From Pyrinomonadaceae bacterium (lineage in GTDB: Bacteria > Acidobacteriota > Blastocatellia > Pyrinomonadales > Pyrinomonadaceae), in NCBI GenBank assembly GCA_013812905.1, contig JACCSP010000195.1, positions 1 through 42,828 on the forward strand: a stretch of DNA of 42,828 bases. The letters run 5' to 3'. Shown here piece after piece: positions 1 through 42,828 of the stretch (its first letter is position 1; each line of letters opens with the position of its first letter). The position numbers and the translations under genes were made by a program. Under the pieces are notes generated by a model. That model was not told the origin of the DNA. It was given only the letters and a program-made list of their open reading frames with translations, and searched no databases.

Positions 1-1005
1 GTCCAAGCCTGCCGCCACATCGCTGGTAAAGAATCCCGATTCCTGACGGCGCCGCTGCTCAAAGCTGGAAAAAAAGAATGTGCGATCTTTTACGATCGGG
101 CCGCCAAAGGTTGCTCCGTACTGCACACGAGTGAACGGTGGCTTCTTGTTTGGATCGATGTCGATGATCGGCGCAAATGCGTTGCGCGCTTGAATTGACT
201 TATGACGCAGGAAGCCGAAAACGTTACCGTGAAAATCATTGGTACCGCTCTTGGTCACCACGTTGACGATGCCACCTGTGGCCCGGCCAAACTCAGGCGC
301 GTAAGAATTAGTTGCTACTTGATATTCCTGCACGGCTTCCTGGCTTACGGTTGAGCGTGCAGCATTTATCGAATTGTCCGTGTAGTCCGCGCCGTCAACC
401 TGCACCAGGGTGGAGCGCCCCCGCTGCCCACCTATATTCAAACCTGACGTCGGCGCTGGTCCGATAGGACGTCCGTTGTCGCGGCCTACGGTCGAGAGCG
501 TCAGTGCGAATCCGGTAGCGCTGCGTTCGTTGATGGGCAGCTCATTAATACGCTTCTGATCGATCGTGCTGGAGACTGTAGTGTTGGTTGGTTCGACAAG
601 GGCCACCTCGGCGGCCGAAATATCGACAGTAGCGTCAACAGAACCGACTGTCAGCGGGATATCGAGATCCGCGCGCTGGCCCACCGTCAATATAACGCTC
701 GGAATTCTTCCCCTGGAAAAGCCATCCGCTTCTACCGTTACCTCATAATCTCCAGGTGGTAGATTAGTGATCTGGTAATAGCCTTCGTCGTTGGTGATTG
801 CGGCGCGGGTGAAGTTGGTCGCGACGTTGCGGGCTTTGACAGCGGCATTGACGACGGCAGCTCCGGTAGGGTCACGTACCACGCCGTTCAAGTCAGCAGC
901 ATTCGATTGTGTCTGACCAAAAGCCACACTCGTGCAAAGAATTGTCGCTACAAACAGGAAACTAATCCGAATCGAGGCGGCGAACCACCGGGACGCAAAC
1001 ATCAT
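1..1005 (-). CDS. TonB-dependent receptor, Oar-like, N-terminal part (cut by window edge)
   Basis: This is an outer-membrane receptor of the type that takes up large ligands using TonB energy. The reading frame runs off the left edge after 335 codons with no stop. Residues about 8-32 form a signal peptide ending near AFGQTQ. Residues about 38-120 are a carboxypeptidase-regulatory-like beta-sandwich (DLNGVVRDPTGAAVVNA, then YYQITNLPPGDYEVTV). A plug domain follows, with INELPINERS, QVDGADYTDNSINA, EFGRATGGIVNVVTKSGTNDFHG and the start of the barrel. The ATG at 1005 is preceded by AAGGAG at a normal distance. This architecture is typical of large receptor families in Acidobacteriota. The substrate cannot be told from the sequence. 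Confidence 0.93.
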   Translation of the reverse strand, partial: MMFASRWFAASIRISFLFVATILCTSVAFGQTQSNAADLNGVVRDPTGAAVVNAAVKARNVATNFTRAAITNDEGYYQITNLPPGDYEVTVEADGFSRGRIPSVILTVGQRADLDIPLTVGSVDATVDISAAEVALVEPTNTTVSSTIDQKRINELPINERSATGFALTLSTVGRDNGRPIGPAPTSGLNIGGQRGRSTLVQVDGADYTDNSINAARSTVSQEAVQEYQVATNSYAPEFGRATGGIVNVVTKSGTNDFHGNVFGFLRHKSIQARNAFAPIIDIDPNKKPPFTRVQYGATFGGPIVKDRTFFFSSFEQRRRQESGFFTSDVAAGLD

Positions 1006-1312
1006 CGTATTCTCCTTGCTAAATTGAAGGCCCGGACCCGCGCAGGTTCCGGTGGGTGCAATAAGCGGGTAAGTAGACGAGCGACCTACCAGCAGTTTGT
1101 GGAATAAGCGCGTTACAGTTCTAGTTGATTTCACGGCGTGTTTGGGGAGTGATTAGACCGCCGTACATTAGCCGCGCTCCTCGAGAATGCCGACAGGAGC
1201 AATCCAAACTTAAAACGCTCGGTATTTTTACCGCAAAAGCGAGCCGGTGGCAAGATATATTCAACACGTAACTCGTTGGAACATTATGAATTACGCCTCT
1301 CGCGCAGAATAA
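1006..1312. other. Gene-free stretch: receptor leader and tail of the FAD-enzyme operon
   Basis: I see no credible gene here. It holds the ribosome-binding site of the leftmost receptor at about 1012-1017 and a GC-rich imperfect hairpin at about 1030-1052 (CCGGAACC pairing with GGTCCGG on the minus strand, one bulge) in the receptor leader. A small CGGTA/TACCG inverted repeat lies near 1220-1235. No clear sigma-70 promoter could be picked out. Confidence 0.5.
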
Positions 1313-2527
1313 TTAGCAGCCGGCCTCAGGAGGTGTTTCAAGCTCTTGCGAACGACGTGTGGTGCGCGCAACTCTGCGACGAAGCCGAGTGCTGGTCCCG
1401 AAGAAAAGGATCGCAGCTTCCGCGAGAGATGGTACAAATGCCACCCGGCGTAGCAGACTGCAGACGCGCAACCGTGAGTCGAATCTTTTCCCATACTCCA
1501 CTAGATACTCGTTAGCGAGAGGCGCGAATGAGGCGTTTTGCCTTAGTCGTTCGAGTTGGTTGGTGATTGTCTGAGCCGCTAGCTCGCCGCTTTCAAGTGC
1601 TATCAACATGCCGCTGCCAGAAAAAGGATCTAGGAAGGCGGCAGCATCACCAATTGTCAGAAGCCCTTCTGCTGGGACGAGCTTTCGACGTCCAAAACTT
1701 TCAAGGGAAGCGCTCAACCATTCCGAGCGAGCATGAGCATGCGCCAGCGTGTGGGCAGCTCGAGGATTTCGGAAGACGTTCTCGCGGATTACGGCTTCAG
1801 GATCGGAACCACAACGGCGAACATCTTTGGCAGCAGCGATAAAGCAGAAATTATTGACCCCACCTTCAACGCTGCTCAAACCGCCATAGCCCCCTGGATA
1901 AAAGTAAATCTCACACGTTTCCTCCGCCAGGTGTGCGTCCTCCATGTGGGCTTTGAAAGCAACCAGGCGGTAACGGCTGCTGTGTTCCGGTCTCTTTCGA
2001 TTGTGCAGTTTTCGTGCGAGGGCGCGTGTTCGGCCAGTCGCGTCAATGGTAATTAGCGCATAATAGTCCCTGACCTCGCTTCCGCATTTCAGCCTGAGCC
2101 CACGTACGCATCCGCGATCGAGTATCAACTGGGACGCATGCGTATCTTCGAGCACCAGAGCGCCGGCACTTTTGGCTCGTTCGAGAAGCTTCTGGTCCAT
2201 CTCAGCGCGACTGAGACCCAGTGCCCGTCCACCAGCGCCAAACCATTCGCTGGGAACGTTAACGCTGCGCCCCTTTCGGGAATAGAAGACTGTTTGAGTA
2301 AGCGTCGCGGCGCCGGCCGAGATCATCTGATCAGCGACTCGGAGGCGCTCGAAATGCGGCAGGCATTCCGGCGAAATGAATTCACCGCATAGTTTTGCTC
2401 GGGGAAATCGTTTTTGCTCAACGAGCAATACGCGCGCGCCCTGCGTGGCCAGATGAATCGCAGCGCTCGTGCCGGCGGGGCCAGCACCGGCTATAGCAAC
2501 GTCATAAGTGTCTCCCTTGGTGGTCAT
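1313..2527 (-). CDS. FAD-dependent oxidoreductase, geranylgeranyl-reductase/aromatic-hydroxylase-like
   Basis: A 404-residue flavoprotein of the PHBH/geranylgeranyl reductase superfamily. The N-terminus has the Rossmann FAD motif GAGPAG (residues 14-19) and an acidic strand end (VLLVEQ). FPRAKLCGEFISPE follows, the segment that in this family lies next to the flavin. A second FAD-binding segment, LTIGDAAAFLDPFSGSGM, is near residues 280-300. It is the last gene of a three-gene operon and its start overlaps the upstream methyltransferase stop by 4 bases, so the two are probably co-translated. With a ketoacyl synthase and a methyltransferase beside it, it is likely to hydroxylate or reduce a lipid or polyketide intermediate. 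That role is inference; no substrate is visible. Confidence 0.8.
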   Translation of the reverse strand: MTTKGDTYDVAIAGAGPAGTSAAIHLATQGARVLLVEQKRFPRAKLCGEFISPECLPHFERLRVADQMISAGAATLTQTVFYSRKGRSVNVPSEWFGAGGRALGLSRAEMDQKLLERAKSAGALVLEDTHASQLILDRGCVRGLRLKCGSEVRDYYALITIDATGRTRALARKLHNRKRPEHSSRYRLVAFKAHMEDAHLAEETCEIYFYPGGYGGLSSVEGGVNNFCFIAAAKDVRRCGSDPEAVIRENVFRNPRAAHTLAHAHARSEWLSASLESFGRRKLVPAEGLLTIGDAAAFLDPFSGSGMLIALESGELAAQTITNQLERLRQNASFAPLANEYLVEYGKRFDSRLRVCSLLRRVAFVPSLAEAAILFFGTSTRLRRRVARTTRRSQELETPPEAGC

Positions 2528-3345
2528 CGAGCCAAACCAACACTCTCTGCATGGTCCATCTGATCGTCATGGGCAAGTAGCGGAGGATTGGATTTTCCCC
2601 ACCGGGCGCTGGATGGGTCAATCCAGTCTGCGCGAGCGCTGAGGACCAGTCGATAGGGAAATCTGCGCTCGATGCGAACGTCGTCCAAGCCCGCTTGAGA
2701 TGCCAGATTAAATAACTCCTGCGGTTTAAAGCTTCGCAGGATCGAAAGTGCACCGTCTTCTCTGATCAGCCGATTGTGCAGGAATAGCCGACCCACTGTT
2801 CGATAGAAGTAATACGCGATCGGATGACGATGGAGATCAATTATGAAAATCCGTTGGCGCGAGACGCGGTTCAGCTCCTGTAGCGCCAGCACAACTTCAC
2901 GGTCGTCCAGGTGATGAGTGAACAACGAACAGATTGAATAATCAAACGAGCCGGCGGCAAAAGGAAGACGGAGGGCGTCGCCACGGATGGAAACGATCTC
3001 TGACAAGCCGCTCGACTCCTCGAGAACCGCTTTGGCTGACCGTGCGTTTAATTCCAAGGCGGTGAAACTGCCGGTTCGTTTGTTTCTTCTGGCCCAGCCA
3101 GCCGTCACGCGCAAGAGTTCGCCCGATCCAGCCGCTACGTCGAGCACTGAGAAATCCCGCAGATCGGCTTCCTCAATGTCTATCATCAATGAAAGTCGCA
3201 AGGCCCGCGCGTCGCCTAACCACCGATTAACGCGTTGGAGCTCAACGATGCAGCCTTCGTATTCCTCGGGTGTGTAATCACCTATGTCGAGATGCTCGAG
3301 GTCCATGCTGCGGTCGCGAAACTTAGCGAACATAATGCGTGCCAA
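2524..3345 (-). CDS. Class I SAM-dependent methyltransferase
   Basis: A 273-residue protein with the class I methyltransferase glycine motif (VLDVAAGSGELL, about residues 68-79), an acidic end to beta-2 (ALELNAR) and a post-motif-II segment (FDYSICSLFTHHLDD). The N-terminal stretch ending IVELQRVNRWLGDARAL resembles methyltransferases found beside polyketide synthases and flavoproteins. The longest frame starts at a TTG (3345); ATGs at 3333 and 3306 are also possible, and none has a clear Shine-Dalgarno. It overlaps the FAD enzyme by 4 bases and follows the ketoacyl synthase by about 67 bases. It probably O- or C-methylates the product of that synthase (inference). Confidence 0.82.
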   Translation of the reverse strand: MARIMFAKFRDRSMDLEHLDIGDYTPEEYEGCIVELQRVNRWLGDARALRLSLMIDIEEADLRDFSVLDVAAGSGELLRVTAGWARRNKRTGSFTALELNARSAKAVLEESSGLSEIVSIRGDALRLPFAAGSFDYSICSLFTHHLDDREVVLALQELNRVSRQRIFIIDLHRHPIAYYFYRTVGRLFLHNRLIREDGALSILRSFKPQELFNLASQAGLDDVRIERRFPYRLVLSARADWIDPSSARWGKSNPPLLAHDDQMDHAESVGLAR

Positions 3346-3386
3346 ATCGATTTCAAGAACTGCGACCTACCCACAAAAAGGTTCTC

Positions 3387-3417
3387 ACCATTTACGATTT
3401 ACCATTTACGAATTACG
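3387..3417. repeat. Short degenerate tandem repeat (CGTAAATGGT type)
   Basis: On the minus strand the sequence reads as repeated variants of CGTAAATGGT and CGTAATTCGT. It begins at the stop codon (3413-3415) of the ketoacyl synthase and fills about half of the gap before the methyltransferase. It resembles the other low-complexity tract at 37879-38040 in that it touches a coding end. Confidence 0.6.
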
Positions 3418-4678
3418 TTTTCTCTATCACCAGCACGCTGTTCTTCGATCCAAATCCGATGCAGTTGCAGAGCGCTACCTGCACGTTTGCTGCCCGCGCC
3501 TGATTGGGCACGTAATCGAGATCGCAATCGGGGTCAGGTTCGTCCAGATTTATGGTGGGGGGAATCATCTGCTCGTGCATGGCACACAACGTTGCGCCTA
3601 AACCCGCAGCGCCGCTGGCGCCTTGTGGGTGCCCGACCTGCGACTTAGTCGCTGACATCGGAATTCGCGAGGCATGACCATCAAAAGCCAATTTAAGCGC
3701 GCTGGTCTCTATCCGATCATTTAGTAAGGTGGATGTGCCGTGAAGGTTTACATAGTCGATATCTTGGGGTTTGCGTCCCGCGTCTTCCAAAGCCAGCCGC
3801 ATCGCGCGCGCGGGCTCGTGCCCGCTCTCTTCCAGACGGACCCGATGATAAGCGTCACAGGTAGCGCCGTATCCAGTAATTTCGCCATAGATTTTTGCGT
3901 TTCGTGTTTTGGCTCGGTCAAACTCCTCCAGAATATAGATCCACGCGCCCTCGCCTAAAACTATCCCGGATCGGTTTCTGGAAAACGGACGGGAGCCTCG
4001 ATGCGGCTCATCGTTCCAATCGCTGGTCAACACTGTCATCAGATTGAACGCTGCCAGAATGCCAGGGGCGATGGGCGCATCAACACCGCCGGAGATCATT
4101 ACATCTTGCCGGCCAAGAGCGATGTGTTGTGCCGCGTAGGCGATGGCATCGGTCGAGCTGGTGCAGCCAGTCGAAACAATGTGCGAAAGGCCGCGCAAGC
4201 CGAAGGCCATCGATAGCTCGCTGGAAAGACCTCCGTGTGTCGACGAGGGAATTGTATAAACACTGGCCTTATAGGCTGGACCAACGTACCAATATGAGTA
4301 TTGCTGCTCCGTAAACGCCAACCCGCCACCGCCCGTACCCAGTACCACTCCGATCGTTCTGCGTTGGTCCAGGCTCATCTCAGCGGGAAAAAGATTCGCG
4401 TCGTCAAGAGCTTCTCTGGCGGCTGCGAGCGCAAGAGGTACAGTTCGCGGGACATGTTTACGATCCTTGGGGTTGAGTTGGGCCTCCCAATCGAAGTCGC
4501 GAACTTCAGCAGCGATCTTCACCGATGAGCTGGAAACATCGAATGCTTCAATTGTGCGGCTGCCACTCTCGCCTTTGAGAAGCCCAGCCCAGAAAGCCTT
4601 GCGCCCGATCCCAATCGGGGTCACGCACCCCATACCTGTAATGACCACTCGCCGGGGTTGCTGAAAGCCGCTCAACAT
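3413..4678 (-). CDS. Beta-ketoacyl-ACP synthase, FabF/KAS II type
   Basis: A 421-residue condensing enzyme of the thiolase fold. The nucleophile is Cys172 (STGCTSSTDA), with His313 (NLHGTST) and His350 (KSQVGHPQGASG) completing the Cys-His-His set, so it should be an active elongating synthase. The usual FabF contexts are altered (TGCTSS rather than TACASS, GHPQGASG rather than GHLLGAAG), which suggests a specialised rather than housekeeping enzyme. No acyl carrier protein, ketoreductase or malonyl transferase is nearby, so it must borrow these. It is the first gene of the operon with the methyltransferase and FAD enzyme. It likely makes a beta-keto chain that the other two tailor (inference). 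Confidence 0.88.
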   Translation of the reverse strand: MLSGFQQPRRVVITGMGCVTPIGIGRKAFWAGLLKGESGSRTIEAFDVSSSSVKIAAEVRDFDWEAQLNPKDRKHVPRTVPLALAAAREALDDANLFPAEMSLDQRRTIGVVLGTGGGGLAFTEQQYSYWYVGPAYKASVYTIPSSTHGGLSSELSMAFGLRGLSHIVSTGCTSSTDAIAYAAQHIALGRQDVMISGGVDAPIAPGILAAFNLMTVLTSDWNDEPHRGSRPFSRNRSGIVLGEGAWIYILEEFDRAKTRNAKIYGEITGYGATCDAYHRVRLEESGHEPARAMRLALEDAGRKPQDIDYVNLHGTSTLLNDRIETSALKLAFDGHASRIPMSATKSQVGHPQGASGAAGLGATLCAMHEQMIPPTINLDEPDPDCDLDYVPNQARAANVQVALCNCIGFGSKNSVLVIEKT

Positions 4679-4829
4679 TTCGGGTCCATTACCTCATCAA
4701 AATCAGAAGTTTCAATTCGATAGGGAATGACCACAGCATATCATTGGCCGCGAACAAACTGCGAAAGCGGCGACGCTTGGTACTGTTCCAGTTTCGCAGT
4801 AGGCGATGCGAAACAGGCCTGAGATTGTA

Positions 4830-4991
4830 GCTACGGCTATGCCGCCTGATGTGAGGCGGTGGCATGCCCCGCCATTAGCTGACCCTATGTTTATTTGGGC
4901 TATGCCCTGGGGGCGGAGCCCCATTCTCTTTAAGAACAACTTTGACGGAAGGGCGTAGCCGCTTCCTCACATCGGGCGGCGAAGCCGTGGC
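4830..4991. repeat. Inverted-repeat element, about 160 bp (MITE/REP-like)
   Basis: The ends are inverted copies of each other. Positions 4830-4856 match the reverse complement of 4965-4991 at 23 of 27 bases, with a near-perfect core CCGCC-GATGTGAGG (4842-4856 and 4965-4979, 14 of 15). Weaker matching continues inward by about a dozen bases. Between the arms is a GC-rich hairpin (GGGGGCGGAGCCCC region near 4908-4922). There is no transposase. It could be a miniature transposable element or a decayed repetitive palindrome. Confidence 0.6.
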
Positions 4992-4994
4992 GAT

Positions 4995-5038
4995 GATCGC
5001 ATTACTACACTGGACGGATCGCATTACTACACTGGACG
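4995..5038. repeat. Perfect 22-base tandem duplication
   Basis: Two identical 22-base units (4995-5016 and 5017-5038) begin GATCGCATTAC and end ACTGGACG. They start 4 bases after the end of the 4830-4991 inverted-repeat element, so the duplication may be linked to that element's insertion or decay. Confidence 0.85.
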
Positions 5039-5228
5039 GCTATCGCGAAAACTAAACGAGTACCGAACCTCCCCGTCTTCTCGCGCCGACCCCGCGCTGT
5101 ATCAGAGGAGGTTCTCAATTATCGAACCGTGGAAGGCACTTCACTAAATACAAAGGCCGAACGCCCTTAGACGTACAGCCTTCAAAGTGAGTTCTGATTG
5201 TGTTCCGCTGAAGCTTAGGTGGTGACGA

Positions 5229-6377
5229 TTAGACGGTTTCGGCCTGGGTGCCACACTCGTTGCAGAACTTCGCTCCCGGGTTTAGCTCTGCTTCACACTT
5301 AGAGCACTTAGGCTTTTCTTGTTTGGCTCCGCATTCAGCGCAAAACCTCGCACCAGGCTGGAGCTTCGCACTACATTTCACGCATGTACTAGTTTGTGCT
5401 CCAGCTTCGAGCTTTGTGCCACACTCATTGCAGAATTTGACCGCCGCCGGGTTCGAGGCCCCGCATTTCGTACAGGTAACCGGCGCCTCCTGGCTATCAC
5501 CCTTCTTCGGGTTCATCGCATCCGTCATGGCTCCGGCCATCGCATTTCCAATCGCGAATCCTGCTCCCAGTCCGGCTCCCGTGGCTGCTCCGCCGCCAGA
5601 AGTATTCTGGGCCGCATCCCGCATTGCGTCGGCTGCCTGAAACTGAGCATACTTGCTCACATCTCCGATAACACCCATCGACGTCCGCTTGTCCATCGCA
5701 GCTTCAACTTCGGCTGGAAGCGAGATGTTCTCAATCACAAACTTCGTTAACCCCAGTCCGAAAGTCTTGAATTCCTCGCTTAGCTTCGAGCGGGTGAACT
5801 TTGACAGCTCGTCGTAGTTGGATGCCAGATCGAGGGCCGCAATCTTGGACTCGCCCAGCGCGTCGCTGAAGCCACTAACCAAGGTGCGCTTCAACTGTCC
5901 TTCGATGTCTTCGGTCACGAAGTGAGCATTGGTTCCGGCGACCTCCTTTATAAAAGCGCTCGGATCCTCAACCCGGATTGAGTAGATGCCAAAAGCACGC
6001 AAACGGACCATGCCGAAGTCTGTGTCTCGCATCATCACGGGGTTCGGAGTTCCCCATTTCAGATCGGTGAACTGTTTTGTGTTTACAAAATAGACTTCTG
6101 CCTTGAAAGGTGAATTGAAACCGTATTTCCAGGCCCCCAGTTTAGTAAGGATAGGCGTGTTGCCGCCATCGATGGTGTAGAGACCAGGAGGAAAAACGTC
6201 GGCAATCTGTCCTTGAAAAACGAAAACCGCCGTTTGCGATTCGCGCACTGTGAGTTGCGCCCCGTTTTTAATCTCCTGGCCCTGCACCGGGAACCGGTAA
6301 AGCAGCGTATTGCCAGAATCGTCCAGCCATTCAATTACCTCAATGAATTGCGAGCGCATGGCGTCAAGAATTCCCAT
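5229..6377 (-). CDS. SPFH/Band-7 domain protein with three C-terminal zinc ribbons
   Basis: A 382-residue protein. The N-terminal 250 residues are an SPFH (stomatin/prohibitin) domain of the YdjI or virion-core-like group (VRESQTAVFVFQGQ, then YFVNTKQFTDLKWGTPNPV). A glycine/alanine-rich stretch (GGGAATGAGLGAGFAIGNAMAGAM) links it to three zinc ribbons of CxxC-(11-12)-CxxC type, each with a core like KFCNECGT. Family members assemble on membranes or scaffold stress proteins such as PspA. No N-terminal transmembrane segment is evident. The ATG at 6377 has a good AAAGGAGAA ribosome-binding site. The VanZ-family gene lies upstream on the same strand, 141 bases away. Confidence 0.88.
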   Translation of the reverse strand: MGILDAMRSQFIEVIEWLDDSGNTLLYRFPVQGQEIKNGAQLTVRESQTAVFVFQGQIADVFPPGLYTIDGGNTPILTKLGAWKYGFNSPFKAEVYFVNTKQFTDLKWGTPNPVMMRDTDFGMVRLRAFGIYSIRVEDPSAFIKEVAGTNAHFVTEDIEGQLKRTLVSGFSDALGESKIAALDLASNYDELSKFTRSKLSEEFKTFGLGLTKFVIENISLPAEVEAAMDKRTSMGVIGDVSKYAQFQAADAMRDAAQNTSGGGAATGAGLGAGFAIGNAMAGAMTDAMNPKKGDSQEAPVTCTKCGASNPAAVKFCNECGTKLEAGAQTSTCVKCSAKLQPGARFCAECGAKQEKPKCSKCEAELNPGAKFCNECGTQAETV

Positions 6378-6518
6378 CGGTGTTCTCCTTTGAGCGGCAG
6401 TTAGTTTCGCCGCGCGTTCATATACGGGTTACCCTCTCACGATGTTCAGGGCGCCCCAGGCCCAAACAAATATTGCACAAAGCAGGCGGCGAGGAAAGAG
6501 CGTTGAGTAATTTCGTGA

Positions 6519-6995
6519 CTAACCATGGCCGGATGACCATGGTCTGCCAGTCACGCGGCGCCGCCTGTACGCAAAGCCAATTAGCCCAATTAATCCGCCG
6601 GCGATATCGATGCCACTGTCATATAGAGAACCGGTGCGTGAGGGCACAAAGATCTGATGGTATTCGTCCAGTAAAGCGTGAATCACGATTAGCAGTAGGC
6701 CGGCGACGAACCACCTCTGCCGGAGATACGCGCGCGAAGAACCTTCAAAGGCTCGTGCCGCCAGCCAGCCCAGAACGGCATACTCGATGATGTGCGATAC
6801 TTTTCGCACCAGGAAATGCGCCAACCAGATGCTTTCGTCAGTGATGTTAGGAAATAACCAGAGCAGTATTGGTCGAACCACTCTGGAGGTGTTGAGGGCC
6901 GAAAACTCATTCGACGATGCATAAGAGATGAGGGCCATCCAGATGATCAGTGGAGCATAGCGCCAGATCAGCTCTCGCGTTGCTCGAGTTTTCAT
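6519..6995 (-). CDS. VanZ-family membrane protein
   Basis: A 158-residue integral membrane protein with about four hydrophobic segments. VanZ-family features are visible: an early YASS motif after the first helix (WMALISYASSNEFSA), KVSHIIEYAVLGWLAARAF in the second, and HALLDEYHQIFVPSRTGSLYD-SGIDIAGGLIG towards the end, where acidic and histidine residues are conserved. VanZ gives low-level teicoplanin resistance in enterococci, but most chromosomal family members have no known role. It sits between the SPFH gene and the end of the ATP synthase operon, with the 7087-7230 repeat between it and atpG. Co-function with neighbours is not evident. Confidence 0.88.
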   Translation of the reverse strand: MKTRATRELIWRYAPLIIWMALISYASSNEFSALNTSRVVRPILLWLFPNITDESIWLAHFLVRKVSHIIEYAVLGWLAARAFEGSSRAYLRQRWFVAGLLLIVIHALLDEYHQIFVPSRTGSLYDSGIDIAGGLIGLIGFAYRRRRVTGRPWSSGHG

Positions 6996-7086
6996 TTAAC
7001 TCTTAAGGCACTGCGAATCAAGAGTGCTCAGAAATATGGGAAGCCGCCCTAAGCTGCCTCCCATCTCGACTCGCACTCCCTAGCTT

Positions 7087-7230
7087 GCAGGCTGTTGAAA
7101 ACTAAGAACGATCCCCGAAATCACATGACGCGGCACGAAAGAGCCATTAGTTCGAGTCATTTCGTGCGCTTTCGTGGATCGTCTTATTCCCTCCTGAGAA
7201 TAGCCCGGCCCTTTTTCAGCAAGACTGTTA
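7087..7230. repeat. Dispersed hairpin element, copy A
   Basis: An imperfect inverted repeat. The core arms are GATCCCCGAAA (about 7110-7120) and TTTCGTGGATC (7170-7180), with outer arms starting GCAGGCTGTTGAAAA on the left and ending near CTTTTTCAGCAAGACTG on the right. It is the same element as at 29944-30063 and 36983-37119. It lies directly downstream of atpG and upstream of vanZ. Read on the minus strand, the hairpin is followed by GATCGTTCTTAGTTTTC, so it could also end transcription of the ATP synthase operon. Confidence 0.75.
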
Positions 7231-7249
7231 GAGCGCACTGTTAGAGCGC
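7224..7249. repeat. 13-base tandem duplication over the atpG stop
   Basis: ACTGTTAGAGCGC occurs twice in a row (7224-7236 and 7237-7249). The right-hand copy contains the atpG stop codon (tta at 7241-7243). The left-hand copy overlaps the end of repeat copy A, which suggests the duplication arose when that element or a rearrangement landed here. Confidence 0.85.
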
Positions 7250-8131
7250 TGCTGCACCCGAAACGACTTCTATGATCTCGTTAGTGATGGCTGCCTGTCG
7301 CACGCGATTCATGTTTAGCGTGAGCGAATCAATAAGTTCGCTGGCATTCTTTGAGGCGGAATCCATGGCGGTCATTCGAGCGCCTTGCTCGGAAGCGACT
7401 GATTCCAGCAAAGCGCGAAAGACTTGCGTTTCTACCAGACGTGGAAGCAACCGGCTAAAGATCTCGGCGGGCGGTTGTTCGTAAATGTAATCGACGAGTG
7501 TGAGCGGTTGACCGGGGGCGGCAGATTCTTCAGCGTCTGAGCTCGCACGTGACACGGGCAAGAGTTGCTCGACAACTACACGCTGCTGCATCACTGATCT
7601 GAATTCATTGTAGATGATGAAGGCCTTATCAATTTCATGGTCTTCCGTGAAGCGTTTGATCACGTCTCGAGCCACTTCTATCGCCTCAGAAAAGTCGACC
7701 CGGCCTTTACCCGTCAGCCCGACGTATTCGCCCACCAGCATAGAATCCCGACGACGGAAAAAGTCTCTGCCCTTGCGACCAAGGGCCAGGAGATCAACCC
7801 GCTTACCGGAATGCTCGCGAATGAAAGCCTGGGCCGCTTTGATCAGATTAGTATTAAACGCGCCGCACAATCCTTTGTCCGCCGTGATCAACACCACCAG
7901 GTACCGTTCGTCGCCTCGCACGTCGAGTAGCGGATGATGGAAGCTCTCGTCGGTTCTGCCGGCTAGCTCACTTAGCACCTCCATCATTTTGTTCGCGAAG
8001 GGACGCGCGGTCACAACACGATCCTGCGCACGCTTAAGCTTTGCCGCCGAAACCATTTTCATGGCCTTGGTGATCTGCTGCGTATTCTTAACCGACTTAA
8101 TACGACGTCGAATATCTAGGAGATTGGGCAT
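7241..8131 (-). CDS. atpG: F1Fo ATP synthase subunit gamma
   Basis: A 296-residue central-stalk subunit that couples proton flow to rotation in F1. The N-terminal helix [35 protein letters not shown] (key residues 1-35) and the C-terminal helix [37 protein letters not shown] are the family signatures and form the coiled-coil shaft. It ends the operon atpF'-F-H-A-G. In most bacteria atpD and atpC follow, but here a repeat element and vanZ follow instead, so the beta and epsilon subunits must be encoded elsewhere. No clear Shine-Dalgarno precedes the start; it lies 27 bases after atpA. Confidence 0.97.
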   Translation of the reverse strand: [296 protein letters not shown]

Positions 8132-8158
8132 AGCTTGGTAATCGGTGGGTTGTAGGAA

Positions 8159-9751
8159 CTACGCTCCGACCGGCGTAAGATTGGGTGCCGGGGCTGGTGG
8201 CGCAACCTGAGAGCCCGCCCCGGATCCAGCATCGCTGGCCCTCTCAGTCCAAATGTCCTTAAAGTCTTTCAAAGCCTGTTGGAGATCTGATTTGATTTCG
8301 TCGGTCAAACTTTTCTGCTCGCGAACGCTTTGCAAGAGACCGGGGTGTGAATTCTCAACAAACTTGAGGAGTTCCGCTTCAAAGTTACGCACATCCTCAA
8401 CCGGAACGTCGTCTGTAAAGCCGTTACTCGCCGCCCAGATCGCCAGAACCTGATTCTCAATCGCCATTGGTCGGTACTGCGGCTGTTTCAGTATCTCGAC
8501 TAAGCGCTGGCCGCGGGCAAGCTGTGCTTGAGTGGCCTTATCAAGATCAGAACCAAATTGAGCAAAAGCCTGCAACTCCCTGAACTGTGCGAGATCAATG
8601 CGAAGCGTTCCGGCCACCTGTTTCATAGCCTTGATTTGGGCTGAGCCGCCTACGCGCGAAACGCTGTTGCCGACGTTGATGGCGGGGCGAATACCGCTAT
8701 TGAACAGGTCGGCCTCGAGGAAGATCTGTCCGTCAGTAATTGAGATGACGTTGGTGGGAATGTAAGCCGAAATATCTCCCGCTTGAGTCTCGATGATCGG
8801 CAGGCTCGTTAATGAACCGCCTCCCTTTGCATCGGACAACTTCGCGGCTCGCTCGAGCAGCCGCGAGTGGAGATAAAAAACATCTCCGGGATAAGCTTCG
8901 CGCCCAGGCGGGCGGCGAAGCAGTAGCGAAATCTCACGATAGGCGGCTGCCTGCTTGGAAAGATCGTCATAAATTGTTAAAGCGTGTCTGCCGTTGTCGC
9001 GGAAAAACTCGCCCATGGCCGCTCCCGAGTAGGGCGCAAGAAACTGCATCGCGGCCGGGTCTGAGGCAGTAGCTTTCACAACGATCGTGTATTCCATGGC
9101 CCCAAAGTCCTGAAGCGTTCTGACTACCTGGGCCACTGTTGAGGCTTTCTGGCCGATGGCCACATAGATGCAGATAACATCTTTGCCATTCTGATTGATG
9201 ATAGTGTCAACCGCCACCGCAGTCTTGCCGGTTTGACGGTCCCCTATGATCAGCTCGCGCTGTCCGCGACCGATAGGCACCATTGCGTCAATGGCCTTCA
9301 GCCCCGTCTGCAAGGGCTCTTTTACCGGTTGGCGATCTACGACACCTGGGGCGATACGTTCAATAGGGTTGAAAGTGTCCGTAACCAGAGGTCCACCATC
9401 GTCGATGGGAATACCAAGCGCGTCAACCACGCGACCAATCAGAGCATCGCCCACAGGAACCTGCATGATCCGTCCGGTCCGCTTCACCACGTCACCTTCT
9501 TTTATCTTCTGGAAGTCACCAAACAAAACCGCCCCTACCTTGTCCTCTTCAAGATTCAAGGCCAGGCCGCGGACATCGTGGGGAAACTCAATCAGCTCAC
9601 CAGCCATCACCTTTTCAAGCCCATGGATCTCCGCAATTCCGTCGCCGACCTTGATGACCGTGCCCACCTCCATTACGGTTACGCCGACTTCGAAATTCTC
9701 AATCTGCTTTCGAATTATTTCCTTGATTTCGTCTGCTCTAATCGGTTCCAT
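8159..9751 (-). CDS. atpA: F1Fo ATP synthase subunit alpha
   Basis: A 530-residue non-catalytic nucleotide-binding subunit of F1. The Walker A motif GDRQTGKTA is at residues 170-178, and the family signature [17 protein letters not shown] follows in the second half. The start at 9751 is supported by GAGGAAA upstream and by the conserved N-terminus ([16 protein letters not shown]). The C-terminus carries an extra alanine/proline/glycine-rich tail of about 25 residues ([19 protein letters not shown]) beyond the usual end. It lies between atpH and atpG in the operon. Confidence 0.98.
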
Positions 9752-9821
9752 CGTGTTTCCTCAAACTTCGTCCGTTGCTCAACGCTCGCTGTAATTGAAA
9801 GCCTCATTGGGACGCTGTTGA

Positions 9822-10364
9822 CTATTTGCCCGAAAGTTTTAGTTCCAGCTGACGCAGCTGGTTGCGAATTGAGCCGTCATACACGGTCGAGCCAACTCGC
9901 GTAACCATCCCACCAATGAGAGTTGCATCGATTGCGAAACTCAACCGCACATCTTTACCAGTTATCATCGCCAGGCGCCCGTTGAGAGATCTTTTGATCT
10001 CTTCAGATACCGGCCGCGCAGTGATCACGTGGGCAGCAACCACGCCGGATCGTTGGTCCAGTACTTGCGCCAGTCGATTATTGATCTCACCGAGTTCGGT
10101 GAGCCTCTGATTCTTAAGTAGTACTCTAAGAAAATTCGCGGTAGGCTCCCGAACCTTCGTTCGTTCGATCAACTCCTCCAGCAGTGCGCGTTTTTGATCG
10201 TAGGCAACCGTCGGAGTATGGAAAGCTTGCTGGAGCGGTTCGCTTGTCTGGATCATTGATTCCCAAGCAATCAATTCATCCTGCACCTCACGTGGTGATC
10301 CTCCCGACAGCAGTACATCCGCCAACGCAGCAGCGTAACGGCGCGCAACAGTCTGCGAACTCAA
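9822..10364 (-). CDS. atpH: F1Fo ATP synthase subunit delta
   Basis: A 180-residue OSCP/delta subunit that joins the top of F1 to the peripheral stalk. The N-terminus VARRYAAALADVLL is the family signature. The C-terminal part shows ATLIGGMVTRVGSTVYDGSIRNQLRQL, the classic GG-x-x-x-x-G-x-x-x-xDGS-x-x-x-xL pattern. Its start overlaps the stop of the upstream b subunit gene by 4 bases (ATGA type), a sign of translational coupling. Confidence 0.97.
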   Translation of the reverse strand: MSSQTVARRYAAALADVLLSGGSPREVQDELIAWESMIQTSEPLQQAFHTPTVAYDQKRALLEELIERTKVREPTANFLRVLLKNQRLTELGEINNRLAQVLDQRSGVVAAHVITARPVSEEIKRSLNGRLAMITGKDVRLSFAIDATLIGGMVTRVGSTVYDGSIRNQLRQLELKLSGK

Positions 10365-10906
10365 CGGGCGCTCCTCCCCAGTTGCTCTACGTTCAGCCCA
10401 ATAATTCGCTCATCGTCATCGTTGCGAAGCCCCCGCCTAATCGACTCCTCAGCCAAACTTACGCTCTGATGGGCAGCGAATTCGCGTAGGATCTGAACTG
10501 CCGCTTTAGCAGCACTCTCAATCTCTCTTCGAGCTTCTTCTTTCAGTTTGGTCATTTCCAACTCAGTACTAACCTTCATGCGTTCGCGCTCCGCTTCTGC
10601 TTCCAACTTCGCTTGTTCGCGGATCGACAGGACCTCACTATCCATTCGCTGAATCTTTGTCTCTACCTCAGCGAGCTTCGCCAGCGCCTGCTCCTTTTCC
10701 TCGCGAGCTCTCTGAAGTTCGCGCTTAATTCCTTCGCCTCGTGCTCTCAACGCCTCGCTAACGGGCCGTCCAAATCGCCGGTGCAGATATATGGCGCCAG
10801 CAATGAATAGAGCCAAATTGACGAATTTCCAAAGCTCCAGGCCGGGGTAGTTCCACCAGACGCTGTTGGCTTCCGAACCTAAAGTGGCAAACGCAATGGG
10901 GTACAT
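10361..10906 (-). CDS. atpF: F1Fo ATP synthase subunit b
   Basis: A 181-residue peripheral-stalk subunit. Residues about 20-45 form the single membrane helix (LELWKFVNLALFIAGAIYLH), followed by a long charged helical region (REEKEQALAKLAEVETKIQR) that forms the dimeric coiled coil. It is the second of two b-type genes in the operon, lying 31 bases after the first and overlapping atpH by 4 bases. Having two different b subunits points to a b/b' heterodimer. Confidence 0.93.
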   Translation of the reverse strand: MYPIAFATLGSEANSVWWNYPGLELWKFVNLALFIAGAIYLHRRFGRPVSEALRARGEGIKRELQRAREEKEQALAKLAEVETKIQRMDSEVLSIREQAKLEAEAERERMKVSTELEMTKLKEEARREIESAAKAAVQILREFAAHQSVSLAEESIRRGLRNDDDERIIGLNVEQLGRSAR

Positions 10907-10937
10907 AACAGGAGCTCAGTGTCTCAGACTAGCAACC

Positions 10938-11417
10938 TTACTCTCCTTCGCTGGCAACTGGTCGTCCCAGAATCTGAGAGCTAATTCTCAACGCGGTGCT
11001 GGTCGCTTCTTTCGAGAGTAACGTACGAGCGGCCTCCGCCTGAGACCGTATCTCCTGCTTCTCAGCCGATGTTTGCTTGCTCAGCAACTCCCTGGCAGAA
11101 GCAATCTGCTGCTCCCGTTCAAGAATTGCATCGGAGCGTTGCCGCTCAAGGAGTTGATATCCCTCAGCCTTAGTCCGTCGCAGTGTCTGTTCGTATTGCC
11201 GGAGGCTTTTATCAATGCTTACCAGCGTTTGTTCAGCCTCGGTTAAAAGTCCTCTGGTGCGTCGATCACGCTCCTGCAGGATCTTGTTAATAGGTTTAAA
11301 AAGAGTCCTATTCAGAACCACCACCATGAGGATGATGAGCGCCCCATGCAAAAGGAGTGTGCCGTCCGGCACTAACTGGATGGATTCACCGGCTAATCCT
11401 AGTAAAATGAAGCCCAT
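10938..11417 (-). CDS. atpF': F1Fo ATP synthase subunit b' (second b-type subunit)
   Basis: A 159-residue b-type subunit. One membrane helix (TLLLHGALIILMVVVLNRTLF, about residues 20-40) is followed by FKPINKILQERDRRT, the conserved b' junction, and then a long helix (EREQQIASARELLSKQTSAEK). It is the first gene of the operon. The start codon has only a weak ribosome-binding site. It is distinct in sequence from the neighbouring b subunit, so this is an old duplication rather than a recent copy. Confidence 0.9.
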   Translation of the reverse strand: MGFILLGLAGESIQLVPDGTLLLHGALIILMVVVLNRTLFKPINKILQERDRRTRGLLTEAEQTLVSIDKSLRQYEQTLRRTKAEGYQLLERQRSDAILEREQQIASARELLSKQTSAEKQEIRSQAEAARTLLSKEATSTALRISSQILGRPVASEGE

Positions 11418-11474
11418 AAATTGTCCAGCGTCCCGGCTTCCCGGAGAAAAATAGTAGAATCACAAAAGTTCGCG

Positions 11475-11503
11475 AGTCTAGCATTCAGCCAAAATGGGGT
11501 CAA
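11475..11503 (-). promoter_or_regulatory. Probable promoter of the ATP synthase operon
   Basis: On the minus strand TTGACC (11498-11503) and TAGACT (11475-11480) are separated by exactly 17 bases and lie about 60 bases upstream of atpF'. The match to sigma-70 boxes is good at -35 (5 of 6) and moderate at -10 (4 of 6). Confidence 0.5.
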
Positions 11504-11585
11504 GTTCGCAACGCGTGTACCGTAATGGCCGAAGCGCGCCTTTATACTATACAACAGGGGCGAGCTCCGGCAAAGAGCACGACTA

Positions 11586-11597
11586 CATTGTACAATG
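11586..11597. promoter_or_regulatory. 12-base perfect palindrome CATTGTACAATG
   Basis: A perfect 12-base palindrome 4 bases past the parB stop and about 85 bases upstream of the probable atp promoter. It has the size of a dimeric regulator operator, but no regulator is identified and it could be chance. Confidence 0.35.
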
Positions 11598-11600
11598 GCA

Positions 11601-12473
11601 CTAACGGGGCAGCGGATTTGGAAGCGCCAGGAGTAATCCGAAGAGGCGTTGGAGGTCCCCAGGGTTGTAGAATTCGATTTCTATTCGTCCACCCTCTGCA
11701 TTAGGATTCTGAATGATTCGCACCTGCGTCCCTAGATGGCGACGCAGTTTGGTCTCAGCCGCTCGTACATTGGGGTCATTATCTTTAGCCTTAGCGGCCC
11801 GCGGCTTTGTTCCTCTCTCATCTAATTCTCGCACCAGCCGTTCTGTTTCCCTGACAGACAAGCCTCTTTCCATAATTCTTCGCGCAATGCGGCGCTGCGT
11901 ATCGCTATCAGTGGCCCCTAGAAGTGTCCGCGCATGACCTGTCGACAGCTTGCCGTCTTCGATTAGGCGCTGAATGTCTTGGGGCAAACGTAGGAGACGA
12001 AGGTAGTTGGTTATGTATGTTCGATCCCGGCCCACGCGTTCCCCCAAAGTCTCTTGTGTTAGGCCAATAGAATCAATGAGTTTCCTATAGGCTTGCGCTT
12101 CTTCGATTGGGTTCAGATCCTCGCGTTGGATATTCTCAATCAAAGCGAGTTCCAAGATCTTTTCGTCAGGCACGCTTCGTACGACCACCGGCACGTGGCT
12201 CAACCCGGCCAGCTGCGCAGCGCGCCAACGTCGTTCCCCGGCAATCAATTCATAGTTGCTACCTTTCCGTCTCACCAGAAGGGGCTGAACCACGCCATTC
12301 GATCTGATCGATTTCGCGAGCTCCTCCAATCGAGCCTGGTCGAAGCGAGTTCGGGGTTGCATACTGCCAGGCTCAATCGAGTCGATCGCAATCTCATTCG
12401 GCTGTTCGGCCGATCCGGTTTCTTCAGCCGACAGCAGTGCGCCCAACCCCCGGCCCAGCGGCTTTCTCGTCAT
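11601..12473 (-). CDS. parB: Chromosome partition protein ParB
   Basis: A 290-residue CTP-dependent DNA clamp that loads at parS and helps segregate origins. The N-terminal domain shows the CTP-binding motifs GERRWRAAQLAG and ENIQREDLNPIEEA. The helix-turn-helix domain follows (ERVGRDRTYITNYLRLLRLP, then KLSTGHARTLL), and a short dimerisation domain ends the protein. I chose the ATG at 12473, which has AGGGAGA upstream; a TTG two codons earlier (12479) is the alternative. It overlaps the parA 3' end by about 50 bases, so the two are a coupled operon, and a parS site is at 13327. Confidence 0.97.
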   Translation of the reverse strand: MTRKPLGRGLGALLSAEETGSAEQPNEIAIDSIEPGSMQPRTRFDQARLEELAKSIRSNGVVQPLLVRRKGSNYELIAGERRWRAAQLAGLSHVPVVVRSVPDEKILELALIENIQREDLNPIEEAQAYRKLIDSIGLTQETLGERVGRDRTYITNYLRLLRLPQDIQRLIEDGKLSTGHARTLLGATDSDTQRRIARRIMERGLSVRETERLVRELDERGTKPRAAKAKDNDPNVRAAETKLRRHLGTQVRIIQNPNAEGGRIEIEFYNPGDLQRLFGLLLALPNPLPR

Positions 12474-13227
12474 GAGCAAGTATCTCCCTGGCTAACTCGA
12501 TGTAGGCCTCCGAGCCTTTCGATTGCTTGTCATACAAAATTATAGGTTTTCCGTAACTTGGAGCTTCAGCGAGTCGAACATTCCGGGGGATGACGGTCTG
12601 AAAGACTTGTTGACCATAGAAGTCTCTCAAATCCGAGGATACCGCGGCAGATAGATTTGTTCTCTCGTCATACATGGTGAGCAGTAGACCTTCGATTGTG
12701 AGGGTGGGATTATGTAACCGCCGAATTCGGGCGAGGGTGTCGAAGAGTTCAGTCACCCCCTCGAGAGCGTAATACTCAGCCTGAATGGGCACCAACAGAG
12801 ATTTCGCTGCAGTAAGTGCATTGAGCGTAAGTAGGCCGAGGGATGGAGGGCAATCGATTATAATGAATTCATAGTCGTTATCCACCGATTCCAGTGCTTC
12901 TCGAAGCCTAGACTCCCGCTTGTCCATATCGACCAACTCCACCTCAGCTCCCGTTAAGTCCTTGTTGGCCGGGGCGATATGGAGGTCGCTAAGTTCGGTA
13001 GTAAGGATTACACCCTTCAAAGGCTCAGCCAGCACAATGCTGTGATAGACACTCTTTCGGAAACTCCCACGAGGTACACCAACTCCCGAGGTCGCATTTC
13101 CTTGGGGATCGGCGTCCACGAGTAATACCCGAATGCCTTGACTGGCCATGACTGACGCCAAATTGACCGCGGTTGTAGTTTTTCCCACACCACCTTTCTG
13201 GTTAGCAACTGCGATTCTCCTGGCCAT
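12424..13227 (-). CDS. parA: Chromosome partition ATPase ParA (Soj)
   Basis: A 267-residue ATPase that binds DNA non-specifically as an ATP dimer and is released by ParB, moving origins apart. The deviant Walker A motif KGGVGKTTT is at residues about 10-18 with the signature lysine. Walker A' (LLVDADPQGN) and Walker B (FIIIDCPPSLGLLTLNAL) follow. It has no N-terminal DNA-binding extension, as expected for a chromosomal ParA. The ATG at 13227 has GAGGGAG upstream. The parS site is about 100 bases upstream of its start. Confidence 0.97.
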   Translation of the reverse strand: MARRIAVANQKGGVGKTTTAVNLASVMASQGIRVLLVDADPQGNATSGVGVPRGSFRKSVYHSIVLAEPLKGVILTTELSDLHIAPANKDLTGAEVELVDMDKRESRLREALESVDNDYEFIIIDCPPSLGLLTLNALTAAKSLLVPIQAEYYALEGVTELFDTLARIRRLHNPTLTIEGLLLTMYDERTNLSAAVSSDLRDFYGQQVFQTVIPRNVRLAEAPSYGKPIILYDKQSKGSEAYIELAREILAHDEKAAGPGVGRTAVG

Positions 13228-13326
13228 TAGAACTGCTCCCTCTAGCCCTTTTGTTGCGGTGCCAAGCTACCATAAAATGCCGCTGGGGCGCCATAAGACA
13301 ATCCGTGGCTTAGACATTTGATATGA

Positions 13327-13342
13327 TGTTTCACGTGGAACA
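13327..13342. promoter_or_regulatory. parS centromere site
   Basis: TGTTTCACGTGGAACA matches the near-universal ParB target (TGTTTCACGTGAAACA) at 15 of 16 positions. Even the differing position belongs to variants seen in other bacteria. It lies between mnmG and parA, about 7 kb from the origin. I found no second good copy in the window. Confidence 0.92.
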
Positions 13343-13366
13343 GTTCGGCGTGAGAAATCCAAGCGA

Positions 13367-15247
13367 TTAAGCCGGGTGGTCGCAAACCGACAAGTGTATA
13401 AGCAGCGTTGATAGCGCAGCGGGTGTGAGACCTGGTATCCGGCGAGCCTGGCCAAAGGTCAGGGGCCGAGCCCGCTCAAACCGCTCAACCATTTCATGTG
13501 AAAGTCCACTCAACCCGCGGAAGATGAAGTCAGGTCGAATCTGGAGACTGTCATGCTGGTGAACGCGCTGCACGTTGAGTCGCTGCGCCTCAATATATCC
13601 CGCATAAAGCGAGTCTGCTAACCCCGACTCAATCTCAGAATCGGTGATGCCGGGCAACTTCTCCGCAGGTAAAATCGACCGGATGATATCTACGCCCACG
13701 CCGGAACGCTTTCCAAGTTGCGCCAACGTTACCGAATCTCCCAGATCCACTCCGAGCTTGGCACTAATGGCCGCGTATGCGGCATCAGACCGTTTGAGCC
13801 GAGTGCCCTCCAATATTTTGCCTAGTCGAGCCAGCCTATCTCTTCGCTGAGTGAATCGTTCCCAGTCGAAGTCACCCACCAATCCAAGGTTTCGGCCGTA
13901 TGACTCAAGCCGCTCATCTGCGTTGTCGTAACGGAGAGAAAGGCGATTCTCGGCCCGGGAGGTGAACACTCGATAAGGCTCATCCACACCTTGATTTATA
14001 AGGTCGTCAATTAGAACGCCGATGTACGATTCCTCGCGCCGTACCCGAAATCTGGGCCGACCCTGAACAGCTAACGCTGCATTAATACCGGCAATCAGCC
14101 CCTGACAAGCCGCCTCCTCGTAGCCTGTCGTTCCGTTGATTTGACCAGCGTGGAACAGGCCTACGACCCGATTTGTTTGCAAATCGGGACCCAGTTCTCG
14201 AGGATCGACAAAATCGTACTCGATCGCATAACCGGGCCGGATGATTCGCGCCACCTCCAGCCCCGGAATTAGTCTAATTAACTCTTGCTGAAGTTCAGCC
14301 GGCAATGACGTTGAAAATCCGTTCAAATACACCTCATTGGTATCGTGACCCTCGGGTTCCAGAAACAGCTGGTGCCGATCCTTATCCGCGAACTTAACTA
14401 CCTTATCCTCAATCGAAGGACAGTATCTGGGGCCGATGCCTCGGATTTGCCCGGAGTACAAGGGAGACAAATGGAGGTTTTGTCTGATTGCCGCGTGAAC
14501 GCCTGGGGACGTGTAACCTACATAGCAATTGAGTTGTGCCTGTGCAATCTCATCGGTAGCGAACGAGAAGGGAACTGGCACCTCGTCCGGGGGTTGAGGT
14601 TCGAAGGCGGACCACTCGATAGTCCGACCGTCGAGTCGTGGGGGAGTACCCGTTTTTAGCCTGCCCACTGGGAAACCCAAGCGCTTCAAAGCCTCTGCAA
14701 GTTCAATGGATGACGGTTCCCCAGCCCTTCCGGCTTTGTATGTCTGACGACCGGTATGTACCACACCATTCAGAAATGTTCCGGTTGATATCACCACTGC
14801 GGGGGCGCCAAATTTGCGGCCATCCTGCAATCTAATCCCAGCCATTCTGCCCTGCCGAAGTACGAGTTCCATCACCATTCCCTGCCGCAGATGTAAATTC
14901 GGTGTCCCCTCAAGAGTCTTCCTCATCTCCTTGCGATACATTGAACGGTCGGCTTGGGCGCGCGGAGACTGAACGGCTCGCCCCCTCGAACGGTTCAACA
15001 GTCTAAACTGAATACCGGCCCGGTCCGCGACTCGTCCCATAACTCCGCCAAGCGCGTCTATCTCCCGAACTAGATGTCCCTTGGCGATCCCACCAATGGC
15101 TGGATTGCACGACATCTGTCCAATGAGGTCGAGGTTCATCGTCACAAGTGCCGTCTGCGAACCTAGTCTTGAAGCGGCGGACGCAGCCTCGCAGCCGGCG
15201 TGCCCGCCACCGATAACAATCACATCAAAGACTTCGTCAAAACTCAT
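13367..15247 (-). CDS. mnmG: tRNA uridine-34 5-carboxymethylaminomethyl modification enzyme MnmG (GidA)
   Basis: A 626-residue FAD enzyme that, with MnmE, adds the carboxymethylaminomethyl group to the wobble uridine of certain tRNAs. The FAD Rossmann motif GGGHAGCEAA is at residues about 12-21. The GidA signatures QMSCNPAIGGIAKGHL and GTTGYEEAACQGLIAGINA are present. The C-terminal helical domain that binds MnmE and tRNA is complete (SYIGVLIDDLINQGVDEPYR precedes it). Its start is 2 bases after the mnmE stop, so the two partners are translated together. The length is normal for the family. Confidence 0.98.
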   Translation of the reverse strand: MSFDEVFDVIVIGGGHAGCEAASAASRLGSQTALVTMNLDLIGQMSCNPAIGGIAKGHLVREIDALGGVMGRVADRAGIQFRLLNRSRGRAVQSPRAQADRSMYRKEMRKTLEGTPNLHLRQGMVMELVLRQGRMAGIRLQDGRKFGAPAVVISTGTFLNGVVHTGRQTYKAGRAGEPSSIELAEALKRLGFPVGRLKTGTPPRLDGRTIEWSAFEPQPPDEVPVPFSFATDEIAQAQLNCYVGYTSPGVHAAIRQNLHLSPLYSGQIRGIGPRYCPSIEDKVVKFADKDRHQLFLEPEGHDTNEVYLNGFSTSLPAELQQELIRLIPGLEVARIIRPGYAIEYDFVDPRELGPDLQTNRVVGLFHAGQINGTTGYEEAACQGLIAGINAALAVQGRPRFRVRREESYIGVLIDDLINQGVDEPYRVFTSRAENRLSLRYDNADERLESYGRNLGLVGDFDWERFTQRRDRLARLGKILEGTRLKRSDAAYAAISAKLGVDLGDSVTLAQLGKRSGVGVDIIRSILPAEKLPGITDSEIESGLADSLYAGYIEAQRLNVQRVHQHDSLQIRPDFIFRGLSGLSHEMVERFERARPLTFGQARRIPGLTPAALSTLLIHLSVCDHPA

Positions 15248-15249
15248 CG

Positions 15250-16608
15250 CTATTTCCCTATGCAGAACGTTGCAAAGATCTCCGATAGGATCTCATCGGT
15301 CGAAGTCTCGCCTGTTATCTGTCCCAGAAATCTTAAACCATTATGAAGTCCAATTAGCACCAGTTCCTCGCTGGCCCCCCTTTGCAACAACTCCCACGAC
15401 GATTGGACCTCATTCCGCGCGCGAAGCAACAGATCATAGTGCCGCGCATCTGTGATTAAGAATCCTGCGTTTGGCGAGTCACCGGCTACGAAGGGCTCCA
15501 GTATAGCAGCACGTAAGGTTTCTAAGCCGAACCCCGTGACCGCAGATACATTGACGCTCCCTGCCTCATAGCTGGGTCGAGACTTCTCGAGGGTATCGAA
15601 AGACGCTACATCGCTCTTATTAATGGCAACGATATGCCGTGCACTCTTTGCTTGCGAGAGCGCGCTTAAATCCTCTGCGCGGAGATCCTCTGACCCGTCG
15701 AGGACGACCACCAGCAAATCTGCCTCCGCCATCGCTTGACGCGTTCGCTCCACTCCTATGCTCTCGATTCTATCCGACGACTCACGCAGACCAGCAGTGT
15801 CCGTCAACAGAATAGGAATGCCATCAAGACCAAGACGCTCAGTTAGAGTGTCGCGTGTAGTGCCCGGGACCTCTGTCACAATCGCCCGTTCGAAAGCCAG
15901 TAACTTGTTGAATAAACTGGACTTACCAACATTCGGCCGTCCGACGATAGTTACTCTGACCCCGTCGCGCAGCAAATGGCCCACTTCGAACGTGGAAGCC
16001 AGGTTATGAAGGTCCGACGCAACCTCAGTTAACTCTCCAACGATGTCCTGCCTCTTAAGCTCCGGCAGGTCGTCTTCGACAAACTCCAGGGCTGACTCCA
16101 GTTGCACTATTGTATGAATTAATGCTTGCTGGGGTCTCCGAAGCCGCGACGACAGTTCTCCCATCATCTGACGAAGCGCCTGTTGCGCCGCTGCCTCAGT
16201 CTGCGCGTTGATCAGGTCGCGAATAGCTTCAGCCTGGGTCAGGTTCATTTTTCCATTACTGAGTGCACGCAAGGTGAACTCACCTGGACCAGCTGGCCGA
16301 GCGCCTAACCCTAGCGTTAGATCAATTACCTGCCGCAGAACGATTGGCGACCCGTGGCAACTGATCTCAACCAGGTCTTCGCCTGTGTAGGAGTTGGGGC
16401 CGGGGAAGAAGGTTAAGAGTGCTCTATCGAGGATCGAATTAGAAGCGGTGCCCTTGATACTTCTTAGAACAGGTTGTGAGGGTTCTGGTTTAAAGTAATT
16501 TTCACCAACGATGGACCTAGCAATCGAGAGGGAGTCAGGTCCACTTAGTCGGATGACTCCGATGGCGCTGCGACCTGCGGGGGTCCCTAATGCGACTATC
16601 GTGTCCAT
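15250..16608 (-). CDS. mnmE: tRNA modification GTPase MnmE (TrmE)
   Basis: A 452-residue GTPase partner of MnmG. The N-terminal tetrahydrofolate-binding domain (IVALGTPAGRSAIGVIRLSG) and helical domain flank an inserted G domain. G1 is GRPNVGKSS (223-231), the G3 region is DTAGLR and G4 is NKSD. The C-terminal CIGK contains the catalytic cysteine of the family. It is immediately followed by mnmG. Start context and length are typical. Confidence 0.98.
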   Translation of the reverse strand: MDTIVALGTPAGRSAIGVIRLSGPDSLSIARSIVGENYFKPEPSQPVLRSIKGTASNSILDRALLTFFPGPNSYTGEDLVEISCHGSPIVLRQVIDLTLGLGARPAGPGEFTLRALSNGKMNLTQAEAIRDLINAQTEAAAQQALRQMMGELSSRLRRPQQALIHTIVQLESALEFVEDDLPELKRQDIVGELTEVASDLHNLASTFEVGHLLRDGVRVTIVGRPNVGKSSLFNKLLAFERAIVTEVPGTTRDTLTERLGLDGIPILLTDTAGLRESSDRIESIGVERTRQAMAEADLLVVVLDGSEDLRAEDLSALSQAKSARHIVAINKSDVASFDTLEKSRPSYEAGSVNVSAVTGFGLETLRAAILEPFVAGDSPNAGFLITDARHYDLLLRARNEVQSSWELLQRGASEELVLIGLHNGLRFLGQITGETSTDEILSEIFATFCIGK

Positions 16609-16654
16609 TACTGCTCATCCGGTGTCTTCACGAGCAATGTTGAGCAGGCGCAAA

Positions 16655-17122
16655 CTACGCCTTGCTTTTCTTAAAAGCAACCCGGAGCTTGCGCTCTGGG
16701 CCTTCCCCGATGGATTCCGTCTGCAAGTCTTCGCTTTCGGCCAAGGTAACGTGAATTACTCTCCGTTCCTGCGCATTCATCGATCCAAAAGTAAAAACGG
16801 CTCCGGTTGCTCGGACCTGGGCCGCGGCATGCAACGCCATTGCGCGCAGTTCAGTTTCCCTGGTGGCGCGGAAACCGTGAACATCGCAGACGATCCGTTG
16901 CCCTTCGGGCAGATTTCGCCCAAAGGCCTGGATGACGAGATGTTGCAGCGATTCGAGCAGTTCACCGCCTTCCGCTTGGAGCAATTCTGCATCCCTCCCA
17001 TCCAAGTTCAGCAAGCACCGATCCGCCGCCTGCTCAGTCGCGACCTCCAGCTCAAAACCGGCTTTCTCTAGAACCGATTGAAGGAAACTCCCGGCCTGTT
17101 CGCAAGTCTCTTGCATAATCAA
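16655..17122 (-). CDS. khpB: RNA-binding protein KhpB/Jag (KH-R3H), short form
   Basis: A 155-residue RNA-binding protein that in other bacteria works with KhpA in cell elongation. A KH-like domain occupies about residues 1-85 (LLNLDGRDAELLQAEGGELLESLQHLV) and an R3H domain follows (RATRETELRAMALHAAAQVRATG, then MNAQERRVIHVTLAES). The Jag-N domain found in Firmicute forms is absent, so it is shorter than the classic Jag. The longest frame starts at a TTG (17122) with GGAG 5 bases upstream; the ATG at 17116 is the alternative. The position next to yidC is conserved in many phyla. Confidence 0.93.
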   Translation of the reverse strand: MIMQETCEQAGSFLQSVLEKAGFELEVATEQAADRCLLNLDGRDAELLQAEGGELLESLQHLVIQAFGRNLPEGQRIVCDVHGFRATRETELRAMALHAAAQVRATGAVFTFGSMNAQERRVIHVTLAESEDLQTESIGEGPERKLRVAFKKSKA

Positions 17123-17146
17123 ATGAACTCCACAAATTCCGAACTG

Positions 17147-18997
17147 TTAAGCCTTAGAGGTCGCTAGTTTCTTGGTCGGTCCGGCGGGCGGCCGCTTTTC
17201 CGGCGGTTGTTTTTCCGGCGGAGGCTCCTCATCACCCTCGGACTTCGTGAGGTGATTTATCAGAAACTGCTGGCTGAAACCTACAATGTTTCCTACCAGC
17301 CAGTAAAGTAATAACCCGGATGGGGCTCCCCACAAAACATAAAGCATAAACAGCGGCATCCCGATGGCCATCATTTTTCGCTGCAAAGGATCTGCTGATG
17401 GTGCCGGCGTAATCAATTGCAGGACGATCATGGTGCCGGCCATCAGAAACTCGAGTACATGAAGTGGATCGCCGGCCGAAAGATCGGGCAACCAAAGGAA
17501 AGTTGCCTGGCGAAAATCAAGAGAGATCGTGATCGCCCGGTATAGTGCAAAGAGAAAGGGCATCTGAATGAGCAGAGGCAAGCAACCCCCCAGCGGATTG
17601 CCCTCCTTCATAAGACGCAACTGCTCCATCTGGAGCTCCTTCAATCGCGGGTCATTCTGCTTCATTCCCTTGATCTTCTCTTGCAGATCTTTCATTCGAG
17701 GCGCTAACCGCTGGGCCTTCTTCATTGCCTTCGAGGAGCGCCATTTTAAAGGGAAAAAAAGTGAGTAGATAACGATGGTAAAGAGGATGATTGCGAGACC
17801 GTAACTATTGGTAAGCTGATGTAAGAAACGGATTGATTTTAGAATGGGAACTGCTATTGGACGAGACAGCCAACTGAACCATCCATAATCAATCACGCCT
17901 TCGAGTTCGACACTCTTTCCCACAGACTCTTGAATTTTCTCCCCGGCGCCAGTCAAAATGTAATGGTCCTTGGGCCCCGCATAGAGCGTGGTCTTCGACC
18001 CATCGCTGGGGATGGGCACGAAAGCCGATACCAGGTATCTGCTTTCTTGTGATCCATTGGTTTGGTGGTTATATTGGATCGTACGATACTCAAGACCATC
18101 TAGTCTCTTCGAAGGTATCGCCACCATCGCGAAGTAGGTATCACCTATGCCCGCCCACTCAACTGGACCTGGAAGATTCAGTCGGTCCGGGCTGTTCTTG
18201 TCAGCGTTGATTGCCGCAGCCGCGTGACGCTCGATCTCATCACCAACTGCCGCAATTGCTTCAGGTGCTACCGAATAAAACGTGTGGTGTTTGATTCCGT
18301 GGTCGCCAATGCCCGGTCCAATTTTAAGCTTAACTTGAGGAACGACCTGGTCGCCGCGCTTGAGCAGTACCTCTAAGTCTGTGCTATACCGTTCGGCATC
18401 AAAGGTAAGCTTCTTCGTTAAGTTCAATCCGCTTCCCCCGTCACGAAGAAGAAAAGTGATGGATCTTTTCTGGTTCCCACTAAGAGTGATCTCAACATCG
18501 CCGTTTCGAGAGTCTACTCCCTCGACTTCGTAGTTTGCCGTCGCCAGAAGAACGTCGAGAGAACTGTCCCCAGTAGCGATCGCCAGAGGTGCTTCGCGCG
18601 GTTCGCGCTTTAGCCCCTCGGGCGAAATCAGCTCTAGTGGAACCTTATTGTTCTTATCTCCAGCTACGGAATAGATATCCCGGCCGCTGTCCTTGTTCTT
18701 CTTGATAATCCAACTCACTACGTCGGAACCCAGGCTATCCAGGGTCGCCTCGTAGAGAGGCGTCTTAATCCGCAAGCTCCTGCGCGCGACTTGCCCAGCA
18801 TCGACCGCCGAAGTTAACTTAGGAGCCGCGGTCGCAGGACTTCCCATGGGATTCGCCGGCGGGGCGGTCGGTGAGGCAGCAGGCAAGGTTTCCGCAGACT
18901 GGTCATGGGAGGGCGGTTTTACAGGGAAGAGATAGCTCCACGAAAACAGGATCGCCGTCGAAATTAGTAATGCTAGTATCAAACGCTTCTGTTGCAT
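17147..18997 (-). CDS. yidC: Membrane protein insertase YidC
   Basis: A 616-residue inner-membrane insertase and foldase. An N-terminal transmembrane anchor (residues about 5-25, LILALLISTAILFSWSYLF) is followed by a Pro/Ala/Thr-rich linker, a large periplasmic beta domain (to about residue 360) and the conserved Oxa1-type core. The core holds TNSYGLAIILFTIVIYSLFFP, MKEGNPLGGCLPLLIQMPFL and LLLYWLVGNIVGFSQQ. The tail is rich in Lys, Pro and Glu. Length and layout are those of Gram-negative YidC. It lies 40 bases after yidD. Confidence 0.97.
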   Translation of the reverse strand: MQQKRLILALLISTAILFSWSYLFPVKPPSHDQSAETLPAASPTAPPANPMGSPATAAPKLTSAVDAGQVARRSLRIKTPLYEATLDSLGSDVVSWIIKKNKDSGRDIYSVAGDKNNKVPLELISPEGLKREPREAPLAIATGDSSLDVLLATANYEVEGVDSRNGDVEITLSGNQKRSITFLLRDGGSGLNLTKKLTFDAERYSTDLEVLLKRGDQVVPQVKLKIGPGIGDHGIKHHTFYSVAPEAIAAVGDEIERHAAAAINADKNSPDRLNLPGPVEWAGIGDTYFAMVAIPSKRLDGLEYRTIQYNHQTNGSQESRYLVSAFVPIPSDGSKTTLYAGPKDHYILTGAGEKIQESVGKSVELEGVIDYGWFSWLSRPIAVPILKSIRFLHQLTNSYGLAIILFTIVIYSLFFPLKWRSSKAMKKAQRLAPRMKDLQEKIKGMKQNDPRLKELQMEQLRLMKEGNPLGGCLPLLIQMPFLFALYRAITISLDFRQATFLWLPDLSAGDPLHVLEFLMAGTMIVLQLITPAPSADPLQRKMMAIGMPLFMLYVLWGAPSGLLLYWLVGNIVGFSQQFLINHLTKSEGDEEPPPEKQPPEKRPPAGPTKKLATSKA

Positions 18998-19037
18998 CTT
19001 AGATTTAATTAACGGTTCTTAGACTTTGCCGAACGCT

Positions 19038-19247
19038 TCACTTCAAAGGATCATACCCACCGGGATTGAACGGGTGGCAGCGAAACAGCCTTTTGAGCGC
19101 GAGCGAGCTTCCACGGACCGATCCATAGCGATCAATGGCTTCCATGGCATACTCTGAACAGGAAGGTACAAATCTACAAGCAGGCGGAAGCAGAGGCGAC
19201 AGAGCTAGTTTATAAAATCTTAGGAATGAAATCAGAATTATCTTCAC
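19038..19247 (-). CDS. yidD: Membrane protein insertion efficiency factor YidD
   Basis: A 69-residue protein of the YidD (DUF37) family, which assists YidC. The invariant cysteine-rich segment [11 protein letters not shown] and the C-terminal [13 protein letters not shown] are both present. It starts with GTG, overlapping the rnpA stop (GTGA, 4 bases), so translation is coupled. The N-terminal amphipathic helix that binds the membrane is present ([17 protein letters not shown]). Confidence 0.95.
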
Positions 19248-19612
19248 ATCACTTGCGCTTCAACTACTGAAGCTTCTTCGCTCTCCACACTTGCGATCAT
19301 CTGCTCAAACTCATCAGACGGTCGTCGACTCTCAAGGGACAATAAAGACCTCCTGGCGTTCAGTACCCAATCGTATCTTTTCTTCAATCGGTCACGGCGC
19401 GGTTTCGTAACGTTGAAGGCCTCACGAAGCAAACGTTTGGCTCGGTTCCGATCTACTGCCCTACCCAGCGCTTTTCGGGAGGCAGTGATCCCCAAGCGAT
19501 GTTGTGTTAGAGAATTCGGTAGCACAAAGACGGTCAGGAGGTGGCCCTCGAAACGCTTTCCGGTCCGATAAACCCGCTGAAACTCCTTGCTACCGCGAAG
19601 GGTCGTTTCCAT
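19244..19612 (-). CDS. rnpA: Ribonuclease P protein component
   Basis: The protein subunit of RNase P, which helps the catalytic RNA trim tRNA 5' ends. The conserved RNR region [16 protein letters not shown] and the N-terminal [17 protein letters not shown] are visible. I chose the ATG at 19612 (122 residues), 10 bases after rpmH. An upstream start at 19663 would add 17 residues ([11 protein letters not shown]...) and overlap rpmH by 41 bases. The long form is reminiscent of the overlapping rpmH-rnpA arrangement in Thermus, but nothing here proves it is used. A C-terminal tail rich in Ser and Glu follows the fold. Confidence 0.94.
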
Positions 19613-19622
19613 AAAGCGAAGG

Positions 19623-19769
19623 TTAGTAATGAAACGGCGTGAGGCGCTTTCGCCCCTTGGCACGCCTCCGTTTCAGCACCAGCCTGCCATTCTTGCTGGC
19701 CATCCTGGCGCGAAAGCCATGAGTCTTAGCTCGGCGCCTGTTGTTTGGCTGAAAAGTGGGCTTGGCCAT
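19623..19769 (-). CDS. rpmH: Ribosomal protein L34
   Basis: A 48-residue ribosomal protein of the 50S subunit. It starts [20 protein letters not shown] and continues with [22 protein letters not shown], all family-invariant. The ATG at 19769 has GGAGGAG upstream at about 12 bases. It is the first gene of the rpmH-rnpA-yidD-yidC-khpB-mnmE-mnmG series, the usual left border of oriC. The last residues TPFHY are slightly different from the usual SV end. Confidence 0.96.
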
Positions 19770-19801
19770 CTGATTCGGTCTCCTCCAGCGCGAAAACGGT
19801 A

Positions 19802-19830
19802 AGACTAACTGCCCCTCTCCCTTATGTCAA
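19802..19830 (-). promoter_or_regulatory. Probable promoter of the rpmH operon
   Basis: On the minus strand a perfect -35 TTGACA (19825-19830) is followed after exactly 17 bases by TAGTCT (19802-19807). That would start transcription about 25 bases before the rpmH ATG. The -10 is only a half match. Confidence 0.55.
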
Positions 19831-20051
19831 GAATAGGGAAAGGCAACAAAACTCCGCGGCACTCAATTAAAATATAACCCACGCACCTCCCCAAGGGGGT
19901 CAAGCCCGAGGTCGCTAGAGTAGTTTCCTCGGACCTTCGAACTTGGCGACTAAAGGAAATCAAAAACTCCCTGGATAAGAAGCGCTGACCAGCCTGTCCG
20001 AACCCCTTTGAGGAGCTGATTTCATAACGTGTTTTATGCCAGATCGTCCGC

Positions 20052-20080
20052 TTGATCCCATACGAACTGTGTGTTAGTCT
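20052..20080 (+). promoter_or_regulatory. Possible dnaA promoter
   Basis: TTGATC (20052-20057), a 17-base spacer and TAGTCT (20075-20080), about 190 bases before dnaA. The -10 is identical to that of the proposed rpmH promoter. The DnaA-box pair lies between this promoter and the gene, which would allow autoregulation. Confidence 0.35.
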
Positions 20081-20155
20081 CCGGGCTCTTGAGGACGACT
20101 GCCGCTAAGTACTTGATAGATATATAGTTAAACCATCACCTTAGGGGTTGGCTGG

Positions 20156-20189
20156 TTTTCCACAGAGCTGAGGAAAACCCTGTGGAAAA
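20156..20189. promoter_or_regulatory. Inverted pair of DnaA boxes
   Basis: TTTTCCACA on the plus strand (20156-20164) and the same box on the minus strand (TGTGGAAAA, 20181-20189), 16 bases apart. Each differs from TTATCCACA at one position. The overlapping GGTTTTCC/GGAAAACC arms also make an 8-base inverted repeat. They sit about 80-110 bases upstream of dnaA. Confidence 0.75.
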
Positions 20190-20269
20190 GGCCGCTGCGG
20201 GAACCATACGGCGGCCCCTCTTCGTTCTTCTCTTGTAAGGCTGATTGTACAAAGGAAAGCTGCTCTGAA

Positions 20270-21715
20270 ATGACTGGTGTTGTTTGCGAAGACGGCATAT
20301 GGGATTGCATTCTCGAATCCATCAAAACGAAGCTTAACCGCGAGACCGTAGAAACGTGGTTCAATGCGATTGAATTTCGAGGGATAGATAGAGTAGGTTC
20401 GGTGGTCCGTCTTTGCGCGCCGAATTCCGTGGTTAGGGATTGGGTAAAACACAACTATTCCGAATTACTTGAGCAGTCCTTATCCGAGGTGAGGCTCGCT
20501 GGATATAACTTGGATTGGGAAGTAGCAAACGTCCCCGCCCAAAGTCTCACTGCTCTGGATACGGTCGGTAACGATGTGGCTGACGAGTTGGCTTCCGCGG
20601 GTCAATCCGGCGGACGCTTTGGCCTTAGAACAAATCGAGAATCCCCTCACTTCGCTACTGCGGTTGCCTGCGCCCCTTTAAGCTATATTCCAGAGCCATC
20701 TCTCAACTCAAAGTACTCATACGACAGCTTTGTTGTCGGTTCCTGCAATCAGTTTGCTCATGCGGCATCGTTGGCCGTGGCGGAGGCGCCTGGAAGGACC
20801 TATAACCCGCTCTATCTTTATGGCGGAGTTGGCTTGGGTAAGACCCACCTGATGCACGCCTGCGGTCAAGCGATACAGAAGAGTAACCCCCACCTAAAAT
20901 TGTGCTACTTATCGTCAGAGAAGTTCATGAATGAGTTAATTAGCGCCATTCGCTATGACAAGACACATGGGTTCCGCGAGAAGTACAGATCCGTCGATGT
21001 ACTCTTAATCGATGACGTCCAGTTCATGGCTGGAAAGGAGCGTACTCAAGAAGAGTTCTTTCACACATTTAATTCCCTTTACGACCAACAAAAGCAAATT
21101 GTTATTAGTTCCGACTGCCCTCCGCGAGAGATCCCGACGCTTGAAGAAAGACTGCATTCCCGCTTCGAGTGGGGACTGATAGCTGACATCGAGCCTCCAG
21201 ATCTTGAAACTAAAGTTGCTATCCTGAACCGCAAAGCCGAGATCATGGGAGTGACCATCCCCGGTGAAGTCGCCCTCTTTATTGCTACAAGAGTCAAGAA
21301 CAACGTTCGTGAACTTGAAGGGTCTCTTGTGCGTCTTATAGCTATTTCTTCGTTGCGCGGGGACAAGATCTCAAAGATTCTGGCGCAAGACGCAGTTCGC
21401 AACATAGCCGGCGAGGAGGAATCCGGGGCAGTCACGATTCAACATATTCAAAAAGTCGTGGCTGACAACTTCAAGATGAGGGTCGAGGAGTTAATCTCAA
21501 AGAGCAATGCCCGGCAGTTCTCTCGACCTCGGCAAATCGCTATGTATCTTTGTAAGAAGTTAACTAAACACAGTTATCCAGAGATTGGGAGGGCATTCGG
21601 TGGTAAGCACCACACGACCGTTATTCACTCCTTTGCTAAAATCGAATCCCTAAAATCTCATGACTCCGGACTGCAAAAGCTCGTCAACGATCTTTCTCAG
21701 CGCTTTGAGAAATAA
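20270..21715 (+). CDS. dnaA: Chromosomal replication initiator DnaA
   Basis: A 481-residue AAA+ initiator that binds DnaA boxes and opens the origin. Domain I (about 1-80) is followed by a variable linker (to about 140). The AAA+ domain has Walker A GGVGLGKTH (185-193) and Walker B VDVLLIDDVQF (242-252). Domain IV carries the DnaA-box-binding signature (PRQIAMYLCKKLTKHSYPEIG, then GGKHHTTVIHS). The ATG at 20270 has AAAGGA a little far upstream (about 13 bases), so initiation may be weak. It is followed by a 330-base origin segment before dnaN. Confidence 0.98.
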   Translation: MTGVVCEDGIWDCILESIKTKLNRETVETWFNAIEFRGIDRVGSVVRLCAPNSVVRDWVKHNYSELLEQSLSEVRLAGYNLDWEVANVPAQSLTALDTVGNDVADELASAGQSGGRFGLRTNRESPHFATAVACAPLSYIPEPSLNSKYSYDSFVVGSCNQFAHAASLAVAEAPGRTYNPLYLYGGVGLGKTHLMHACGQAIQKSNPHLKLCYLSSEKFMNELISAIRYDKTHGFREKYRSVDVLLIDDVQFMAGKERTQEEFFHTFNSLYDQQKQIVISSDCPPREIPTLEERLHSRFEWGLIADIEPPDLETKVAILNRKAEIMGVTIPGEVALFIATRVKNNVRELEGSLVRLIAISSLRGDKISKILAQDAVRNIAGEEESGAVTIQHIQKVVADNFKMRVEELISKSNARQFSRPRQIAMYLCKKLTKHSYPEIGRAFGGKHHTTVIHSFAKIESLKSHDSGLQKLVNDLSQRFEK

Positions 21716-21814
21716 AAAGTGGGCCAAGTCTTATACAGGTTTTACGCTCCGATTTTCCGCGGGTACGAGGCGCTTAAAACAAATATCACAGGCCTCGGCG
21801 TGTTCGAAAATCCC

Positions 21815-21834
21815 AAAGCGCTATGGCTTTTTTT
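21815..21834 (+). terminator. Weak terminator-like hairpin after dnaA
   Basis: AAAGC (21815-21819) pairs with GCTTT (21826-21830) and is followed by a run of T to 21834. The stem is only 5 base pairs, so termination would be partial at best. Confidence 0.3.
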
Positions 21835-21860
21835 CAGTAACAGTCTCCTTTGATAATATC

Positions 21861-21869
21861 TTATCCACA
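21861..21869 (+). promoter_or_regulatory. Consensus DnaA box
   Basis: A perfect TTATCCACA. It is the only perfect copy I found in the window and lies about 65 bases before the trio-like tract, downstream of dnaA. Confidence 0.85.
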
Positions 21870-21933
21870 GCCGGTTTGGAGTTTTAAGCGTTGAGCCTAA
21901 TAAGTTTAGTTAGTTTTCCTCAGATCAACAGGG

Positions 21934-21954
21934 TACTATTACTACTACTAGTAT
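21934..21954 (+). promoter_or_regulatory. DnaA-trio-like tract (candidate unwinding element)
   Basis: Seven consecutive triplets TAC, TAT, TAC, TAC, TAC, TAG, TAT follow a short GGG, and AT-rich sequence (TAAAGATACTAAT) continues downstream. DnaA-trios are repeats with A in the middle position that load DnaA on a single strand at the unwinding site. The match to the known pattern is close. Confidence 0.65.
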
Positions 21955-22045
21955 TAAAGATACTAATTTCTTAGGCAACAGGAGAAGAAGGTCATCGTAA
22001 ATTTTTTCCTGAAGAGAATTTAAAGACTTAAGGAGAGTGTAAGTC

Positions 22046-23161
22046 ATGCAGTTCGTCGTTAGTAAACAGAACCTTCAAAAAGAACTCGGTTTCGTGCAGG
22101 GAGTGGTCGAGCGGAAGAATACCATTCCGGTTCTTTCAAATATTTTGATTGAGTCCGTTGGGGAAACCACAATCAGGATCACCGGAACGGACCTGGACGT
22201 AAGCATTCGCTGTGATATGGACGCAGAAGAGATTAGTACTCCCGGTTCTATCTGCGTACAGGCGAGAAAACTTTTCGAGATTGCCAGACTGCTCCCCGAT
22301 GCCCCAGTAAGTTTTAAAAAGGAAGATAACGACTGGGTTACAGTGAAATGCGATCGCTCGAAGTTTAAGATGGTTGGCGTGGGTCGCGATGCATTTCCGG
22401 AAGTACCTACTTTTAAATCTGCCCCTACAAAAATTCCCGCCGGTGTTTTAAAGGCGCTAATCGACCGAACAATATTCGCGATAACTCAGGAAGAATCGAG
22501 ATACACACTCTCCGGCGCGAAGTTCATCTTGGATAAATCAGGGGCCAAGATGGTTACTACGGATGGCCACAGGCTCGCCTATGTGGAAAGAAAGGCGGTC
22601 GCGAAAAACGGCGCAACAGAGAACCTAGATACGTTAATACCTAGAAAAACACTGGCTGAGTTGACGAAGTTGACGGCCGGCTTTGACGGTGAGATTAGTT
22701 TGGGAATGGATGAAAACCATATCTACTTTGAAGTGGGCTCAAGACTATTAATCTCCCGAATGCTCTACGGGCAGTTTCCAAATTACGAGATGGTAATGCC
22801 CAAGAATAACGATAAGTCGGTCGAGTTTGATAGTGCTCTTCTTAATCAAGCAATTCGGCGTGTGGCTCTCATGGCGGACGACCGCTCGCACGCCATCCGC
22901 TTTCATCTTGAGCCGAATCAATTAGTCATTAGTTCGCAGAACGCCGAGGAAGGAGAAGCTCGCGAGACTATTCAGGCTGAATATTCTGGAGAGGAGACCG
23001 ACATCGGATTCAACGCGCAATATCTGCAGGACTTCCTGAACGTGATGGGTGATGGCAAGGTAGCTTTTGAGTTCAAAGACGGAAACTCCCAAGCCCAACT
23101 TCGCCCAGCTGAGAGCGGCGACTACGAATATAAATATGTCGTGATGCCAATGCGCATCTGA
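22046..23161 (+). CDS. dnaN: DNA polymerase III beta subunit (sliding clamp)
   Basis: A 371-residue ring-forming clamp that tethers the replicative polymerase. Three clamp domains are recognisable: the N-terminal domain starts MQFVVSKQNLQKELGFVQGV, the middle has LSGAKFILDKSGAKMVTTDGHRLAYV, and the C-terminal domain has FNAQYLQDFLNVM and ends YVVMPMRI, the standard clamp end. The start has a strong AAGGAGAG site. Length is typical. A strong hairpin follows before recF. Confidence 0.98.
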   Translation: MQFVVSKQNLQKELGFVQGVVERKNTIPVLSNILIESVGETTIRITGTDLDVSIRCDMDAEEISTPGSICVQARKLFEIARLLPDAPVSFKKEDNDWVTVKCDRSKFKMVGVGRDAFPEVPTFKSAPTKIPAGVLKALIDRTIFAITQEESRYTLSGAKFILDKSGAKMVTTDGHRLAYVERKAVAKNGATENLDTLIPRKTLAELTKLTAGFDGEISLGMDENHIYFEVGSRLLISRMLYGQFPNYEMVMPKNNDKSVEFDSALLNQAIRRVALMADDRSHAIRFHLEPNQLVISSQNAEEGEARETIQAEYSGEETDIGFNAQYLQDFLNVMGDGKVAFEFKDGNSQAQLRPAESGDYEYKYVVMPMRI

Positions 23162-23212
23162 TTAACACAGTCTCGCTTACATTAATAATAATTAACTATT
23201 CCTTATAATTTC

Positions 23213-23248
23213 CGAAGCGCTCTCCAGGGTGGAAAGGAGGGCGCTTCG
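23213..23248 (+). terminator. Strong hairpin between dnaN and recF
   Basis: A 13-base-pair stem (23213-23225 with 23236-23248, one G-T pair, arm start CGAAGCGC) with a 10-base loop, followed by TATTTGTTTCTC. The tail is only moderately T-rich, so this may be a partial terminator or an RNA processing or stability element. A TATAAT just upstream (23204-23209) could be a -10 box for recF, without a clear -35. Confidence 0.6.
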
Positions 23249-23318
23249 TATTTGTTTCTCTAGCTATTTCGCTGCTACCTCTCAAGAACTTCATCGCCGA
23301 TATGTTAAACTTCGAACT

Positions 23319-24452
23319 ATGATCCTCGAGTCTATTGAGGCCCACCAATTCCGCAACTTAAATGGAACGATCTTCTGGGGCTCCGGGCTTAATATTATTT
23401 TCGGAAACAACGGGCAGGGCAAGACAAATTGGTTGGAGGGCATCTATCTTCTCTCCAGAACAAAATCTTTCCGTACCCAGCGTCTTCAGGAATCAATAAG
23501 ATTTGGCCTTGAGATGGCCTTCGTAAGAGGTAAAGTCTCCAGCGGTGAAATTCAGCGAGAGATGCAGATCACACTCCAAGGCAAGACGAAATCAATCTCG
23601 GTCAATGATAAGAGGGAACAGTTGGTAAGATATTTGGGTCAACTGCAGGTTTTTGCGTTTACTGCCGATGAACTTGAGGTAGTTAGAGGAATGCCGGAAG
23701 CGAGAAGACGCTTCCTTGACCGTGGAGTCGCTTCTTTGAGACCGGCCTACGTGCAAACGCTCTCCAGCTACAAGAAGGTGATCAAACAGAAAAACCGAAT
23801 TCTTCAGGACTCCGTTGAGACCGGGCTAGGTTTAGCCGAGACAGAAGATCTAGTGGCGCCCTGGAATGAACAATTAGTGAACCTGGCGCATCAGATACAT
23901 GAGTCTAGAACAGACTACATTGGGCGGATAAACGAAGTCCTGGAGCGCGGACTCTTCGAGCGCCGTGAGATTCAAATCCGATACGTTTCGGCGCTGGAGC
24001 ATAAGGGCGATTTACATAATTACAAGTCGCTGCTCGACCGCCGCCTGCGTCTTCGACTTGACGTAGAATTATCAGCCGGCCGTGCCCTCATAGGTCCGCA
24101 TCGTGACGATTTAGAAATACTTTTGGAGGGGCACGAAATGCGGATTTACGGGAGCGCCGGGCAACAGCGTAGCGCATTGTTATTATTAGACTTAGCGGCA
24201 ATTTCGGTGTATAATTCCCAGCATCATGAATACCCGCTTTTTCTCATCGATGATGTGGACTCGGAACTGGACGAAAAGAGGATAAACACTCTGTTGGAAT
24301 ACCTAGAAGGTCGCACTCAGACGTTCATTACAACTTCGAAACGCTCCCACGTCCAGACATTTATCTCGAGAGCAAGTGTATATGAAATTGAAGGGGGTAA
24401 AGTGACCAACAGCGAACCCAAAAGAGACTCAGTTTCCCCGGTTTTGGCATAG
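23319..24452 (+). CDS. recF: DNA replication and repair protein RecF
   Basis: An SMC-like ATPase that helps load RecA at gaps. Starting at the ATG at 23319 gives 377 residues, close to the family length, beginning MILESIEAHQFRNLNG. Walker A is GNNGQGKTN (residues 29-37), and the signature and Walker B region is near the end (GSAGQQRSALLLLDLAA, then FLIDDVDSELDEKR). A GTG at 23229 would add 30 residues, but these overlap the dnaN-recF hairpin and do not look like RecF. No strong ribosome-binding site precedes 23319. Confidence 0.95.
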   Translation: MILESIEAHQFRNLNGTIFWGSGLNIIFGNNGQGKTNWLEGIYLLSRTKSFRTQRLQESIRFGLEMAFVRGKVSSGEIQREMQITLQGKTKSISVNDKREQLVRYLGQLQVFAFTADELEVVRGMPEARRRFLDRGVASLRPAYVQTLSSYKKVIKQKNRILQDSVETGLGLAETEDLVAPWNEQLVNLAHQIHESRTDYIGRINEVLERGLFERREIQIRYVSALEHKGDLHNYKSLLDRRLRLRLDVELSAGRALIGPHRDDLEILLEGHEMRIYGSAGQQRSALLLLDLAAISVYNSQHHEYPLFLIDDVDSELDEKRINTLLEYLEGRTQTFITTSKRSHVQTFISRASVYEIEGGKVTNSEPKRDSVSPVLA

Positions 24453-24514
24453 GAAGTAAGTCGCCCTGAGCGTTTCAAACAAACACATCTACCAAAAACG
24501 AAGTATTGATTTGA

Positions 24515-26962
<2,448 letters not shown>

Positions 26963-27006
26963 TAATAAGTAATTAACATCACAGCCTCAGCTTCCGATTC
27001 TGTAAC

Positions 27007-28401
27007 CTACCTCTCACCAAATCTGCTAACACGAAAACGCGAGAGCTTAATAGGAGTTTCCGGCGGAACCTCGGCCTTTCGCGCCGCGATCTCAACCTGT
27101 TTCGCTACCGAGTCCACTCCCTCCAAGTCGGGCAGCAGTAAGCCCCGGTATGAACCCGATTCATCCTCTACAATTACACCGTAAACCGCCGGATCGAGAT
27201 CCTCGAGTGTGGCCGGTTCCGGTGTCGAAAGCACATCCACCGAATAGCGCAGATGGGAAAGTTCCTCTGCTGCAACCGGTGAAAAACGCGGATCCCGCGT
27301 GGCCGCATTGATCGCGTTGGCGATGATTTCCTCCGCGAGAGTCTCCTTGGCGGGCTCAATGGTTCCGATGCAGCCGCGTAATTGTCCCTCATGCGTTTTG
27401 AGAGAAACGAAGCACGCAGCCTGCACACTGAGCAGCTCCGCGCTGGCTTGAGAAGAATCTATTTGTGTTCCGCGGATCACATAAGTCTCCACGGCCGCGC
27501 GGGCGAGATGAGGCACACTTGCGGCGCTGAACGGCTCTTCGCCGAAATCAGCTTCGGCGGTAAGTGGCTTCGGGCAATCTTGCAAAGCGGGCTGCTTGCC
27601 AGTCAATTGCGCAACAAGATAACCAACTCCAAACGGCGCCTCATAGTGAATGACTTCGCAAGCCCAGGGCCCTTCTCTGGTGGCTCCCAAGGCGATCAGC
27701 ATCGAGCGGTAGCCACACTCTCCGGCGTTGCGACGCAGTTCTTGATCGATGTGGATGATACGTTCTGGAGAATTTGCGCGAAGGGCGTCTACAACTTCGT
27801 TATCAAAAATGTATGCGGTGGGAAAGTATCCTGCGGGCGCATCAGGTTTCAGCCGGTGACTTAGATCTCCACTGGCAATTAGCCCGGCCGAGCGGCCGAT
27901 TTCGTTAATCGCTTCCCCGATGCAGGAGCCGAAGCGTAAATGGTCTTCGTTAGACAGAAAACTGTAACCAAGGGCCACGACGCGGCCGGACCAGCCGTTG
28001 CGTTGCAGAAAGTAGAGCGGGACTGCAGTACCATGGTCCAGCTTTTGGCCGCTCGCCAGGCCTACGACTTCGTAGTCTTCCCTAGCTGCGGCTTTGGAGA
28101 TTGCCTGGAGCAATTCGTCGTCTAGCGAAGCTTCGAAACGCACGGCCGATGCACTGAAGTTTGCGAAGTTTCCGCGAAGTACCGGCCCTGGGTAAGCAAC
28201 AAAGGCAGATGGTTCTAGAGGAGCGTGAGGTGAAATCAGAACAACAGTTTCGGCCCCACTGGAGATGAGGCGCTTTGTAAGTTCCGCCATCCCATCGATG
28301 GATCTCCGCACTTCAGCAACCGCCTCACGTCCCACCTCCGGAACCATAATCGGAGGATGAGGAGCGATACCCGAGAAAACTAGTGAACTTTCGCTTCCCA
28401 T
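27007..28401 (-). CDS. LigB/Memo-like plus AMMECR1 fusion (AmmeMemoRadiSam family)
   Basis: A two-domain protein. The N-terminal part is a class III extradiol-dioxygenase/Memo-like domain (FSGIAPHPPIMVPEVG, then VVLISPHAPLEP, and later IASGDLSHRL). The C-terminal part is AMMECR1 (ACFVSLKTHEGQLRGCIGTIEP, then AINAATRDPRFSPV). In many bacteria and archaea such proteins are found with a radical SAM partner, whose substrate is unknown. No radical SAM gene is in the window. I placed the start at the ATG at 28401 (464 residues); longer versions up to 28536 would overlap the divergent oxidoreductase's upstream region. No clear ribosome-binding site decides it. Convergent with gyrB (44 bases apart). 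Confidence 0.9.
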   Translation of the reverse strand: MGSESSLVFSGIAPHPPIMVPEVGREAVAEVRRSIDGMAELTKRLISSGAETVVLISPHAPLEPSAFVAYPGPVLRGNFANFSASAVRFEASLDDELLQAISKAAAREDYEVVGLASGQKLDHGTAVPLYFLQRNGWSGRVVALGYSFLSNEDHLRFGSCIGEAINEIGRSAGLIASGDLSHRLKPDAPAGYFPTAYIFDNEVVDALRANSPERIIHIDQELRRNAGECGYRSMLIALGATREGPWACEVIHYEAPFGVGYLVAQLTGKQPALQDCPKPLTAEADFGEEPFSAASVPHLARAAVETYVIRGTQIDSSQASAELLSVQAACFVSLKTHEGQLRGCIGTIEPAKETLAEEIIANAINAATRDPRFSPVAAEELSHLRYSVDVLSTPEPATLEDLDPAVYGVIVEDESGSYRGLLLPDLEGVDSVAKQVEIAARKAEVPPETPIKLSRFRVSRFGER

Positions 28402-28560
28402 CGGAAAGATAAACAAAGCAACCGGACGCAGCTCGTTTAAGAGTCGAGGACCGTTGGAGACAATGCTGTCAGGTGAACACTCACATTCTACCATTTTGCT
28501 ATTACGCAACGAATGCCAATTGCATGTGATAGACAAACACCTCTATCATGCCTTCGAGCA

Positions 28561-29820
28561 ATGGAACATTTTGAGGCACTCATCGTTGGAGCGGGACCGG
28601 CTGGGTCTTTCGCGGCCGAGTTACTCGCAAAAGCTGGCGTGAAGGTAGCGTTGTTTGATGGCCGGCCGGAGGGCGAACCCAAGGCGTGCGGGGGTGGTGT
28701 TACGGCAAAAGCACTGAAGGCGTGGCCACATTTGCTAAATGCCGTCGGCCGGACAGTCGGTGAACTGGAAATGTATTCTCCTTCCGGCAAACCACTTCAT
28801 CTGCAGTTGGAAGAGCCTTTTGCGATCTATTCCCGCATCGCCTTTGACTTATACCTGCGCGACCGCGCAAGAAAAGCAGGCGCGGAAATCTTTCCCGCCA
28901 AAATCTCCGCACGTGGAATTAGGCGCACTCAGAATGGCTGGACGCTACGAGAGGGGGCTGGCGCTTCCAACCCAAAGCGGCTGACCCGCCCGGCACCCCG
29001 GGCTGCCGGCTGTGAATGGTCAGGTCAAATGCTAGTCGGCGCCGACGGAGCCGGCAGTTCAGTAGCGAGACTCCTTGCGGGGCGCTTGCCGCCGTCTGAA
29101 ATGGAGGTCGCTTTTGGTTATCGCGCGCCCCTGCCGGAGGTCGGGGAGTCGCCGGCAGTCATCGCTTTTCTACCTGGATGGATTGGTTATGCCTGGGCAT
29201 TCCCGCGCCTGGACCACATTTCTTTCGGTATCGCCACTACGCAGGAGGCTTTCGAGCATCAGCCACTCGACAAACTTCTCTGGGACTTCATGCTGGGCTA
29301 CTACCGCCAACGCGAAGATCCGAAAGCAAAATTATGGGCGAGGCGCCAGTCTGATCGTGGTCGCGACCATCGGATTAGAGAGAAACTGGCCACGACCGCC
29401 GAACGATATGCTGCCCGTATTCCCGGTCTCAGCGATAAGACGTGGGACACCAGGAGGGTGTGTGGTGAAGCGTGGGCGCTTCTCGGAGACGCGGCCGGCT
29501 TTGCTGATCCCGTAACCGGCGAAGGAATCTATTACGCCTTACGATCAGCGGAACTTTTCGCGGAAAGTTTTCTCGTTCAGACTCCCTTAGCCTATGAGGA
29601 ACGCTGGCGCGAAGACTTCGGGCGCGAGCTAAAGCGTGCCTCACAGATGCGCCGCCGCTTCTATGGAAACTTTTGGGGTGCGCCGTTCACGGAAAGAATG
29701 ATCGGGTTCGCGCGAAGTCACCGGGGGATCAAGCGCGTCTTGGGAGATCTTGTTGCTGGCGAGCAAGGGTACGTTGATCTGAAGAAGAAGCTTGCGCGCA
29801 GCGCTATGTGGCCCGTCTAG
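28561..29820 (+). CDS. Geranylgeranyl-reductase-family FAD-dependent oxidoreductase
   Basis: A flavoprotein of about 419 residues. The FAD Rossmann motif is VGAGPAGSFAAELLAKAG (about residues 9-26), followed by KACGGGVTAKAL, the CGGG element typical of geranylgeranyl reductases. The second FAD segment is LLGDAAGFADPVTGEGIYYALRS. The family saturates isoprenoid chains of lipids, quinones or pigments; which substrate is used here is unknown. The ATG at 28561 begins the fold directly; an in-frame upstream ATG at 28513 would add 16 residues without similarity. It reads away from the AMMECR1 fusion and converges on pdxH. Confidence 0.88.
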   Translation: MEHFEALIVGAGPAGSFAAELLAKAGVKVALFDGRPEGEPKACGGGVTAKALKAWPHLLNAVGRTVGELEMYSPSGKPLHLQLEEPFAIYSRIAFDLYLRDRARKAGAEIFPAKISARGIRRTQNGWTLREGAGASNPKRLTRPAPRAAGCEWSGQMLVGADGAGSSVARLLAGRLPPSEMEVAFGYRAPLPEVGESPAVIAFLPGWIGYAWAFPRLDHISFGIATTQEAFEHQPLDKLLWDFMLGYYRQREDPKAKLWARRQSDRGRDHRIREKLATTAERYAARIPGLSDKTWDTRRVCGEAWALLGDAAGFADPVTGEGIYYALRSAELFAESFLVQTPLAYEERWREDFGRELKRASQMRRRFYGNFWGAPFTERMIGFARSHRGIKRVLGDLVAGEQGYVDLKKKLARSAMWPV

Positions 29821-29943
29821 CTTGCGCATTCTAAAGTTCTATTACAAGCAAGTTTCTTGCTCACAGGCTCGTCGGCTCCGGTCTATCGACCATATTGTGT
29901 ATTTTGGTTAACGAATGACTCATATGTGCCGAGCCTTTAACTT

Positions 29944-30063
29944 CCAGCTGCAAAAAAAAAAGATCCACGAAACCAAAGGAAATGAATGCTTAATTCGAGA
30001 CACTTCGTGTGGTTTCGTAGATCGCCTTACTGGCTCTATTACTCTTCATCTCTTTAAGCAACG
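29944..30063. repeat. Dispersed hairpin element, copy B
   Basis: Core arms AGATCCACGAAACC (29961-29974) and GGTTTCGTAGATC (30011-30023) with TTAATTCG between them. Read on the minus strand it follows the pdxH stop and the hairpin is followed by about ten T residues (29951-29960), a strong intrinsic-terminator layout. The outer flanks match copies A (7087) and C (36983) weakly. Directly next to it, an 8-base near-duplication (ACGCTAGG/GCGCTAGG, 30061-30076) spans the pdxH stop. Confidence 0.75.
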
Positions 30064-30711
30064 CTAGGGCGCTAGGCGGTGGATACTCCAATCTCCGTCA
30101 GAGTGTTGCTCATAAAGGATCCGGTCGTGAAGACGGCTAGGGCGGGCCTTCCAAAATTCGACTCGCCCTGGCTTCAGACGGTACCCCCCCCAGTGCGCAG
30201 GGCGCTCCACCCCACGATCGCCGTACATCTCATCCAACTCGTGGAAGCGCTGCTCCAGCACTTCACGGTTTTCGACAACCTTGCTTTGCGGCGAAGATAA
30301 CGCACCGAGCTGGCTTTCCCGCGGCCGAGTCTTGAAGTATTCGTCTGACTCGGCAGCCGAGATTCTCTCAACGCTTCCCTCAATGCGCACCTGGCGCTCG
30401 AGTTGTGGCCAATAGAAAACCAGCGCCGCAAAGGGATTCGCATCCAGGTCGCGGGCTTTGTTGCTTCCATAGTTCGTGAAGAAAACAAAACCACGTTCGT
30501 CGGCAAGTTTCAAAAGCACCAAGCGCGCGGAAGGCTTTCCCTCCCTTGTGGAAGTTGCGAGGGTCATTGCCTCGGGTAAGGAAAGGCCTGCAGCAATTGC
30601 GTCGTTCAGCCAGTGCTGGAACTGGACGAGCGGATCCCTCGCAACGGTCTTCTCGTCCAGAGCGTCATTGGTTGTGGTCAGAGCTTCCTTCAATGGCAGT
30701 TCAGGATTCAA
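30064..30711 (-). CDS. pdxH: Pyridoxamine 5'-phosphate oxidase
   Basis: A 215-residue FMN enzyme that oxidises pyridoxamine or pyridoxine phosphate to pyridoxal phosphate. Visible signatures are SARLVLLKLADERGFVFFTN, RQVRIEGSVERISAAESDEYF, the SPQSKVV region and the C-terminal WGGYRLKPGRVEFWK with RLHDR, which bind FMN and substrate. The start is a TTG that overlaps the thioesterase stop region by 11 bases, with GAGG upstream, suggesting coupling. Downstream is repeat copy B, a likely terminator. Confidence 0.96.
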   Translation of the reverse strand: MNPELPLKEALTTTNDALDEKTVARDPLVQFQHWLNDAIAAGLSLPEAMTLATSTREGKPSARLVLLKLADERGFVFFTNYGSNKARDLDANPFAALVFYWPQLERQVRIEGSVERISAAESDEYFKTRPRESQLGALSSPQSKVVENREVLEQRFHELDEMYGDRGVERPAHWGGYRLKPGRVEFWKARPSRLHDRILYEQHSDGDWSIHRLAP

Positions 30712-31141
30712 TCGATCCAGGCCTCGTGTAGGGCGCCAGTCTTAATCGTAATTCTTTCGGAATAGTAACGGTTTCAAAGGTATCGCGGCGCACAGCGGCC
30801 AGAACGAAGTGAGCATCCGCAATCAAGGACTCTTCACCTTTGCGACGAACTTCGAAGTTCAGACGCATGGACTTGTTACCAAACTTGCCGACGGAAACGG
30901 AAACCTCCAGCAGGTCGTCCAATTGCGCGGCTCGGCGAAAGTCGCATTCAAGGTGAACGCGCGGGAGCCAGATGTCTAACTCATCGAACATGACGCTATA
31001 AGGCAGCCCGACTGCCCGGAATAATTCGGTTTCAGCAAATTCAAAGAAACGAATGTAAGCGCCGTAGAAAATAATGCTAGCAGCGTCAACGTCGCCCCAG
31101 CGTACGCGCTCTTCAATCGTGAATGTGCCGGAGCCAGCCAT
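30701..31141 (-). CDS. Acyl-CoA thioesterase, YbgC/4HBT hot-dog family
   Basis: A 146-residue hot-dog fold enzyme. The N-terminal RWGDVDAASIIFYGAYIRFFE matches the 4-hydroxybenzoyl-CoA thioesterase signature, with catalytic-type Asp17, and the usual aromatic-rich helix follows. The ATG at 31141 has GGAG 6 bases upstream. It overlaps pdxH by 11 bases and follows the alpha/beta hydrolase by about 50 bases, so the three may form one transcription unit. The acyl substrate is unknown. Confidence 0.88.
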   Translation of the reverse strand: MAGSGTFTIEERVRWGDVDAASIIFYGAYIRFFEFAETELFRAVGLPYSVMFDELDIWLPRVHLECDFRRAAQLDDLLEVSVSVGKFGNKSMRLNFEVRRKGEESLIADAHFVLAAVRRDTFETVTIPKELRLRLAPYTRPGSIES

Positions 31142-31192
31142 TTGTACTCCGCGGCGAAGTAAAGCCCTTACGCGGGGGCTTCGCGATGGTAC

Positions 31193-32023
31193 TCAGACCT
31201 CTACATCGTTCAGGAACTTTATGAACTCGCTATTGAATTCTTCAGATCGTTCAAGATTGGAAACATGGCCAGCGCCTTCCATAATCTGCAGCCGCGAGCC
31301 ACCGATCTCTCGGTGCATGAGTTCCGAATCTGGAATCGGAGTCAGCCCGTCTTTGCTGCCGACAAGAATCAGTGTGGGAGCAATAATACGTGACAGAAAG
31401 GACGTCTGATCCTTGCGCACGGCCATGCCTCGAAGCGCTGACGCAGCGCCTTCTGGTTCCGTCCCCACAATCATCTCGCGGAGGCGCCGGACGATATCGG
31501 GGCGCTCTGCCACCGTTTCAGGGGCGAGCAACTTGGGCAAAAGTGCGTCAGCGATTCCGTCCATCCCTTCGCGCAGGGACTTTTCCGCCTGCTGCTCGCG
31601 ATTCTGCTTCCCCTCTTCGGTGTCTGCCTGAGCGCGCGTATCAGCGAGCAGGAGCGAACGAACTCGCAACGGAAATAGACGATAAAAAGCCAGGGCTACG
31701 TACCCACCCATTGAAAGGCCGCCGATTGTGGCGCGATAGATATTCAAGGCTTCAAGCAGTGAAGCCACATCAAGGGCCATGCTTTCCATCGTCGCTGGTC
31801 CGGGAGTTACCGCACTCTCGCCGTGCCCGCGCAAGTCGGGAACAATTACCCGATGATTTTGCCGGACCGCTTCTACCTGCTCGCGCCAAATCGAGCGATT
31901 AAAAGGATATCCATGAAGCAACACCACCGAGGGACCAGAGCCCACGTCCTCGTACGCTATCTCGATTCCGCGTACAACCTTCTTCGCACCCTTCGAACTA
32001 TGCGCGATGGTAAATTGTGCCAC
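31193..32023 (-). CDS. Alpha/beta-fold hydrolase
   Basis: A 276-residue hydrolase. The oxyanion region HGYPFNRSIW is near residues 37-46. The nucleophile is Ser104 in GLSMGG, with probable acid Asp225 (VGSKDGLTP) and His253 (GAGHVSNLE). PDLRGHGES is also typical. There is no signal peptide, so it is cytoplasmic. It starts at a GTG (32023) with GGAGA just upstream. It resembles esterases and dihydrolipoyl-type 3-oxoadipate enol-lactonases, but the substrate cannot be told. Confidence 0.9.
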   Translation of the reverse strand: MAQFTIAHSSKGAKKVVRGIEIAYEDVGSGPSVVLLHGYPFNRSIWREQVEAVRQNHRVIVPDLRGHGESAVTPGPATMESMALDVASLLEALNIYRATIGGLSMGGYVALAFYRLFPLRVRSLLLADTRAQADTEEGKQNREQQAEKSLREGMDGIADALLPKLLAPETVAERPDIVRRLREMIVGTEPEGAASALRGMAVRKDQTSFLSRIIAPTLILVGSKDGLTPIPDSELMHREIGGSRLQIMEGAGHVSNLERSEEFNSEFIKFLNDVEV

Positions 32024-32180
32024 TTGCTCTCCTCGTCCAGCCGCATTCCGCTTGTCCGTACTCCGCCAGCCCCCGCACTCTACTAGCTCACCGACAACTT
32101 ACTTACGATTAACGGAAACCGTTCGAATCCATTCTTCGTTCGATCGCGCACCCCGGCGTTTGTGTCCCCGTCAGCAAGTT

Positions 32181-32191
32181 TGGGGGGGGGG
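32181..32191. repeat. Homopolymer run of ten G
   Basis: Ten G residues in a row (32182-32191) lie about 25 bases past the end of the VWA gene. Such runs slip readily, so the sequence here may vary or contain a sequencing error; it is outside any gene I call. Confidence 0.8.
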
Positions 32192-32213
32192 CAACATGGC
32201 GTCCCCCTTGTAA

Positions 32214-33548
32214 TCAGCGAACACGGCTGGTTCGTCGCCGAAGAAAATCCATCAACACAAATTGTGACAGGTTGCCTGGGTTCGCGAAGTAGGCTTTACC
32301 ATTTGTCATGGCGGTCATCTGCTTAACAAACTCAACCAGATAATAATCGCTTGCTAGCATGAACGTATTGATCATTATACCGGCTTTGCGGCAAGCCTGG
32401 ACCTCCTTAAACGTCTGGTCCATTACGAAAGGATCGCCCCCCATCGAGTTCTTGTACAGCCGGCGCCCTGGCGAAGACAGAGTTGCCGACGCTTTTGTAG
32501 AACGGAGCGCAGGTCTGGCGAGCGGCGTGCTTCCTTCGAGAAAACAAGCAGTCGGTTTTCCGTCGGTGACCATGACGATCTGCTTCATCTCTTTGCATTG
32601 CGACTGCAGAATTCGGCGCGAGAGTCGCAGACCTTCAGCAGTATTCGTGTGGTACGGCCCAACCTGCGTGGTGGCCAGTTTTGCCAGTGGGAGCTCTTCA
32701 GCACTGTCATGGAAGAGCACGAGTTTGAGAGCGTCGCCCGGATACTGCGTGCGAATCAAATGCGCTAGCGCGAGGGCAACTTTCTTGGCAGGTGTAAACC
32801 GATCCTCGCCATAGAGAATCATGGAATGCGAACAATCCAGCATCACCACAGTCGCGCAGGATGACTGGTAGTCACACTGGTGGACGTGCAGGTCGCCGTA
32901 CTCCAGATTGAGCGGCACTTTCAAACCCTCGCGTTGAATCGCGGACAACAACGTAGTGTTCACGTCGAGATTGATCGTATCGCCAAACTCATAGGCTTTG
33001 CTTGCCGCGGCGGCTTCGACCCCAGTCGACAGCTGTGGGGTGTCATGACGACCGAAGGAGCTTTTACCAAGGCTTCCCAGCAAGTTCCTGAGGGTCTTGT
33101 AGCCAAGAAAGTCCAAACCTTTTTCGGTCACTTCAAACTTGACGTTTCGCGGGAGCGGCTCGGAAATCTCCGGATTGCCGTTCCCTCGCCGCCGCTGTTG
33201 TTGTCTGACCTGCTCTTCGTGAAGAATTAAGTAACCCTCTTTAATCAACCGCTCAATCAACTGGTTGAGCATTTCTTCCAGGGCCGAACCTTTAAACTTA
33301 CCTTCATTTTCAGCGAGCATCTCCTGAACCTGATGTTCGTCGAGCAAACCCTGATCCATTAGCGCCTGTAGCAGTGCTTGTCGCAGCGCATCGAGAGAGG
33401 TGTTCTGGGGGCGGCGTTCCCTGGTCCAATAGTAATCATCGTCGTAGCCGGAAGAGAGCAGTGAATCAGACAGCCCCTCCATCAAGTCACCCAGACTAAT
33501 GGATGAGATGCCGAGTCCTTTGAATTTTGAGTACCGAGTGAACTTCAT
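32214..33548 (-). CDS. VWA-domain protein, partner of the neighbouring AAA+ ATPase
   Basis: A 444-residue protein. Residues about 50-150 are helical and charged. The von Willebrand A domain runs from about 230 with an intact MIDAS motif, DCSHS (238-242), a Thr near 303 and TDG (328-330), so it should bind a metal ion. An insertion of about 40 residues ([18 protein letters not shown] and following) interrupts the domain after [12 protein letters not shown] proteins next to MoxR or chelatase ATPases act as adaptors or insertases. The start ATG has no ribosome-binding site and a REP-like repeat begins 9 bases upstream. The pair resembles mycobacterial Rv0958/Rv0959. Confidence 0.85.
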
Positions 33549-33556
33549 TCTTTGCC

Positions 33557-33644
33557 GTCAGAACCCGGAGCAGTAGCGATTGGGTTCAAGCCGCGGAGTT
33601 AGCCGCCCAACGTAACCAGGTCGTTACCGCTCCCCGCTCTGACA
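33557..33644. repeat. REP-like inverted doublet 1
   Basis: A forward copy (33557-33587, starts GTCAGAACCCGGAGC) and an inverted copy (33614-33644, ends CGCTCTGAC) of a palindromic repeat with consensus near AACCCGGAGCGGTAGCGACC and a GGGTT end. It fills the gap between the AAA+ and VWA genes and begins 9 bases before the VWA start. A second doublet is at 38542-38660. Confidence 0.7.
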
Positions 33645-33660
33645 AGATCGCGTTCGCCCA

Positions 33661-35130
<1,470 letters not shown>

Positions 35131-35352
35131 TGGAATGATTACCTGGTTATAGGAATATTCTAAAGAAAATCATACGGTGTGTCGGAGGCGACAGCTTTGC
35201 GTATCTCTATCTTAATACTTTGAGTTGAAAGACTCTAAGCAAGAACTCCAACGGATACTGGTTGAGACCACTTAATAGTCGGCGATGTCTCGCAAGTACC
35301 CTAATCGAGGAGCGTACCGCCAAAGTGAACCGGTACCACTCCCAAGGGGGGC

Positions 35353-36867
35353 CTAGCGGGCATGCCAACCCTCCTGATCAGAAAAATCGTGACCGTCTGC
35401 TTCGAGCTTTTCGAGGTGAGCAAGCACGGCGCGTTCGGCCATCGCGTGGGCTTTGGGGGAGACATCAGTGTAGACACGGGCGACAATCTCTTGAGAGGTC
35501 CTCGCGCCTTCCTTAACGGCCTTCAGAATGCTCTGCTCGCGCTCAAGCCGGTGCGAGATGTATTCATCAAGCCTGGAGTAAGGATTTGCGATCGCCGGAC
35601 CGTGGCCGCCAAAAATGACACTTAGATTTGGCAGCGCTCGCATTCGCCTCAGCGAGTCAAGGTAGTCTCGCATGTTGCCCTCAGGCGGATCTATCAAGAC
35701 AGATCCCAGGCCGACGATGTTGTCTCCTGAAATGAGCGTACCGGTTTGCTCTTCATAGAAACAGAGGTGCCCGCGGGCGTGCCCGGGAGTGTGCATTGCT
35801 CGCAGCGCAATTCGGGGCGAACCACTTAGTTCGATGATATCTCCGTCCTCGATCAGACGATCTACGCGGATTGGATCGCTTAAGGACTCAGCAGTGAAGC
35901 GATGCGCTGCAACTTTCACCCGGCCGTCCAGATGTTCTCTAAGTGAATTGACGCCGCCCACGTGATCCGGATGCATGTGGGTCAAGATAACGTCGCGCAC
36001 CGTTCGACCTTCCCGCACAAGATCATCGACTGCGGATGAGAGCGCCTGTTGTTCTTCTTCATACGGTGACCCGGGATCGATCACCAGGATCTCCTGAGAG
36101 TTGTAGATCAAGTAGCAATTGGTATGAGTCGCGGGCGGTTTGGTGGGAGTGCGAACAGGAAAGCAGATGTAGTTAGGGCGAAATTCGATGCGGCGAACAG
36201 GCTCCCGATGGGCTTGTGGAATTGCCAGGAAGCGCTCGACAAGATCCGGCGTCAGGCCCTCCGCAATCGTTTTCAACGCGTGGAGAGTTGGTGGCACTGC
36301 CAGGATTTCCGACCGTCGCCATTGTTCATGAGCTCGGCCGGCCGCAATCCAGCCTCCCGATGACAGCTCGCCTGGGATAACATTTGGTTCTTGCTTCGGA
36401 GGGCAGTTGACCAAAAAGAACCAGGTATCGAATCTGCGGGCGCTGAAAGCCGGCGTCACCCAGCGGCCCACGAAAGTAAATTCATCGCCATCAAGACGCA
36501 GACTGTAATGTCGTAACAGCTCTGGCCATGCCATGCGCCCGGATTCGAGATCGTCTCGGAGGGAAACTCGCTGGCCCTTTGTTAAGGATTCGGCGCCACG
36601 CGCGACTAATACACCCAGCTCTTCGAATAGCTCACGAGCAGCGCAACTGATTGCTGCCCCACTTTCAGCATCGACGGAATTGCTCACGTGAACCTCGGCG
36701 TCCGAAGTGTCAAGCTGTCCACCGGGAAACGCACTAAAGCCCCCAAGGAAGGCGAGCTTCTCGCTACGACGTACCAGAAACACTTCCGGGTCACCTGGAT
36801 CGGTGTTTTGTCGAAGGAGGATTACAGCCGAGGCGTAGTTGGGACTCGAGACAGTCGAGGCCTGCAT
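35353..36867 (-). CDS. NUDIX-MBL fusion hydrolase
   Basis: A 504-residue two-domain protein. The N-terminal part is NUDIX-like (VFLVRRSEKLAFLGGFSAFPGG, then AARELFEELGV at residues 77-87 as the REUXEEXGU part of the box). The C-terminal part is a metallo-beta-lactamase fold of the LACTB2/glyoxalase II type with THMHPDH (296-302), HTPGHARGHLCFY, GDNIVG and a final GGHGPAI, followed by a winged-helix tail. The NUDIX box is interrupted by an insertion of about 15 residues between its Gly and Arg-Glu parts. The fusion suggests coupled hydrolysis of nucleotide-linked esters or RNA ends, but no substrate is known. Confidence 0.9.
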   Translation of the reverse strand: MQASTVSSPNYASAVILLRQNTDPGDPEVFLVRRSEKLAFLGGFSAFPGGQLDTSDAEVHVSNSVDAESGAAISCAARELFEELGVLVARGAESLTKGQRVSLRDDLESGRMAWPELLRHYSLRLDGDEFTFVGRWVTPAFSARRFDTWFFLVNCPPKQEPNVIPGELSSGGWIAAGRAHEQWRRSEILAVPPTLHALKTIAEGLTPDLVERFLAIPQAHREPVRRIEFRPNYICFPVRTPTKPPATHTNCYLIYNSQEILVIDPGSPYEEEQQALSSAVDDLVREGRTVRDVILTHMHPDHVGGVNSLREHLDGRVKVAAHRFTAESLSDPIRVDRLIEDGDIIELSGSPRIALRAMHTPGHARGHLCFYEEQTGTLISGDNIVGLGSVLIDPPEGNMRDYLDSLRRMRALPNLSVIFGGHGPAIANPYSRLDEYISHRLEREQSILKAVKEGARTSQEIVARVYTDVSPKAHAMAERAVLAHLEKLEADGHDFSDQEGWHAR

Positions 36868-37194
36868 TCTGATTTACCAACCTTGAGCGGCTGCTTACCC
36901 TAGCGGGGCAAGCTTATCTTCCCGACCTTTGAGACGCTCTGACTAGATGCCTGATCCATTTCAAAGCCTTCCGTCAATTTCGGCAGGTGCTAAAAAACAA
37001 ACACGATCCACGAAACAACACTAAACCGCACTAAATGGAGATCTTAATTCGTGTTATTTAGTGTCATTTCGTGGATCGTATTTTACTATTCCTCCACACC
37101 CACTTTTTCAGAAACCTGCTAGAGTTCTCAATTTGGCTCGGAGTCAGGAACGGTGGGTGTGGCTACGCTTTGCGCCGCTCATTGTCAGTATCTT
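36868..37194. other. Gene-free stretch between the NUDIX-MBL and sulfite-oxidase-like genes
   Basis: About 330 bases with no gene. Most of it is repeat copy C (36983-37119). The left 110 bases should carry the promoter of the NUDIX-MBL gene, but no clear boxes are seen. Confidence 0.5.
36983..37119. repeat. Dispersed hairpin element, copy C
   Basis: The best preserved of the three copies. Outer ends GCAGGTGCTAAAAAA (36983-36997) and TTTTTCAGAAACCTGC (37104-37119) are inverted repeats. Core arms ACGATCCACGAAA (37003-37015) and TTTCGTGGATCGT are nearly perfect and extend inward through CACTAAA/TTTAGTG. Read on the minus strand it follows the sulfite-oxidase-like gene and is followed by GTTTGTTTTTTA, so it can also terminate transcription. 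Confidence 0.8.
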
Positions 37195-37878
37195 TCAGGA
37201 CCAGCGAAACCGCTCGCCATCTCCCTCTGTCCATGGGTTACCGCGCATGTGGTAGCCGCCCTCTTCCCAGTAGCCTGCTTGGTCGTGTTCGAGGAAGCGC
37301 ACGCCCTTAACCCACTTCGCAGATTTCCACGCATAGAGTTGTGGCACGATCAGACGCACCGGCCCGCCGTGTTCCAGCGGTATCGGTTGTCCATCGTGTG
37401 ACCAGGCCAGCAATGAATCCTCTTTGAGAAAGAATTCAATGGGCACGTTAGTAGTCCAGCCGAAGTCGTAAGCCGATACCAACACAAACTTCGCTTCGGG
37501 CTTAACGCCGGCAAGGCGTGCGATTTCCCGTGTCGGTATGCCGCCCCAAACATTATCGAGCCGCGACCAGCGCGTGACGCAGTGAAAGTCGGCAAAGACG
37601 CGGGCAGCGGGCAGTTGCATAAAGTCGTCCAGAGACCATTTCCGAATATGCTTAACTAAACCGTCAACTTCAAATGACCATGATGCCAGATCGACATCCG
37701 GGGTTCCGTGGGCGTCGAGTACAGGCCACTTGCGCGTCCGTGTTTGGCCGGGAGGAATGCGATTCGGAAGTTTCGTGTGGGGACTAATAATTACGTCCAG
37801 ATCCGAAATATCCTCAGCGTTGCGCGGATCGCCAGGCTGGTATTTTGGATCTTTGGATAGGCTACCCAGAAAACTCAT
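37195..37878 (-). CDS. Sulfite-oxidase-like molybdopterin oxidoreductase
   Basis: A 227-residue protein of the sulfite oxidase/MsrP catalytic-domain family. The molybdenum-ligating cysteine is Cys100 in DFHCVTRWSRLDNVWGG. ASWSFEVDGLV precedes it, and EHGGPVRLIVPQLYAWKSAKWVKGV follows, with residues that bind the cofactor. It is cytoplasmic or tethered; there is no signal peptide or Tat motif, unlike MsrP. Length fits the stand-alone sulfite-oxidase-like group. Its start codon is preceded by the low-complexity GTCAGTGGTC-type repeat rather than a ribosome-binding site. Confidence 0.9.
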   Translation of the reverse strand: MSFLGSLSKDPKYQPGDPRNAEDISDLDVIISPHTKLPNRIPPGQTRTRKWPVLDAHGTPDVDLASWSFEVDGLVKHIRKWSLDDFMQLPAARVFADFHCVTRWSRLDNVWGGIPTREIARLAGVKPEAKFVLVSAYDFGWTTNVPIEFFLKEDSLLAWSHDGQPIPLEHGGPVRLIVPQLYAWKSAKWVKGVRFLEHDQAGYWEEGGYHMRGNPWTEGDGERFRWS

Positions 37879-38040
37879 TGTTCGTAGTCAGTTGTCCGTA
37901 GTCAGTGGTCGGTGGTTCAAAGACCAGTGGTCGTGGTCAAACGCAGTGAGCAGCAATTCGGTGTTATCGTGATCAGTGCTTATTGCTCTTGTTTTCCAAA
38001 TTCTCTCAACTACTGACGACTGACCACGGACCACTGACTA
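37879..38040. repeat. GTCAGTGGTC-type degenerate repeats in inverted arrangement
   Basis: Two tracts of variants of GTCAGTGGTC, GTCCGTAGTC and similar (37883-37942 and 38010-38040) lie in opposite orientations and can fold into an imperfect hairpin of about 30 base pairs around a 65-base centre. The left tract touches the start codon of the sulfite-oxidase-like gene and the right tract contains the stop codon (38038-38040) of the next gene. Confidence 0.75.
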
Positions 38041-38466
38041 CTTCTTCGTCTGTCGCTCCGCCAGGTTCATCAGTTCTTCCGGCATCCATTTGCCGACGGC
38101 CTGCACTTCGGCTTCCGCAATTCCGTGTGAACGATCGTGCCATTTATCGCGGGTTCCTTCGGGACCGCGTTCAAGTTCATAGTTCTCGGTTTGCTCGAGA
38201 CTAAGGAGTATGCCATCGGCGATCTCTCCCCAGTCCTCGAACTGGATTCCACGTCTGACCAATGACAGACCGGCCGACCAGTCTTCTTCCGGGGCTCGCG
38301 CGTCCTGCTCGGGAATCGTCAGGTTATACAGCGGCGGAAAGGGTTTTCCCAGGAATTCTCGAAGGAGTCGTTCCTTAATCTGCTTGTAAGGCAACTGCGG
38401 GTCCTCGTGTCTCAGGGCCTGGGCCCAGCGAAAGAGATCAGCAGCGCTTGCCTGGTCTTGAGCCAT
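38038..38466 (-). CDS. Conserved-looking protein of unknown function
   Basis: About 142 residues, acidic and mostly helical, with no signal peptide or membrane segment. I do not recognise the family. Visible features are an N-terminal helix (ADLFRWAQALRHEDPQLPYKQIKERLLREFLG), FPPLYNLTIPEQD and a charged C-terminus. I chose the ATG at 38466 because a GGGAGGAG ribosome-binding site lies just upstream. A longer frame to 38541 would run through this site. The 5' end is followed by REP-like doublet 2. Confidence 0.72.
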   Translation of the reverse strand: MAQDQASAADLFRWAQALRHEDPQLPYKQIKERLLREFLGKPFPPLYNLTIPEQDARAPEEDWSAGLSLVRRGIQFEDWGEIADGILLSLEQTENYELERGPEGTRDKWHDRSHGIAEAEVQAVGKWMPEELMNLAERQTKK

Positions 38467-38541
38467 GGAATCCCGCTCCTCCCATTGTCGTTTCGGTTGC
38501 GAATACCTTACACGCGGGCCCCTCGAATCACAAATGGTCAC

Positions 38542-38660
38542 TGTCAGAACCGCCAGCGATAGCGACCGGGAACTACCCGCAACACCGCTCCGTTCTTGAG
38601 ATCAGATCTAGTCCAAAATGGGGGCTGAACGCAGCACCCGGTCGCTACCGCTCCGGGGTT
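38542..38660. repeat. REP-like inverted doublet 2
   Basis: A forward copy (38542-38571, TGTCAGAACC then GATAGCGACCGGG) and an inverted copy (38636-38660, ACCCGGTCGCTACCGCTCCG then GGGTT). A worn third copy may lie at about 38572-38596. It sits in the divergent gap between the unknown protein and the subtilase gene, about 110 bases before the latter. Confidence 0.7.
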
Positions 38661-38772
38661 CCGTCGTGGTGTGGTCACTACGAAAAGCTTAGGGGGATTT
38701 TGAACTGCACAGTGCCGCGCCCTCAGGGTACTCGCAAGAATCTAAGAGAATCAGGTAAACTTCAATTCTGAC

Positions 38773-40197
38773 ATGTCGGAAACAATTTCTGCCAGCAAGC
38801 CATCTCCCGACCTCACCCCCGAAGCTCAAACAGGAATCTGTCCCGTTTGTGGACGCACCTCCGGAAACGCGCTCATAGATCTCTCCTTGATCGAGACCGA
38901 TCTGCGAGTGCTTATCGAAAATAATTTGCCCGGGGTGCAGTCTTCGGCAGTTTGTCTTCAGTGCTTGGAGTTGTTCAATCGCGCAAAACGGCAGATTGAT
39001 TCTCATGCTGCGGTCTTCGCGCAAACCAGCTTTGTGTTACCGACGCCGCTGCGCATGAATGCCGACGAGCGGTTCATTGGTCGTGATGTCACCATTGCCT
39101 TCCTCGATTCCGGTTTCTACGCACATCCAGACTTAACCCTGCCAGTGAACCGGATCGTTGCATACCACAGCATTTTCGATTCAACCGATGATCCAACGTC
39201 GTTGGAGACGACTGATGTTTCAAGCTGGCATGGGATGATGACCTCCGTAGTGGCGGCCGGAAACGGCTACCTCTCCGACGGGTTTTACCGCGGTCTAGCT
39301 CCCGAATCAAATTTGGTACTGGTTAAGATTGGCAACGCAAGACACATTCCTGACGACGACATCGACCGTGGTTTGCAATGGGTCCTTAAACACCGTGAAG
39401 AGTATGGTATTCAGATCGTCAATATTTCCGCTGGTGGAGATTTTGAGAAATCCTACTTAACCAGCGCCTTGTGTCAGACGGTCGAGCGCGCAGTCAGCGA
39501 GGGATTGATTGTGGTCTGTGCGGTCGGTAACGCTGGACTGGAGCCGGGACATCCTGTGCTACCGCCAGCGAATTCACCTGCCGCGATTTCGGTTGGCGGA
39601 CTCGATGACCAGAATTCGATCGATCGGGCCAAGCGCGGAATGTACCGCTCGTCATACGGACCCACGATTGACGGCCTGCAAAAACCTGAAGTAATTGCTC
39701 CGAGCATCTGGGTTGCGGCCCCGATTCTGCCGCATACGCCCACCGCGGATGCGGCGCTACTTTATTCTGAGTTGGACGCTGCAGCTGATGAGAAGCTGCC
39801 CTCGATCATTGAGGCTCACAAGGGTGTCGACGAGGATCTGGACGAAGCCAGTGCTTTACGCGTGCCGCTCTTGAGACAGCTGATTACCATCAAACTCCGT
39901 GAAGGTAGCGTGATTAGCCGATACTACAAGTACGTTGATGGGACATCGTTCGCGTCCCCTATAGTCGCATCGACGATTGCTTGCATGCTCGAAGCGAATA
40001 CCAAGTTGACGCCGCAGCAGGTGAAACGAATTCTAATAGATACAGCCGAACGCGTTGCAGGCATTGAGGTGGAACGTCAGGGATGGGGTGTGGTTTCCCC
40101 GGGACGAGCCGTTGAGGTAGCCCGGTCGCGGCACTCGGGACAGCCGTTAGACCCCGGGCGAATGGACTGTTTGAAAACTCAAAGGGGCCCACGATAA
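38773..40197 (+). CDS. Cytosolic subtilisin-like (S8) serine protease with N-terminal zinc ribbon
   Basis: A 474-residue S8 peptidase. Catalytic residues are Asp112 (FLDSGFYAHPD), His153 (SWHGMMTS), Asn253 oxyanion (VGNAG) and Ser392 (DGTSFASP). The N-terminus has no signal peptide but two CxxC pairs (Cys23, Cys26, Cys61, Cys64), consistent with a zinc ribbon. An acidic insertion of about 65 residues (320-385) lies just before the Ser motif, where usual subtilases have a short loop. It is probably cytoplasmic and could be regulated by metal or redox state (inference). A possible structured RNA and a small acidic protein gene follow on the same strand. Confidence 0.88.
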   Translation: MSETISASKPSPDLTPEAQTGICPVCGRTSGNALIDLSLIETDLRVLIENNLPGVQSSAVCLQCLELFNRAKRQIDSHAAVFAQTSFVLPTPLRMNADERFIGRDVTIAFLDSGFYAHPDLTLPVNRIVAYHSIFDSTDDPTSLETTDVSSWHGMMTSVVAAGNGYLSDGFYRGLAPESNLVLVKIGNARHIPDDDIDRGLQWVLKHREEYGIQIVNISAGGDFEKSYLTSALCQTVERAVSEGLIVVCAVGNAGLEPGHPVLPPANSPAAISVGGLDDQNSIDRAKRGMYRSSYGPTIDGLQKPEVIAPSIWVAAPILPHTPTADAALLYSELDAAADEKLPSIIEAHKGVDEDLDEASALRVPLLRQLITIKLREGSVISRYYKYVDGTSFASPIVASTIACMLEANTKLTPQQVKRILIDTAERVAGIEVERQGWGVVSPGRAVEVARSRHSGQPLDPGRMDCLKTQRGPR

Positions 40198-40390
40198 TTT
40201 ACCTGCAGGTTGGCGGAGCTTGAGCCGTCCTATGGGAACGCGGAGTTTTGACACGTCTGGAGGCCCTTGCATGTCTGCAGGGCGTTGGTCCAGTAAGGAC
40301 ACCTCCGGGACGGTGGACTTGCGACTAAGGCGTGTGCAACAATTCATCAACCCAAGCAACAACAGTTTGTGAGAGGAGTTTTAGCGTTAA
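40198..40390 (+). other. Leader region upstream of the small protein gene
   Basis: A 193-base gap between the subtilase and the 88-residue protein. Nothing protein-like is convincing here on either strand. It contains the foldable segment at 40255-40311 and the ribosome-binding site GAGAGGAG of the small gene. Confidence 0.5.
40255..40311 (+). ncRNA. Possible structured RNA (three-way junction)
   Basis: The segment can fold into an outer stem (GTCTGGAGG 40255-40263 with CCTCCGGGAC 40302-40311, one bulge), a first hairpin (GCCC-TGCA arms around TGTC, 40263-40283) and a second hairpin (GGTCC-AGTAA-GGAC, 40287-40300). The three elements are close-packed and lie about 80 bases before the small protein start. 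It matches no riboswitch class I know, and it might instead be part of a dispersed repeat. Confidence 0.35.
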
Positions 40391-40657
40391 ATGTTAGAGA
40401 ATGAAATTGCGCCAACTGACGCCGCGCCTGAGGAGGGCAGCGGAGACCAGGCGCCAACAGAGCCGGCCGAAGACATTTCGTATCACGCTGTCGAGAAAGA
40501 TGGACAGGTAACAGCAATTTGGGAGATGCAGGGTCGCAAGCACGTTCGCACCATCGATCCTAGATCCCACCAGGGTCAGGACATTCTTCGCCTTTACACA
40601 ACTGAGCATCACGATGAGACGCTCACGCCGGGAGCCAGCCAAGGAGTTTCGTCGTAG
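40391..40657 (+). CDS. Small acidic protein of unknown function
   Basis: 88 residues. The first 30 are Glu/Ala/Pro-rich and likely disordered (APTDAAPEEGSGDQAPTEPAED). The rest looks folded: ISYHAVEKDGQVTAIWEMQGRKHVRTI, then HQGQDILRLYTTEH. The start is supported by GAGAGGAG at a good distance, and a strong intrinsic terminator follows, so this is very likely a real gene. I recognise no family. It follows the subtilase on the same strand. Confidence 0.72.
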   Translation: MLENEIAPTDAAPEEGSGDQAPTEPAEDISYHAVEKDGQVTAIWEMQGRKHVRTIDPRSHQGQDILRLYTTEHHDETLTPGASQGVSS

Positions 40658-40697
40658 GTGTAAGGTAATGCTGCTGGTTAGAGTTTAGCCAGGTAGG

Positions 40698-40719
40698 AGC
40701 CGCTTTTTTGCGGCTTTTT
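40698..40719 (+). terminator. Intrinsic terminator after the small protein gene
   Basis: AGCCGC (40698-40703), a T6 loop and GCGGCT (40710-40715) followed by a T run to 40719. A textbook Rho-independent terminator. Confidence 0.85.
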
Positions 40720-40819
40720 AGCTGGGACCTCAAGTCTGGTCTGCAGTTGCCAGCCCAAATCGGGCCAAGTTGTTGCTAATCGAGCTACGAAATGTCCGTC
40801 CACTTCTGCTGTTTAAAAA

Positions 40820-41773
40820 TTAGACAACGAGGTTCTTCGGCTGGCCCCCAATGAAAGCCTCAATGTTGTCGATAAGTTGATCCGCCAGCGCCTGCATTGC
40901 TTCCTTACTTGCCCACGCAACATGAGGTGTGACGATCAGATTTGGAAGATTCTGATCAAGCAGAATGTTTCCTTGTCGGGGCGGCTCTTCACTTAATACG
41001 TCAAAGGCAGCGCCGGCAATTACTCCAGCCTGTAATGCTTCGACTAAAGCCTCTTCCCTTACCAGACCACCGCGAGCGGTATTAATTAGGATTGCCTCAC
41101 GCTTCATGGCTTGAAACTCTGCTACGTCAAAAAGGTTCGTGCTCTCCTCAGTCAAGGGACAATGGAGGGTGAGCACATCGCTCAGCCGTAAAACCTCCGC
41201 AAACTGAGTTCGTCCTTCCCGCGTAATACTTGCGTGTTTCCGTTCGGCAACAAGCACCCGCATCCCGATTGAACCAGCCAGCCTCGCCACTGCCTTACCC
41301 AGGGAACCGTAACCTATAATTCCGATTTTGCTGCCGTGCAGATCGTTGATTGTATGATTGAGCAAACAGAACTGTTTTGCCTGTTGCCATTTGCTGTTGC
41401 GGACATCTTGAATGTATGCGACGAGATTTCTTCGTAATGTCAGCATCAGCATGAGCACATGTTCAGGCAATGAGTGTTTGGCATAATTTCGCGTGTTGCA
41501 GACGGCTATGCCACGGCTCTTGCAATAGCTCAGGTCAATGTTATCGACCCCGGTGGCAGCCACGGCTATCAGCTTCAGTTTGGGGAGTTGCGACAAGTCC
41601 GGCTCACGCAGCGGCAGCTTATTGCCGATCACAATTGTGGCATCGCGCAACCGTTCCACAATCTGGTTACGCTCTGTTTCGCCGTATTCGACCCACTTAT
41701 GGTTGAAGCCCGGCCGTCGGAAGTCAGCGTCGAAAGTGTTCCGTTCGAGGAAGACGATTCGTTCCCTGTTCAA
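40820..41773 (-). CDS. D-2-hydroxyacid dehydrogenase (glycerate/hydroxypyruvate-like)
   Basis: A 317-residue NAD-dependent dehydrogenase that reduces 2-keto acids. NAD motif GIIGYGSLGKAVA is near residues 151-163. Catalytic Arg (NTARGGLV), Glu (FDVLSEEPP) and His (VTPHVAWAS) are all present. The N-terminus (RIVFLERNTFDADFRRPGF) resembles glycerate dehydrogenase HprA. I placed the start at a TTG (41773) because AAAGGAGG lies 6 bases upstream; a frame from 41851 would add 26 unlikely residues. The exact substrate is uncertain. It converges on the small protein gene. Confidence 0.9.
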   Translation of the reverse strand: MNRERIVFLERNTFDADFRRPGFNHKWVEYGETERNQIVERLRDATIVIGNKLPLREPDLSQLPKLKLIAVAATGVDNIDLSYCKSRGIAVCNTRNYAKHSLPEHVLMLMLTLRRNLVAYIQDVRNSKWQQAKQFCLLNHTINDLHGSKIGIIGYGSLGKAVARLAGSIGMRVLVAERKHASITREGRTQFAEVLRLSDVLTLHCPLTEESTNLFDVAEFQAMKREAILINTARGGLVREEALVEALQAGVIAGAAFDVLSEEPPRQGNILLDQNLPNLIVTPHVAWASKEAMQALADQLIDNIEAFIGGQPKNLVV

Positions 41774-42124
41774 GTGAGGCCTCCTTTTCCGTGGGGGTCG
41801 TAGAGCCAACCTTCTCGAATTCCGTAACCACGCCGGGGTTGGAAACTTCAACTAGCCTCCGCGGTTTTCAATGGTTTGGATAGTATCCATTAATTTGAAC
41901 AAAAATCCGCAGCCTCGGGGTGTCCCGTCAATTGTGCGTCGGGGTTTTTGGGTCTAATCCTTATTAAGTTTGGTGTTAACGATTGAAGGACATTTCTCCA
42001 AATTAGTGGAATAATTATTGCATGAAATTGATGCAGGACACGGCTTTTTACATTCCGGTTTTCAAAGCGACTCGAACCAGCGATAAAGACCATCCCGGCT
42101 AGGGTTCAAAAAGGAGAATCTCAG

Positions 42125-42828
42125 ATGAGTAAAGCAACCAGGCTCGTGCTGTTAGTAGCATTGTTTGCATATTTTTCTCTTCCGGTGGCGGCTCAGACGA
42201 CTGGCACCATCTCCGGCTCGGTTACAGATGAGAAACAAGCAGTAATACCCAATGCAAGTGTAACGGCGCGTAATACCGAGACGAATATCTCACGCAAAGT
42301 ACAAGCAGATAGCGATGGCCGTTATCGCTTTGAAAACCTGACGGTCGGCCCTTATGAAGTGACTGTCGAGTCCGCTGGTTTTGCCAAGCATGTTCAGACC
42401 GGGATTATCCTTTTGTTGAATCAAGCAGCCGTGATTGATGTCCAAATGAAACCCGGTGGTGTTCAAGAAGTAGTGAATGTGGTGGAGAATGCTGCGCTGA
42501 TTAATACGAGCAATGCAGAGGTTGCCACGCGATTCGACTCGCGGCGTTTGTCCGAGTTGCCCCTCGGCACCACACGGAACATTCTCGCCGTCGCGCTCTC
42601 GGCCCCGGGCGTTAGTCAGCTTGGCGTGGGCCAGACCGGCTTCGCCGCAGGAATTAGCTACTCCTCGAATGGGGGGCGCGTTCGCTCGAACAACTTCATG
42701 ATCGACGGGCAGGACAACAACGAGCCCGGCGTAGCTGGTGCCGCGCAGCCATTAAACAACCCGGACCTGATCCAGGAAGTGCGCCTGATCACGAACCAGT
42801 TCCTTGCCGAGTACGGGCGCAACTCCTC
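42125..42828 (+). CDS. TonB-dependent receptor, Oar-like, N-terminal part (cut by window edge)
   Basis: 234 codons before the edge, no stop. Signal peptide residues about 5-24 (LVLLVALFAYFSLPVAAQ), then a carboxypeptidase-regulatory-like domain (ISGSVTDEKQAVIPNASVTA, YRFENLTVGPYEVTV) and the start of the plug (LSELPLGTTRN, NNFMIDGQDNNEP, EVRLITNQFLAEYGRNS). The ATG at 42125 has AAGGAG upstream. It is clearly a different paralogue from the one at the left edge (plug motif IDGQDNNEP versus VDGADYTDN). The substrate is unknown. Confidence 0.93.
   Translation, partial: MSKATRLVLLVALFAYFSLPVAAQTTGTISGSVTDEKQAVIPNASVTARNTETNISRKVQADSDGRYRFENLTVGPYEVTVESAGFAKHVQTGIILLLNQAAVIDVQMKPGGVQEVVNVVENAALINTSNAEVATRFDSRRLSELPLGTTRNILAVALSAPGVSQLGVGQTGFAAGISYSSNGGRVRSNNFMIDGQDNNEPGVAGAAQPLNNPDLIQEVRLITNQFLAEYGRNS

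Follow-up and report, generated by a model that had tools for sequence, protein, structure and literature searches.

The dnaA–dnaN neighbourhood of the 42,828-nt stretch of DNA analysed here, which we refer to as the window, raises the question of whether it holds a chromosomal origin, and if so, how the duplex would be opened there and a helicase directed to each strand. Translations of the open reading frames give the order rnpA on the reverse strand, then dnaA and dnaN on the forward strand, followed by recF- and gyrB-like ORFs, and the closest named relatives by dnaN (92–95% identity) are MAGs labelled Pyrinomonadaceae bacterium, which identifies the host as a member of Blastocatellia, an acidobacterial class from soil. 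The original prediction placed the origin of an acidobacterial chromosome here, with dnaA flanked by DnaA-boxes and the DnaA-trios preceding dnaN, to be checked by GC-skew and by conservation in relatives; conservation supports it, and the GC-skew is consistent with it but weak. The cumulative GC-skew of the window has a local minimum or turn at about 20–21 kb. A 1.145 Mb contig from a same-genus relative stands in for the draft assembly of the window; with roughly two thirds of it covered by sampling, its cumulative skew declines towards a broad and weak minimum at ~720–960 kb and rises afterwards, and dnaA lies inside this minimum at 834.6 kb. Because the skew is weak, it supports the position of the origin but does not pin it. 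The upstream pair of DnaA-boxes and the trios are kept in relatives, and the trios and the box nearest to them are conserved in position in dozens of these. The dnaA–dnaN gap is most probably the unwinding core of the chromosomal origin (Table 1). Our literature searches on acidobacterial replication origins gave nothing relevant.

Table 1. Coordinates in the window of the features discussed in the text.
Feature	Position	Strand	Remarks
DnaA-box-like TTTTCCACA, left arm of the inverted pair upstream of dnaA	20156..20164	+	1 mismatch to TTATCCACA
DnaA-box-like TTTTCCACA, right arm of the inverted pair	20181..20189	-	1 mismatch to TTATCCACA; inverted-repeat fold z = -3.2
dnaA	20270..21715	+	481 aa; retains the equivalents of B. 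subtilis I190 and R264
Perfect TTATCCACA, distal box	21861..21869	+	Not conserved; not the trio partner
Trio-proximal DnaA-box TTTTCCTCA (TTTTCCACA in most relatives)	21914..21922	+	Conserved position, 2 mismatches
Second, degenerate tandem box position (AGATCAACA here, ATTTCCACA in much of the family)	21922..21930	+	
GC-rich link GGGTA (GGCC in most relatives)	21931..21935		
Primary DnaA-trios	21936..21956	-	Top strand CTA TTA CTA CTA CTA GTA TTA; the trios are read on the bottom strand
AT-rich stretch between the two arrays	21957..21975		Presumed bubble; putative function
Mirrored trio-like array, CAA CAG GAG AAG AAG	21976..21990	+	Weak version of the family's TAG TAA TAG TAA AAG
dnaN	22046..23161	+	371 aa

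A basal unwinding system (BUS) is defined as a DnaA-box no more than 16 bp from at least three NAN triplets (PMC8287927). In the window the trio-proximal box, which has two mismatches, is separated by a 13-nt spacer from seven consecutive trios with a central A (3'-NAN-5'), read as NTA triplets on the top strand, and box and trios thus fall within the limits of that definition (no more than two mismatches, 0–16 bp to the first trio, three or more trios). The register of the trios is kept across relatives, in which the first five trios are conserved while the sixth (GTA) and seventh (TTA) are particular to the window. The consensus of the relatives can be written as TTTTCCACA, tt or aa, TTTCCACAGGCC and (CTA)x5, and the same module is found in the majority of 80 distinct dnaA–dnaN gaps, with a spacer of 12–13 nt between the first box and the trios that is inside the published peak. 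In an alignment of 58 sequences the middle base of the five conserved triplets carries 2.00, 2.00, 2.00, 2.00 and 1.87 bits, and such near-invariance is expected if DnaA reads the central A on the other strand.

A degenerate box–spacer–trio pattern has a single match in the 3.79 Mb assembly, exactly at this gap, with no matches on the reverse strand and none for a reversed-pattern control; a stricter pattern, CACAGGNNCTANTANTANTA, had no matches in the genomes tried. Lone boxes with one mismatch are not enriched in the window (15 found vs 19 expected), and as single boxes occur at chance frequency it is the arrangement which is significant rather than the individual boxes. Structurally, the window DnaA is closest to the B. 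subtilis DnaA of BUS cryo-EM entry 8BTG, which together with the retained equivalents of I190 and R264 suggests that the protein is equipped for this kind of opening. The module resembles the incC / oriC2 BUS of B. subtilis (DnaA-box#6/7, GC-rich link and trios) in its tandem boxes, link and in-register NTA triplets, in their strand and polarity, in the AT-rich stretch which follows and in its site between dnaA and dnaN, but differs in the box consensus, which among the relatives is TTTTCCACA and in the window takes a more degenerate form, and in having a mirrored trio-like array on the opposite strand at a fixed distance. We are confident that the box–trio module is a standard BUS, of a kind already known and new for this organism.

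The perfect box and seven triplets that had been noted downstream of dnaA are both present, but they do not belong together: the box is 66 bp from the trios, above the 16 bp limit (PMC8287927), and is not conserved, with TTATTCACA at its position in one of the three closest relatives (L003) and the box lost in the other two (L004 and L005). The trio-proximal TTTTCCTCA and the opposite-strand array had both been overlooked.

The boxes of the gap differ across the family. Many relatives have a dense array of 7–10 TTTTCCACA boxes. Decay in the subclade of the window (21861–21922 in the window, and L003–L005) has left no more than one strict box of this array, and the trio-proximal box there has drifted to TTTTCCTCA or TTTTCCTGA. 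A change in DnaA domain IV was rejected as the cause of this drift, as the region of the recognition helix does not differ from that of relatives. In many Pyrinomonadaceae gaps (L014–L020, L041, L053 and their relatives) the DnaA-boxes are near-constant in position and orientation, at gap coordinates of about 23, 79, 124, 150, 170–184, 196 and 235, and this constancy suggests a fixed higher-order DnaA assembly.

The inverted DnaA-box pair noted upstream of dnaA is present, and sits within a perfect inverted repeat of 10 bp (TTTTCCACAG...CTGTGGAAAA, region 20150–20195) with a strong fold. The inverted TTTTCCACA pair is kept at an offset of ~25 bp in four relatives (L004–L007), and across much of the family it belongs to a cluster of three boxes. 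DnaA-boxes therefore flank dnaA on both sides and unwinding signals are found on one side only, as in the bipartite origins (oriC1 and oriC2) of Bacillus, Clostridioides and Helicobacter, and to this extent the proposed Bacillus-like two-part origin stands, although its pairing of box and trios was wrong. In contrast to those origins, the upstream side here consists of a single inverted pair with a putative role, where many other members of the family have three boxes, and the pair may be part of the origin, an operator or autoregulatory site of dnaA, or both.

What sets the gap apart from the BUS of B. subtilis lies beyond the trios. In Blastocatellia there is a second trio-like array, 5'-TAG-TAA-TAG-TAA-AAG-GC, on the opposite strand ~25 nt past the conserved trios and facing them, which we refer to as the mirror. 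In the alignment the trios are followed by 20–28 nt of AT-rich sequence and then by TTAG-TA(A/T)-(T/A)AG-TAG-TAA-AAG-GC on the top strand, a block of TAG-type NAN triplets. A DnaA-trio of 3'-GAT-5' reads 5'-TAG-3', and the block is therefore a trio-like array opposite to the primary trios.

The mirror was spotted post hoc in an alignment of related sequences, in which the run of TAG-type triplets scores z = 14.6 over dinucleotide shuffles compared with 4.1 for the reversed polarity (58 distinct gaps). Within each triplet conservation peaks at the central A, the columns having 1.16, 1.29, 2.00 and 1.37 bits with weaker neighbours, and since conservation collapses to ~0.1 bit a few bases downstream, shared ancestry alone is insufficient to explain it. 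The 3-nt periodicity contrast of the mirror is 0.77, compared with at most 0.35 in 12 realigned shuffles. The distance from the end of the primary trios to the 3' end of the mirror is 41 +/- 1.9 nt, a spread far narrower than the 75 nt from the first trio to which the search was bounded, while the distance from the mirror to dnaN varies between 23 and 875 nt (33 strong cases). The mirror was found again in families f2, f3, f6 and f8, in gaps mostly gathered after the hypothesis had been formed (z = 6.9, 0/1000 shuffles; this value is indicative, as the set includes one f1 newcomer and the tails end shortly after the array). Same-strand templates also score above shuffles (z about 5–7), partly because TAGTAG yields GTA in another frame, and the column data show that the conserved frame is the A-centred one.

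The signal of triplets in trio phase on the opposite strand is clear for the class and weak in the window, where the copy has p = 0.027 alone and begins at a distance of 40 nt from the first trio. In the three nearest relatives the NAG phase is held with other letters (AAG-AAG-GAG-TAG, CAG-AAG-CAG and TAG-CAG-CAG), and a clear mirrored array was not seen in several members (e.g., L088, L300 and L147). We found no DnaA-box beside the mirror (the best match has 3.54 mismatches vs 3.65 in shuffled sequences), whereas the box of the primary trios has a mean of 0.54 mismatches to TTATCCACA or TTTTCCACA. Lacking a flanking box, the mirror is not a second complete BUS and cannot be loaded like a standard one. 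That a conserved mirrored array occurs in Blastocatellia nevertheless seems to us highly likely from these comparisons. No description of an opposite-strand trio array was found in the BUS and DnaA-trio literature examined.

The two arrays can be combined in one mechanism. DnaA would bind the tandem boxes beside the GC-rich link and its oligomer would be guided onto the bottom-strand trios, opening the AT-rich stretch as in B. subtilis (PMC6669920, PMC8287927), and in Blastocatellia the far side of the opened region would be bounded by the top-strand array with its opposite polarity. A bubble at ~40 nt from the first trio would leave the mirror single-stranded so that DnaA domain III could capture the top strand, with DnaA reaching the mirror by direct filament transfer or from distant boxes. 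The open complex of B. subtilis is ~40 nt (PMC13326638), equal in size to the distance from the first trio to the start of the mirror in the window. The two opposed DnaA assemblies would expose both strands and position one helicase on each for two forks. DnaB-type helicases travel 5'->3', such that a top-strand helicase placed beside the array would move to the right and a bottom-strand one to the left, as bidirectional replication requires.

We give the whole of this explanation, in which BUS opening is combined with a DnaA-captured mirror that positions the helicases, a probability of roughly one half. DnaA as the reader of the mirror, and the mirror as the guide of the second helicase, are our best guess, and the odds that DnaA reads the array to set up the second fork are close to, or slightly short of, even. 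The fullest version, with two opposed trio arrays ~25 nt apart, one per strand, and DnaA on both specifying both helicase loadings without DnaD, is put forward tentatively.

In the Bacillus oriC, the DnaD recognition element (DRE) is likewise a sequence element proposed to steer the second helicase to the other strand, but it lies directly opposite the primary trios as their complement and has DnaD as its reader, whereas the mirror is a separate array ~25 nt further on in a genome with no credible DnaD. PF07261 (DnaB_2) hits in the genome are marginal and the one examined (G003, L180) is in a NusA-like protein, and a DnaD homologue was rejected as the explanation for the second strand. DciA is present in the genome. 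The eTrio of Thermotoga maritima, with three TAG repeats, is similar in that TAG repeats apart from the box-proximal trio are captured single-stranded by box-bound DnaA; however, eTrio and trio as described lie in one unwinding element and on the same strand (PMC10316083), whereas the second set in Blastocatellia occupies the opposite strand and has reversed polarity.

The placing of a second helicase opposite the DnaA oligomer has been described as unresolved (PMC10201434, PMC10721633), and bacteria without DnaD have been named as an open case (PMC10201434). The second-helicase instruction has a concrete candidate in this conserved trio-like array of opposite strand and opposite polarity, which lies where the expected bubble would have its far edge. 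If this is correct, bacteria without DnaD would have a way to bidirectional initiation that is encoded in the sequence, and published scans, which look for one trio array beside a box, would miss box-free arrays such as this. The hypothesis is open to existing BUS unwinding assays.

Among the other explanations, the one which survives best is that the box–trio module is the whole of the unwinding signal and the downstream block a melting or spacing element with no sequence-specific reader. The primary module fits the published BUS definition by itself, strand opening in B. subtilis requires nothing further (PMC6669920), and the mirror is weak in the window and missing from some relatives, but a non-specific AT-rich element would not give an A-centred 3-nt phase, a preference in polarity or a fully invariant column next to saturated flanks, and we consider this explanation unlikely, though it has a real chance of being right.

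It is less likely again that the mirror is read by something other than DnaA, either as a site for another single-strand reader such as DciA, a helicase-loader partner or SSB, or through its complement as a DRE-like TnnT site. In B. subtilis DnaD reads TnnT opposite the trios (PMC10201434) and the complement of the TAG repeats is TnnT-rich, and both the presence of DciA and the missing box would suit such a reader. Set against this, DnaD was not credibly found, and the conserved phase and central A fit the specificity of DnaA itself.

The CTA and TAG repeats are mutually reverse complementary and in some species 9–12 nt can pair exactly, which raises the possibility that the two arrays are arms of an inverted repeat extruded on underwinding as a hairpin or cruciform, or form a structured RNA upstream of dnaN. 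However, the pairing of native arms exceeds that of arms exchanged among species by very little (6.54 vs 6.36, z = 1.75; for the longest exact complement, 5.7 vs 5.4 nt) and the single-strand fold of the window copy does not improve on shuffles (z = -0.13; the fold of L016 breaks off within the mirror and carries no information), and we have rejected the hairpin as very improbable. Least probable of all is that the block is a promoter or ribosome-binding site for dnaN, which its place between the genes and the purine-rich look of AGGAGAAGAAGG in the window might suggest, but which we ruled out because its distance to dnaN varies while that to the trios is fixed, a promoter scan at the block gave no promoter-like match, and dnaN has its own AAGGAGAG just upstream of the start.

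DnaA capture of the mirror, our preferred explanation, would apply within a restricted range. Most dnaA–dnaN gaps from other acidobacterial classes had no recognisable BUS in our scan, and the class-level finding therefore does not extend to the phylum. Outside Blastocatellia the mirror is rare; it was seen by eye in three gaps (L153, L154 and L171) of one other phylum, and a second further phylum had no clear mirrored array, suggesting that the mirrored design is either a speciality of Blastocatellia or patchy. In these three gaps, which belong to the phylum of L100 outside Acidobacteriota, the primary trios are followed on the top strand by TAGTAATAATAG, TAGTAGTAATAATAA or TAGTAGTAAG. In an acidobacterial lineage outside Blastocatellia (L110), the gap has (CTA)n and then (TAA)n and TAATAGAGGATTAGTAGGA near dnaN, which is possibly another version of opposed trio arrays.
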